Part shown: one piece after another, positions 1 through 64,000 of the stretch | Position numbering within the stretch: the stretch's first letter is position 1 | Layout: each line of letters opens with the position of its first letter | Source: Siphonodentalium dalli | Lineage: Eukaryota; Mollusca; Scaphopoda; Gadilida; Siphonodentaliidae | Direction of reading: 5' to 3' | DNA length: 64,000 nt | Assembly: GCA_032622095.1 (NCBI GenBank) | Contig: CP136069.1 | Coordinates: forward strand, 8,572,036-8,636,035 | Notes under the pieces: generated by a model | Database searches by the model: none | Seen by the model: the letters and a program-made list of their open reading frames with translations, nothing else | What the model was told of the DNA's origin: nothing | Made by a program: the position numbers and the translations under genes

Positions 1-2333
1 ATTCGATTCAAAATTTCCAAATCTAAATTTCGAATATACACTGACAAAAAAGTAAGCTGTTTACGGACAAGTTCACACGTCGATCTTCGCTGTTTCTGTG
101 CCATATAATTCCCGAAAATTATGAATATATGCACCTTATAATTCTTATTGTACATCGCGATTGTTCGCATGCTATTAAATATAAGTATAGCCAGTAATTA
201 GCAACTATAGGACGACTAAATACATCTGAATTCTAGCTTTGAACATGGTAGCCAAAAGCTCAGAGATCGCCGATGGACCGACGACACGCGTAAATTATAA
301 TAGCGATGAGATGCTTAAAAGCATTGTCCAGATTGGTCAATACTCGAGTTACCATGGATATCTCGATCCAGTTATGTGGTGTAATTCTACTTTTTCAAAT
401 AGTACAACAAAAACAGTTTATTTCAGATCGCCGCACGCGATTTTTCCCGTTTTGTCTAAAACCGTGCACACGAGGTACCAATGGAGTACACCGCTAACCC
501 CTTTTCTAGTGATTCGACTTTCGAACGAAGTATGAATGCAAATGGATATTGGCCAGATGATTTTATGCATGGTACCGGTATGTTTATATATGTTACGACC
601 AAATGAAGTTACTTAACAAGTGTATTTAACAATAAAATAAATGTAACTTTCCCATCCTCCGCATTCGTCATGGTCGACATTTGTTCTGTAATATCGCCGA
701 GAATGTAAACAACACGTGCTCCCGGTGTCGAAGAGTGTGTGTGACGGTGTTTTCTTTTGAAGTTGACTTTCAGTTTTGGAGTGTTCCTCGAAACTTCACA
801 ATATGTCGTCCGTTATTCATGTTTATTTGAAACATGATAAAAGCTACATGTAGTGCAGAAACTTACACGTGTGATGAATGCAACATGGTACATAAATCGC
901 AAGCGTCTGGGACAACAAGACATCTCATCATCCAACACTACATAAACAGGCTACCCTGCGACTGTTGTTGCATCTTCAAGTTTATAAAAACGGGTGTTTC
1001 CGAGTGCCCATTCGCAATTGTGCATGTACATGCAAACTCTACAAATTGCGCGTGATTTTAATTCCGATAATCCGTTTAGTGGTTGTATATCTAATCGTCG
1101 TTACGACCGCATGGACGTTTTAATCAGTTTTTTTTTTCTCTCAATAATTCTCAATTGAAGTTAATAGTACCGGTATTGTGAACGACGGTTGATCGCCACA
1201 CAAGTTATGATGAAATTTCATGGAAGTTCATAGAACGTTTCTAAAATTGTCTAATCATTGATATTAAAAGCCTAACTGAGAATGCAACACACGGGTATGA
1301 TTCGATTCGATATTCGATTCAATTACGTAGACTCGATTCGATATTCGATTCGATCAAAATCTCCAATTCGCAGGACCCTAGGTTGAGGACGAGTGACTCG
1401 TTTATTAAACAATTCCAACATTGCCTGCCATAAACAATATATAGATGCAAAGATTACTCAAAACGATGAACAACCTTCAATAAAAATGTACTGTTATTAT
1501 TCAGAGATATTATTACTCCATGTAGACGTAGTACAACTCTTTGATGATGCCGAGTGTTACCACAGGTTAAATGCGTGCAGACCTTTGATCTCAATTGATT
1601 ATGCACATTGACCTAGTTTATCTCAAAAGGGCCAACAACGTGAGTTGCTGTACTAGTCGGCATGTTGTTTATTTAATTAGCTGTATATTGTAATAGAGTT
1701 TGCAACACTATGCTTATCAAGTTCTATTAATCTTTTTCAAGTAATTGTTACAGAAGGCATAGACCGGAAGGTTTTTTTCAAAAGAAACTTATAGCAACGG
1801 TTCAACAGTTCGTGATTTTGTTTGGCATTATTTTTCTTAAAAACGTGTTTTGATATCTCGTTAACATAGATTAAATGCATTCACCGAGCCTATTTTTATT
1901 ATTTTTGACTGGATTTCTGGTGACAAATACCATTAATTAACAACGTATTTGTGAAGTAATTCAACCAGAAACTTTCTAATAACAGTTTAAACAAGAAATT
2001 CAATTAATTGAGGAAAAACACCCACTGTCCCGAGTGGTATTGTTAAGCTATTGGAGGGTCTTCCACTTCGCATGCAAAATAGCTAAATATTATTAATTGA
2101 TGACTGATGTACATGTACAGTACACACATAGTAATAACAATTAACGTTATGATTTGAAACTAACCATGATAGGATATTTACAGTAAGGTGGTATTAACTA
2201 CTACGAGTGGTATTAGTAATAATAGTACCATTCTAGCATAATATATGTGTACATGATGTATGGGAAATATTAAAGGACAAAACAATAGTTACAATACAAT
2301 TAGAACTTTTTTTTTTATTAATCGCAAGAAGAG
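1..2333. other. AT-rich non-coding stretch with ATTCGATT repeats
   Basis: No convincing gene is visible. Short ATTCGATTC repeats occur at the first bases and again at about 1297-1360, the latter as several near-tandem copies. One short reading frame resembling a zinc finger lies at 834-1055 and is listed separately. The remainder is AT-rich with no structure I can name. Confidence 0.5.
834..1055 (+). pseudogene. Possible BED-like zinc-finger fragment
   Basis: This is a 73-codon open frame, product not firmly recognised. Residues 13-36 read TCDECNMVHKSQ followed by SGTTRHLIIQH, which resembles the Cx2C...Hx4H layout and the SGTT-x-HL phrase of BED-type fingers found in hAT transposases and their domesticated relatives. 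No transposase core follows. A different ATG lies 31 bases upstream in another frame and stops quickly. It is either a decayed transposase start, one exon of an unseen gene, or chance. Low confidence. Confidence 0.22.
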
Positions 2334-2826
2334 CTAATTGCGCTTAAGCACAATAAGGGAATCTCTATTGTGCTTAAGCGCAATAAGGATATATTTAACT
2401 GTACTCAAGCGCAATAATGGAATTTACAAATTGCGCTTATATAATAAAACCCAATAAGGAATCTCTTAATAAGGAATATATTATATATAGTACATAAACT
2501 CCCTATAATTCAGGTGGTGTAGTCCATCTCCATGGTACAATGGGTGGAACAAATATAGGATTATTCTACTATTTGCACAAGGGTGATCTAATGAGAGAGA
2601 TATTAATTGCGCTTAAGTGCAATATTGATGTAATTTCGCTTACGTGTAATGAGGAATGTCTTATTACACTTAAGCGCAATAAGAATATTCCTTATTGCAC
2701 AGGAATATCACATTGTGCATAAGCGCAATAAGGTATCTCTAACTGCGCTTAAGCACAATAACTGAAGGAATATTCTTATTGGGCTTGAGCTCAATTAGAG
2801 ATTCCTTAAGTTATTGCAGTTAATCG
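2334..2826. repeat. Palindromic minisatellite (GCGCTTAAGCGC core)
   Basis: About ten imperfect copies of a 22-24 bp motif, ATTGCGCTTAAGCGCAATAA, occur here, often separated by GGAATCTC or GGAATAT spacers. Each motif is its own reverse complement, centred on CTTAAG, so single strands could form many small hairpins. Copies differ by point changes such as AAGCACAAT for AAGCGCAAT. No coding potential is seen. Confidence 0.85.
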
Positions 2827-3156
2827 AAATTGTCTATTAAATGTCAAGTTGGTTTCCCATAGAGATCATCAACGATGTCTATGCGCAAGGGACCTACGCC
2901 AGTCTTCTCTGTTGGGATTCCAATTGTTGGCTTATTAAATACAGTATGCACATATGCTTAAGATACAGTTGTGCACGAAGCGCGCTCCCGTATGTCGGGT
3001 TTTGGATCCCAGTGAATTAAAATATCATTGAAATAATCGGTTCCCCCCCCAATAAACATCCATATATTGAATATACATGTTTTTGGAGCAGAATTAGATA
3101 GTCCATATTGGACACCATCATGGAATTTAATTTTTTTATTTAATTTTCACACATAG
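2827..3156. other. Non-coding stretch, nothing recognised
   Basis: No ORF or RNA gene can be supported. A short C-run lies near 3043. Confidence 0.4.
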
Positions 3157-3480
3157 TTATTAGTTATGTGGAATCGTGGATGGCGTTATCATTAAACATC
3201 ACACCCTTATATTGATTATGTGGATAGAGTTATCATTAAACCTCACATCCTTATATTGGTTACAGTAATGCCCAAAGTAATTGACCACTTAACCACAGCA
3301 TAATTATTGGTAATTTTTCAGGATTTAAAAGCCTGAAAAATTACCCATAATTCTGCTGTGGTTAAGTGGTCAATTACTTTGGACATTACTGTATGTGGAT
3401 GGAGTTATCATTACACCTCACATCCTTATATTGGTTAGGTTATGTATATGTGAGTTATCATTAAACCTCACATCAGTGTG
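3157..3480. repeat. Short tandem repeat split by a MITE
   Basis: Four degenerate copies of a phrase close to GAGTTATCATTAAACCTCAC followed by ATCCTTATATTGGTTA occur at about 3183, 3229, 3401 and 3452. The palindromic element at 3263-3391 is inserted between the second and third copies. Confidence 0.7.
3263..3391. mobile_element. 129-bp palindromic MITE with TA target duplication
   Basis: The element is almost completely self-complementary. It begins CAGTAATGCCCAAAGTAATT and ends with the reverse complement, with one mismatch near the tip; the arms meet at about 3325-3331. It is flanked on both sides by TA (3261-3262 and 3392-3393), which fits Tc1/mariner-type insertion. It interrupts a tandem repeat, which confirms that it is an insertion. 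The inner arm phrase TTAACCACAGCAGAATTATG recurs at 32542-32561, and the AAAGTAATTGACCA end recurs in the element at 36222-36622. Confidence 0.85.
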
Positions 3481-3689
3481 TTGGGGATTTTGGACCTTGA
3501 CTTGGGACCTTTGGTTTTTAACGCAACAAATGCGAGTACACCTTATACACAAGTTTCTTGGATAAGATGAGTTTGAAGCCTGCTTACATTTCGAAATGTT
3601 GTCAGTTTTGTATCGTCTGCAGCGGAACTCGGCATGTTGAAGCAAAAGTTACAAGAGATAAAATATGTACGTAACGAGACTATAATACA

Positions 3690-4515
3690 AATGAAAAAAT
3701 AAATTGAGGGAGGAGTGGGCGATACAGGGAACTAAGGGTTGAACCAATATAAATTTGTAGAGCGATAACGACCAATGTTGACATATCATGCATCTCAACT
3801 CTACTGTTGCAACAAGGCTATAAAATGGGGGGGGGGTGTCATAATCTTAGTTATCTCTATATAGTGCCAGAATAGTCATTTATGGACTTCTATAGTGGTA
3901 CAATGCAAATTGGAATCAAATGATAAAAATATGCATGTATTAACACAACTACGGTATACCGATGAAAATAAAAATAATAATTTAGGCCGGGATTAGATGT
4001 TGGGTTGGTTAAATAGACTCGGAGAAAAAGGGGAACGATGAACTGCCATAAATTAGTAGAGCGACAGCGATCAATGTTGCCATGTGATGCATCGCGACTG
4101 TACTGTAGCGGCAATGATATAAAATTGGGGGGGGGGGTCTGAAATTATCTTTATCTCTATAGATGGCACCAGGATTATATAGAAAGGAATAGCAATTGAT
4201 ATACGTATACCGTATACTATAGTAATACCATAGACATATACATGTAAGTACAAGTATCACGTGATAAAATATTACGTAACTTGACTATAGCGATGAAAAA
4301 AAGTGGACCGGGATTAGAGGTTCGGTTGGTTATATGTGGATAATTGGATATGGAATTCATACCGATGAGACGATAAAAATTAGTGGAGCGATAAAGACCA
4401 ATGTTGACACTTAGTCACTAGTCAGGCTACATGGGGGTTGATACGATAGACCGAAATAAATTTGTCGGGTGATAATGACCAATGTTGACGTATAAAGTAA
4501 CGCGACTGTACTGTC
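3690..4515. repeat. Degenerate ~300-bp tandem repeat
   Basis: Phrases such as GAGCGATAACGACCAATGTTG, followed by TGCATC, CGACTGTACTGT and a G-run, recur near 3758, 4059, 4388 and 4468, with shared flanking text (GGGATTAGATGTTGGGTTGG at 3990 and a close variant at 4312). The copies are strongly diverged and unequal in length. No coding sequence is supported. Confidence 0.6.
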
Positions 4516-4594
4516 ACACAATTATCAGGTAGAACCTGTCAAATATGGACTCTGGTGGCCAATATGGAACAGTTCAGAAAACATTCGCAGGGCC

Positions 4595-5125
4595 CTAAAA
4601 TTTATTTAACATGGGATCTGCCATTAAAATTGATTTATGTCGATAAAATTCTTATTTTTCAAAATTTGAAGCTGAGACTTGGTGTGTCTGTGTGGAATAC
4701 TTATATATTCCTAAAATGACAGGGTACAGCACGTAATTATTTTTTAGATGGAAGAAATAAAATTTTTTCGATGATAAATTTTAACATGGGATTTGCTATT
4801 CAAATCGATTTATGTCGATAAAACTCTTATTTTTCAAAATTTTGAGCTGAGACTTGGTGTGTCTGAGTGGAATACTTATATATTCCTAAATTGACAGGGT
4901 ACAGCACGTAATTATTTTTTAGATGGAAGAAATTATTTTTTTTCGATGATAAATTTTAACACGGGATTTTCCCATTCAAATCGATTTATGTCGATAAAAC
5001 TGTTATTTTTCAAAATTTTAAGCTGAGACTGAGGTATGTCTGCGTGGAATACTTATATATTCCTAAAATGACAGGGTCCAGCACGTAATTATCTTTTAGA
5101 TGGAAGAAATTGATTTGTTTCCATG
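4595..5125. repeat. Three tandem copies of a ~176-bp repeat
   Basis: Three consecutive copies begin near 4598, 4774 and 4950. Each contains TTTATGTCGATAAAA, GCTGAGACTTGGTGTGTCTG, GTGGAATACTTATATATTCC and CAGCACGTAATTAT in that order. Identity looks high, so the duplication is fairly recent. No ORF spans the unit. Confidence 0.85.
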
Positions 5126-8100
5126 ATAAAAATCGAGCGTGTTCTGTGCCGCAGGCAGTGTGCGCTCAAAATGTAAACAACTTTCTCAAGTGTCGTTTTG
5201 GTCAACATATCGCTTTCTCGACGGGGAGATCTGATCCGAATAATAGCTAAGATGTATTTAGATAGAATTATTGAAAGAATTTGACCGATTATTGTGCATT
5301 TTGAGAGAAACGAGTGAAGAAAACGTATAGTCAAACACGCGAATTCTGCCAATTAGTTGCAGACGAGCGCTGTCAGAATCAGATAATCTACAGATTGACA
5401 ACAAATGCAGGCCTGAAACTCACCTTTTTGGGAGGTAAATCCCACTTATTAGATATCAAAACAATCCTTCCTAAGCACATTCCACAAGTTTTTAATATCT
5501 TAGGACACAGTAACAGTCAAAATGAATGAATTTAAATCACGATTCCGAGACGAAGCGAGACATGTACTGTGTACGATTTTTGACTCATTTTGAGGCGCAT
5601 TGGTTACGATGACGTCATTTGCGTTGCCCCACAACCTTAACCCTTTCCAATGCCAACGGCATTTCAATTGGTTGAAATTAAAATTTTCTCAAGTTCCAGC
5701 TCAACCTGAATCTAGTTACCCAATTGGTAGAATTACTTTAGCAGTACAATTTAGTTTTATCAATTATAACTATAATTTTATTGACGATATGAGCTCAACA
5801 TCATAATATGAAACTGTTTATGGCGGTGTTATCCAAACGTGTGCTTTGATAATGGTTATAATTTTATTTTGCGATCAAACGTCAGTGCAGCTCAGCAGAA
5901 ACGCATAGGCACTATTTCAATTCAGCAGAAACGCATGAGTCCTACGATAATAGTACACCCACTGAACGCGCTTCGCGCGTTGGTCAGTGGGTGAAAAAAC
6001 ATTGTGCAAAGACATTCCATTGTCAATCATGTCTCTGGGAGATGGGGTTTGACTAATGAACTTGTAGTTGACTTCTCCTGTTGACTTGTTACCTATGTTA
6101 GCCACTTATCATTTCAACACAAATCCATATCAGGATTAATCCCGATAATTATGCATGGGGGCTCTTGTCACTCTAACAGTCAAACTCATGGATATATTTC
6201 AATATTCAGCACACTGTTCTTCATTAAAAAAACTTCTGAACCAGGATGTACTGTTATATGTGGAATTTTTGGACAGTTTAATAGCGCCCGCGGCGAAGCC
6301 GCGGAAGCGAAGTGACCAGGGTATACGTATGCGAATATGATATATATACTAATCGACTTTTTCGGCCCAATCTAAAAATAAATTGAAATCACCTAAAATA
6401 GGATAATTTATTCATAACTGAAGGGTCAGCCAGGGTCAGCGGAGTCCAAAATTCTATTGTTGGCAACGGTCGCCATTTTGTATTGATTAATGCCACCTCG
6501 AAATGTGTAATTGGGCAAAATGCTCCAGGGCAAAAATAAAAAAAACTTTGATCTCACAACTGTTAGCTATACTTCATCATATGTAGGAACATCACGCTCC
6601 TAAAGCCAAATATATTTTCAAAAAGTGAATGTAAATTGAACAAAAGCTCTGGTTAACAAAAACAAGTTAAATTGCATGAAAACGTTTTGTTTACATATTT
6701 CATAAAATTATTTAAAATATTTACCCCGAAAGAGGATTCTAGTGACCTTGCTGGACGTTTACATATTATCTTCAATTTTCTAACGGTATTTCCGTCTAAA
6801 CAATTTATGAAATATTCTCAAAGTTCAAGGCCGACAAACGGAAAATTTAAGTTTCGATTGAAAGATCGCAGAGTCATTTTAAGATTGCTTCTTGGGAAAC
6901 CAGTAAAGGCGTCATGACACCAAGACGTACATCATGACGTCACTACCTACACCGGCGCGCAAAACTCCAGACAGGACTGCGTCGATGGCCAGACAGCTGA
7001 GACTCGTATTACATGGCAGGCTAAATATCCACATTTACGCTAGGCCTATATGTGATTATTTACATACATTGTATATATCATTTCTTGTGTCCCATTATAA
7101 TTAGGGTGGATACACACATGCATGTAATTTCTGTATGTAAAATACATGTATTTTACATGGCCACACCAATAATTGACAACATGACTCACCTGCGCGCGAG
7201 CGGTTCATTGTTAACAGGCCAGACATATTGTCTTCTATCGGTACATTTAAGGCCAGTCCAAAACATGTCTTCTCTCACGGATGCGGAAATTAGTCAAGTC
7301 TGTGTGATATCTGGCATTGTATTAATGCACGACCACCAGAAGCCATACGTCTGGCATATACAGGCTTGATGTAGAACATTTTCAACCATGATGCTTGTTT
7401 GGGGGAGGTCTCGAAAGCTTGAAATCGCTAAGGGACTTAGTTGAATGTATCGGTCGGAATAATCTGGGCAAGAAGGTACAATATGATATGTTTTACTTAA
7501 ATAGCTCAGAGTTAGCCACCCACGCTTGGTAGCTTTCGGGGTCATATATAGCCCCTGCATGCGTCAGGGAAATCCTGATCCACCACTGCTATAAATAAGA
7601 AAGTCTACCATATGGGTTATCCCACGAACAATTATTTTAAGTGGCCTGGCGACTCGGTCCAAGATAACGGCGTATCTACATTCCGACTTAATTGGAACTA
7701 GAACTCAGTGCGTTCAACACGTAGGCAATGATTGGGTTGTCAGTGGACACATATTACATCGTCTGTATGATCCATGTAAAACGCCAAATACACGATAATT
7801 AGAGATTACATGCATGTGTTTATCCACCCTTAGGGTTTATCATCAAATCCTTCTATAAAGATAACAATTCATCCGATAATCCCATGAACAGCAACAAGCG
7901 GGCGCAAATTACGTGTACGTACATGATCATATTAACTTTGTGCATGTGTTTCTATCACATATCGAGTACTGTATACTACAATGTATATATAGGTCATTGG
8001 ACGGAATATGTAGTTAATTAAAACTTAAATGTGGTTAATTGCAGGTCTTGAAAATTTTACATAATCTCTTTTTCGTTCCCATTGTCGATGCTTAGTAGTA

Positions 8101-9360
8101 GATAGCCGCAGTTCGATTCCATGGAATATTCTGCTAACTTATACTATATGCAGTGTTTCTGCCAGGCCGGCTGTGAGTCCGTACCACAGACCCAATCCTC
8201 CTGGTCATAGCATGAAATCCCGCTCATACACAAATAAAGTTATTAAAAAGTTATGTAGTCTTGTCTGTCTCGGCAGGCTATATATGATATCTAACCTTAT
8301 TTTCATGAATAATGACAAAATGGAATCAACGCAGTCCATCTTCAGAAAAAAAAGAATAACAGCATGAACAAACCATAAATAGTGCCACCCCACAAATAGT
8401 TCCATGGGATTCCCCCAGGAGGAGAGGGGAGATATCAGTAGTTCAATTTACTTCAGAATATGGGAACGTGGATCATAAAAACTGCCTCATTTATTATCTT
8501 GGCGTGAATATTGATGAGGCATTAATTCATCATTATTCCAACTTGTATAAAACATGTGTATAATTTGAGGCATGAGGAAACACACAAATATCGTATCATT
8601 TATAGTAATATAAAATTGCGACTTGGCTTACTATTGTTTTAGGGCAATGGATCGTTAATTTTGTGGTTGCCTCATTGTCGTGAACTGAAGCATGAAAACA
8701 CTTGGGCTAATGGCGATCATTATAAATGAATCTTTGTGCAACATACAGAAGTTTGCGGCTTCATGTTAATGCATGCCCTCATTCAGAGTAAGAGTTTGTC
8801 TAATGTTCCTTCCTGGGCTGGCTTAGATAATCATTCCGATGTGATGCATCCAGTAGAAGTTTGCAGACAAGTGCAGTTGACTGTGTCACAATAATAGAGA
8901 TAATCAAAGCTATTATTCGCAGTCATTGAATATCATGCACTTGTCAACAATTAATAGTCAGGCCAAGGACGCCCAATGTTTTGCTGCTCTTTTGCAGTTG
9001 AATCATCAGATACTAATACATATAATTTTATATAAATGTGTGAGACAGGGAATAAAATACACAGTCAGTGAGAATGGGTTTGTTTATCTCTTTTTTATAT
9101 CAGATTTATCATCTTTTTAAATTTAGTTTGCACCGGCATTTTGTCTTGTTGCTTACCTGTGATCGCCAAAATTTCTCAAAAGTTATCTAAAAATCCTGAT
9201 GAAAAATGCCCCTCATAACAACCGATCCATAGTTTCAATTAGTGTTTAATAAGGGAAATTGGGTTAGAAAGTTGCGACTTATACATTGGCCGGTACGGTA
9301 AATGGTAAATTACAGATAAATCAGTCTTCAAATATTTAATTATTTACTACGTTTCCCCTA
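5126..9360. other. Long non-coding stretch, one GC hairpin
   Basis: No gene is supported in this 4.2 kb. Small reading frames of 60-105 codons are present but none shows a recognisable domain. A compact inverted repeat at about 5957-5993 (CCCACTGA...TCAGTGGG around ACGCGC...GCGCGT) and a GC-rich palindrome at about 6287-6304 (GCCCGCGGCGAAGCCGCGG) are the only clear structures. Confidence 0.45.
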
Positions 9361-9404
9361 TAGCAGCTAAAGGACCCATTCCCCTGACCCCTAGTGGAAA
9401 CCCT
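9361..9404. mobile_element. Terminal fragment of an hAT-like element
   Basis: The phrase CCCATTCCCCTGACCCCTAG followed by TGGAAACCCTG matches the right end of the complete element at 21868-22710 (CCCATTCCCCTACCCCCTAG, CGGAAACCCTG). Only this end was found here, so it is a relic. Confidence 0.55.
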
Positions 9405-10095
9405 GCTATATGTCCAAGGTCTTGAAGGTTACCTGAACTTAAAGCTTTTGCAAATAGCTTCAATCAGTGGAAATTTCCCTCACAAACTTTTTTATATCAC
9501 TGATGAATAATAAATATAGAATAAGAATTATGAGATATTTATCTGTATTAAGGATATTGATACAAGTTAATTTACTTGTTTATTCCATTTCTTTGAGCTT
9601 GATTTAACCTACAACTTTTTCCTAATTCAGCATTATTTATGCTCCCAATTTTCTTAAATTTCTACAGTATATAGGTCCATTATAGCCTGTTTAAATCATT
9701 CCAGTCTCCACTGCTAATATTCACTCATAATAAGGATTGGTCATTCTTTGAATATCATGTTTGTTGCACTTGATCGAGTACTGATAGAGTAGTGATTGAG
9801 CTAATTAATCAGCGATAGCAAGACCTTCACCAATTTCATCAGCATAACCAATGGCACAACCAGTTTTTTGTTGCAGCATTTTCATCTTAGGTAACCTCCC
9901 GGCAAACTGAATGATCACATGCCTCTAATATGCATGCTTGTGATTCAACTTTAACAAACCTAAACTTTAAAAATTAAAACACAGACTAGAATTTTCAGGG
10001 ATCAATTGCTATATATAGGTGTGCTTATTTTCAAGTTATTTGGACTCCGAGAGGAACATTATTTAAGTGTCTAATACCTAAACTTCCTTCTTCAG
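9405..10095. other. Non-coding stretch upstream of the three-exon gene
   Basis: AT-rich sequence with no assignable promoter motif. A short minus-strand open frame at about 9809-9892 is discussed among the rejected items. Confidence 0.4.
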
Positions 10096-10119
10096 CTGAT
10101 TGCCGATATAAATCGGAAA

Positions 10120-13100
10120 ATGGGGTTCGAGCTCGATGTGACGATGCAAACGTCATTAATAATTATGACAGCATCAATTCTGAGGGAAGCCGCCAGAAAT
10201 AGCGAGTGTAAAAAATTAGTCTCGGCGATGGATACTGAGTTGGAAACAGTGATAGAAGAAGAAAAGCAGCAAGGTAGTTTGTGTTAATATAATATAATTG
10301 TACTTCCTTCAACACAGTTAGGGGTGGACCTCATTGGGTGTACTGAGTCAGCCAGTCCTTCGATTTTTAGGTGCACAATTGCTTTGGCATACGGAAAGTT
10401 GTTTTATTGATCATCATCCTTTATGGTATATATATACATTCTCCAATTAGTCAGCAGAATATGTGAATCGAAACTCTACGTTAATAGTTTGGAAAATCAC
10501 CTTATCTTTTTGTTTCAACTATTTACGTTCCGTATTTAATATGAATATATGAATCGGACATGTAGTTCTGTGTGTCAATAAAAAACAATAAAATTTGCTC
10601 ATCACAATAAAGGTTATATAAGGTGAACAAATAATAATAGACTGGTCAATTCATAATGTTGCCAATTATAGTATATCATTTTAGGTTATCATATGACCCT
10701 GTGAATAGATTCAAATCGGTGCGATTTGAAACTGTTCGTCTGATTCGTTACAAAATCGGCTACGATGATGCAGATTTCGTCGAATCTTTGGCAGGTGCAT
10801 TTCTGTGCTTTCTACAGACCACAATGCTCTTACCAGAAAAGAAAATTCACTATAATATTATATGACTTAAACGTACAATTATGTTAGATGGCAGAACATG
10901 TAACCCAAATGATCTAATTAATTGACCTAATCTGTAAGAATAAGTGAGCAAAAAATTGCCATACAAGGCTGTGTGCCAAATTGTAGATTTTTGTTTCATT
11001 TGCATTAATGCGAGTTGGAACCTAATTTTGAAAATATTGTCCGGTAAGTATATCGGTTCAAGCGACAGACAACACAATCATCGCAAGTGTAGTGAAAAAT
11101 ACTGTGCTGTTCAATGAAATGAAACAGTCATCTTACAGTAGGCATATTAAAAATTTACATTGACATTGTTTCTCTCATGAATGCATGCTCATATCTGTAC
11201 TCAACAATTTCTTGAGCACAGAAAATACATAGAGGTGTATAAATAAGCACATAATCTGTGTATATTGCTGCTACTTTGACAATCACCAGGCAGGTTTCGC
11301 CAGTCAATTTTAGGTAACAAACAATGATTAGATTTGAAATGAACACACCTGATTCGCAGGGACATAGAGAATCAAATCTGTTTTTGTGTGGCCTAAAAAC
11401 CCTTCAGACCTAATTAAACCGATTGACACTAAATAGGGAATCGTCATAATTAGTGTGTGTCTTGCCCTCCAATATGTCAAAATTAATTCATTTTCTTAAT
11501 CAGTGTATTCAATTTCACTCTCAAAAGAGAGGTTTTCCCGAAGGGTTCGACTTTGAAAAGTGTCGCCATTTAACAAAAATGTGCATAGATATTGACATGC
11601 TCTGATTTTCATATTATTAGTATAGTCATTTGCAATATATTTGATGCAAATACAACAATTTAATGTCATAATTTCTGCATATGAATTTTCATATCTCGAC
11701 ATGTGGACAGATAGACAATTTTACAATCCATATTTTCAGAACTAAAGAGAATCACAGCTATCCTGTGTCTGCCACATCTGCAACATGAGAAAAGTGATAT
11801 GTTGTATGTAATTGATCAGGTAGGAATGTTCGTTATCTTCCAGCAATAACACCAACTTTATATATAAAATGTTAATAATTAATTTTTCCCTACTTAATCT
11901 GCACTCCTTGTAGCTCAAGAAATATCGCAGGCACTTGTTGCCAGTTGGAAGTTTCCTATATTCATTGTATAGAGTGTTTCAATCGACACAATATGATTCA
12001 ATAGTCCAAGTGGGCAAATTTACATGTTGATAAAATTGGAAGCATGTGGTAAATTGGCCATCATTGTAACACTGACCAGTGGGTTGTTTCAAACATGTCT
12101 CATTAAATGTTAACCCGAAACAGTGGCATATATCAAATATTCCTGTTTAGTCATGGCTTTGTTCTGGGAAATACCAACTAGTTGCTACAGTGTTGATAGG
12201 GTTAGGCAGCCATTTTTTGTATTTGGTCCAATTGGGTTCTTTTTCTCTTTCTGAAATTAGTTTAGTGTTCAACAAAATGGCAAAATGGCAAAAAAAATAA
12301 AAAAATATAGCCATTGTGGGGAAACATGTGAAGCGACTAGGCAACCAGTTTTTGTAACATCGGGAGAATGCATATATATATATATGAAACCGAAAGGATA
12401 TATCCTGTAAAACTATTTGTGCGCTGTGATATACTGCAGAAGTTATTTATAGCTGCATGATATGAATGATAGTGATCATTCAAACTCGGAACGCATAATT
12501 TGTTCAATAGTCTGCATTAGTCCAACAACTAGACCAGCTTAGGATCAGTGCTATGAACAAAGTTTTAGCCCCCTTGTTGTGAACAATAATTTAGTTTTGG
12601 CGGGAAATGTGAACACATGCATCATTGTTTATGCGTTTGTGCTTGGGGCCCCACGTGGGATAACAAAACTATTATTGACCTACTTTGACTTTATCGCTAT
12701 ATTGTTCATGTCATAACTTGAACAATAGTGCTCAGATCTCAATGAAATTAGGTATGGATGTTCACTACTATGACATTAAATAGAGTTTTCCATCGTTTTG
12801 TTCGGATTTTCTATTCTAGAGTTATTCATCTTTGTTTTCTGGTAATAGTGGCTTTTTGTTCCGTCTAGTGTCTGTTCATGTTGTAACTTCAACAATTGTG
12901 CTGGGATCTCAATGGAATTTGGTGTGGATGTTCACTGCCATGAGGACATTCATTGTTCTGTTACGCTTTTCCATTCTAGAGTTATTCATCTTTGATTATC
13001 TGGAAATGTTAGTTGTTTGGTGCATCCGATGGCTGTTCAGCTCATAACTTGAACAGTAATGCTCGGAACTCAATGAAATTTTGTATGGATGTTCACCACT

Positions 13101-16100
13101 ATGAGGACATTCAATGGCACATTTAAAAGTTTTTGTTCGTTTTTTGTTCTATAGTTATTTTTATCACATAATTTGGCCATAAAAGCAGTTTCATAATTAT
13201 CGGTAATAGACACGTTTAATATCAGCGCGTGCTATGACGTCACGGCGTTCTTCAAATAACTTGCGATCGCTGTAGTTTATGATTGTTGTTTTCGATGAAT
13301 ATTTCGCGTTGCTTCGGGTTTATTTGATCATGTGATAAAATGTATCTCACACTCGTCCTATTTTATACGTAATTTATCAACCTCGTCCTCTAAATTCTAT
13401 TTGAGCCTCGGTAAACCTCGGCTCAAATCGAATTTAGTGAACTCGGTTGATAAATTCCGTATACAATAGAAACTCATGTGAGATCCTCTACTCGTATATA
13501 TGGTAGCCAGCTAGGCGCGGACCGCCTCTCAGTAGGTGCACCGCGCCTCGAGCGAAGGCGCGCGGCGCCTTTCGCTGATTATCATCGCGCCGATCCGCGG
13601 AGCGGTCTTCGGACCTTCGTTCGTCGTCCGTTGCTTCTACTAATTACGTCCGCGCGTTCGGTTTGATTGAATTATCGAAACTAAATGTAGCTTTAACCCT
13701 TTCAGTGCCAAGTCCGATGTTTGCATCAACCCATATTTCCTTGATCATTTTTCAAATTTACTGATTATAATAATGTGATACATTGATGGAATGAGCTCTT
13801 AGTTGTATACGTATACGTTTACATCGAGGTAGGTCGCTACTTTCACCCTTTCAGTGCCAAGTCCGATGTTTGTATCAACCCATATTTCCTTGATCATTTT
13901 TCAAATTTATTGATTATAATAATGTGATACATTGATGGAGTGAGCTCTTAGTTGTATACGTATACGTTTACATCGAGGTAGGTCGCTACTTTCTTACATC
14001 AGATGATACGTTCTTACACCAGAGGATGCAAAAAGGCAAATACGTACTTAGCGTGATTAGTTATATACCAGCTATAAAATACGATTTGTATAGGCACATG
14101 CATGGTACACTTGAAGAGACACGGAAGTGACTGGAATTGGAATTCATTAGAATTTTTAAATTCTTCCGACTTGATCATCACTCTACATGCACATGTCTGA
14201 TATGGCTATAATCCAATTCAAGGCAATCAGGGTTTACTAATGTAACTCTGCGCTTTATTTTCTATGTCAAGAAATATACCTAAATCGAGAGCGTTTCACC
14301 ACACGGATAAAGACAATAAAGAGCGTTGTGTGATATTTTTTTCGAAATAACCAACATTGGTTTCAGTCCGATATAACAATGTATAAGGCAATCAGGCTTC
14401 TCTTATCAGTTGCAGTATATCTTAGTATCTCTGTTACTAGTAGTGTTAGCACAACAAAAAGAGTTATCAATAAAGAGTGTTTTGTCATATATAAAATTGA
14501 TATGTATTAACCATCAACCTTCAGTGCGGTGTAACATAGTGCATGATTTTGGTCCCTTTCTTGTATCTGAATAATTGCCTTTGATGCGATGCGATGTGTG
14601 ATTTAAAATGAGATATTGGCATAGTGTGCCATCGCCTTTGTACTATCTTATCATGGGAAATAAAATATGCTGCCAAAATTAAATAAATCCTTCATAGTCA
14701 TGTCAAGTCTGTATAATAAACTATAATTATGTACTTTCTGTGTCCAATTACTCAACATATATCATGAAACAGGTATGCAGTGACTGCGCGGCTAGTAACT
14801 GTGTTCCACTGGTCCTATCCGTCTATTCTGCTATGACGTTAGTAGGTCTTGTGAAATTGTTATGCTGTTGGTATGACAAACTGACGTCGTTACGAAAAGT
14901 ACTGTTTTTGTTCTTTTAAGTGTCATTTTCGCGGTGTTTGGCTAAGCCGAGGGTTTTTATAAATAACAGTGTATGTATGAAACATTCAATAACGTATATA
15001 TTTTATTTTATTTTTTTTAAACTAGTAATGGCTGCGCTGGTATTTGCTAAATAACATTAATAGCTAAATTGTTGATAGTCGATTTGCAACAGCTAATACA
15101 AACAGTATTAACTTATTTGTATTGTGCTTCTGAATGTTTCATACACATTATAGCGTTTCTTGCATATGTTCAGATTATCCGAACACCGCAATAATGACAA
15201 CTTTAAAACTGATTAATGGTATCTTTTCGTAACAGCATCAGTTTGCCGTAACATCGCATAGCAGTTAATCATTATCCATCAGCACCATATCACATTAGCA
15301 GGACAACTTGACTAGGGTGTGTTCCTAAATTTCCACCGCGGATCGATTCGGTCATGCGTTGATGGTTCTTCGTCGTTAAAGGTACTCAACCCGATAAAAC
15401 TCCTCTCAATTACTATTTCAATGGCTTCGGGGGTCAAAAATATTTGATTCGAGTAGAGGAAGTCACCCATCAAAGCTCAGATTTGTTAGATATCGATTTT
15501 AGAAATCTATTATTTTTCATTATCGGGAATTCTTTCTGGCCCAGAAGACAGTCAAAAATTCGTTATTATTACCCACTTGATTATCGAGTTATCCATCCTT
15601 GTCTGTTTGAATATAATTTTGGCGTAAAATCTCGAGCAGGTTACCAAATTGACGGCAGTTATTGGTACTCATCTCGAGAACATAAGAATTTTCAAAAATC
15701 AATATCTAATAACTCTGAGCTTTGTTTGATGGGTTCCTCGATTCGAATCAAATATTTTTTACCCCCAAAGCCAAAGAAATAGTAATATAGGACCCTCTGA
15801 TCGGATTGTTGTTGTTGGAATCTGTTGAGATGGGGACCCTCTTTACGGGTTGAGTACCTTTAATGACTAATAATTACGCACGTCAGTTCGCGTCAATTGA
15901 TTTATCAAGACGGGTCAAACGTGCTTAAAGTGACTGTTAACGTGTGTCTCTCAATGCATGTATGTATAATCGAGTTTGGTCACTATGTTCTGACATCTGA
16001 TGATAATATGAACATAAGCTAGCTTAATTAACGAACCAAAGCTGAACAACATGGGTGCCCGTTTGGTGGGGTTGGGCGATCAACTATTTATGTGGTCATT

Positions 16101-17277
16101 CAACCAGTAAAACTGCTGTTGTGACATGGCATAGCGGCTGAAATGACGATAAACCATTATCAACTGACCAACATGGATATTCCTGTGGCTTCAATCTCAC
16201 ATGATTGAATCATTTTACAACTGGTACCTCAATTTCATAAAGTTAGAAATATTCTAAATGTGGCCATTTGTTGGTCTAGTTATACAACAGATTTTCCGCT
16301 GAATACCAAAGTTAGGGGGGGGCAAAACCAGAACCCCTCCCACCAATTATGTGGTTCTAAACTCAGCTCATAAATCACCATCTACCGGTACATGTACATC
16401 TATCAGGACTATGAGTTCGAACTCCGTAAAATAACAGAAGCTGAGAAACTGGTGTGAATTAAACTGTGACGGGGTCTCAAGCATGTCTACCCCTGCACAT
16501 CAGAAAAATGCCATTAACCTTATCATGACTAGAGCTCAATGAATTTTTGCGAAAAACTTGGTCCAATGCACACTTATATATGGGAGTCTCCCATTGGGAG
16601 CCTCGCATATATAAGAAAAGACATTGGCCAAACAACATTTGCCTTAACATTGTAAACCAGTGCACTTTTATATGCGAGGCTCACCATGAGAGACATGCAT
16701 ATATTTGTACATGTATACATCTGCATGTATACGAGTGTGCACAGGCACATTATATTTAATGCTGCACCAGTATGAAAGGGTTAAATGGCAAAAGTAGCTT
16801 GAGGGTGGATGTGATCCATCATATCGCAGGTCAATTCAACCAGTCCCACACAATTTCATGTTCAAGTTCTTGTGTACTAATTTATAGCACAAACTCATTG
16901 CCAGTTGATAGAAATACATGATTTTCAATTTTGTCAATAATTCATAATTTCACTCACCTTGCAGTGTGTAGACTATAGTGACTATTGTTGTTATATATTC
17001 TGTCATATTTTCACAATAAAAGGTAAACTACCACCAGGAATGAAAAGAAATTGCAATTCAATATTCATAATTCTCATTTGCAGTAGCAGTAATTGAAATA
17101 CATACAACTGATAAGATATCACTTTAGGCAAATGCTTTAGAATTTCTACAGCAAGTCAGGAGCTTTTACAAGAATCAAAGTGTTGAAAATGAGTTAATGA
17201 AAATCATGAATAATGTAAACATGATTTTACATGTACTCTTGTCCGATCAAAATATTTCTGTCATTTGTTCAGTATAA
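10120..17277 (+). CDS. Unrecognised three-exon gene, small helical protein
   Basis: Product not recognised. Three coding blocks join through consensus splice sites. Exon 1 is 10120-10273 (donor CAAG|GTAGTT), exon 2 is 11740-11819 (acceptor TATTTTCAG, donor CAG|GTAGGA), and exon 3 is 17128-17277 (acceptor ATCACTTTAG), ending in TAA. The phases agree: exon 1 leaves one base, exon 2 supplies two and ends in phase 0. The joined product is 127 residues, rich in Leu, Glu, Lys and Met, probably helical, with an acidic stretch near residues 40-50. No signal peptide or zinc motif is visible. The frame stays open upstream to 10075 and a good acceptor ends at 10095, so 10120 may be an internal Met and further 5' exons may exist. 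An AATAAA lies 75 bases after the stop. Exons inside the 5.3-kb second intron could have been missed. Confidence 0.55.
10274..11739 (+). other. Intron 1 of the three-exon gene
   Basis: A 1466-bp GT...AG intron, AT-rich, with no other gene or clear repeat in it. Small open frames here lack any recognisable domain. Confidence 0.5.
12700..13165. repeat. Three degenerate copies of a ~160-bp satellite
   Basis: TTCATGTCATAACTTGAACA, then CTCAATGAAATT, GTATGGATGTTCACTACTATG and CTAGAGTTATTCATCTTTG recur in order three times, at about 12705, 12875 and 13038. The copies differ by many substitutions. Confidence 0.75.
13344..13484. mobile_element. Fold-back element with ~65-bp inverted arms
   Basis: The left arm (13344-13407) starts ATCTCACACTCGTCC and ends TATTTGAGCC. 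The right arm (13420-13484) is its reverse complement at roughly 80 percent, beginning GGCTCAAAT and ending CATGTGAGAT, around a 12-base loop. The arms contain TTTATACGTAATTTATCAAC and its counterpart. A GC-rich patch follows at about 13500-13600. No ORF is present. Confidence 0.75.
13691..13998. repeat. Tandem duplication of a 154-bp unit
   Basis: Two nearly identical copies run from about 13691 and 13845. Each starts CCCTTTCAGTGCCAAGTCCG, passes through TTGATCATTTTTCAAATTTA and ends TTACATCGAGGTAGGTCGCT. Each contains the palindrome GTATACGTATAC. Only a few substitutions separate them, so the duplication is recent. Confidence 0.9.
14856..15263. mobile_element. ~408-bp fold-back element with long inverted arms
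   Basis: The left arm begins TGTTATGCTGTTGGTATGAC and contains CGTTACGAAAAG, AAGTGTCATTTTCGCGGTGT and TGTATGAAACATTCA. The right arm carries the reverse complements in reverse order, ending CGTAACATCGCATAGCA. Arms are about 120 bp each with some unpaired insertions. No ORF and no clear target duplication are seen. Confidence 0.75.
15380..15859. mobile_element. TTAA-flanked MITE, complete copy (480 bp)
   Basis: The ends are inverted repeats, AGGTACTCAACCCG at the left and CGGGTTGAGTACCT at the right, each bordered by TTAA (15376-15379 and 15860-15863), the target duplication typical of piggyBac-type elements. Longer subterminal inverted repeats include TATTTGATTCGA at about 15440 and TCGAATCAAATA at about 15742. 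A 112-codon plus-strand frame across it is fortuitous. Related copies lie at 24106 and 35630. Confidence 0.8.
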
Positions 17278-17400
17278 TGGCGGCATGATTGAGATTTCTT
17301 GTACTATAGTGGAATATAAGACAGGGAACACTCAAGGTTATTTAGAGCGAAAATAAAGTAATGGGGAACATCTCTCAGTCTAATACAAGGTCATAACTCT
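17278..17400 (+). promoter_or_regulatory. Poly(A) signal region of the three-exon gene
   Basis: AATAAA at 17352-17357 lies 75 bases after the TAA at 17275-17277, a normal 3' UTR distance in animals. It supports reading the last exon as a real terminal exon. Confidence 0.45.
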
Positions 17401-17545
17401 GGCAAAGGGCTGTAACTCCGAAAAGAGTGCAGACAAAACTTGCCCTGTGAAGGACGGGGTCAAACGAAGGTCTCCACATATACACTGTACCTCCGAACCA
17501 TCAGAAACAATCACAAATTTCCAAGTCAAGGAAGGGTTGTAACTG
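17378..17545. repeat. Bivalve-style dispersed repeat (CATAACTCTGG type)
   Basis: GGTCATAACTCTGGCAAAGG, GGCTGTAACTCCG, AGTGCAGACAAAAC and GTCAAACGAAGGTCTCCACA form a known style of molluscan repeat. Related text occurs at 18105, 19260, 20640-20740 and 21070-21200. It carries no gene. Confidence 0.5.
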
Positions 17546-17719
17546 GCAAATATGAAACTGGTATTTGGGGATCCTTTCCACCAACCTATGCTAAACGTAC
17601 AAGAACACCCTATAATTAACACCCCGAGTTACAAGCTTAAATATTCTTTCAGACAAAAATGTATATGCCTCGAGTGTCCCGTATATTCACAGTCATCTTT
17701 CGTTAATTCATTCGTGACA

Positions 17720-17989
17720 ATGCCAAATAAATGCAGTGTTTTCGGCTGTGGTCGGTATAGTGACTCTCAATTAGATATAAGTGTACATTCATTACCAAGC
17801 GATGTTCGTTTGCGTGACAATTGGTGGGATTTCTGTGGGGGAATCCGTTGCGTAAAATCAGAAACTATTAAAGTGGTTGACGACGAAATGGTCCATAATT
17901 TGTTCCGTCCACTTCGAAAAAAGGTGTTTGAGCACAATGTGAATACACTTGGCCCCAACAGTAGCTACCGACGACAACACACACATTAA
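17720..17989 (+). pseudogene. Partial THAP zinc-finger domain
   Basis: From the ATG at 17720 the frame reads MPNKCSVFGCGR, later ISVHSLPSDVRLRDNWWDFCG. That fits the first half of a THAP domain: the N-terminal M-P-x-x-C-x4-C start, the H-x-L/F-P phrase and the conserved Trp. THAP fingers bind DNA in animal transcription factors and in P-element-type transposases. The second half, C-x2-H with the AVPTIF-like box, is missing; the frame continues about 50 residues and stops at TAA (17987-17989). It is either a first exon of an unseen gene or a fragment. No suitable donor is obvious after the Trp-rich stretch. Confidence 0.45.
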
Positions 17990-19544
17990 ACAAACATACC
18001 TCCTACGGGAATGCTCATAATCCTAAGAAAAACACCAACTCCCGTAAAGAATATAAATTTGAACATTGGATATACCAAATAAAGAAAAATTTCTAACTCA
18101 AACAAGGGCCGTAACTCTGATAAACATTAGAGGTGTGACTGTCCCAATGGGACTAAGGATACCCCCTTTTTTAAAACACTAAGATGGTTCACATGTCAGT
18201 AAACATTTAGTTAAAATAATAAAATAACAGATTCCCATTGCAGGTACAAAACCCTAACCCCAATCATAAAACCTATTGGGCAAATGAGAGGCCGATCATG
18301 ATCGGCAGATGTTAACCCATTCCTTCGCGATAGTAAATTACTATGATTGGAAACATAAAGGAGAGTTTTGATGTTGAATTAGAGCATACTGTTACGTATT
18401 ATTATAGACCATACATGTACATAACTCAACTTATTGGAATTTATGGGTCACTCGCATTTACATGTACCGTATGTAAGATAATGCACTGGAACAGGATCTG
18501 TAATGCGCTGCACCACCACAGCCTTGGGTTAAATGTGAAAAGGTGACCATGGAATAATTACTTGGTCTGCTTGGTCAAGAGATTGCAATTTAAGTTTACA
18601 ATGACAATGTATCGCATTCTACCAACACCAGCCATCAAGATACCATACTGCTGACCCATTGGTATGAATTATTTATACACCACAGCGGTCAACAAATCAC
18701 AGGCATCGTTTATGCTGAAGACTGGTATCACTATTAAACCAATAACATTTACATTTTTTGTATAATAACATCAGACCATCTGTAGAGTGATGATCTAGTC
18801 TACTTTTAACAGCATGTGATCTGAATTGTTGAAACTGTTTTTTTAAATTAGATACAATAACTTTCTTTATCTGCACATTAGCATAAGAGACATCTGAAAA
18901 TTACATAGCCATATTGTATTAATAGCTACAGTAGTCCAAAGGCATGGGATGGAATTGGTGAATTGGGTTTAATGTCGCTCAAAACAAATTTACCAGTACA
19001 CAACACAATACATGTACGGGTATTTTCTACCGATTAAAAAAAAATTTGATGTGCTGACTCGGGTACCCTTGGCAGAGTTGTAATGGTGTTAGTTTTTCAA
19101 ATTTTGGATTTTTTTTTTTTTTAATTATTTAAACAAATTTTTTTTTTTTTTTTATTCATTTATTGATATTGTGTTTTTTTTTTATAAAATGAGCAAGGAA
19201 TTCAATCTAAAAAAAATTATTTTTTGTTTTTTAATATAGAGTGAATATTTTTTAGAAAAAGGGCCATAACTCAGTTAAAAATAGATCTGTCTTTTGGGCT
19301 CAGACATTCATATGTAAAATTCCGATCAGATAGAAAATGTTTGAGTTATCGCACCATGCATAAATGTCCATGGACACACAGACAGACGACGAGTGGTCAC
19401 TATCTTTATCATACTATGGCATGGCTAAACATAATGAACGTGTCAATAACACTGTAGCTCAACTTGGAAAGGGAATAATTTCATGTGTTACAGTCAATGG
19501 AGTGATTAGGAATGTGGAAAGTTGAAAGGCCTACCGTAGTTATG
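17990..19544. other. Non-coding stretch with a poly-T region
   Basis: No gene is supported. A T-rich block lies at about 19106-19220. From about 19255 to 19400 is a dispersed-repeat segment with GGGCCATAACTCAG and ACACACAGACAGACGACGAG. Confidence 0.45.
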
Positions 19545-20515
19545 CAATGAGTGAAATCCAAGATGCCGCTTGCAGCCATGTTTTTTTGCTGAATGACCAC
19601 AAAGTGACTAATTCCCATCTACATGTCATCAACATCCATCACAAATTTCATGATGATCTGACAAAAGATCATATGACCTGTGGCCTGTGCCAAAGGATTT
19701 ATTCATTCAAAGAGTAAAATCCAAGATGGCTGCTGTCGGCCATGTTTTTGGCCCAATGACCACAAAATGGCTCGTTCCCATCTACATGTCATTGTTAACA
19801 TCCATGACAAATTTCATGAAGATCCGACCAAAGGTACGACCTGTAGCCTGTGCAGAAGGATTTAGTCATGCAAAGAGTAAAATCCAAGATGGCTGCTGGC
19901 GGCCATGTTTTTTGGCCGAACAACCCCAAAATGACTCGTTTCCATCGACATGTCAATATTAGCATCAATGACAAATTTCATGATGACCAGACGAACAGTA
20001 CAACCTGTAGCCGTTCTAATGGATTGAAATTTGAAATTCAAGATGGCCGCTGGCGGCCATGTTTTTTCCCGAATGACCCCAAAATTACTCGTTCTCATCT
20101 AGATGTCAATGTCAACAGCCATGACAAATCTCATAATGATCTGACCAAAGGTACAATCTGTAGCCCGTGCCAAAGGATTTAGTCATGCAAAGAGTAAAAT
20201 TCAAGATGGCTGCTGGCAGCCATGTTTTTTGGCCCAATGACCCCAAAATGGCTCGTTCCCATCTACATGTACATGTCATTGTTAATATCCATGACAAATT
20301 TCATGAAAATCTATGACCTGTAGCCCGTGCCAAAGGATTTAGTCATGCAAAGAGTAAAATCCAAGATGGCTGCCGGCGGCCATGTTTTTTTGCCGAATGA
20401 CCCCAAAATGACTCGTTCACATCTACATGTCAATGTCAACACCATGACAAATTTCATAATGATCTGACCAAAGGTACAACCTGTAGCCCGTGCTAAAGGA
20501 AATTGTTGACGAGTC
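19545..20515 (+). repeat. ~160-bp satellite array 1 (six copies)
   Basis: Copies of one unit are spaced about 160 bp apart, with the landmark AAGAGTAAAATCCAAGATGG at about 19550, 19709, 19868, 20025, 20189 and 20349. Each unit then runs through GGCGGCCATGTTTTTTGGCC, AATGACCCCAAAATGACTCG, TTCCCATCTACATGTCAATG, TTCATGATGATCTGACCAAA and CCTGTAGCCCGTGCCAAAGG. The same family forms the array at 27640-29156. Confidence 0.9.
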
Positions 20516-21867
20516 ACACACCCTCACACACACGGACGACGGATACCAAGCCATGGCAATAGCTCAAACTTTACAAAGTAAAGTTGAGCTAAAAATGTAG
20601 GACAAAATTATACATTTTGCAAAGATTTTCTAAGTCGAAAAATGGGGATGTAACTCCACCAAAAAAAGTCTGACAGATGTCATAATCGCAGATCCCCATG
20701 TTGTGGATGTCTGTGCCAACTTCCATGGAAAATGATCAGAAAACAGCTGAGAAAAACTCCAGACAAATTTATGTCCACAGACAAGCTGATTGGAGTATAA
20801 ACCCCCTTCTCCACAACCGCGTTGCAGGGGGTATTATTAATGGACAAAACATTTCCCCCCAACACTACGACATAAGACAACAAAATCCAATAATAAAGAC
20901 ATCCACAGCCAGAGGTCAGAGTAGATTTTATATACCGGTAGCATTCTCTACCAATACATGTTTTTTCATTGTAAATTGCTTTGCAGAAATTGAAAAACGC
21001 ATCACAAATTGCAAATCCAGTTACACTGATATACAGCATGTTTGTTATGGACGCTACACAAGTCCAGTAAAGGGCTATAACTCTGGGAAAAAGTCTGAAC
21101 AAAACCTCCATTATGTGGACATCCACAATCCTGATCTACATGCACCAGCATGCCGAAGGACACCCAAATTGGAATTCCCATTTTTGAGCTGTGTTGTGAA
21201 ATGATAGTTATGGACAGACAGAATGACCCACCGAAAGGAAAGGCAGACTGAGGTACATGTATCACTATATATACCCCTAATCCTTGGTACGGGTACTTTT
21301 ACATACTGTATACATGTACATGTACACCAATCAGTAAGCCTGGGGGGGGGGGGGCGGGATTGTGCATGTACATGTATTTACTCATAAAGTTGGTACTGGG
21401 CTTACTCACAAGGCCCCCTCCCCTTTGCAAACATTCAGTTAGCCTTCAAGTGCTGACATACCATCATGTTTTATATCATTACCGTTATTTTTATTTTGGT
21501 ACTGAAAAAGATAATGTGTTTTATTTATATCATTAAAAAAATTAAGTCACATGATAATGACCAGAAACAGTGACAAGACAGTTCTATACATTTGGAATAA
21601 AAAAAAGCACAGATGCTCAACAATTCCAAATTTTCTCACGCTGAGCCAAACAACCATGGTCAGCCGGCTTTTCCTGGTTTTTGCCTGTAGCCGTGTGCAT
21701 TTGTCTGGAGTTAGACCACTAGATGTTAGGTTTTATGCAATTTTTCAGGTTAAAATATCTGAATGTTCTCATACCGGGATTGGAATATACGGGTAGAACC
21801 ATGCTTTATGAATATACAGGGGGGGTGCAAATGAAAACAATTTGGTTCAAGCGATATATCACATAGC
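20516..21867. other. Dispersed-repeat DNA and a poly-G run
   Basis: Two same-direction copies of a molluscan repeat phrase (TAACTC...AAAGTCTGA...TGTGGAT) occur at about 20645-20740 and 21072-21200. A frame of 168 codons and an overlapping minus-strand frame cross this repeat but show no domain. G-runs occur at about 21343-21353 and 21821-21826. Confidence 0.45.
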
Positions 21868-22710
21868 CAGGGTTTCCGCTATACCGGCAGGGGGTTCCCT
21901 TGACGGCCCAGTTCCCCTCACCAAGTTTTCCCCTCCTGCGATACCCCAGGACATACTGCATGTCTATAAAGTATACAGATGTTTAAAACTTCTGAATTTT
22001 GTTGGAATACATGTAGTACTAAGGAATTTTAAAAGGCGAATTTATTTTATATCTTGTGAGTGTACACACTCTAAACGCGTTGTTAAATTGAAACATGAAG
22101 TGATCGGAACTGACATCGCTAGAAGCTATGCCTTTGAGGCTGGTTACTAGTAGTTACGTGACCCGGTTATGCTATGCAAAAGAGCAGTATTTTATTCATA
22201 CCTGTCATGTTTTATACCGCAAAATATACTATTAACTTTGTAATAGAGCGAGAGAGAAATGTGGGAGTAGCCGCACCGGGCATCAAGGCATCTTACCACT
22301 GCCCACAAAGAATACTCGTCAGCCAGATATGTAATCAGCCTTAATATATTCCGATTATGTTATCCATCCAAAATATCTGCTGATTCTTCCATTGAGTCTT
22401 TTAACATTAATGGGCATGTTTAACTCGGGATCCAAATTACTGGTGTTCTGTACATCTACTTCGTAAATTAATTTATATCTAATAAATTTACTAGTTTTAA
22501 AGTTACAGGTACATGTATAAGGGTTGATAGCTTGGCACTCGGGCAGAAATGTAACAAAACAGTCTGCCATTTCTACTCTCACATGATTCTATTGGCCAAT
22601 ATAACGAAAGTAGTTCAACCAGTGCTAAAAGTAAAACAGGCTACTTTTACCTGGATTTTTGCCCTTGATGGCTACCGGCCCCATTCCCCTACCCCCTAGC
22701 GGAAACCCTG
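21868..22710. mobile_element. Non-autonomous hAT-like element (843 bp)
   Basis: Perfect 14-bp terminal inverted repeats, CAGGGTTTCCGCTA at the left and TAGCGGAAACCCTG at the right, are bordered by ACATAGC on both sides (21861-21867 and 22711-22717). The CAGGG...CCCTG ends fit the hAT group, although the visible duplication is seven rather than eight bases. No transposase frame lies inside; the 102-codon frame at 21842 crosses the left end and is not convincing. A relic of the right end is at 9361. Confidence 0.8.
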
Positions 22711-23185
22711 ACATAGCAAATATCAAAATATCAAATAATCTGAAATGTGTTGTTCCATGTAGTCTGTAGAATACTCAAATGTGATTATGTGACTAGATCA
22801 TGTGACTATATATACTGTACTAGTACTATGAAATTATGAAAATGAATGTCAATAATAACTTTGGCAATCTGCCTATCACTAGAAATGTGATTATGTTGAC
22901 ACATTTCTTGATTAAAGACACTCTTACATGATAAATTCAAATACTAGTAGTATCGTTATCTGCATTATGCACTGTTCTATTAAAATTTCATGCAATAAAC
23001 TATTTACAGGGTGGATGTCCAAAACTCACCGGAAAAAAATTCCTGAAATGGAAAAAAAAGGGTGGGCGTCCAAAATACCCGGGTGGGTAGGGAATTTTTT
23101 TTTTTTTATCCAGTTGCAGAAATACTGAACTACAATCATGTTGTGGTGAAAGTACTAGTATTACTTGAACAACACAGTGGAAATA
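22711..23185. other. Non-coding stretch
   Basis: AT-rich with no gene supported. A repeat phrase GGGTGGATGTCCAAAACTC and a related GGGTGGGCGTCCAAAATACC lie at about 23010-23080. Confidence 0.4.
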
Positions 23186-24042
23186 CCCTGCTGGACAAAA
23201 CAAGTGTCCACTTAACTGCGGTGCAGTTAGCATTGCCACCGCGGCCGAAATGCTACTACACCGCAGCTCCACAAGCTAACTACAGTTGGGCCGTGGTGTA
23301 ATTGTCATTCGGCATGGTGTACATGTAGTTTCTACGGTGTACTTTCATCAAACTGAAAAAAGATAATACAAACCAGAAATCTAACCACGGTGTACATGCC
23401 ATTCGACCGCGAGGGTACTAGTAGTTGCCTTTCGCCACAGTGAACTTGCTGTTTGGCCGCAGTGTACTTGCTGTTAGGCCGCGGTGCTCAACTGCAGTTA
23501 CAAACTCTGACACCGCCAGGGATGGATCCAGGGATTTTTTGGGGACACCTGTTTTGGGACCATGATATGCCGAAGAGCCTGCATAAGAAAATGCACTGGC
23601 TTACATGTACAAGGTCACGATAAAGGCCAATGTATTATCTTATATATGCGAGGCTCCTTAGATGGGAGGCTCTCATAATCATTTATATAAGAGAATGCAT
23701 TGGCACAGGAATTTTGCAAAATTTCAAGAAGCCCCAGTCATGAAAGGGTTAAAATATTTCTCACTGGACACTTGATTAAGCAAATAAAGACTGTATATCA
23801 ACTGTATATTGATGATTTGCATTGCATGTTGTTGAATTATAATATAATATTTTCCTTCAAAATATAGAAAATTCAGCTTTAATAAAACTATGCACTTGCA
23901 ATTTGGGGGCATTTAGGACACCAGAGTTTGGGCGCCCAAACCTGTAACAGGTATCAAAAGAGCCCTGGATCCTTCCCTGGACACCGCAGCCGAACTGCAC
24001 ATACACCGCGGTGCCAATGGACACTTGTTTTGTCCAGCGAGG
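23186..24042. mobile_element. TIR element (CCCTGCTGGACAAAAC ends), split by an hAT insertion
   Basis: The left end is CCCTGCTGGACAAAACAAGT. The right end is ACTTGTTTTGTCCAGCGAGG, its near-perfect complement, with TA on both sides. The inside is rich in CCGCGGTG-type motifs (CCACCGCGG, GGCCGCGGTG) arranged as inverted repeats. A 463-bp hAT-type element has inserted at 23517. Removing it and its duplication gives about 386 bp, close to the uninterrupted 391-bp copy at 30884-31274. Confidence 0.85.
23517..23979. mobile_element. Non-autonomous hAT element (463 bp, 8-bp TSD)
   Basis: The ends are CAGGGATGGATCCAGGG and the inverted CCCTGGATCCTTCCCTG. An exact 8-bp target duplication, GACACCGC, lies at 23509-23516 and 23980-23987, diagnostic of the hAT superfamily. 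It has no transposase frame. Left-end relatives with TTGGGGACACCTGTTTT occur at 29157 and about 33003. Confidence 0.9.
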
Positions 24043-24105
24043 TACATACATGTACATGTATTTACATTAAGATTGAATAAAAGATCAAACTTGGTTTATG
24101 CTTAA

Positions 24106-24521
24106 AGGTACTAGTACTCAATCCGATCAGAGGGTCCTATATTACTATTTCTTTGGCTTTGGGCGGTAAAAAATATTTGATTCGATTCAAGGAACCCATT
24201 AAACAAAGCTCAGAGTTATTAGATATTGATTTTTGAAATTTGTTATTTTCTCGAGATGAGTACTTAACGTCGTAATCTGCTCGAGATGTGTACACCAAAA
24301 CACTATTGAAACAGATAAGGATGGATAACTCTAAAATCAAGTGGTAATAATAACGCAGTTTTGACTGTGTTCTGGGCAGAAAGAATAGAAATAACGAAAC
24401 ATCAAATATCGATATATGATCACCCTGAGCGTTGATTGGTAGGTTCCTCAGCTCAAATTAATTATTTTTACCCCCAAAGCCAAATAAATAGTAATATAGG
24501 GCCCTCTGATCGGATTGAGTA
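24106..24521. mobile_element. TTAA-flanked MITE, copy 2 (right end decayed)
   Basis: The left border is TTAA (24102-24105) followed by AGGTACTAGTACTCAATCCG. Inner text such as CCTATATTACTATTTCTTTG matches, inverted, the complete copy at 15380. The right side ends near CTGATCGGATTGAGT without a matching TTAA. The minus-strand frame across it is the repeat itself. Confidence 0.7.
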
Positions 24522-27500
24522 TATGTGTGATTTGTTATTCAAATTTTCATACATTTGGTTACCGGTACATGTACATGTAGCAGTAAGATTTATAGTTACA
24601 TGAAGATTTGTAGCTTCTTTGAATGTTATGTCAGTCACATGGAATTGTCCCATTACTATTTACATGTACATATACATGTACAGTATGCTAAATAGAATTA
24701 AAAATAACTAATGTACCAAAAGGCTAATTACATATTAGGATATTCATCAGATTGATCAATATTAACAGATCTACTACTAAATAGTACTACAGTAGGCCTG
24801 TCAAGACTCATTGTGAATCCAGTGTACCGCTATACATGTACACTTCAAACAATACATATATCGTATTGTGTCACACATGTACATGTTATAGGCCTGTAAA
24901 GACTCATCATGAATCCAGTGTACCGCTATACATGTAGATTTCAAACAATAACGGTACACGGTACATGTATCGTATTGCGTCATACCGGTAAATGCACAGA
25001 TAATGATGGATAATGCAGTGCTTTTTTGCAAATACAGTGTATATATACGGTACCTCACTTCAAACTCTCCCGGGAATTTTTATTTTACATTCAAAACGAC
25101 GAGTTTTCCTGTGTCCGGTGTCCATTGAAAAACCAATCTGATACTGATATTAAAATAATTATAAAAGGAATAATTTTGAGTTACATGTACATATATAAAC
25201 ATGCACGCATAAAACACATATCTCAGTTTATGTAGGTTATATATATTGAGCTAGTGACATTTAAATTTACTCGTATCAATGGATGTACGGTATCAATGTT
25301 ACATGTACATTATTACACCAGGACTGGGTACATGTACATCACACGAGTGGGCAGTACTTTATAAACATGGTCATACGGTATGCTATATGGAGAGTCGTGC
25401 AGTGCATGATAGAAGATTAAAGCTCCTGTGGTTTCACACCAGTGATATGTCCTCAATATACCAGTATATGGCAGGGATGTAGGTGTCAACACTGCAGATT
25501 ACGGTATGTCTTCAAAATACTACAAATTGGTCAGCTTATAACTACATAGTTGCTTACAGCTAGTTCAATTTGTGCGATGGAATGGGCTCGTGGCCACCGG
25601 TTCGACCATATGGTTTGGGCCGGTGAATTGGATAAATATTTCAATTAAATCCTCCGTACTATCAAATGCTCGGACTACCGGTACATGTAATCATGTACAT
25701 GTATATATATGTTGTATTGGCTTATCCCAAAGTGTAGCAGTCTCAATTCTATTGCTACATACAGCTATGCTCTTATTAAGGGACCCGTTTAATGAGGTTA
25801 TGGGCTGGTACGTACCGCGGTGATACCACCAGAATACCATGGTGATACCACCAGAATACCACGTTTATTTTGTACCGTGGTGGAGGCGGTCGATCCGCGG
25901 TACTGGGCGGTATTCTTACCTCTGGTCACCACAGGTCACCGCGTTATTGGTGCTCGTTACCACAATACACCGCGTCATCCTCCACTGCGAAGTGAAAACA
26001 TGCATGAAAAAAACTAGGCGGCCTGCAGGAATCCAATTCATGATCTCGGGAAGTTAAAAAAAACATTATTGTAAGGATGGTACCGCCTTCGTTCTCTCTC
26101 GGGCTACATGTATGGCTATGCAAGATAGCGTCACGCGGTTGGATACGTGATGTATAACTTCTATATCTCATGCCAAAAACCAAAAAATAGGTTTGTTTCG
26201 GGTATTTCGGTTTCTGCATGGCAACCCTAAACTTTTTTCCGACTACATATATTTTCCCCGTACCAAAATAAAAACATAAAAGTGAAAAACAAATAAAGCG
26301 ACTTTTCGTATAAACAAGGTGAAGTCCCATGCGACTTGCAGTGATACCGATATAATTTAGCATTTGCTGTACTCGGCAGTTCAGGGTAAAAATTATTTTC
26401 ACATATTCTTATCTAATCACAATTCGGATGAAATGCATGCGTGTTTGGCATTGGAAAGGGGAAACGTACATGTATGCCTCTATATAATAAGTAAGGTTAG
26501 CGCAAGATAAAATTTTACGTACCAATCTGATAATCTGAGTAACGACAATAACACTGACAGTGACTAACTAAATTGAAAGTTTTGTTGAAAAAAAAAACAT
26601 ACTGAATTTCAAGATGATTTAAATTGTTTTGTATGCTCGTTCGTTTCTTTGATACACCCAGTCATTCGGTAAGACAATCAGCTGCACATTTTGGTATTTG
26701 GCTCACACTATTGTGTATTAGCAATACAGTTCACGGAGACTGTCGATGGCGCTACCGTTTTACGTGGTGCATTTACTGCATTTCACCGCGGTACTAGCAT
26801 TCGTTACCATTGGTAATGCGGTGGTACGCGAACGGTCCGGTGGTACCTCAGTACCACACGGTAGTGCAAACGCGAATCGGCGGTATCACGCGCTATTACA
26901 CTGCGGAATTAATGCATGTACGCCGCTGAACTAACGCATGTACACCTCGTTAAAGCAGGTCGCTTACTGTGAGCAGTGCTGTATATATAGATGGAATTTA
27001 CATTTGACACCACATTTAGAATTGCTATAACTATGTTTATAAAAAAAATTCGGGTGTCTAAAACTTGGCGCAGGGCCAGATATTTTCTGACGCCCAGAAA
27101 CAAACTGTCGACAGACTTAGTTTGTTCTGCATGACGAAAATAGTGCACGTCACGGGATGTTTGTTTCGCCACTACATGGATATACAACAATCCAAAGTTG
27201 AAAAAATTGTACTTGAATCAGATTACTGTTGTATACATGTACATATGCATGTATGTTAGCAATATTAAGTGCAGAAACTTCGGGTGCTCGGAGAGAAATG
27301 GCGGCTGGACACATCCCAAAAAATTCTTACTATGGCGAAAATAGAGGGGGCATGCACTGAGGGCGCCGGATGGTAGATCCGCCCTTGCACCGCAAGTACA
27401 TGTACATGACAATTTTTTTTTTATTAAAACCACTTTTAGAAATTGAATTTTTTTTTTAAATTCACGGATAGCGCACATCCTTAATTATGTGTATTTGACT

Positions 27501-27639
27501 CATCTAACATGTACATGTAGCTAACTACGGAATATGATTATTGATTAATTGATTATTGGCTTTATTAGCATTCATTGATTATACTGTATGATTAATCGTG
27601 GCAACCCTAGACAGATACTTGAACACAACTAATAACGTC
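24522..27639. other. Repeat-derived non-coding DNA, no gene
   Basis: A ~98-bp tandem duplication (GGCCTGTCAAGACTCATTGT and a variant) lies at about 24795-24985. Segments rich in ACCGCGGT and CCACGGTAC motifs at about 25808-26010 and 26740-26930 resemble the inside of the element at 36222-36622. TACATGTA runs are frequent. Several frames of 60-150 codons exist on both strands; none shows a domain. Confidence 0.45.
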
Positions 27640-29156
27640 AATTCTATTTGTGCCAAAGAATTTAGTCATGCAAAGAGTAAAATCCAAGATGGCTGCTGGC
27701 AGAGATGTTTTTGGCCGAACGACCGCAAACTTACTCGTTCCCATCTGCATGTCAATATTAACATCCATGACAAATTTCATGATGATCAGACTAACAGTAC
27801 GACCTGCAGCCCATGCTAATAGATTGAATTTTTAAATCCAAGATGGCCGCTGTCCGCCATGTTTTTTTCCGAATGACCCCAAAATGCCTCGATCCCATCT
27901 ACATGTGAATGTCAACAGGGGAACAGCCATTACAAATTTCATAATGATCCGACCAAAGGTAGGACCTGCGGTACCGGTATGTACACATCTAGCCCGTGCC
28001 AAAGGATTTACCGGTATTCAAACAAAGAGTAAAATCTAAGATGACTGCTGATGGCCATGTTTTTTGGCTGAACGACAAAATGACTCGTTCCCATCTACAT
28101 GTCAAAATTAACATCCATGGCAAATTTAATGATGATCGACAAAGATACAACCTGTAGCCCATGCTAATGGATTGATTTTTGAAATCCAAGATGGCCGTTG
28201 GTGCCTGGTGGCCATGTTTTTTGGCCGAACGACCCCAAAATGACTCGTTCCCATCTACGTCATGTCAATAGCCATGACAAATCTCATAATGATCTGACCA
28301 AAGATACGACCTGTAGCCCATGCTAATGGATTGATTTTTGAAATCCAAGATAGCCGCTGGTGCCTGGTGGCCATGTTTTTTGGTCGAGCGACCCCAAAAT
28401 GACTCATTCCCATCTATGACATGTCAATGTCAACAGCCATGACAAATTTCATAATGATGTGACCAAAGGTACGACCTGTAGCCTGTGCCAAAGACTTGTT
28501 CCCATTTACATGTCAATATTAACATCCATGACAAATTTTATGATGATCAGATGAATAGTACGACCTGTACTAGTAGTCGGCACCAATGGAATGAATTTTG
28601 AAATCCAAGATGGCCGCCAGTGGCCATGTTTTTTGGCCGAATGACCGAAAATGACCCGTTCCCATCTACATGTACAATTTGTACATGTCAATAGCCATGA
28701 CAAATCTCATACTTGTAATGATCTGACTAAAGGTTACGTATTATGATCTGTAGCCTATGCCAATGGATTTAGTCATGCAAAGAGTAAAATCCAAGATGTC
28801 TGCTGATGGCCATAACCCGAAAAGGACTTGTTCCTAGCCACATGTCAATATGAACATCGACAAACTTCATGATGATCCGGCAGACGAACAGTACGAGCTG
28901 CAGACCGCACCAATGGATTTAATTTTTAAATTCAAGATGGCCACCAGCGGCCATGTTTTTCGGGAGATTGACACCAAAATGACTCGTTCCCATCTGCAGG
29001 TCATTGTTAACATCCACGACAAATTTCATGAAGATCCGACCAAAGCTACGATCTGTAGCCTGCGCCAAAGGACTTAGTCATGCAAAGAGTAAAATTCAAA
29101 ATGGCTGCTGACGGCCATGTTTTTTGGTCGAACAACCCTAAAATGACTCGTTCCCA
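27640..29156 (+). repeat. ~160-bp satellite array 2 (about nine copies)
   Basis: Same family and orientation as array 1. The CCAAGATGGC landmark, or a variant, recurs near 27682, 27838, 28034, 28188, 28346, 28605, 28790, 28934 and 29096. Units are more diverged and unequal than in array 1, with small insertions (for example TACCGGTA at about 28008). The array ends abruptly at 29157, where an hAT-like left end begins. Confidence 0.88.
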
Positions 29157-30309
29157 CAGGGATGGATCCAGAGATTTTTTGGGGACACCTGTTTTGGGTT
29201 GGGCCAGTTTTTGTCGGATACGATTTAATCGGACCGATCCAACTGAATTTGATTTCATCAGGAAAATCCGACTCATGACGATGGCAACGCGGGTGTTTTG
29301 CTTGTCACATGACCAAAACATCATTCATAATATCGGAATAGTTAGCAGCGACCGCTATTCTAAAATTATATCAAGAATTCTGATCAATCGACAAGAAACA
29401 ACGGCTGGTAGACCTATGTGCAGAAAATAGGTGCCCGTATATAATAATCGCAACAAGAGGGAGGCAGCTGTGGAAAGGTAGATTACGCCAATTTACGGCT
29501 ATTGGCACTATTAACTGTATTGCCCGTGACCTCAATATATTATTACTAATATATTTATTTAGTTTATTATTAATAAATATTAGTCTTTAGAAATTCATAT
29601 GAATATAAATCACCAGGACTACCGGTAGATATAGTAAATGTCTAGATAGGCTGACCACGTACACCAGTTGACTATTTACTACAGTGACATGCATAGCATG
29701 CATATGACCAGAGTGAAAATCGGACTCGTGCACGCTGAACCCCAGATTTTATCGGGCCCGATTTATCCGGCAGCCGGATTTACCGGGCACAATCGGGGCC
29801 GTGTGCGCCGACACTTAATTTTCAACACACAGTTGCTTCGATCAATTTAGAGCTTTTAGAAGTTTAATATTAGTATCGCAATTCGCAATGCTATTTGTGC
29901 ATAGATAATTTTGTTTTTATTATTATTGTCACCTAGTCGGCACAGTATGGGATTAGATACAACGGCGCCCAATGGCATACCGATCTATTTCATCTGATTT
30001 TGCTAGAATCCATACATACCTTTTCACAAGAATACAGGGTAAATTGTGAGAATATTTGCGAGAATCTAGATTTGGATTCTCGCCGAAATATAAGCACTGC
30101 GGTTTATGTTTTCAAAATGAGAGATAATTCTAAGATGCCCTTTATTTCTTTAAATATCACTTTTACGAAATAACGGCCTTGTCTAAAGAGTTACACCATA
30201 AAGACAAAAACTTAGCAAACTTATTGGACACTCAAAACTGCGATGACACATTGCTCATTTTATACGTCATACTGTATGTGCATAGAAATGGGAGCTCTTA
30301 GAAGGGGTC
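29157..30309. other. Non-coding stretch beginning with an hAT-like left end
   Basis: 29157-29203 matches the left end of the hAT element at 23517 (CAGGGATGGATCCAGAG, then TTGGGGACACCTGTTTTGGG). No right end or matching 8-bp duplication was found. The rest is AT-rich with no gene supported. Confidence 0.5.
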
Positions 30310-30883
30310 CGACTAGTCAAGTAGTAGTCGATTACCGTACAGGTCTCTGAATTTGCAGTTATTTTGTGTCGTTAGTGAACATTCAGACGACCATGATACA
30401 ATCGTAAGTGGAGGCATCGGGACCTGACGAAATTACGGATAGTTTATTGATAGATACCGGTAGACTGAGGGGTCGTCATTCATGATTTTTTACGTACACA
30501 TGTAACAGAACGAGAAAGAGAAATGCGGGAGTCGCACCGAAAGTTGGCAGCACCCAGAATCCCAAGCCAGTCACACATCCAAGCGGCTTCGACATTGCTT
30601 AACTTCGGTGATCACACAAAGCGTCTAACGACCATGACCAAGAAATCTAGACCTCTCGAGCAGAGAAGTCATCGGGCTTCTACATTTACAATGCGACAGC
30701 TATACACACAACTGCGATAACATTGCAAGTGGAAGTATCCAAGGATAAGCCACGATTTTGAATCTAAAATCAAACAGTGCTTGATATTATTGACATTATT
30801 TTTTTTCTTGCGATTATGACGTCAGCTACTTCCTACGATGGAAATTCTTCCACTTACGAATGAATCATGGTCACCTTAGTGTA

Positions 30884-31274
30884 CCCTGCTGGACAAAACA
30901 AGTGTCCATTGGCACCGCTGTGAATTTGCCGTTTGGCCGCGGTGTCAGAGTTTGTAACAGCAGTTGAGCACCGCGGGCCGAACAGCAAGTAAACTCAGAC
31001 ACTGCGGCCAAACAGCAAGTTCACTGCGGCTGAAAGGCAACTACTCTCGCAGTCGAATGGCATGTACACCATGGTTAGATTTCTGGTTTGTATTGTCTTT
31101 TTTCAGTTTGATGAAAGTACACCGTCGCAACTACACCATGCTGAATGGCAGTTATACCGCGGCCTAACTGTAGTTAGCCAGTGGAGCTGCGGTGTAGTTG
31201 CATTTCGGCCGCGGTGGCAACGCTAACCGCACTGCAGTTAAGACTTAAGTGGACACTTGTTTTGTCCAGCAGGG
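30884..31274. mobile_element. TIR element, CCCTGCTGGACAAAAC family, intact copy (391 bp)
   Basis: The ends are CCCTGCTGGACAAAACAAGT and ACTTGTTTTGTCCAGCAGGG, exact inverted repeats, with GTAC or TA shared at both borders. The interior has GGCCGCGGTG-type inverted motifs and no ORF. It is inserted in the dispersed repeat; the same family is at 23186. Confidence 0.88.
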
Positions 31275-31603
31275 TACGTTCAGACAACCATGATTCAATT
31301 GTAAGTGGAGGAATCGAGCCTGACGTGGATACCGGTTGTTTGTTCAGAGGATTGCGAGGTCGCGTACATTATGATATCATAGATTGTTCCTAAAGCATGC
31401 GATTGACTATCCTACGGTCATTTCCAGCTACAATTTTTACGTACACAAGACTGCGATTACGCCGCAAGTGGAGATAACCAAGAATACGCCACAATTTCGC
31501 ATCTAAAATCAAACAGAGCTTGATATTATTTTATGACCTACGATTTTGACGTGGGCATGCACAGTCCAGTTACTTCTTACGACGGAAATATGTCCACTTA
31601 GTG

Positions 31604-31951
31604 TACCTTCAGACGACAACGATACAATCGTAAGTGGAGGAATCGGGCCCGACGAGATCATGGATAGTTTGTTCAGACGATTGCGATGTCACATGCATGA
31701 TATCGTAGGTTGTTCTAAAGCATGTGATTGACTACTAGTAACCTACGGTCATCTTTACGTACACACGAGTGGAGCTGGAGGTAACCAAGGATACGCAAAG
31801 ATTTCGTATCTAAAATCAAACAGCGCTTGATATTAATTTATGACCTACGATTTTTACGTGGGCATGCGCAGTCCATATTCCGGTTACATCCTACGATGGA
31901 AATCTTTCCACTTACCATTGTATCATGCCTTCGTGGTTGTCTGAAGGTACA
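31604..31951. mobile_element. ~348-bp inverted-repeat unit inside the dispersed repeat
   Basis: It starts GTACCTTCAGACGACAACGA and ends with TGGTTGTCTGAAGGTAC, near-inverted. The subterminal GATACAATCGTAAGTGGA matches TCCACTTACCATTGTATC. A diverged unit lies immediately before it (31275-31610), sharing AAATCAAACAGAGCTTGATA and GGGCATGCACAGTCCA, which suggests tandem insertion or duplication. Confidence 0.6.
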
Positions 31952-32280
31952 CAAGTTTACGATTGTATCGTGGTCGTCTGAATGTACACTTAATGTTCAC
32001 TTAGTGCAATGATTCATTGATTGTAACAGTTGTTGGTATCTTATCAATGGTTGCTGATTGAATATCAGCAAAGAAAGATCACCATATAGAACTGTGAACA
32101 GAATGACAATACGGGTCAATACCACATGCCATGGTCATGTCAGATGCGTTGATGGTGCATCGGATTTTCCAACATAATCCAAGTGTTTCTGTTGTTTACA
32201 TTTGCAAAATTGTCATCACATTAAAAGTATCTATGCTTAGATTTTTAATAATGGAGTTCACAAACATGCGCACATATCCC

Positions 32281-34385
32281 CATACGAAAGTACCCCCACA
32301 TACCAAGTTTCGTCGAAATGCCGTGATATTCGGGCCTTTGACCTTGAAATTACCCGATTTCAAGGTCAATGTCGCACGAGCAAATTAATAGGTCATTGTC
32401 ACTCCCCGGCCGAAAATACCCCCACATACAAAGTTTCATCGAAATCGGCTCTGCCGTTTTCGTGTCCATCGATTACAGACAGACAGACACACAGACAGAT
32501 CTTCCAAAATATACAATAACAGTAACAAAAAACTACATCCTTAACCACAGCAGAATTATGGGTAATTTTTCAGGATTTAGTCGGAAATATGGCTTGTTGC
32601 AATTCATCAGAAAGCTCTCAAGGCCTAAAAAAAATACATTTGTTTCCGCTATTACAAGCTGAAAAAAATTAGGGTAGGTAGGTAGGCTTAACTTTTTTTT
32701 TTGTTAACTTTTTTTTTCCAGTATCTTTAAAACTAACTGTATAATACTGGTCAATTACCTAAACTATGCACTTCTTAGCCTCAATCAGGTTAACCCAAAT
32801 GACAGAGGAACTAGAAACTCCAATTCAATCTTTCATATGCTTCAAGTCTATATACTAATATAGTCTTTGATAATCCTAACATTTCCCATATGGTCTGGCG
32901 ACAACTGGAGTCAGTCCACCACCACTGCACTGTCACATATTGGAGTGACCGTCTTGTACCGATCTCTTAATGATGGCTTCACAACCCCACCTTCTCCGCA
33001 TTCAGTGAAGGATCTAGGTATTTTTTGCCATTTTGGGGACACCTGTTTTTGGGCAATGATATTCCAAAGGCATAACCTGAAGGCGGAAGGTTTGGGAGGG
33101 GTGATCCCCTGCTGATGGTGGGGGTTCTCCCCCTGGAAATTTTTTGAAAATCCATTGCATTTAGAGCTAATCTAGGGCATTTTGAGTCAGAATTTTACTG
33201 AGAGGTCAATTTGATCAAGTTTTCAAGCATAACTTTGGAAAAAAAATTATATGTATGGATTGGAAATGCTTATAAGTTATTATCAGATATCTTTTGTTTT
33301 AATGGATTATGCTTATCCTGCTTGAAATGAGACTTACCATTATCACTCTAATTCATATAATAGGCTATTTTATAAAATTAAAATGAGACACATACCGGTA
33401 CATAATATACTACATGTAGTACAGAAACAATGTCTATTAAGTTAGTAATTATTATTTATAGTACTACTCTCTATGTTAATTTTTCATTTAGTTATGAGAT
33501 CCCACCTGATAACCAGGTTGATTCGATCAAATTGTTAATGTTCCTGTACTGTATTTGATTGAAATACTGAAGTCATAACAAACCTGAACTGAAACTATTT
33601 GAAGTTTTCACAGATGAAAGCTAAATAAAGCCAAACATACTTTACAGTATGATTCCAACTGTTAAACTTAAATCTTTTTGGAAACTTAAATTTCTTATGT
33701 CAATATATATAAAGGTTTTTCATCTTGTTATGATATGAATTGGGACCTAAATTGATTAGAATTTTTTTTTTAAATAAATAAAACAAAATTTTGGGTCCAA
33801 TTTTTTGTGTGCAATGGCAATAAAAAGTTTAGGGTCAGGGGTTTAAAATAGGGTCGGTCGGGTTAGCGGAAACAAACGTCTTTTTTTTTTTAGGCCTAAG
33901 TTGATTTCGTTAATTTGTTGCATTCCATATGCGGATGCATGCATGTGGGTGCCAGTGGAATATATAGTTTTTTCTGTTTTCCCAAGCCATAGGCTCATAT
34001 ACATGTAGGGCTATAGCGCCACCGAATAAATGCTCCAAAATGGAATCTATTTCAGTTAGTAAATAGAGTAATAAAATAACATGTTGATTTTGTTGCATTC
34101 CAAATCTACATGTACATGCATGTACATGTACTAGTATGTGTGGCAGGTGGGATTACACAATACAGTTTTAGCTCAATAAAGTGTTCCCACGCTCCTCCGA
34201 TGAAAGAGAAGTATGAGCAATCCATTTTGACGGGCCAGTCCATTTTGACGGGCAATCCCCCAGTAAGTACAGATTCTTAGTGACCATCTGTGATATACAA
34301 TAAATTATATAATGAACCATTATTATAAAAGTAAAAATGAGGTCAGTAAGAATCGTTTTCAGGTAGCTGAAGTTCATCATATACA
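32281..34385. other. Repeat relics, no gene
   Basis: About 32270-32500 holds a common invertebrate repeat style (CCCCCACATACCAAGTTTCG, ACAGACAGACAGACACACAG). 32542-32580 matches one arm of the MITE at 3263. About 33003-33170 resembles hAT-type ends (TTTGGGGACACCTGTTTTTG, GTTCTCCCCCTGG). T-runs occur near 32690-32720 and 33880-33890. No coding region is supported. Confidence 0.45.
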
Positions 34386-34779
34386 TGTACTCTTGAGTAC
34401 CTAATAAAAGTACAGGGTGGAATAATAGTACAGGTTGAAAAATGTTGCGTAACTGAATAATAGTACAAGGCGGAATAAACGTACAGACTGGAAATATTAG
34501 TACCATACAACCCAACAAAACGCACCATCTGACTGATTTACTGATGCCATGAGACATAAATACTTTTGATGGATAGCCAGGTCTGTGAATCTACAGTGTG
34601 CTGATCACTGTCAACAATCAGAGTTCATTTATCTATGAATTACACAATTTAAGATTGGTGAATTATTTCTTTTGGTTAATTTAATAAACGTACAGGACCA
34701 AATAACGATCGTACAGGTGGAAATTTTACCTCAATTTTAATAATCGTACATGTATGTTTATTAGGAACTCAAGAGTACA
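34386..34779. mobile_element. ~394-bp TIR element with GTACAGG tandem motifs
   Basis: The left end TGTACTCTTGAGTACCTAAT is inverted at the right as ATTAGGAACTCAAGAGTACA. The interior repeats short phrases such as AATAATAGTACAGG and AATAAACGTACAG. No target duplication was resolved and no ORF is credible. Confidence 0.6.
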
Positions 34780-36125
34780 GGTACAGCCCTTCGATTATGA
34801 GGTTTGCGATCACGCTCACGCACCATAGGTCCATAACACGCCTGAAATTAAATCGTGGCGAGTAATTAATCACACTCCTCGGCAATATTCGGCGCACGAT
34901 TGAAAATGGTTTTATGATAACGATCAACCTTGTTTGCTGGAGAAGACTGACGGACACGCCGTAAGTAATTGTTTTAAGTTTTGCGCACGCGCTAGAACAT
35001 TCTTATAGTCAGGTGCGTTTAGAGATGTTGTCGCATTCGTCTGTAGGTCTGAGGGATTCTCGGCTAGATATTGTTACCAACATGACATATTTAAATTAAT
35101 CATCACCAACTTGACGTAATTTTGGTACCATGTGTTGCGTTCTAAAATAAAAGCCGCCCCGATAGAAGGCGAAGATGAATAGAAATCGAAACTTGAGTTC
35201 GCGGCAAACAAACATTGTTTTAAAAAATATCGATAGAGTTCATACAACAGGAAACTCTCACGTGGTTACGTGGTCTCTGGTCGCATTTCATAACAACTTA
35301 CATCCAACGGAAGCATTACGAAGCAATTCAAGAATGGAGTTTTAATTACTTCAATGTGAAGAATACATGTGTACAAGATAAATCACAATGGTGATAAAAA
35401 TTGATTTAATTTTGAGTCTTCGTTCGTCATTTTATACCCCCCCCCCCCCACCAAATATTCAACAAAATCACACGCCTGGGTTTCAGGTTAGGTGAGTGAC
35501 CAACCACACTCCTGCATTTTACAGAATCTAAGGACTGCAGGTACCCGGTACTCAGAAAATTCCCAATGAAAGCTATTATTTGGCATATATACATGTATCA
35601 CATATTCATTTCTGAAGTCTGTAATTGTCTTGAGATGTGTACTAATAATTGCCATAGAAGCTTTTATTCAAACAGACGAACATGGATAACTCTAAAATCA
35701 AGTGGTAAATAACACAATTTTGACGGAGAACATCCTTTTGATGGCATGTTTTGGGACCACAAACAATAGAAATAACAAAACTTCAAACATTTATATATGG
35801 TCACTCTCTGCATTGATTGGTAGGTTCCTCAACTCAAATCAATTATTTTTTAACCCCGTAGCCAAAGAAATAGTAATTTATGAGGGTCTGATCGGATTTA
35901 GTACCTTTAATTGCAAACGTCATCAATTCAAATAAAGTGCACACTCATTCTGAGACAGTTGACAACAAAAGTGACAAAAGTAAAGAACCTGCATGTAGTT
36001 CATGTTGAGTCGTTGACAGTGGCCACTCATCGATCGATCGTAGGTTCCAGAACAAAAAGTTTCCGGTCATTTCCCACGTGGGATAACATTTCTTTTCGTT
36101 CGTATTCTCATTTTTGCAACAACAA
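34780..36125. other. Non-coding stretch with a TTAA element relic
   Basis: The right half of a TTAA-flanked MITE lies at about 35630-35906 (ends TTTAGTACCT, then TTAA at 35907-35910; inner CTCTAAAATCAAGTGGTAA and CCAAAGAAATAGTAATTTAT as at 24106). A C-run is at about 35438-35450. No gene is supported. Confidence 0.5.
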
Positions 36126-36176
36126 GCTAGTCAATAAGTAGACGATTACTGTACAGGTATCTGAATTTGCAGTTAG
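36126..36176. repeat. Left piece of the dispersed repeat (copy 2)
   Basis: GTACAGGTATCTGAATTTGC and its flanks match 30310-30361 and then diverge sharply. The right piece resumes at 50169, after the retroelement LTR. This copy was therefore split by the insertion of the intervening 14 kb. Confidence 0.65.
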
Positions 36177-36221
36177 GTTAGTACAAGCTTTTTTGAATTC
36201 TGTAAACTGGCTGAAACTGAA

Positions 36222-36622
36222 TACCGCTATACTTAAAGTAATTGACCACCAATAACGTGGTGTCACCCCGTTAATACCGCGGTACTATACCGCAGTATCC
36301 TCCAATACCGCGGTACTGATACCGCTTGTTAATGCGAACAAGTATGTGGGAGTAAATACCTCCCCTCAAAGAGTTCCATAAATCACCGCGGTATTCAAAA
36401 AAATTAATGCGGTGCCCTGCCCGCTAAAAGACCGCGGTATTCAAAAAAATTAATGCGGTGCCCGCTAAAAGACTGCGGTATCATTATCGCCCAATACCGT
36501 AACTCCACCGCCGTGACCATCTCGATACCGCTACCGTTTATTACCGGTATAACCGCGGTCATGACCGGGGTATCAGTGCTATCACCCTGTTTTTCTGGTC
36601 AATTACTTTGAGAATAGCGGTA
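36222..36622. mobile_element. ~400-bp TIR element, CCGCGGTA-rich
   Basis: Inverted ends (ATACCGCTAT then AAAGTAATTGACCA, and TGGTCAATTACTTTGAG then ATAGCGGTA) bound an interior full of AATACCGCGGTA-type motifs. A 48-bp phrase containing GACCGCGGTATTCAAAAAAA is tandemly repeated at about 36383-36470. The AAAGTAATTGACC end is shared with the MITE at 3263. Confidence 0.65.
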
Positions 36623-37039
36623 GGTATTTCCGGGCAGCACTACTGTGTCAACAATTTGATTCAACCAATCACAGTGAGGAGAGTGTGTGGTCATTGTTTA
36701 TCAACATAAATGATTGACATGAATATGTAACCTGATGTGCTTTGTCTTGTGACACTTAATTGCTACAACATGGCGTCAGCACGCTTTGATCTTTGTTGTG
36801 TGTTGTCGCAGTTTAATATAGAAAGACGGTCGAGTGCTTTATTCCTTGCTACAATTTAGTTACCGAGTGTCGACATTACAATAATATGCAGTGTGGGTAA
36901 AATAATTAATTTATTTACAACGGAAAATTCCCCCTGCACCGTGCTTATTTGGGACCCTACGTGTGTTACTTTTCCGATAAAAAATCGAAAGTCATTTGCA
37001 AAAACAGAAAATATCAGAACACAAAATGTGTAGATTTGA
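36623..37039. other. Unassigned DNA upstream of the truncated gag
   Basis: No copy of the 3' LTR sequence and no convincing primer-binding site were found. An ATG at 36772 opens a 26-codon frame only. This may be remnant leader sequence or unrelated flank; the junction with the retroelement is not resolved. Confidence 0.35.
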
Positions 37040-37642
37040 AACCAAAGTCGCAAACGAATAAACAGACTACCCAGGTATGACCGGAATCAGAGGTCGGAGA
37101 GTCCGAACAATTCCAGGTATGACCGGAATCAGAGGTCGGAGAGTCCGAAGAACTCCGGGTATGACCGGAATTGGAGGTCGGAAAGTCCAAAGAACTCAGG
37201 GTATGACCAAAATTCCCGATATAACCGGTCCCGAACAACAGAAAATACGAAGCCGACAAATGATTCCACTCCATGGGGCAAGAGTGGAACTACCAGAGAT
37301 GGAGACGCTGCCAAAAACAGGTCATCCACAAACCAATCCTCGGATGTCAACTCAAGAATGAGCTCAATAGAGGGAGGAATGGGTGAGATGGCAGCAAACA
37401 TTAAGAAGCTGATGGGCCTAGTAGAGGAGAAGTCAAGATACCGGAATTATTCCAACTATGGGGACAGATCGAGAAGCCCTTCACCTAGGCGAAATGGGGA
37501 ATTGGTTTGCTTCAAATGTGAAAAACCAGGCCACTTTCGCCGTAACTGCCCCCAGAATGAACAACAGGACAAATTCCCGAAGAAAGTATCATTCAATAAG
37601 AGCGAGGGGTTAAACGAGAGCGGGTCGTCCATCGAGGCCTAG
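37040..37642 (+). CDS. Gag, C-terminal part (nucleocapsid), truncated
   Basis: The frame is open from 37040, after a stop at 37037, to TAG at 37640, about 200 codons. The matrix/capsid-like region expected upstream is absent. The first part has three to four 14-residue repeats built on YDRNQRSESPKNSG, a basic, Ser-rich and probably RNA-binding tract. A CCHC knuckle follows, CFKCEKPGHFRRNC (Cx2Cx4Hx4C), the RNA-packaging motif of retroelement nucleocapsids, flanked by SRSPSPRR. The last ATG-initiated piece starts at 37358. The gag frame ends 45 bases after the pol frame opens, with the -1 frameshift signal in that overlap. No start codon can be assigned because the 5' part is lost. Confidence 0.88.
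   Translation, partial: NQSRKRINRLPRYDRNQRSESPNNSRYDRNQRSESPKNSGYDRNWRSESPKNSGYDQNSRYNRSRTTENTKPTNDSTPWGKSGTTRDGDAAKNRSSTNQSSDVNSRMSSIEGGMGEMAANIKKLMGLVEEKSRYRNYSNYGDRSRSPSPRRNGELVCFKCEKPGHFRRNCPQNEQQDKFPKKVSFNKSEGLNESGSSIEA
37076..37201 (+). repeat. 42-bp tandem repeat inside gag (three copies)
   Basis: Three in-frame copies of a 42-bp unit starting TATGACCGGAATCAGAGGTC, with a partial fourth, encode the YDRN-x-RSESP repeats. The near identity of the copies points to recent slippage or unequal exchange. Confidence 0.85.
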
Positions 37643-40600
37643 AAACGACCCGAATCAAAGAAGGCCCAGGCAAAGAAAACAAGCCTTCAGAACGTGAAAG
37701 CTCCATTATAAGTAGAGAGGGTAAGGCACAACCAAGTTGTAGAACTTATAGCCTGGAGGAAGAAGAGTTCAATGCATCGATGTTCAATGTTGACTCTGAC
37801 CAAACAGGTAGTGGGTTCAAAGAAGTTGTGAGCAAGCCCGGGAACGAGGTAGGTACATCAAACCGCCCTAGCCCAATGGTGAAGCTGGACGATGCATCGT
37901 TATCCGATGCTCAGCCGGCTTACCAGGAGGATAGGGACATGAGTGGGCCTATCTTGATATCTGCCAATGAAAGAAATAGGTGGAGTAGAACAGAACCCAG
38001 GAAGGAACCGATAGGTGACGCGAGGGACGAAATACCCACGACTGGTAGAGGGGTAGAGCAAGTCGAAGAAAACTCGTGGAAGGGTGACGACGAAATCCTA
38101 TCTGAAGAGAAAACAGAATGGATCATGCCAGCTAACAGCATGAGTGGACCCCCTAGTCAAAGAAAGGCTGAGATCAAAGAGATGGGGAACTCAGAGGATC
38201 ACGATGAAACGGATCTGGTAGATTCCCCAGAATTGGAAATAGCTCAGCCTAGCGAACCATCTCCGGGTACGCTAAACAACGAAGAAGAACCCGTTGAATT
38301 CACGATCCAACAAGTTAGGGGAACCATGCTGTACATCCCAGTAGAAATCAATGGGAGCAGATTGAATGCCGTTGTTGATAGTGGTGCAGAAGTAACCATC
38401 ATATCGGATAAGGCTTTCAAGAGGCTGGAGAAACCACCTGACATCCAGAAAAGGGCGAAGATGCATACGGCAGGCAGGAATTTATGCATGAATGCGTGGA
38501 TCACCCAGCCGACCAACTTGCTAATAGGGGGAAAAACATACAGCCACCCCTTATATGTTGCTCCCGTGGGCGATGATATGCTGTTGGGGTTGGATTTCAT
38601 GAAGAAACATTCTGCCCGTATAAACCTAGACCGGGATATTATCAAATTGGGAGGAATCACTATCAGAATGGAACGCTTAGGGGATGCTGCCCATGATGGA
38701 CAAATCCAAGTACGAGTTTCCAAGGCGACTGTGGTACCTCCAGGTCAGGTGTGCTTGTGCCAGGGTGTTATGGCCGAAAATCTCAAACCATACATCCTGG
38801 AAGGAACGGAGCATCCTAGTATCATCATTCCGAGAACTGTTCACAGTGCCGGGAAAACCCCAGTGATCTGTCTCGTCAACACTTCAGAGAGATATATTAA
38901 ATTCAAGCGAGGGCAAGTTATCGCCGCAGCATCTGAGGTGGAAGTATTGCGCTGTGACGGCGGCGCCAGTGTATCAGCAGTGCGAGTCGGAACAGAACCG
39001 TACAAAATCCCAGACCATCTGATGGATTTATACAATCGTTCAGCGGAAAATTTAGAGGCAAGCCAGCAGGACGCTCTGGCTCAACTCATAAGTGAGTACG
39101 CTGATGTTTTCGCAATAGACGAATATGATCTGGGGAACTTCACGGCAATGGAACACACTATTGATACCGGAGATGCTCTGCCCATTAAAATGAACCTCCG
39201 CCGAACCCCCGTGGCTTTTGTCAATGAAGAAAAACAGCTGTTGGACAAAATGCTGAGAGCCGGCGTGATTGAACCCAGCACTTCAGAATGGGCAGCTGCA
39301 CCAGTACTGATCCGGAAACGGGACGGCAGTATTCGCTGGTGCCTCGACTACCGCGGTCTGAACTCGGTGACTAAAAAAGATGTCTGGCCAATTCCCCTGT
39401 TCTCAGAATGTGTGGATTTGTTAAGCCAGAAACAGTATTTTAGCCATCTGGATGGAAATTCTGCGTATTGGCAGATCCCCATTCGAGAAGAAGACCGCCA
39501 CAAGACTGCTTTCCTAACAAAATACGGGACCTTCCATCACGTCCAACTCGCTTTCGGTCTTTGTAACGCGCCAAGTTGCTATTCCAGGGCCATGAGCCTT
39601 GTGCTGCAGGGGTTAAACTGGAATATAGCATTGGCCTTCTTAGACGACGTTCTGGTGATGGCGTCGGATTTTTCTAGCCACGTCGTCAACCTTAAGAGGG
39701 TCCTGGAAAGATTCCGCAAATACCAACTCCGCCTAAAACCCAAAAAGTGTGGCTTGTTTCAAAGAAAAACAGAATTCTTGGGGCGAACGATAGACGGCCA
39801 AGGCATGACGATGACAGATGCCTCCTGCAAGGTCATCGAGGAGTGGCCGACCCCTCGAAATAGCAAGGACGTAGAAAGATTTTTGGGATTGGCAGGATAC
39901 CACAGAATGTTCGTAAAGAACTTCTTGAAGCTCGCCGCCCCCCTACACCAGCTCACGGGGAAGAATCCAAAATTTGAATGGGGTTACGAGCAAGAAGAGG
40001 CTTTCCTTGCCTTAAGAGAAGCCCTTATGACACCCCCGGTTCTTGCTCTACCGACAATAGAGGACCCATTCATACTGGATACGGATGCCTCGGACGGGGC
40101 GATAGGCGCAGAGCTAATCCAAGTCCAGGAAGGGGTGGAGAAAGTCATTGCGTATGGAAGCATATCTTTGAGTCGTGAGCAAAAGAACTATTGCACGACT
40201 CGTAAAGAATTACTGGCCATGGTATTTTTCGCCAGGACGTTCCGGCACTATTTGCTGGGGCGACCTTTTGTGGTGCGAACTGACCACGCCAGCCTGACAT
40301 GGCTCCTACGCTTCAAGCACCCCCAAGGCCAGATTGCACGATGGCTGGAAGAGCTGAGCCAATACCAAATGACAATTAAGCATCGCCCAGGAGCGCGTCA
40401 TCAAAACGCAGACGCAATATCACGCCTAGTGGATGAAGATCCTTGTCATTGTTTCAAGGCAGGGGTGATATTAGAAGATTTGCCCTGTGGTGGGTGCAAA
40501 TACTGCCAAAGGGCAGAAGAGAAATGGGGAGCGTTCATTGATTCGGTGGATGACGTGATCCCCTTGGCTCAAGTCCGGGCACAGTCCATAAACTTGGAGC

Positions 40601-42690
40601 ACCAAGTTATGGACGTGACGTGTCCCATGCTGTGGCCATGGGATCCAGGGGGGTCAAGAATGAAAGAACACCGGACGGAAATAAGGGAACTTACCTTAAT
40701 TCCCGACTGGGGTTCGGAACTAGGATCCCACCCTACCGTGACCTGTGTTGCGAAAGTGACAAATGGGGAGGAAATCTCCCACCAAGTTGGGGTAGGTGTT
40801 GCGAAAGCGACAATAGGGGAAGTTCAAGGGAACCCCGAATCCGGGTTAATAAAGGTAAGTGCGACCGACTTAGGAAAAGTCCATTTTATCGGTTCCATTG
40901 ACATACCCCATATGGAAATCATTACGGTGAGTCAGGTCGTGGCAGACGCATGCCCGCTTCAACTGTATACGGCTGACGACCTGAAAGAAGCACAAGGTGA
41001 GGACGTGGATTTACACAAAATTATAGAGTGGGTACAACAGAAGAAGGACCCTGAAGAGGGAGAATTATTTAGATGCAGTCCTTGGGTGAAATATCTGTGG
41101 ATTAATAAAGATCGCTTGAAGATGAGAGAGGGAGTACTCTGGATGATAAACAGACAAGAGCAGACAGTCAGAGTTCTTCCTTGGAATTTGCAGGGTGAAG
41201 CGATAAGAGTGTGCCACGATTTACCAGCATCAGGGCACCAAGGGATGGAAAGAACGTTGGAAAGAGCGAAACAGAATTTCACGTGGTACCACATGTCAGA
41301 AAGCGTCCGCCAATATGTTTCGGGGTGTCAACAGTGCAATGCAAGTAAGAAGTTGAACCGAAAGGCAAAGAACCCCATGATTATGTTTCATTCAGGTTAC
41401 CCCATGGAGAGAGTTCATCTAGACTTTCTGGGACCGCTCCCAGCCACGGATCGTGGCAACGAGCATATCCTGGTGATGGTCGATCAATTCACGAAATGGG
41501 TGGAATGCGTACCGTTACCTAACCAGACTGCGGAAACGACTGCCCAGGCAGCCGTGAACGAGTTTTTTACTAGGTTCGGGTACCCGTTCCAAATATTTAC
41601 TGACCAGGGTGCCAATTTCCAAAGTAAATTGTTTACGGCACTATGTGACCTGATGAAGATACATAAGACCAAAACTACAGCCTATAGACCATCGGCGAAT
41701 GGGCAATGTGAGAATCACAACAAGACCTTGATGGCAGCTGTTAGATGCTTTGTGGAGAAATGCCCAAATCAATGGGACAAGTACGTGTCGCAGATAGCTG
41801 GGGCACTACGGTCATCTGTGAATCGATCCACAGGATTCACGCCGAACAAATTAATGCTGGGGAGGGAAGTGAACCACCCAGCTGGATTGATGTTCGGAGA
41901 TCCCAGCCCGGGAGAAGAAGAAGTCCACGAGTATCTAAAGGTCTTGAGTGCGAATATCCGTGAGGCTCACGATATAGCAAGAAAAACTCTGGTAACCACG
42001 CAGAAAAAAATGAAGCGTGATTATGACACCAAAATACTACAGAAGGTATACCATCCTGGGGAGTTAGTGTATATTTTGGACACAGCCGTCATAAAGGGAA
42101 AACCCAAGAAGCTTCAGCCGGTATGGAAAGGTCCGGGAATTGTGGTTGACCAGATAACACCCTTCTTGTATAAAGTGAAGTTGCAAAAAGCCCAATTCGT
42201 CACTAATCACGACAAGATGAAGCTATGCCAGAACCGAGAAATCCCACCTTGGCTGAAAACCTTTGTAGATAATGGGTTCAGCTTGGTGGAGGTTGTGGAT
42301 AGTTATTCATCCGTCCTAAAGGGTAAAGGAAAAAAGGTGAGTCCGGACTGGCAGGGGCCGAAGATTATCACTCAGAAATTATCACCTTTTCTGTATGAGG
42401 CAAAGGACCAAACCATCGTTAGTCGTCTTCTGCCTGACCGACTAAGAAAACACAAAGGTAAGACGCCGACATGGATAAAAGCCATCCGCAAGGGACTACC
42501 CATTTTGGGAACCAAGACGCGCTCCGAATATTGTTTCTGTAGAAAACCGGACAAAGGAACATTTATGATTCAGTGTAACACCTGCGAAGAATGGTTTCAT
42601 GGGCCTTGCGTGCGTATCTCCGAAGAAGACGCGAAACATCTGGATATTTACAGTTGTCGGAACTGCCTAAATCAAAGCGGAAAAACGTAG
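37600..42690 (+). CDS. Pol polyprotein: protease, RT, RNase H, integrase, PHD finger
   Basis: The frame opens at 37600; the first ATG is at 37780, and residues are numbered from it (1636 aa). Entry is probably by -1 frameshift from gag. Aspartic protease: DSGA at 200-203 and LLGLDF at 268. Reverse transcriptase about 480-690: DYRGLN, and FLDD catalytic box at 620-623. RNase H: D767, E810, D835, D878. A Cys cluster follows (C889, C891, C903, C906, C909). Integrase: HHCC finger H1146, H1153, C1183, C1186, then D1215, D1275, E1311, that is D-59-D-35-E. Two GPY/F-like modules centre on WKGP (1449) and WQGP (1524). A complete C4HC3 PHD finger spans 1585-1629, seven residues before the stop. No internal stop or frame break is seen. 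Chromodomains are known at this position in other Ty3 elements; a PHD finger is not usual. Confidence 0.96.
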   Translation, partial: ERGVKRERVVHRGLETTRIKEGPGKENKPSERESSIISREGKAQPSCRTYSLEEEEFNASMFNVDSDQTGSGFKEVVSKPGNEVGTSNRPSPMVKLDDASLSDAQPAYQEDRDMSGPILISANERNRWSRTEPRKEPIGDARDEIPTTGRGVEQVEENSWKGDDEILSEEKTEWIMPANSMSGPPSQRKAEIKEMGNSEDHDETDLVDSPELEIAQPSEPSPGTLNNEEEPVEFTIQQVRGTMLYIPVEINGSRLNAVVDSGAEVTIISDKAFKRLEKPPDIQKRAKMHTAGRNLCMNAWITQPTNLLIGGKTYSHPLYVAPVGDDMLLGLDFMKKHSARINLDRDIIKLGGITIRMERLGDAAHDGQIQVRVSKATVVPPGQVCLCQGVMAENLKPYILEGTEHPSIIIPRTVHSAGKTPVICLVNTSERYIKFKRGQVIAAASEVEVLRCDGGASVSAVRVGTEPYKIPDHLMDLYNRSAENLEASQQDALAQLISEYADVFAIDEYDLGNFTAMEHTIDTGDALPIKMNLRRTPVAFVNEEKQLLDKMLRAGVIEPSTSEWAAAPVLIRKRDGSIRWCLDYRGLNSVTKKDVWPIPLFSECVDLLSQKQYFSHLDGNSAYWQIPIREEDRHKTAFLTKYGTFHHVQLAFGLCNAPSCYSRAMSLVLQGLNWNIALAFLDDVLVMASDFSSHVVNLKRVLERFRKYQLRLKPKKCGLFQRKTEFLGRTIDGQGMTMTDASCKVIEEWPTPRNSKDVERFLGLAGYHRMFVKNFLKLAAPLHQLTGKNPKFEWGYEQEEAFLALREALMTPPVLALPTIEDPFILDTDASDGAIGAELIQVQEGVEKVIAYGSISLSREQKNYCTTRKELLAMVFFARTFRHYLLGRPFVVRTDHASLTWLLRFKHPQGQIARWLEELSQYQMTIKHRPGARHQNADAISRLVDEDPCHCFKAGVILEDLPCGGCKYCQRAEEKWGAFIDSVDDVIPLAQVRAQSINLEHQVMDVTCPMLWPWDPGGSRMKEHRTEIRELTLIPDWGSELGSHPTVTCVAKVTNGEEISHQVGVGVAKATIGEVQGNPESGLIKVSATDLGKVHFIGSIDIPHMEIITVSQVVADACPLQLYTADDLKEAQGEDVDLHKIIEWVQQKKDPEEGELFRCSPWVKYLWINKDRLKMREGVLWMINRQEQTVRVLPWNLQGEAIRVCHDLPASGHQGMERTLERAKQNFTWYHMSESVRQYVSGCQQCNASKKLNRKAKNPMIMFHSGYPMERVHLDFLGPLPATDRGNEHILVMVDQFTKWVECVPLPNQTAETTAQAAVNEFFTRFGYPFQIFTDQGANFQSKLFTALCDLMKIHKTKTTAYRPSANGQCENHNKTLMAAVRCFVEKCPNQWDKYVSQIAGALRSSVNRSTGFTPNKLMLGREVNHPAGLMFGDPSPGEEEVHEYLKVLSANIREAHDIARKTLVTTQKKMKRDYDTKILQKVYHPGELVYILDTAVIKGKPKKLQPVWKGPGIVVDQITPFLYKVKLQKAQFVTNHDKMKLCQNREIPPWLKTFVDNGFSLVEVVDSYSSVLKGKGKKVSPDWQGPKIITQKLSPFLYEAKDQTIVSRLLPDRLRKHKGKTPTWIKAIRKGLPILGTKTRSEYCFCRKPDKGTFMIQCNTCEEWFHGPCVRISEEDAKHLDIYSCRNCLNQSGKT
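37609..37666 (+). promoter_or_regulatory. -1 programmed ribosomal frameshift signal (gag to pol)
   Basis: The heptamer G TTA AAC (37609-37615) is in the gag reading frame and re-pairs as GTT AAA in the pol frame. After a 5-base spacer (GAGAG) comes a perfect 8-bp stem, CGGGTCGT (37621-37628) with ACGACCCG (37645-37652), and a 16-base loop. Loop bases GGCCT (37636-37640) can pair with AGGCC (37662-37666), giving a possible H-type pseudoknot. The pol frame opens at 37600, just upstream, and the gag stop is inside the loop. Every part of a standard -1 site is present at the expected spacing. Confidence 0.82.
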
Positions 42691-43281
42691 GGTTGCGCGC
42701 GGTTCACTAAATCTCCGGACATGTTATCCCAGTGAATGCCTATCAGACTGGTAAAGCTTGTAACTAAATTAGATCCGTACGAGTTTATTGGTTAGGCTAG
42801 ATGAAAATGTAACAGGTAATGCCTGATGATCAGGTTTGCTATCATTTAAAGGGATATACGGAAATTAACCGGGGACCGGTAACGCCTAACAATCATTAAT
42901 ACGTCAAAATTACAATCTTATTTGATATACAGTATCAAGGAATAGAGGTGGAATGGGCCCTTAAAGATGCCTTTGCTTTTCAGGCTCGAACACACGAGGA
43001 TTCCACCCATCTTCCAGTCTTCCGTCTTCCAGTCGTCCGTCTTCCAGTCTTCCGTAGCCACGCGTCGTCCATCCTCGCAAGTCTACAGTTTTCCAGTCTT
43101 TTGCTGCCACAAGTCTGCAATCTTCTGCTGCCACAAGCTTGTCGTCTTCCAATCTTCTGCTGTCAACGTCATCGGTTGTCAAACGTCTTTCAACTTCTCA
43201 TAGCACCTAATATATGTTGGATGCACAAATTTATGTTCGGAGCACGTAATGTAACTCCCATATCCCGGTAACAACCCAACC
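42691..43281 (+). other. Spacer after pol
   Basis: Non-coding, with TCTTCCAGTC and CTTCTGCTGCCACAAG short repeats at about 43010-43170, which resemble the repetitive 3' part of the element. No ORF is credible. Confidence 0.5.
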
Positions 43282-43540
43282 TTTCTTCAAGCGTCAGTAT
43301 CTTCGAAGAAAATCAGCCTTTCTTCAAGCGTCAGTATCTTCGAAGAAAATCAGCCTTTCTTCAAGCGTCAGTATCTTCGAAGAAAATCAGCCTTTCTTCA
43401 AGCGTCAGTATCTTCGAAGAAAATCAGCCTTTCTTCAAGCGTCAGTATCTTCGAAGAAAATCAGCCTTTCTTCAAGCGTCAGTATCTTCGAAGAAAATCA
43501 GCCTTTCTTCAAGCGTCAGTATCTTCGAAGAAAATCAACC
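43282..43540 (+). repeat. 37-bp minisatellite, seven copies
   Basis: Seven head-to-tail, almost identical copies start at 43282, 43319, 43356, 43393, 43430, 43467 and 43504. Each contains TTTCTTCAAGCGTCAGTATC followed by TTCGAAGAAAATCAGCC, including the palindrome CTTCGAAG. There are no unique spacers, so it is not CRISPR-like. It lies between pol and the third ORF. Confidence 0.95.
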
Positions 43541-43546
43541 TTCTTG

Positions 43547-43708
43547 AATCTGCATCAGCATCAGTATCTTCAAAGAAGATCATCCAACAGCTGGTTAAGA
43601 AATCTGCATCAGCATCAGTATCTTCAAAGAAGATCATCCAACATCTGGTTAAGAAATCTGCATCAGCATCAGTATCTTCAAAGAAGACCCTCCAGTTCCT
43701 GTTAAGTA
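43547..43708 (+). repeat. 54-bp minisatellite, three copies
   Basis: Copies start at 43547, 43601 and 43655 with AATCTGCATCAGCATCAGTA, then TCTTCAAAGAAGATCATCCA. The motif TCAGTATCTTC is shared with the 37-bp array just upstream, so the two arrays probably have a common origin. Confidence 0.9.
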
Positions 43709-44254
43709 AAATACATCGGTGTCTTGAAAGAAGATCAGCTAATTTTCTGTTTAAACTGTTTAAAGTGACATTTAATCTGGACCGTGTCTCTAAAGAAGAT
43801 TGTCCACCTTCCGGTGAAAACTTCAGTGTCAGTGTCAGAATAGTCACTCATAGCTGAGGCGTTGTCCATCTCAAAGCTTCAAGCTGACCACAGATCCGAG
43901 TCACACTTTCCCGTGGTTCAGCAGTACTGAATCTGTGCAGAAAGCTCCAATGTTGGTTGTATGTCGATTGTGTCCCTATCTGTAGTTTTGGAGGATAATG
44001 AGTTTGCAGATTGTAATGAATTATTGAAAATTGGTAAAGAAATATTCTATATTAAGTTGTCATAAGGAGGTAATTTTAATATCTCATCGTAATAGGTCTT
44101 TTCGGTTAGGCTATTGGTATTGTTCTTCTGTTTACACGGTTAAAAATGTTGCCGTCGTAATTCAATCTCTTATGAGTACTGTATTTCCAAGATTGTTTTG
44201 ATTACCTTGATCTCCATCTCCCTAGTTCTTTGTAAAGGTTTTCCTCCATAAAAT
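43709..44254 (+). other. Leader of the third ORF with a candidate splice acceptor
   Basis: A pyrimidine-rich run ending in CTCCATCTCCCTAG (44225) lies 30 bases before the ATG at 44255. Env-position ORFs of LTR elements are often expressed from spliced RNA, and this could be the acceptor. That is inference; no donor was identified because the 5' end is lost. Confidence 0.4.
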
Positions 44255-47038
44255 ATGGACGTGGATAAGGAAAATATCAGCCCTAGGAGGGAGTGGCGCC
44301 CAAAATTGTCTATCACGGAGAGGGTCCAGAAGGCATGTCGTAACCATTCATTGATGGATGTCACCACCTTGTTCAATGAGATTGGGTTTGATGATGACCT
44401 GCACGCCCCTCAGATTGAGGATCTGACCCTGATGCAATATCGGCTCGCGGTGTACCAGAAAAACGCGCGATGGATCACGCGATGCCGACAAGATGCTAGA
44501 CTATTTTTGGATGATACCTGGATAGATAACAAGCTTCCAAGTCTCGACGGACAACAGAAAATTTCTCGCCAGCGCCCGGCTACAAGACGCCCTACTGAAA
44601 CAGAAACCATAGATACCAGAGATCACACCACCGTCCTTTATGAACTCTCTTCCTCTCGAAGAAACGACACCGAGGTTAGAAATTCTTCATATTCTTCCAC
44701 GTCTTCCTCAGTAAAGCCACCGCCTTCCGCAGCATCATCTTCACAGTCATCCGTACTGCTTAACCAGGAGCAGCCTCCTTCTTCCAGACCTTCCGGTCAG
44801 AGACCGGCCATACCTTCTGCGTCGATGTCTTCTTCCTCGTTAGATCAACCGTTGCGACCGTACCGCGTACTGCGACCACGCTCCGAAGCCGAAAGGAACC
44901 GGTCTCACTCACATCAAAGACAAAGTCATTCCTCTCATAGAGAATCTCGACAACCGCAGGGTGCATCTCGTGCAGATCGACGCCATTCACCACGTATTTC
45001 CAGAAACCATGGACGGCGGGACTCTAGGGCAACCATTCCCTATCGCCATTCTCCAGTAAGGAAATCTTCAATGCGCCACTCACCATATCCGAGATCTCAG
45101 GGGTCAGGGAGGGCACAGCCTTATGAACCACCCCTTCGAGAACGTCAACGTTCGGTCGCACCCTTTCGATCACATCAGGGTAACATGTCATTGCGGAGAT
45201 CAAGGTCTTCTCCTTCTCGTAGGAATCCATCCAGTCTCGACTCGCGAGATACTGTGATTCCTTCAGCTCCGTCTCCTCGAAGGAATCCATCCAGTCTCGA
45301 CTCGCGAGATACTATGATTCCTTCAGCTCCGTCTCCTCGAAGGAATCCATCCAGTCTCGACTCGCGAGATATTGTGATTCCTTCAGCTCAGTCTTCTCGT
45401 AGGAATCCGCCCAGTCTCGACTCCCGAGATATTGGGATTCCTTCATCTCAGTCTTCTTCCCAGAAGAATCAGTCTCGTCTCGACTCCCGAGACATTGGGA
45501 TTCCTCCGTTTCAGTCTTCCCGGATAGACCCGTCTCGTCTTGACTCCCAGGATAGTGGGGTCCATCCATCACCTTTTATCTTGCCGAATCCTCCCCGTCT
45601 CGAATCTCGAGGCTCTGAGGCTTCACCATTATATTCTTCTATTCTGAAGAATCCTCCCCGTCTCGAATCTCGAGGCTCTGAGGTTGCACCATTAAATAAT
45701 TCTATTATGAGGAATTCGCCCAATCTCGATTCTCGAGATTCTGAGGGCCCATCATTATATTCTTCTGTTCTGGGGAACCTACCCCGTCTCGAATCCCGAG
45801 ATTCTGAGGTTTCCAGTTTTAACGTCATGCCATTGACTGGGGGAGCTACGACAGAGATCAATACCTCTGTTAAATCTACAGATTCTCGGGTAATTCTTCC
45901 CATGGAGTTACTGACTGAGGAAGTCAATTCTCTTCCTTCTTTGGAGACCTCTCTTGTTGAGCCAGGTGAGAAGCAGGTTAGCAAGAAAGTTCCACCTCGT
46001 AACGACACCAAGTGTCCTCTGTGCGGTCAACCGTCTAAGAAGATGAAACGGCATTGCATGGTCCATCATCTCCCTCAAACAGTCTGGGAATTTAGGACAG
46101 CAGATCAACCCCAACCGGAAGATTGGGAATTTCTTTTGCTCTTCCTTGCTAAACGTCTTAACTGTAGCCTCGCGGAGTTGATTGGAAAGTGTAACAACAG
46201 CTCCGTAAGGATGCCGTCTTCGAGCATCACACCCGATTGTTTGACCATGATGGCAGAATTTCAGTCTTTTCTTCACACACAGTATGATTGGCCAGTGGTG
46301 GACAAGTTTTCTCTCCATCCCATAAACTCTGTGGCCGTGCTTCTGCACTGGAGACCTCTTTGCAATTTGCTACTCCAAATTCCCCTGGAGGGACAGAAGA
46401 GTTTTCGTAATCTTTGCCCAGGTCGCCTTTGCAATTTTGTAAACAGATCTGGGAAAGCTCGACTGAACCAGCAGCATCTGACCGCTGAATTGAACCTGAC
46501 TAATGTAAAGAAGTCCGATGGAGTACCCATATCCAAGAAGAAGAAACCGGTTTATCCGAATCTCCACATCCAGATATCAGGCGAGTCTTTTCCACCGCCC
46601 CATAAACTCCAGATAGAATGCGGACCTCCCCGAATTGTCAGCTGTTCCCCTCCAACTGCAGATCCTGCGATTTCAACGCTCCCCCACCTTCAGGGGTTGA
46701 GATCAGCCACTCAACAGGTTCTGACAATACTGTTCCACCTGTCCCGCAACCACCAATCTACACTCCAGATGCTGTTTCTACAGTTCTGGATCCAGGTGTA
46801 CTTACTGTGGATGCTGTACGGACAGTTCCGGTTCTCTCGGAATCTCCCACTGGGTCAATGGACACGACCATGGTTCTGGGAAGTGACCCTCCCCTTACAC
46901 CGGGGGTCAGCGACTCTGCTAACGCGGATAGTATTCTTGGGAGCCCATCAGGCCAGTGGCCTCCCCTCAGTGTTCCGCAGAATAGGATCAGCCGAATCAC
47001 TCTTCCTATTCTTCCCCCACCTCGGGATTTTGGGCTAG
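44255..47038 (+). CDS. Third ORF, N-terminal part: Ser/Arg-rich repeat protein with C2H2-like finger
   Basis: The frame runs 927 codons; roughly the first 809 look genuine and the remainder lies past a frame break. Residues 1-95 form a charged, probably folded head beginning MDVDKENISP, which includes a KEN tripeptide. Residues about 95-320 are low-complexity, rich in Ser, Arg and Pro. About 321-520 holds ten or eleven degenerate 20-residue repeats of RRNPSSLDSRDTVIPSAPSP type. A C2H2-like finger follows: C587, C590, H600, H604 or H605, within CPLCGQPSKKMKRHCMVHHL. About 610-760 is a probable globular region (WEFLLLFLAKRLNCSLAEL). No signal peptide or membrane segment appears, so it is not an envelope protein. 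At about 46681 coding sense passes to the -1 frame, which carries the TatD domain. This is probably one gene of about 1,206 codons, now broken or frameshifted. Confidence 0.78.
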   Translation: MDVDKENISPRREWRPKLSITERVQKACRNHSLMDVTTLFNEIGFDDDLHAPQIEDLTLMQYRLAVYQKNARWITRCRQDARLFLDDTWIDNKLPSLDGQQKISRQRPATRRPTETETIDTRDHTTVLYELSSSRRNDTEVRNSSYSSTSSSVKPPPSAASSSQSSVLLNQEQPPSSRPSGQRPAIPSASMSSSSLDQPLRPYRVLRPRSEAERNRSHSHQRQSHSSHRESRQPQGASRADRRHSPRISRNHGRRDSRATIPYRHSPVRKSSMRHSPYPRSQGSGRAQPYEPPLRERQRSVAPFRSHQGNMSLRRSRSSPSRRNPSSLDSRDTVIPSAPSPRRNPSSLDSRDTMIPSAPSPRRNPSSLDSRDIVIPSAQSSRRNPPSLDSRDIGIPSSQSSSQKNQSRLDSRDIGIPPFQSSRIDPSRLDSQDSGVHPSPFILPNPPRLESRGSEASPLYSSILKNPPRLESRGSEVAPLNNSIMRNSPNLDSRDSEGPSLYSSVLGNLPRLESRDSEVSSFNVMPLTGGATTEINTSVKSTDSRVILPMELLTEEVNSLPSLETSLVEPGEKQVSKKVPPRNDTKCPLCGQPSKKMKRHCMVHHLPQTVWEFRTADQPQPEDWEFLLLFLAKRLNCSLAELIGKCNNSSVRMPSSSITPDCLTMMAEFQSFLHTQYDWPVVDKFSLHPINSVAVLLHWRPLCNLLLQIPLEGQKSFRNLCPGRLCNFVNRSGKARLNQQHLTAELNLTNVKKSDGVPISKKKKPVYPNLHIQISGESFPPPHKLQIECGPPRIVSCSPPTADPAISTLPHLQGLRSATQQVLTILFHLSRNHQSTLQMLFLQFWIQVYLLWMLYGQFRFSRNLPLGQWTRPWFWEVTLPLHRGSATLLTRIVFLGAHQASGLPSVFRRIGSAESLFLFFPHLGILG
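45215..45580 (+). repeat. 60-bp tandem repeat inside the third ORF
   Basis: Three nearly identical 60-bp copies begin near 45217, 45277 and 45337 (AGGAATCCATCCAGTCTCGA then CTCGCGAGATACTGTGATTC). More diverged copies continue in phase to about 45810. All keep the reading frame. Confidence 0.88.
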
Positions 47039-47874
47039 CTAGAATGGCTGTAGATTCACACTTCCATTTAGATCGCTTGCATGATTGTCTTAGAGGCTAT
47101 CCGAAATTTGACATAGACGACATGCTCCAATATCGACCTTCGCCGTTCCCGACGACTCCTATCAACCTTATAGGTGGAGTGATGATCTTCTGTGATCCCT
47201 CCACTTACCCGGTTGACATCCGTGTTGATACCCCGTTTAAGACGGCCGTTGGTCTCCATCCAAAGAAAGCCGGTCTTTATTCATCTTACCATAAACGTCT
47301 CGATGAATTGTTTGCACATCCCGGTACGGTCGCAATTGGCGAAATTGGACTGGACCGGACTATGGCACCCAGCTACTGGGAGCAACAAGATTCTGTCTTT
47401 AGGGATATCGTCAAGTCTGCAGTACTATATCAGAAGCCCATAGTTCTTCATTTACGAGGTCTTGCGAATTTCCCTGCGGATGTCTATGCCCGAGGACACA
47501 AGATTGTCTCCGACGTCTGTCCTCCTAACCAACTAATTCATCTTCACTGCTTCAATGCTGGCGTGGAGGAGTTCCAACAGTGGAGCAACTCCTTTCCCCA
47601 TTGCTACTTTGGTTTTACGGCTGCTGTGACATTCTTCAACGTGTCTCAGAAAAGGGCGTTGCAAGCCATACCTTCTTCCCGTCTTTTGTTGGAAACTGAC
47701 TCTCCCTACTTTGGTCATCCTTGGGGAGCCGAAATCAGTAGCCCCGCCTATATTGGAAATGTTGCACGAGTCGTATCTGACATCCGGAACGAAAGTCTTC
47801 AGGACATCTTACAAGCAACGATTCTGAATACTAGCAGGTTTTACGGAACACCTGTTCCGGGGAACTTCCTTTAA
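46606..47874 (+). CDS. Third ORF, C-terminal part: TatD-family metal-dependent DNase
   Basis: The frame opens at 46606; the first ATG is at 46618 (418 aa). Residues 1-140 are a Pro/Ser-rich linker continuing the upstream repeat protein. From M143 the TatD amidohydrolase fold starts and holds its usual metal-binding and catalytic positions: HFH (H147, H149), GEIGLD (E242), HLRG (H278), HLHCF (H308, H310) and ETDSPY (D361). VGLHPKKA and LLLETDSPYFGHPWG also match the family. The ~275-residue domain is close to the usual 260-300. TatD proteins are TIM-barrel, Mg-dependent DNases acting on DNA ends, known in repair and apoptotic DNA breakdown. Here the gene lies downstream of pol on the same strand and before the polypurine tract. 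The ATG at 46618 may not be the true start, because the N-terminal part is encoded in the overlapping frame. TAA ends at 47874. Confidence 0.94.
   Translation, partial: TPDRMRTSPNCQLFPSNCRSCDFNAPPPSGVEISHSTGSDNTVPPVPQPPIYTPDAVSTVLDPGVLTVDAVRTVPVLSESPTGSMDTTMVLGSDPPLTPGVSDSANADSILGSPSGQWPPLSVPQNRISRITLPILPPPRDFGLARMAVDSHFHLDRLHDCLRGYPKFDIDDMLQYRPSPFPTTPINLIGGVMIFCDPSTYPVDIRVDTPFKTAVGLHPKKAGLYSSYHKRLDELFAHPGTVAIGEIGLDRTMAPSYWEQQDSVFRDIVKSAVLYQKPIVLHLRGLANFPADVYARGHKIVSDVCPPNQLIHLHCFNAGVEEFQQWSNSFPHCYFGFTAAVTFFNVSQKRALQAIPSSRLLLETDSPYFGHPWGAEISSPAYIGNVARVVSDIRNESLQDILQATILNTSRFYGTPVPGNFL
46681..46685 (+). other. Probable frame-break point (C5 tract) in the third ORF
   Basis: Upstream, the frame read from 44255 has protein-like sense through ADPAIST. 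Downstream, the -1 frame continues with APPPSGVEIS and a similar Pro/Ser-rich composition. The change falls at or near CTCCCCCACC. A one-base loss in the C-run would explain it. No X XXY YYZ heptamer is present, so a programmed shift is less likely, though slippage on CCC CAC cannot be excluded. Confidence 0.55.
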
Positions 47875-49222
47875 TATTCTCTCCCTCAGTCGGGACCAAC
47901 CGCCACATCGGCGTTTCTTTGTGTATTATATTGTAATGTTTCAACTAGCCGGACCAATGAAGTAATCATCATTCCTGTTTTTCATGGTAGAATTATCATC
48001 TTCCCCTTTAGTAGAATTCCCGTATATACTCCGGAACTCCTCTTGGACTAGACGGACCCATCATGATTCCTGTTTTAGATAACGTTGGAAACCAATTAAT
48101 TTGTCAAATGTTTGAGTATTCTTCTATATATTTCCCCGTAGGTTCACTAAACAAGTCTGAGGTGACTGAATCAATTGGATAGTATTGTTGGGTGTATGGA
48201 AGCATATCACGAGTATCTGTATTGTCTATTTAGTCAGGAAGTAATAATGGGATTCTATATTCATAAGTTAACATGGTTTATTATAAAGTATTATATATCA
48301 CATTAAGTTTGTCAAGTTGAAACTAAACAGAGCCCCTATTCTATTTAACAGAGGTTATTAATCACATTAATTCATAAGTAAGCATAATAAATGGTAATTT
48401 CCACCTGTCAGCCATGGTGTCAGAAAGAGTGCGTCTTTCTTGTTCAGTGTCCAGTTCTGTTTCCTCTGTCTTTGGAGATACAGGGAGTCCTTTCTACATC
48501 CATATTTCGGCCAGGCCAACTGGACATCTTTTCTTAACCACACCACTGTCTTTATGCTATTTTTGGCACTACAACGCGGGGATCCGTGTTTGCTTCGTCG
48601 CCAATGAAACCAAACAGGACATTGTATTCAGGTTTAACATCATGGTTTATTCTATCATACATTGTCACAATGCAACCCAACAGGACTATACATTGTCTAT
48701 TATCATGGTTTATTACAAAGTATTAGATGTCACAATTAGGTATAAAGTCATATTCAACATGTCTGCCAATATTGGTGTGGTCTAGTCGGGATTCAGTTCT
48801 GTTCTAAAATAATAAAAGGAATCTACTCTCTGTATATAATATGGTCAATAAAGTAATAGGACATTGAATTCTCTATTTAACCTAATTCGTTATAATAGCA
48901 AGAATGGGTCTTGCTCGGTCAGCGATCAGTTATGTTTTGTCATACTGGGTCGCTAAGATTTTGTAAATATGTTATGAGTTTGTCTGATCCGGCCCGAGGA
49001 ACTATTGTAGATGCGAGTTTCTCGTTCTGCTGGTCCTCCTTGGTATTGAGCTTGTCCTTTTCGCTGAGAAGAAGTCTTCATTCTCCTTGTCTGACAGCCT
49101 TGCCCAACCAGATGCCGGCCTGGAAGCGAGCACATCGTTCCATATATTCTTTGTTTAATGCACTCGAGAGAGGAAACAGCTCCACAACAATCTTGGGTAA
49201 CGAGGTCACCCGACCCAGACTG
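47875..49222 (+). other. 3' non-coding part of the retroelement
   Basis: AT-rich, with no protein domain. Repeated phrases such as CATGGTTTATTATAAAGTAT (48271) and a variant at 48704 show internal duplication. Frames of 105-123 codons here have no recognised similarity. Confidence 0.5.
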
Positions 49223-49497
49223 ACATGAGAAATGAACCCCAAATGAAGACTTCCTAGTCTGATGTAGTGGTTCTATATATCATCTTTGTCACCATAATCC
49301 GTCCGAACCAAGATCGATACGAGAAATGAACCCCAAATGAAGACTTCCTGGTCTGATGTAGTGGTTCTCTATATCGTCTTTGCCGCCTCAATCCGTCCGA
49401 ACCATGACTAACCCAGGAAAGGAATCTCGATGAAGACTCTTGGGTCTGATGTATTGATTCCCTGTATCGTCTATGCCACCATAATTCGCAAATCACA
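49223..49497 (+). repeat. ~95-bp tandem repeat, about three copies
   Basis: AGAAATGAACCCCAAATGAA, GACTTCCTAGTCTGATGTAG and CATAATCCGTCCGAACCA recur at about 49226 and 49320, with a diverged third copy at about 49413. It lies in the 3' non-coding region of the retroelement. Confidence 0.8.
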
Positions 49498-49634
49498 ACG
49501 AATAGCAAAGGCACTAGTCTAGTTGGAAGGATCAGGGCCCTGATGACGACGGTCGGCGTCTACCCGAAGATTTAAGCTGAGTAGAATCCTCAAGGGAGCA
49601 TCATGTTGTACATATGTATATTCTGCATTATTTC

Positions 49635-49885
49635 CTGTCCCACGGAGCATCCGAATAAACTCATTCTTCCACGGAGCATCCGAATAAACTCATTTCGTCC
49701 ACGAAGCGTTCCGAGGAATCCAATTCTTCTACAGAGCATCTGAATCGACTCATTCCTCCATGGAGCCTCCAAATAAACTCATTTCGTCCGCTGAGCGTTC
49801 CAGAAAATTCAACCCTTCTACGAAGCATCCGGCGGGACTCATTTCTTCTATGGAGCATCCGGGGTCTTTCATTTCTTCAATTCAG
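49635..49885 (+). repeat. ~30-bp tandem repeat near the 3' end of the retroelement
   Basis: About eight variable units of the form CACGGAGCATCCGAATAAAC followed by TCATTCTTC run in tandem. They end about 45 bases before the polypurine tract. Minus-strand frames here are repeat translations. Confidence 0.8.
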
Positions 49886-49929
49886 ATGTCTGGTTTATCT
49901 CATTCCACCGGAGATGGAGCCAATTCTTC

Positions 49930-49943
49930 AAAGTGAGGGGGAA
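49930..49943 (+). promoter_or_regulatory. Polypurine tract
   Basis: AAAGTGAGGGGGAA directly precedes the TG that begins the LTR. A purine-rich tract here is the expected primer for plus-strand DNA synthesis. One T interrupts it. Confidence 0.7.
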
Positions 49944-50168
49944 TGTAGCGGTTTTGGCCTCTTGTTCCACCGAGATCCTCCGGAAACCCACGGAGATGTA
50001 TCTACACCACTCGGAACGACTCACGTGACCCGACTCTTCCCGAAGGTGACGTCATCCGGGAATTCACGACACTTCAACGACAGCCTTCAAACCGACAACA
50101 TCGCTCCGCGCTCAAGACTTCTATAATAGGTAATTTCATTAGATAACATCACTTATAAACCCTAATCA
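49944..50168 (+). repeat. 3' LTR (225 bp)
   Basis: It begins TGTAGCGGTTTTGGCC right after the polypurine tract and ends ACCCTAATCA, giving the TG...CA ends of LTRs. A possible TATA-like TATAATA is at 50123. Just past the end the sequence resumes the dispersed repeat of 30.3-32.3 kb (GACATGCGCAGTCCAG), which fixes the right border. No second copy was found upstream, so the 5' LTR is lost and neither LTR identity nor the target duplication can be measured. Confidence 0.72.
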
Positions 50169-50560
50169 TGTTATAGACATGCGCAGTCCAGCTACCAGTT
50201 ACTTCCTACGACGGAAATCTTTCCACTTACTATTTGAATTTCCATCGTGGTTGTCTGAAACTCTGAATGTACACTAACACTTAAGCAAGTTAATGTAACG
50301 TTCACTTACATGTAGTGCAATGATTCATTGATTGTTGTTGGCATCTAATCAATGGTTGCTGATTGAATATCACCATGTAGAACTTTGAACATAATGACAT
50401 TGACAATAGACCTACCATGATTGATGTTTTGATGGTGCATCGAATTTTCCAAGTTTTCTGTTGTTTTCATTTGCAAAATTGTCATCACGTTGAAAGTATC
50501 TATGCTTAGAAATTATGGACAGAATCACAGATGGAGTTCACAAATATGCACACATACTGA
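50169..50560. repeat. Right piece of the dispersed repeat (copy 2)
   Basis: It matches about 31860-32280: GCGCAGTCCA, CGACGGAAATCTTTCCACTT, GTGCAATGATTCATTGATTG, CAATGGTTGCTGATTGAATA and GTATCTATGCTTAGA follow in the same order. It continues the copy whose left piece is at 36126-36176. Confidence 0.8.
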
Positions 50561-51739
50561 CGTAGCTTACCTGCTAGTCACAGTCGGTTGTTGTGCTCGG
50601 TTTATGCCGATATTCACATAAATTGCACCTCGTGTTCACGAATTATTTCTGCGGCGGGACTATTTGTGAATTGTGATTGCGTATTAATTTATAGCACAAA
50701 CTCACATCTCTTCGTCCGTTGTTGTTAGAAATACAACATTTTATAACATTAGTAAACCTCAATACAATTAAATAAGTAGTTTGTTTCATACAATTGCAGA
50801 ATATTATGGGTTTAAATTGTCAATGCGTTTGGAACTATATGTTATCATCAAATTTTATTTATCGGATTTATTTTTAGATTTTATCGACGAGCACTGATTG
50901 ACTGAATCGAAACATCGATCTATACAATATTCGTCGATGATCGAAACAAGTTAATGGCCTGGCCCGGGTTACTCTGCTTTAAACTTATGAATATTGCACG
51001 AATCTATCTAAAATACCGATAGAAAATTGAAGATATTCTCTACATGGGCATTGATGCGACTGGTATTAGTTTTCTGGGAAAATGTTTTTTAATTTGTAAA
51101 CAATCATCGACTGATTTGTGTTGGTCTTGACAACCGATTACGACAATATACAAATTCAAATTATTTATTGGTTATGACCATATTCTAGCGTAATCCAAGA
51201 TAAAATACATATATAAATATCATCTTATATATAATCATTATATATTATTACTGCCTATAGACTACAGTAATATATCTATAGTTTCAAGTTTTACGACAAT
51301 AATGCTTTAGGCCCACCGATCCTATGTGCAACATTTCTGCTCCCCAAAATTCAAAATCCAAGGGTCGTATCAAGCTGCAAGACAGAGTTCAGTCCCATAT
51401 GCTACGCGGGACTTACCGCTGCCCGCACCTCTGCACTATTTACGACTGTCTATTTTTAGAAATGTGAAAAACCCAGAAAATGGCTGCCACTTGGGTGGCG
51501 AAACTCCAACTAAGACTTACATTTCGGCTTGTTTCTCTTGTTTAACGTCCGATACATGGAGACACTATAAGCTAAACCAAAATAAGTGCGCTAAAGAAGA
51601 TATCAGCCGCAAGTTAAAGTTGTTAATTGGAGATTTAGCGGACGAGATTCCAAAATCATCTTGTGAATTGTAAATTATAAGCGGATCAAGTTAAACAACA
51701 AAATTTCTTCTTGTTTTGCTTATAATCACTGATAATTAA
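50561..51739. other. Non-coding stretch with one unrecognised frame
   Basis: No gene is firmly supported. A 115-codon plus-strand frame (51326-51673) has mixed composition with several Cys residues but no motif I recognise. It may be an exon of an unseen gene or chance. Confidence 0.35.
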
Positions 51740-52579
51740 CACAGGCCTTCTAAACAGTGATAATTGAGTGATATTTTGGATTTTGAAGTAATTAGACCAC
51801 TTACCTTGTATAGAAGCACCAGGTGTGCATCAAGCACTTGGGTCGAAATTTGGTCATGTCGTCATTGTCGATAAATAAAATAGGTTAAAGTCTATTTTTT
51901 CATCCAATTTACCATTAAACTGCGATGTTTTTACAGCAACTGGCGCCTCTATTTTTGAAGAAACGTATGCCGTTGGCAGAATCAATGTATCTCACCTGTA
52001 TCATGTCTATTATTCAACAAATATGACTTGTTTCTTTCAGACATTTTACATGGCGCATCGGCCAGAATCAGGACCGGTCAACGTCATAAACGTTCTCAGC
52101 TACCTATTACAATTTCCTGATATGATGATGACGTAGCAATATGGCGACCAGCCTGTGTTAATGAACCGTTTTAAAAAATTGAAACACACGGGCACACACT
52201 TTTGTGTGACCCAAATGAAACGGGAATAAGTCAACCGATATTATTGATGACGTCGTGTACTCAAATATTCGCCACTATCGCGGACATGCTGGTGAACACA
52301 GTGGCCGAAATATAAAATCTAAAATGACGGATAATTCGAGAAGAGGGCATCCTACAACAATTTGGACAGCGGATTCGTGTTTATCGTAATTAGAAGCACA
52401 TGTTGGAGTATAATATAGTGGTAAAATATAATATTTGAAAAGATTTGAACACTTTGAAAAATATTGGGTCGAAATTTGTAAATTTAAAACCTTTCTTATG
52501 CACTCCTGTCTCTTTCTTAGTATTTGATGCATTAAATTTCTATTTATTAAGATCTCAGTCACTGTTTAGAAGGCCTGTG
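51740..52579. mobile_element. Non-autonomous hAT-type element (840 bp, 8-bp TSD)
   Basis: The terminal inverted repeats are 21 bp: CACAGGCCTTCTAAACAGTG plus one base at the left, with the exact complement at the right. They are flanked by an exact ATAATTAA duplication (51732-51739 and 52580-52587). The 8-bp duplication and CA...TG ends fit hAT. No transposase frame was recognised; the 95-codon minus frame inside has no motif. Confidence 0.85.
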
Positions 52580-53159
52580 ATAATTAATATAAAGAGAGTT
52601 TATTTACAAATATACCGTACAAAAAGACAAAGAGATTGATTCGAATACCTGGTACGCCACATTCTTACTCTCAGAAAAGTCCACGGAGTACACAGTGCAA
52701 GACATCTAATTCTGAAAGTGTGACTTGCAGAACACCACTGGCAGGCAAGAAGTTGAAAAAGAAAGTAGGCCTAACCAGCTAACACTAACTTGACTAAGTG
52801 ACTAACAGTTAAGAAAGCCAGAGTGAAGAAGAGGTTGATGAATAGTAGGTCAACATGACCGCTTTCGCAGATTGCTGCTTCCAGTAAGGATACGCACTAC
52901 GTTCATGACTGAACTATAGATGAATAGCAACTCTCCTTTATTGTCTGTTTTCCAAACAAATGATCTAAATTGGTGGCCATGCAGGTGGCACATGCATGCA
53001 ATTGGCATAAACATCATAGTCACTGGATAGTTTTCAGGATCATTGAACAGTTTGTCACATTCTAGTATGAATATTGCATCATATTTGGCAACATTGTCCT
53101 CTAAATTTACCTCGAAGCACTTGTTCAAAAATATTTGGCCTAGGCCAAAATAAAATTGA
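52580..53159. other. Non-coding stretch with one minus-strand frame
   Basis: A 92-codon minus-strand frame (53128-52850, MNKCFEVNLEDNVAKYDA...) has ordinary protein-like composition but is not recognised. It could be an exon or decayed transposon coding sequence. Nothing else is seen. Confidence 0.3.
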
Positions 53160-53582
53160 CCTGTGTTTCTGGTGACCCACCAGCCCCTATTCCAGGGCCC
53201 CCGAACGTTTTCATTTTATTGATTTTGCAAAATTAGTACGCATTTGATTTTATTTTCCGTGTAAACTGATTGATTTCCATGTAAAATGGACACATCATGT
53301 GTACTGTTAAACCGTAAATTATACCTCTGTTCAATTAGGTCACAGCCAATTTAAACTTATTTTTCATGTGTTATTCAATAAAACAATATATTTACACTCT
53401 ATTCTAATATTATGTACTTAAGTTTTATTTATTTCATAGTACATTAAAAACAAGGAGAAGCAGCCTAGGATAGTATCCATATTCATTTTGAGCAAAGGTG
53501 AAAATAAAATGAAAAAATAAAATAAAATGAAAAGCCACCCGCCTGCCCCTATTTTTTTCTTGCATGTCACCAGAAACACAGG
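53160..53582. mobile_element. 423-bp TIR element (CCTGTGTTTCTGG ends)
   Basis: The left end CCTGTGTTTCTGGTGAC is matched at the right by GTCACCAGAAACACAGG. Subterminal CACCAGCCCCTAT is matched by the GCCACCCGCCTGCCCCTAT segment. The inside is AT-rich with runs of AAAATAAAATG. No clear target duplication. Confidence 0.75.
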
Positions 53583-54929
53583 ATTATATTGTTTTGGCCC
53601 TATCAGCATTTTCTTGGACTTTCACTGGCTTATCTAAACCGAGTGTCTTGGGTAGATTACTTAACATTTGAGTTGTCAGACTCCCACTCATGGCAACAAA
53701 GGGAATCCCAGGGAAGATGATGGCAACAACTTCAACTTTTTGTAAGCAGTACGGAAATTTTGTCCATTGAAATGGAGAAATGTGATGATTTTGATAATAT
53801 TTTTTAGAACATTTTTTATGTATGACTTGGACAACTTGTGGTAATTATGTTAGTACGGTAACCCTAGTGTAACTGCGCTCTGTTGTGTATTTTCCATTTT
53901 GATTAATATAGCAATAAATAAGTTGAATCTTCTTTCTTTCCAAAAGTATTCCCCCCCCACAAACAATTTGAACAGTGGGTGAGATAGACATCTGCTTTGA
54001 TGGATGGACAGATGTATGAAGGACTAGATTCATGTAATACAGTTAGTGTTTATACCCCACCATTCCTATGGGACATTGGGGTATAATCATTTTTGTTATA
54101 GTCAATGTTATTTGAAACTAGTAAAAGCTGATTACTACATTTACACACAGACAACTGGCTTTATGAACCATGGGGCCTCAAGCGATCTGCCCCTTCACAT
54201 GAATATTTAGAACACAATTAAAGATGCTCTATCTCTTCCAAGGATCACTTCAAAGTTCAAATTAACTCAATGAAACTCATTTTCAATTACTATTTGAATT
54301 ATTATTATCAAAGGCTGCCAAAGCCACAAGATAAGAATTTGTTACCACAATTTCATAAGTGTAATGAATATAGATTACTAACCAGACATCTTGTAATGTT
54401 CTAAAAAAACAATAACCACTTTTCTGTCCTTCCTCTTTAATAATTAGATAATCAAATTAATTATTAGCAACAAAAAAATAGCTCCTGATTCAAATATATT
54501 AATATTATTTCACGTTTCACCCATATCTGTACAGAATGTTCAGGGAAGAGATAAAGCACCTTTAAATGGTATCAACGCTTGAGGATGGAAGCGATCCATC
54601 ATGTGGTTCAGCCAGGCTCTGCTTAATATGTTAACACTTAAAAGTCTTGAATTCAACAAATGTTTTTTTCTTCATTTTAATACATCTGCTGTTCTCAGAT
54701 ATTTTAACTAAATTTCAATTTATCGTATATGCACAAACTTAGACTGGCAATGTATTAGAACTTTTGTAGCCTAACTACAGTACACATTTTAGTAGCTATA
54801 CGGTCTCACTAATTCACAGTGAACTCAGTATGATACTACATGCTATTAAATATGGAAGCATGTATGCAGTACTGAGTTCACTGTGAATTACTATATCAAT
54901 TACCACCTATAATACAATTATATCAATAA
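53583..54929. other. Non-coding stretch with a palindrome
   Basis: AT-rich, no gene. The 81-bp inverted repeat at 54810-54890 is listed separately. A C-run lies at about 53950-53957. Confidence 0.4.
54810..54890. repeat. 81-bp palindrome
   Basis: TAATTCACAGTGAACTCAGT at the left is mirrored by ACTGAGTTCACTGTGAATTA at the right. The middle (TACATGCTATT...GAAGCATGTATG) partly pairs as well. It is either a very small MITE or a structural repeat. Confidence 0.75.
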
Positions 54930-56693
54930 TTTACCACGTTTAACAATGTGGCACTCATCCACCACAACAGCAGTAACTGCATCTTTAAAGATATCCTTTC
55001 CTATCAAATTGGAACCAACGGCTGAATTTAGTAATGCCTCAGGATGGGTTATCACAATGTCAAAATCCCCCTTTGCTACATCAGCCAGAGAAACATATAC
55101 ACGCTTTGGACCGGTGTGGTCCAGGGGTGGACTGAATGAGTATGGAACAATTTGTCATAAACCGTGTAACATGGCATCAACTAATCAATTTGGATGGATA
55201 TCGAATCGAGTAATCTATTGTTTTTCACATAACTTTATAATTATCGAAGAAACATGCAAACCACATTACATAGTACATACACAAGACAGTCACATTAGTC
55301 CAATAGTAGTTGTACTTAGGTATATAACTGTAATTGTCAGGACTATAAAATCAGCCATCACAATCTCTAAAATTAATGTAGTAGTCATATTAGTACCCAT
55401 TTGTATAATTGTAAACAGTATACCGGGTAGTTATTTCGTTTAAATTTCAATTTAATGAAAATAAGTATGATACAAATCATGCATACGATAAGTTGAGTGC
55501 CATGTTAGATTGGTTATAACACATTCTTGCCCTACATGTAGCTGCATATCTGTCCAATACTAGTACATTTAATTAGTGCATGTTCGCATTACTAGAAATA
55601 CTATTATCGTGCATCGTTCCCAGTACATGTATATCCCACCAGAGACAGACAATGATGCATACAATTGGCAAACAATGTAAGTTTTAACATACATGGACTC
55701 ATTGCAATGCACTGAACTCAATAACCTTATAGTTTGTACTATACAGAGTAAAAAATTTGAGAAAACAGAGAATTCATTAACATATAGCCTATTATAGGTG
55801 GACCGGACAGTTTTGGACCGGTCCAGGTATATGTACCGGACCGGAATGGGCTCGACTGGACTGGACCGCATTGGCAGTGGACTGGACCACCCAAGGTGGT
55901 CTGGTCCAGTCCGCATCACTAGTCTACATCTACATCTACAGTATACCCCATGCCCCCAATGAACTGATGATTATTAGGGGAGCATGAATAAAAGATAATT
56001 ACATGGGTAAAAGATTTTTTTTGTTTTTTTTTATTATTAAAATCAAGAGCATTTGAATTGTATGTACCATTATTTTGGCACTATGGTGATCGGGATGGTG
56101 GTGGTTTTGTGGAGGAGCCCTGCTTGCTCTTACCGGGTTCATAGAAGTGACTGTGGAGCTCGAGGGCATCCTTAAACAATGATGCGTCCTGAATATAGGC
56201 AGTGTCGGTTGGGATTTTGTTCCAGAGAGAAATTGTTCGAGGATCGAAGGAAGTGCTGAGGTATTTCGGTCGATAGAAGGGGCGGGGAATTTTGTGGTCT
56301 CGTGGGGAGCAGTCAGTGATGTTTACATGATTATATCTGATTTTATGGAAGAGGATAACAGAGCAGAAAGTCCATTGTAACTGTCAGTTGTGGTTGGTGT
56401 CTAATAGGCATGCTTTATTATCTAAGTTCAAAGTTGATATCTTCGTTATTTGATCTTGGTGGTCCATATTCAGTGGACTGACAACCAATACTGTTGATTT
56501 CCGTGCATTTTTTTTAAATTTTAATAAAATTTGAGCCATAAAATATGACACACTTCCCATACTCAACTGGAAGATTGACGATTACCTCATTTCCTTTAAA
56601 AATATACTCTAGTGCATCAAGTTGCCCCTTCTTCAAATCGTATTTAAAATTAATGTGCTCCTTGGCAAGAATGCAACATGTTTTAAAATCCAT
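54930..56693 (-). pseudogene. RecQ-like DEXH helicase relic
   Basis: Read on the minus strand, three helicase segments appear in the right order. From 56693 down to about 56540: LKKGQLDALEYIFKGNEVIV then LPVEYGKC, the RecQ motif 0 and Walker A region. At about 56500-56400, in another frame: KSTVLVVSPLN...DQITKI, motif Ia. At about 55110-54940: GDFDIVITHPEALL and AVVVDECHI, motif II (DECH). The Walker A is altered, GKC in place of GKS/T and E for the usual Gly. A stop and frame change separate the first two segments, and a LINE fragment sits between the second and third. C-terminal helicase motifs were not found. RecQ helicases unwind DNA in repair; this copy is almost certainly dead. A weak donor-like GTTAAA follows DECHI, so some breaks could be introns. 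Confidence 0.72.
56081..56384 (-). mobile_element. Non-LTR retrotransposon (LINE) 3' coding fragment
   Basis: On the minus strand an open frame of about 100 codons ends at TAG (56083-56081). It contains DCSPRDHKIPRPFYRPKYLS, FDPRTISLWNKIP and ASLFKDALELH, the typical C-terminal tail (R-x-x-x-LWN-x-L/IP...F...L) of LINE-type reverse-transcriptase proteins. The catalytic RT domain is absent, consistent with 5' truncation on insertion. It lies within the helicase relic. The clade is not assignable from this piece. Confidence 0.65.
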
Positions 56694-57133
56694 AATTAAT
56701 AAATCGTGTTTTCAAACATGTGCCTTTGTTTACTTCCGGGGAAAGATCAGCGCAGGATTTTTCAGCGGACTATTTTGCGATACAATATCGAACAAATTAC
56801 GACTAATTTGATCTCACCCGGCAAATATCCAATTGCAGATGAACATTATTTTTTGTCAGAATAGTGTATAATGAATTGTGACAAACACAAGTCTCAAACC
56901 AAAAAATGTGATGATTCCTCTCATAATTTACGTGGTGCCAGCGGTAAATCATAGCATGAGCGTATATGGCGCTGTGTACAGCTTGGGGTCGTATTACTTA
57001 AAAATTGGTGACGTCACAAAATCAGATATAGCCTATATACGACCCAAAGCGTCTTTGGTTCGTTATAACAGGCCGTTAAATACACAGCTGGATTAAACTT
57101 TTATACCAGCTATAAATATCAACTGTATTGATA
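56694..57133. other. Non-coding stretch
   Basis: Upstream flank of the helicase relic. No promoter or other gene was recognised. Confidence 0.35.
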
Positions 57134-60100
57134 TACACTGTAAAAAGGACTGTGTGGCAGCTTCCACACAATGACTGTGTGGAGGCATTATCTGAACATA
57201 AATGTGTACACAATACACACATATGTGTGTATCACCCAATATCCACACATATATGTGTACATCACCACACATATGTGACGTCGGTTTTTTTAAATTTCAC
57301 GTGGTGGTCACGCGCGCGTCGTTGTTTCGTACAGGCTCACAGGCTGCCGTAAAGTGTACACATGGAGTCTTGTTGATTGTGGTGGATCTCGAAATTCGAT
57401 ATGTTGGTCGGTCTCTTCGATTATTTCTATAGTTAAGGTAAGATTATATTTAAATTGGCAAGATATTCACCTTTGTGAGAATTTCCGTATCTATTTTGTA
57501 TAAAACATGATTGAACGAAATAATAAACTTGATTTGGATTTTCTGATTCAACAATTCCCTGTCGCATAGTCATATATTTACATTTTAGAGTTGTGCGTTT
57601 ATCTGGGTTTATCTGTTGTTTCTGTAGTCTATATGATACACATCTTTCCGAAGCACAAAACCTGCTCGAAAATTGTCTTTATGTAAATTGACAAATTCAA
57701 CTGTGTGGTGAAGACATTTACTGAACAAATGTGTGTTCATCACATACACACTATATATTATACAGCGTGCTTTAAACCAGAACCACAATTTTATTATTTT
57801 GCACGGCACGGTAAGGTTCTCATGTTGATAAAGTAACGACGTTTTTTGTGTTTATATGGAATGCAGATGAGAGGAAATATATACTGAGACCAGTGACGTG
57901 GCGACAGGGCGGATATCTGGAAGGGTGTGTCTATAACCCTATCCCAAACCTCGGTAAAATTTACTAAAAATTCCAACAGTTGGAAATTTCATGCCTGACG
58001 CAAAGTTACAAGTTTTACACCACATGCATTATAATAGGTTGAAATTGTTCTCTTTGTTTGATTTTTCAACCAGTAATTAGTGGGAAATTTATAGTTTTTT
58101 TTAGACAAACAGTAGCATATTTTTCTACTTTTGGTAAAACAAAAATGGCCTCAAATGGCCATCGGGTGGAAGACTTCCCTTTGGTTGGAAATTCTAATAG
58201 TTGGAAAGCTTGAGGTACCAATTGGAAAATTCAGAACGAGAGGGGGGTGTGCAAATATAATTCTAGAAATATGGTTCAAGGGGGATGGTGGGGTGTACTT
58301 CGACATTTGAAGGTGGACACCCCCCCCCACCAACGGCGACCACTGAGCCGCGTCCATGAATGAGACTTGTGGCTGCCACTGAAATGCCCTAGTCGCATAC
58401 TACGAAGTTCTATATGACATGTGGCACCCGGAATCACACAAAATGTGTGAAATTGGTGTTTCAAATTAATTTCATTTGAATATGATGAGCATCACTGTTG
58501 CAATAAACCTTGAAATACCACAATGGACGATCAATGTACCAAGGGAAACAAATTGTTGGGTGGGTGGGGTATTTATTTGTCAATTATATTGGTGGTTTAC
58601 CAAGACGATGTGAAAAATTAACATGCATATTTTGGCTCCTCTGCTATGTATAACTTGCGTAAATTTGGTTACCGAGGGAGGGGCCGGGGGGGGGGGGGGG
58701 GGGGTGATGTCGTATATCTAATACATAATTATTATGTAGCCACCGTTTGTGTCCAAAACTTTAAATTGTGAAGAATATTATGTCATTCAATAAATGTCAT
58801 AGCAAATAATGAACTTAGAAATAATCTAAAATTATAAATACTGCAGAATAGTGAGATGTGTCATTAAAGTATTATTAGCATTTGGACTAAGTGACGTACA
58901 TGGTGAAGAGTTATCGTTTATACTATAAAAAAAAGGGGGGGGGGGAGACTTATTTTCAAACTCGCCATGTTTCTCATATTATAATCCTTATATATGAATG
59001 TATTGTGTTATATATAGCTACAATTCCTTATGTAAAATTGCAAATTTCCCGTGTCAAGATTGCGCTTAATGAGGCATCGATCTGGTCATATAGATAAAGT
59101 AAAATATATTTATAAATTGTCCGAACATTCATTATGTGAAGCTATAATGAGTAGTACATGTATATATTTAGTATCTTTCAAAAACGATATTCCTTTCTGA
59201 AAATGCGCTCTTTAATGTATGAACTATAATACTGTTATAGATGTACATACAATGTATACTGTAAATAATATTCCCAATGGCATGTTATAAACAAAATAAC
59301 TTCTCTGCTTACAGGTTCAATGGTGAAATCATGGCGGTCACGCGGTGCAACGTCGATGTAAATAACAAGATATGGACATGGCTGCCTTGGCAACGACGCA
59401 GATAAACTATAATCAACCAACCAAGAACCACGGTGGAATGTATGAGTTAGACACAAATTCCACAATCAATGATTTTGGTATACATATGATGTCATGTGCT
59501 GTAATTTGGTTTCTGTGCAAGAGGCGATTACATTCAAAAAGACTATCCTCTTTGGAGCCCTTAATTTTCTTGTATAGTTCAAGGGATCTCAGAATGCTTC
59601 AGTTAGTTTTAGAGCTTGTTCTTCTACACACGTGAGGGTGAGTCTGATGTAAGACAGCCAACCAGTAGCAATATATAGGTATATATGTCATATATAGGAG
59701 AGACTGACTTTCGAATTGTTCCAATACATTCAAGTGAAGGAAAATTCTAGTTATTGATGTGAAACCCATTGATGGAACTGAAACATGCACGCTTATAGTT
59801 TAAAGGATGACCAAAATATTACGTGAATGTGTTAAACGGCTGTTTGTTTTGTGTCTTTGTATTATTGAAATTAAAGACTATAGCTATACTATATATCATT
59901 CGACAATCACGATTTCTGCTGTGTACACAAAAGAAGGCCGCGGACCCCCGGGATATGCATGTTGGCTGTTTGATAAGTTAATATTCGAAAACGTCCAGCG
60001 CCGCACGTCAAGCATCAGTAGACTATAACATTTCATATGTATGGCGGGAAAAAAAGGTCCAACGATAGCCGAACTATATGTTTGGCCAATAAATATCGGT

Positions 60101-60726
60101 AAACACTCTTCGTTGAATATGATTTTTTTTTGTGCAGGATTAGCAGCCTATTGTTTGGATCGACCACACAAATTTGTACACATGTAATGAACACATATGT
60201 GTTGTCTTGCCCAACAGCATTGTGTACAAGAACAATACAAAATAGTGTAATGGCGGTGAACACTATTGTTTGGATCAACCACACACATGTGTACGCATGT
60301 GATTAACACATATGTGTAGTCTGGCCCAACAACATTGTGTACAATAACAATACAAACGTGTGTGGTAGCGGCGAACATATTGTTTCATTAGTGCAAACAT
60401 ATTTGTGTCCATTCAACGAACAAATAAATGTGCTGGACCCAAACATCTTTGTGTGTGTCAACTACACAACTTTGTAGGTCAGTAACCACACATAAACTGT
60501 TCATCTGCATCCACACAATCTTGTGCGCAACTTAGCACACATTTAATGTGTGCTTACAAAGAACAAGTTGTTTTGGTCGGTCCACACAGTATGTTCGCCA
60601 CCACCACACAACAGATGTGTGGTCATTTGCCACACAATTCACCACACAATGTTGTTGTCGATCAAATGGCTACACAAACTGTGTGGTAACTGTGTGGTTC
60701 TACCACACAGTCGTTTTAAGAGTGTA
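57134..60726. mobile_element. ~3.6-kb TIR element with CACACA/TGTGTG palindromes near its ends
   Basis: The left end reads TACACTGTAAAAAGGACTGT then GTGG. The right end, on the minus strand, reads TACACTCTTAAAACGACTGT then GTGG, about 80-85 percent identity over some 37 bp. TA flanks could be the target duplication. Both end regions (57150-57275 and about 60130-60710) are packed with short palindromes of the CCACACATATGTGTGG kind. The middle holds other repeats (TTGGAAATT phrases, a long poly-G at about 58688-58704) and no recognisable transposase. It could instead be two separate small elements in opposite orientation. Confidence 0.5.
58688..58704. repeat. Poly-G run
   Basis: An uninterrupted run of about 16 G, prone to length error in sequencing and able to form quadruplexes. 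Similar shorter runs are at 3826, 4128, 21343 and 58936. Confidence 0.8.
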
Positions 60727-62477
60727 GTATACACGTGCATGGCAAACACAAGTATTCAGATTATAGTCTTATAAATCATTATTACAATAACAAATGTATA
60801 AATTTTTTACCTATATCGTGACGTTTATTCTGTAAACAATCTTGGTACTAAGAACAAATTATCTTGAGCCATATGTAAAAGCCAAATGTAGTGAAATTAG
60901 CCGCATTTTTCAAAACACAATGCGAGAAAACATTGCGAAATGCTCAACTTCATACTAATCATATTAAATATAGTAATTAAATCATGTGCCGAAACGTCTT
61001 CGACGACGTTCCGAAACATCCAAATGCTTGGTCCGAAATAACAATTGCCGAAACCCCAGGTGCCGAAACATCCTGAAAACTAGGTGCCGAAACGTCCATG
61101 TGCCGAAATGTCCTGCACCCGGAAAGTTACACCATGACGTTGTTCATCAATATTCGTTGAATGAAATCATACGAATGTAATGAACATTATGGAATTGACA
61201 TGTCTTCTCCATATATAGTATATCAGTCGCATCGCTCACCAAGCGTCAACAAATATATTGGTTAAATTCCGTAAAAATGTTCACGCTCCCCACTCGGCAT
61301 GCATGGTATAATTATTTTCACTTTGGTGTTGGTATAGTTTATACTACGTGTAGCAGACAATAAAGACTACTCGGAAATACGTTTGGTCTAATTTATAATC
61401 TAAATTATAATTGGGATCCATTCTTTCGATGAACCGTTGTGGACGAAGTGTAATTATTGATAATCAATATAGGTTATGTGAATCCGATTTGGTCTTAGGC
61501 ACGTACCGACAGGGTGTGGGTTGTCACACTCCGAACGAGGACCATAATTTTCATAGTTAGAAATTTCATGACTCAAATTTCAATAGTTGGAAATTAAAAG
61601 TAACAAGTGAATCGAATGATCTAAGTGTTTCAATTTCCGACTTCAAGTTCAGACTTCTATGTTTTACCGAACATTGCGTCATGGTCACTAGTCTATTAGT
61701 AATGCCAAACCTCCATATCTTTCTGATAACAGCTTTAACGATATAACATTCAGCATGCATAATTGTTACCATCATATATTGTTACTTCTTGGAATTTGAA
61801 TACGTGTAACTCGTATTCGCTCATCAGCCATATTCTGATTAATAGCATGTATAATGTGCATGTTCTGCACGCAGACTGTGACGCAGTATACTCGAGACAT
61901 AACATATGGATCAATGCTATGTCATGATTGTCATTTGTGTCTTTATTTACACAGTCCATGCTCTTAAACAGAATGTATGGAAACCCAAATTATGAAGCCA
62001 ATATTGAAATATTGCATTACTCAAAACCAAATGCTATATAGTTGGATATTTGATTAGACAAAAATCCTATATATTTGGAAATGTTATTAGACCAAATTCT
62101 GCGTAGTTGGAAATTGTATGGTCTCACCCACGGTTGGATCCCTTTGGAACGTCCCTATTTGGCGGGAATACCAGGTAATATATAAACCAATTTTGATTTA
62201 AAAAACAAAATCCAGTTACCCCAATGTGAGTGGTTTAGCTTTGTTATTTAATTACGCTAACGTATGGTCAGATTACCATATTTATTCTTGTCGACCACGT
62301 CCATCGATAACTTATATAGTGCGTAGAAATAACCACACGGAACATGGTGCTGTTATCCCTTACACGAACAAGTACCCTTATGATTTTTGCGATGCTTGAT
62401 TAATCTGCAAGGCCAGTGTCTAGTTGAAACATTCAAAAACATATATTCTTGAACTTTATTAACGCATGCCATACTAC
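60727..62477. other. Non-coding stretch with a short TGCCGAAACGTCC repeat
   Basis: At about 60987-61115 the phrase TGCCGAAACGTCC, or a close variant, recurs seven or eight times at irregular spacing. From 61545 to 62130 phrases such as ATAGTTGGAAATT recur, related to text at about 57965-58205. No gene is supported. Confidence 0.45.
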
Positions 62478-63345
62478 TAGTGTTCGCGCTGCCACTTGCC
62501 AAATTTGCTAATGGCAAAAATAATTCAAATTTGGAAAAAAATAATTTCATTTGGCAAATCACTTTTTAATTCCTCTAGAAAAATTGAAAACAATATTGGT
62601 CAATCAACACCATTCATTTCAGGAAACGTACAATATAATTATATTAGTGGTGTTGTATATGGTTTACGAAAAGTGAACACCTCTATTAAGATGAAGTTAA
62701 GCTGATAGCATTAATATCGATTGGTGGTGGGATTTAGTGTGGATGTGTTTACATAGCAAACCGGGGCCCCGGTGGTCCAGTCGGTAGAGTTCCAGCTGCA
62801 TTACGCCGCCACAGACCGTCCAGCGCCGACGAAGCTGGTTCGAACCCCGTCATATAGAGGGTGGCCGGAATCGTGTACCTGGGCAAGGTTGTCAGTTGCT
62901 TTCCGGTGTCTGTGGTTTCTACACGCAGTGGAACGATTTCCCGGTGAAATTAAGCCTCTGTGTGGTCTTTCCTCCACCCGTAAAATTGACAACGTCGTTT
63001 GTGGCCTAGCGCTAGAACGACTATAAACCCTAACAAACAAACAAACATAGCAAATCCTCTTGTGATGCGCCCTTCTGATAAGGCAACCCTTCTATCGTGT
63101 TATTGTTTGATTATTGGTGTATTATGTGGTGATAAACTAGAGATGCGAATATAATTATTAACTACTCGCTTTTCTATCGATATCAAACGTTGTTCAAACC
63201 GCGAGTGTCAGAACATAAGACTCAAAGTTGCAGAAAATGATACTTACAAGGATAGTATTTGGCAAATTTTGAAATAATTTGGCAAACAAAAATTTCTTTT
63301 GGCGAGTTATATGGCAAAGTAAATTTTGGTCCAGCGCGGACCCTG
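62478..63345. mobile_element. hAT-like element interrupted by a SINE
   Basis: The left end TAGTGTTCGCGCTG and right end CAGCGCGGACCCTG are imperfect inverted repeats. Flanks CATACTAC (62470-62477) and CAAACTAC (63346-63353) form an 8-bp duplication with one mismatch. Inverted subterminal TTTGGCAAAT motifs occur near both ends. The SINE at 62761 is inserted inside. No transposase frame. Confidence 0.72.
62761..63044 (+). mobile_element. Full-length tRNA-derived SINE (284 bp)
   Basis: The 5' head resembles a tRNA gene with an RNA polymerase III box A-like GGTGGTCCAGTCGGTAGAG and box B GGTTCGAACCC (62837-62847). A central domain of about 150 bp follows, then a tail of CAAACAAACAAACA. An exact 10-bp target duplication, ACATAGCAAA, flanks it (62751-62760 and 63045-63054). 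The intact boxes and exact duplication imply recent insertion, presumably by LINE machinery. Confidence 0.92.
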
Positions 63346-63353
63346 CAAACTAC

Positions 63354-64000
63354 AAAACGTTAGAGCAGATTAGAAATTTACTCCTCATTAAAGTCAGATA
63401 AACGCGTGAAACCAGATCCAGACCAGCGACCATAAATCGACCAACTTAGATTCCAATAATGGGGACAAGTACCGATAGCAACCAATTAATAAGTTTACAT
63501 GTCCAATAAGTTTACCTTTCTTTGACTGAAAGCAGGCACAATGTACCAGGGACAAACAATATCCGCATAGCGTAAGTGCTGTCGACATCCAAATTGGTAT
63601 ATGTACTCGTGTGTATACAGCAATAAAATGTGTCTAAGATACTCCGTGTATCGGAGTTGAACATCAGCGTGAGTTTTCTAACAAACTTTAAAATGGACGT
63701 ATCCATAACCAACGAACGTCTCTTGGTTGTGTAACATCAAATCAATTACCCCAAATCAAATTATATATTCGGTGTGGGCGCGTGATATCATGGCATCAAA
63801 GCCACATGGCGGCCCCAATCGTAATTCAAAGTAATTTGTCAGCTCTGTTAGGTCAGCATATGACATTTTGGTACGTGCTTTGATTAGATAAGTGATGTTA
63901 CTTGGCACATGTCGGTTTGTGATTCAAAATACAGCTAATAATGTTCACTTTCGAAATTTTACCGGTACCGAAATAGGTCGATACATACATGTACACTCTG
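63354..64000. other. Non-coding end of the window
   Basis: No gene, RNA or clear repeat is supported. Short minus-strand frames here are unremarkable. Confidence 0.4.

What the first reader, a model, noticed from the sequence alone, without database searches (positions are those of the whole stretch)
44255..47874. TatD-family DNase gene in the env position of a Ty3/Gypsy-type retroelement
Seen: same-strand order gag, pol, a Ser/Arg-rich protein with C2H2-like finger running into a TatD domain, polypurine tract, LTR. Known: TatD proteins are metal-dependent DNases of cellular genomes, while third ORFs of LTR elements normally encode envelope-like proteins. Inference: the element captured a nuclease, with a DNA/RNA-binding head, for use in replication, end trimming, integration or counter-defence. 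I know of no described element of this design.
Basis: partly seen in the sequence, partly recalled or inferred. Interest (0 to 1): 0.92.

Follow-up and report, generated by a model that had tools for sequence, protein, structure and literature searches.

The report
Nuclease-family gene carried by animal retrotransposons
A group of jumping elements in marine invertebrate genomes carries an extra, selectively maintained gene for a TatD-type nucleic-acid-cutting enzyme, placed where related viruses keep their envelope gene, which hints at a nuclease step in the life of these elements that has not been recognised.

Summary
Window 37040-50175 (+) is one 5'-truncated Ty3/Gypsy-type element: gag fragment, intact pol (PR-RT-RH-IN-PHD), a third gene ending in a TatD domain, polypurine tract, 3' LTR. 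Here the third gene is split over two frames; 10 of 17 near-identical copies have it open over 1,000 codons or more. In the host genome 67 of the 86 pol copies listed have a listed TatD match downstream on the same strand within 12 kb; 0 of 86 have one upstream or antisense. The pairing holds where pol is only 54-60% identical (41 of 56), and on seven contigs from other sources. TatD is under purifying selection like RT (pN/pS 0.10 and 0.14), its metal-ligand-type residues kept. The gene also has a helical N-terminal domain, an Arg/Ser-rich arm and a C2H2-helical block. Best mechanism, inferred and untested: a nucleic-acid-binding 3' nuclease that cleans ends or leftover RNA of replication intermediates; counter-defence is the main rival. 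A DEDDy-exonuclease third ORF in bdelloid rotifers is a precedent (PMC5408684), so this is a new variant of a known kind; my paper searches listed no TatD in an LTR element.

The parts
37040..37639 (+). 3' fragment of gag with CCHC zinc knuckle
   Evidence: open frame; zf-CCHC E 8.6e-07 in 37358-37639; no capsid match in the window, capsid match present in other copies
37780..42690 (+). pol: aspartic protease, RT, RNase H, integrase zinc finger and core, C-terminal PHD finger
   Evidence: one 1636-aa frame; Pfam domains
42532..42666 (+). PHD finger at the C-terminus of integrase (pol residues 1585-1629)
   Evidence: PF00628 E 2.5e-08; PF00628 listed for 111 of the best 120 pol relatives (counted by eye)
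42691..44254 (+). gap between pol and third gene without a long + strand frame of its own kind, with 37- and 54-base tandem repeats (43240-43708)
   Evidence: 37- or 44-base arrays at about the same place in 3 of 5 other copies examined (the two second-family copies had none)
44255..47038 (+). third gene, first frame: N-terminal domain, Arg/Ser-rich region with 20-aa repeats, C2H2 finger, helical block
   Evidence: N-terminal model E 2.4e-19 and C2H2-helical model E 3e-22
44309..44605 (+). conserved N-terminal domain of the third gene
   Evidence: residues 20-118 of the piece starting at 44252 match the model; helical with high pLDDT in relative P0013
46004..46408 (+). C2H2-like finger followed by conserved helical 'HWR' block
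   Evidence: two Cys, two His and the Arg of HWR invariant in 22 of 22 rows of A3
46606..47874 (+). third gene, second frame holding the TatD domain
47041..47871 (+). TatD nuclease domain
   Evidence: PF01026 E 2.9e-39; model pLDDT 91.5; top PDB match YcfH 1yix, TM 0.77/0.80
49930..49943 (+). polypurine tract beside the 3' LTR
   Evidence: read; same stretch beside a nested copy's LTR in L097
49944..50175 (+). 3' LTR, about 232 bases
   Evidence: 49942-50175 matches the 5' LTR of another copy (L089 214-437, 93%), followed there by a primer-binding-site-like stretch; exact ends not proven

Best explanation
The TatD ORF is the third gene of a group of Ty3/Gypsy-like LTR retroelements (shown). 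Its product is a roughly 1,000-1,200-residue protein: helical N-terminal domain, Arg/Ser-rich disordered arm, C2H2 plus helical block, then a TatD barrel with intact ligand-type residues (shown by sequence and model). The most likely action, inferred: the front part binds element RNA or reverse-transcription intermediates, and the barrel works as a metal-dependent 3' nuclease that trims 3' ends and removes leftover RNA (primer remnants or RNA in hybrids), helping to finish cDNA before or during integration. It is probably made from a separate downstream mRNA, since it begins 1.5 kb after pol (inferred). Anatomy and membership about 0.97, mechanism about 0.45.
For: Co-location: 67 of 86 listed pol copies have a listed TatD downstream, 0 of 86 upstream or antisense; 18 of 20 re-read copies carry pol upstream; 7 exact same-source contig-length matches in other sources against a mean of 0.148 and a maximum of 3 with shifted lengths; one Nucella gene model runs integrase-PHD into the third gene's N-terminal domain. 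Co-inheritance: pol and TatD tree distances over 8 pairs correlate, r 0.48, exact P 0.016. Selection: TatD pN/pS 0.10 in 17 copies against RT 0.143 in 13. Catalysis likely: Asp, His, His, Glu, His, His, Asp set invariant in A1 (16 of 16), A3 (22 of 22, overlapping A1) and 17 of 17 copies. Known chemistry: E. coli TatD is annotated as 3'->5' ssDNA/RNA exonuclease, human TATDN2 is described as a Mg2+-dependent 3' RNA exo- and endonuclease acting on R-loop RNA (PMC10707325, passages).
Against: No biochemical or expression data. Pol already has RNase H and integrase domains, so the need for another nuclease is not obvious. 19 of 86 listed pol copies have no listed TatD, including 2 of 21 at 94% or more; some may be truncated, some unscored (140 of 564 TatD candidates scored). 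Copies are related, so counts are not independent events.
Confidence: 0.55

Rival explanations
1. Counter-defence: the protein degrades or trims host nucleic acids that restrain the element, such as small guide RNAs, or cytosolic DNA or hybrids that trigger sensing.
For: Same selection and domain evidence. The fast-changing Arg/Ser part (pN/pS 0.529) would fit an arms race but also simple disorder. The bdelloid ORF3 paper mentions a silencing-related role as a possibility for its DEDDy ORF (PMC5408684, passages).
Against: No specific link to small RNAs or sensors seen. The gene is kept across deep divergence of pol, which I would expect less of an accessory anti-defence gene.
Confidence: 0.25
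2. Integration-site helper: the PHD finger of integrase reads active chromatin and the TatD protein clears RNA:DNA hybrids (R-loops) at such sites so that integration can proceed.
For: PHD finger listed in 111 of 120 pol relatives; TATDN2 acts on R-loop RNA (PMC10707325, passages). That PHD fingers read H3K4me3 is recalled, not tested.
Against: No insertion-site preference was measured; no evidence of contact between the two proteins.
Confidence: 0.13
3. Mainly structural: an RNA-binding accessory or packaging protein in which TatD activity is incidental.
For: Arg/Ser-rich arm, C2H2 and helical domains; N-terminal domain pN/pS 0.107.
Against: Ligand-type residues invariant in the rows and copies examined and low TatD pN/pS.
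Confidence: 0.1
4. Accidental neighbour: a host TatD gene or unrelated repeat beside a pol fragment.
For: In the window alone only one LTR is present.
Confidence: 0.01

Closest known systems
Bdelloid rotifer LTR retrotransposons with DEDDy exonuclease or GDSL esterase ORF3 (Juno, Vesta; PMC5408684, abstract and passages read)
   Same: LTR elements with an enzymatic third ORF downstream of pol, catalytic residues largely kept, no env features in these ORFs
   Different: DEDDy is an RNase D-like exonuclease, not TatD, and the word TatD does not occur in that paper; here an N-terminal domain, a C2H2-helical block and a PHD-bearing integrase accompany it. Proteins with the C2H2-helical block were hit in bivalves, gastropods, sea urchins, a hemichordate and a brachiopod, though the link to pol was checked only in the host genome, seven contigs, Nucella and Magallana
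Orchid Ty3/Gypsy elements with an m6A demethylase ORF (PMC9289625, passages read)
   Same: Extra enzymatic ORF retained through element diversification
   Different: Different enzyme, plant host; that protein's activity was tested
TatD family nucleases (E. coli TatD, YcfH; human TATDN1 and TATDN3)
   Same: Same fold and ligand-type residues
   Different: Joined to an element-specific front part and encoded by an LTR element
Human TATDN2 (PMC10707325, passages read)
   Same: Animal TatD nuclease, acts on RNA in R-loops; a front part before the TatD domain is recalled
   Different: Host gene; its sequence was not compared here. Database rows that bear the name TATDN2 fall in both large animal groups of the TatD tree, so the name alone does not separate host from element genes

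Membership tests
Ty3/Gypsy-type LTR retroelement | pol order PR-RT-RH-IN in one frame | tested here: met
Ty3/Gypsy-type LTR retroelement | gag with capsid and CCHC upstream of pol | tested here: met
   only the CCHC fragment in the window; capsid match in copies L089, L099, L100, L101 with CCHC matches upstream of pol there
Ty3/Gypsy-type LTR retroelement | two LTRs, PBS and PPT in one copy | tested here: inconclusive
Ty3/Gypsy-type LTR retroelement | target-site duplication | not tested
   needs both ends of one copy
Ty3/Gypsy-type LTR retroelement | RT placement on a tree with reference Gypsy clades | not tested
   no reference set at hand
TatD nuclease family (PF01026) | profile match above curated cut-off | tested here: met
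   135.4 bits against 27
TatD nuclease family (PF01026) | fold like solved TatD enzymes | tested here: met
   pLDDT 91.5; 1yix TM 0.77/0.80
TatD nuclease family (PF01026) | metal-ligand-type residues HxH, E, H, H, D | tested here: met
   invariant in 16 of 16, 22 of 22 and 17 of 17; their role as ligands is recalled
TatD nuclease family (PF01026) | 3' nuclease activity | not testable with these tools
   needs biochemistry
Envelope-like third ORF | transmembrane segment | tested here: not met
   simple 19-residue hydropathy scan, cut-off 1.6: highest 1.38 in 44255-46552 and 1.12 in 46606-47871; 5 of 22 relatives reach 1.65-1.82, at places that fall in or near the helical block or TatD domain
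DEDDy-exonuclease ORF3 of bdelloid LTR elements | DEDDy exonuclease domain in ORF3 | tested here: not met
   Pfam found TatD only in the window's second frame, nothing in the first, and TatD only in P0013, P0280, P0297, P0309

The most novel reading that the evidence does not exclude
A whole animal group of LTR retroelements has made a TatD nuclease a standing third gene, so that its replication cycle uses a dedicated 3' nuclease besides RNase H and integrase, possibly coupled to a chromatin-reading PHD integrase; the step it performs would be a new step in LTR element replication.
Probability: 0.35. Interest if true: 0.85.

Novelty: new variant of a known kind. Interest (0 to 1): 0.68.

Why it matters
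As far as I recall, LTR elements are taken to manage with RNase H and integrase as their nucleic-acid-cutting activities. A retained, selected TatD gene across deeply diverged elements implies either an unrecognised replication or integration step or a way to blunt host defence, and the activity can be tested directly on a small isolated domain. It also bears on annotation: several mollusc and sea urchin proteins that databases name TATDN2 or TatD hydrolase group with the element genes in the tree, so claims about TatD genes in such genomes should be checked for mobile origin.

Tried and rejected
Rejected: accidental adjacency; single host gene; env-like protein.

Led nowhere or partly: scans of viral contigs with TatD and pol gave three TatD-bearing contigs and no pol relative; the two of them kept in the tree fall with E. 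coli YcfH and TatD. The genome-contig scan with pol gave 46 generic Gypsy loci at 27-38% identity in prokaryote assemblies; 12 TatD proteins found no TatD domain in them, only zinc knuckles in four; many contigs are short, so this is a weak control. Paper searches: TatD+retrotransposon+gypsy (1 paper), TatD+retroelement (2 papers), TatD+bivalve (5 papers), seen as listings, none on TatD in an LTR element by title and abstract start; allowed fewer terms and listed only 20 of 183 and 15 of 12,448 papers. Only the held open-access library was searched; Repbase was not at hand. The genome-wide LTR search was asked ten times and never answered (with 49942-50177; 126, 129, 132, 134, 136, 139 with 49942-50175). 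The structure look-up with the 720-residue model only tested the TatD part, so nothing is said about the folds of the other domains. The first TatD pN/pS of 0.47 was an alignment slip caused by a 3-base insertion in L068, with alignment, give 0.10. Family A against B is saturated at synonymous sites. The tree (116 rows after thinning) does not make the C2H2-helical TatD rows one clade: 25 label changes, at least 14 of them forced by starred branches; a number of unlabelled rows are short proteins that may just lack the front part.
Full report
What is there. Window 37040-50175 on the + strand is a single LTR element copy cut short at its 5' end. Gag is present only as a 3' fragment with a CCHC knuckle (37040-37639). 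Pol is one open frame, 37780-42690, with protease, RT, RNase H, integrase zinc finger and core, and a C-terminal PHD finger. After a 1.5-kb gap with tandem repeats comes the third gene, 44255-47874, then about 2 kb with only short frames, a polypurine tract (49930-49943) and an LTR (49944-50175). The LTR was recognised because its sequence reappears at the 5' side of another copy (L089), followed there by a primer-binding-site-like stretch and, further on, gag. No second LTR was found in the window.

The third gene. The first frame (44255-47038) holds a conserved N-terminal domain, an Arg/Ser-rich part with 60-63-base repeats, and a C2H2 finger joined to a helical block; the second frame (open from 46606) holds the TatD domain. 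Relatives encode these parts in one frame (P0280, P0297, P0309: 1,076-1,126 residues), and in the host genome 10 of 17 near-identical copies are open over 1,005-1,207 codons. The frame change, somewhere between about 46550 and 46980, is thus damage or an error in this copy. In a model of relative P0013 the N-terminal domain, the C2H2-helical block and the TatD barrel are confident, and the arm between the first two (130-256) is low-confidence, as disordered parts are. The window's own TatD domain models at pLDDT 91.5 and matches YcfH, a S. aureus TatD enzyme and human TATDN1.

It belongs to the element. Host genome G000 has 2.23 Gb in 9 contigs. The TatD domain has 142 listed matches there (140 of 564 candidates scored), 17 of them full-length at 98-100% identity on seven contigs; others are partial or more distant. 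I re-read the 9 kb upstream of 16 of these 17 (all but the window) and of 4 of the 7 full-length copies of a second family at 62-63%: pol domains lie upstream on the same strand in 15 of 16 and 3 of 4, and the order integrase, PHD, N-terminal domain, C2H2-helical block is kept in 13 of 16 and 3 of 4. Starting from pol, 86 integrase matches were listed (86 of 4,745 candidates scored); 67 have a listed TatD match 1.8-7.2 kb downstream on the same strand (19 of 21 with pol at 94% or more, 7 of 9 at 62-93%, 41 of 56 at 60% or less), and 0 of 86 have one upstream or antisense within 12 kb. Seen from TatD, 69 of 141 rows have a listed pol upstream (20 of 23, 8 of 18 and 41 of 100 by falling identity). 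Both lists are capped, so rows without a partner are not shown to lack it; but two pol copies of 98% identity, facing each other on C7, have none listed and were not read further.

It is not limited to this genome. The protein search with TatD listed the best 120 of 2,088 hits; the named animal ones are mostly bivalves and gastropods, with hemichordates, echinoderms and one isopod. A second search from P0013 listed the best 120 of 424 (8,000 candidates scored), adding among others Pecten, Mya and the brachiopod Lingula. The C2H2-helical model matches 143 of these 216 TatD proteins and the N-terminal model 61. The pol search listed the best 120 of 299. The lists carry contig lengths: seven pol/third-gene pairs share an exact contig length of 6.9-16 kb and a source, while lengths shifted by 1 to 300 gave a mean of 0.148 and a maximum of 3 over 600 shifts. 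Equal length and source imply, but do not prove, the same contig. One pair (P0137, P0310) carries the same Thiodiazotropha (ex Lucinoma) bin name as far as printed, presumably clam DNA in a symbiont bin. A Nucella gene model (P0208) runs from integrase and PHD into the third gene's N-terminal domain (E 4.4e-05), and a Magallana gene model (P0036) joins a pol piece and TatD. Over the seven pairs plus the window, pol and TatD tree distances correlate (r 0.48, P 0.016 over all 40,320 permutations).

It is under selection. Among 17 near-identical copies TatD has pN/pS 0.10 (39 synonymous and 17 non-synonymous distinct changes); seven second-family copies give 0.12. The same measure gives RT 0.143, RNase H 0.147, integrase core 0.035, PHD 0.175, N-terminal domain 0.107, C2H2-helical block 0.307, protease 0.473 and a part of the Arg/Ser arm 0.529 (13-15 copies each). 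Pooled pairs share ancestry, so these are descriptive. Asp5, His7, His9, Glu101, His137, His169 and Asp220 are the same in all 17 and in both alignments of relatives. In the second family one decayed copy (L078) has a stop and has changed the first Asp.

Where the TatD came from. In a tree of 116 TatD domains (thinned, SH-aLRT support), 5 bacterial and viral-contig rows stand apart (91), a group of 18 rows holds the CCHC-type proteins and two echinoderm TATDN2-named ones (94), and the window lies in a group of 92 rows, 66 of which, the window included, match the C2H2-helical model (93). Other TATDN2-named rows (Mercenaria, Pecten, Lytechinus) fall in this larger group, and 2 rows that match the helical model fall among the 18. 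The label is not one clean clade. The source was probably an animal or earlier mobile TatD rather than a recent bacterial gene, but the tree does not settle it.

How it probably works. E. coli TatD is annotated as a 3'->5' ssDNA/RNA exonuclease, and human TATDN2 is described as a Mg2+-dependent 3' RNA exo- and endonuclease that removes RNA from R-loops (PMC10707325, passages). A basic arm plus a C2H2 block suits nucleic-acid binding. The window frames have no transmembrane-like segment; 5 of 22 relatives have a hydrophobic stretch just over the cut-off, in or near globular parts. I therefore favour processing of 3' ends or leftover RNA in reverse-transcription or integration intermediates. Counter-defence, and R-loop clearing beside a PHD-guided integrase, remain open. 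None of the functional steps is shown.

What is known. Bdelloid LTR elements carry ORF3s for DEDDy exonuclease, GDSL esterase and env-like proteins; that paper (abstract and passages read) suggests 3'-end processing for the exonuclease and does not contain the word TatD. Orchid Gypsy elements carry an RNA demethylase (PMC9289625, passages). A survey of mollusc LTR elements (PMC6238403, passages) had no hit for PHD, env, ORF3 or third ORF. My paper searches (and in part 24 and 64) listed nothing on TatD in an LTR element. So the kind (LTR element with an enzymatic third ORF) is known and the variant appears new.

Noticed in passing
P0175 residues 1065-1234 (database protein): A pol of this same group carries a Tpt1/KptA RNA 2'-phosphotransferase domain between integrase and the PHD finger (PF01885 E 4.2e-43), another added RNA enzyme.
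   Followed up: no
window 42259-42530 (pol residues about 1494-1584): Relatives match the stretch before the PHD finger as a second, overlapping piece, as if a GPY/F-like segment were doubled in the window pol; a self-comparison found no significant repeat.
   Followed up: partly
P0036 residues 592-671 (Magallana gigas): A weak viral alkaline exonuclease/YqaJ match lies behind TatD in the same gene model.
   Followed up: no
P0167 residues 7-43: Helix-hairpin-helix motif at the start of a gag-pol of this group.
   Followed up: no
P0078, P0086, P0090, P0099, P0100, P0103, P0110: TatD proteins with CCHC zinc knuckles in the protein list; whether host or element genes was not tested.
   Followed up: no
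window 31863-32241 and 50178-50510: Two stretches 74% alike; the second begins just behind the 3' LTR, so the element sits beside or in another repeat.
   Followed up: no
window 43240-43708, 49213-49493, 49642-49819: Tandem repeats of 37, 54, 94 and 89 bases in the non-coding parts of the element; the array before the third gene differs in unit and copy number among copies.
   Followed up: partly
L097 642-928 (minus strand) and L091 1-4349: A nested 3' end of another copy, identical to the window over 287 bases, and a 1.8-kb direct duplication in the pol part of one copy.
   Followed up: no
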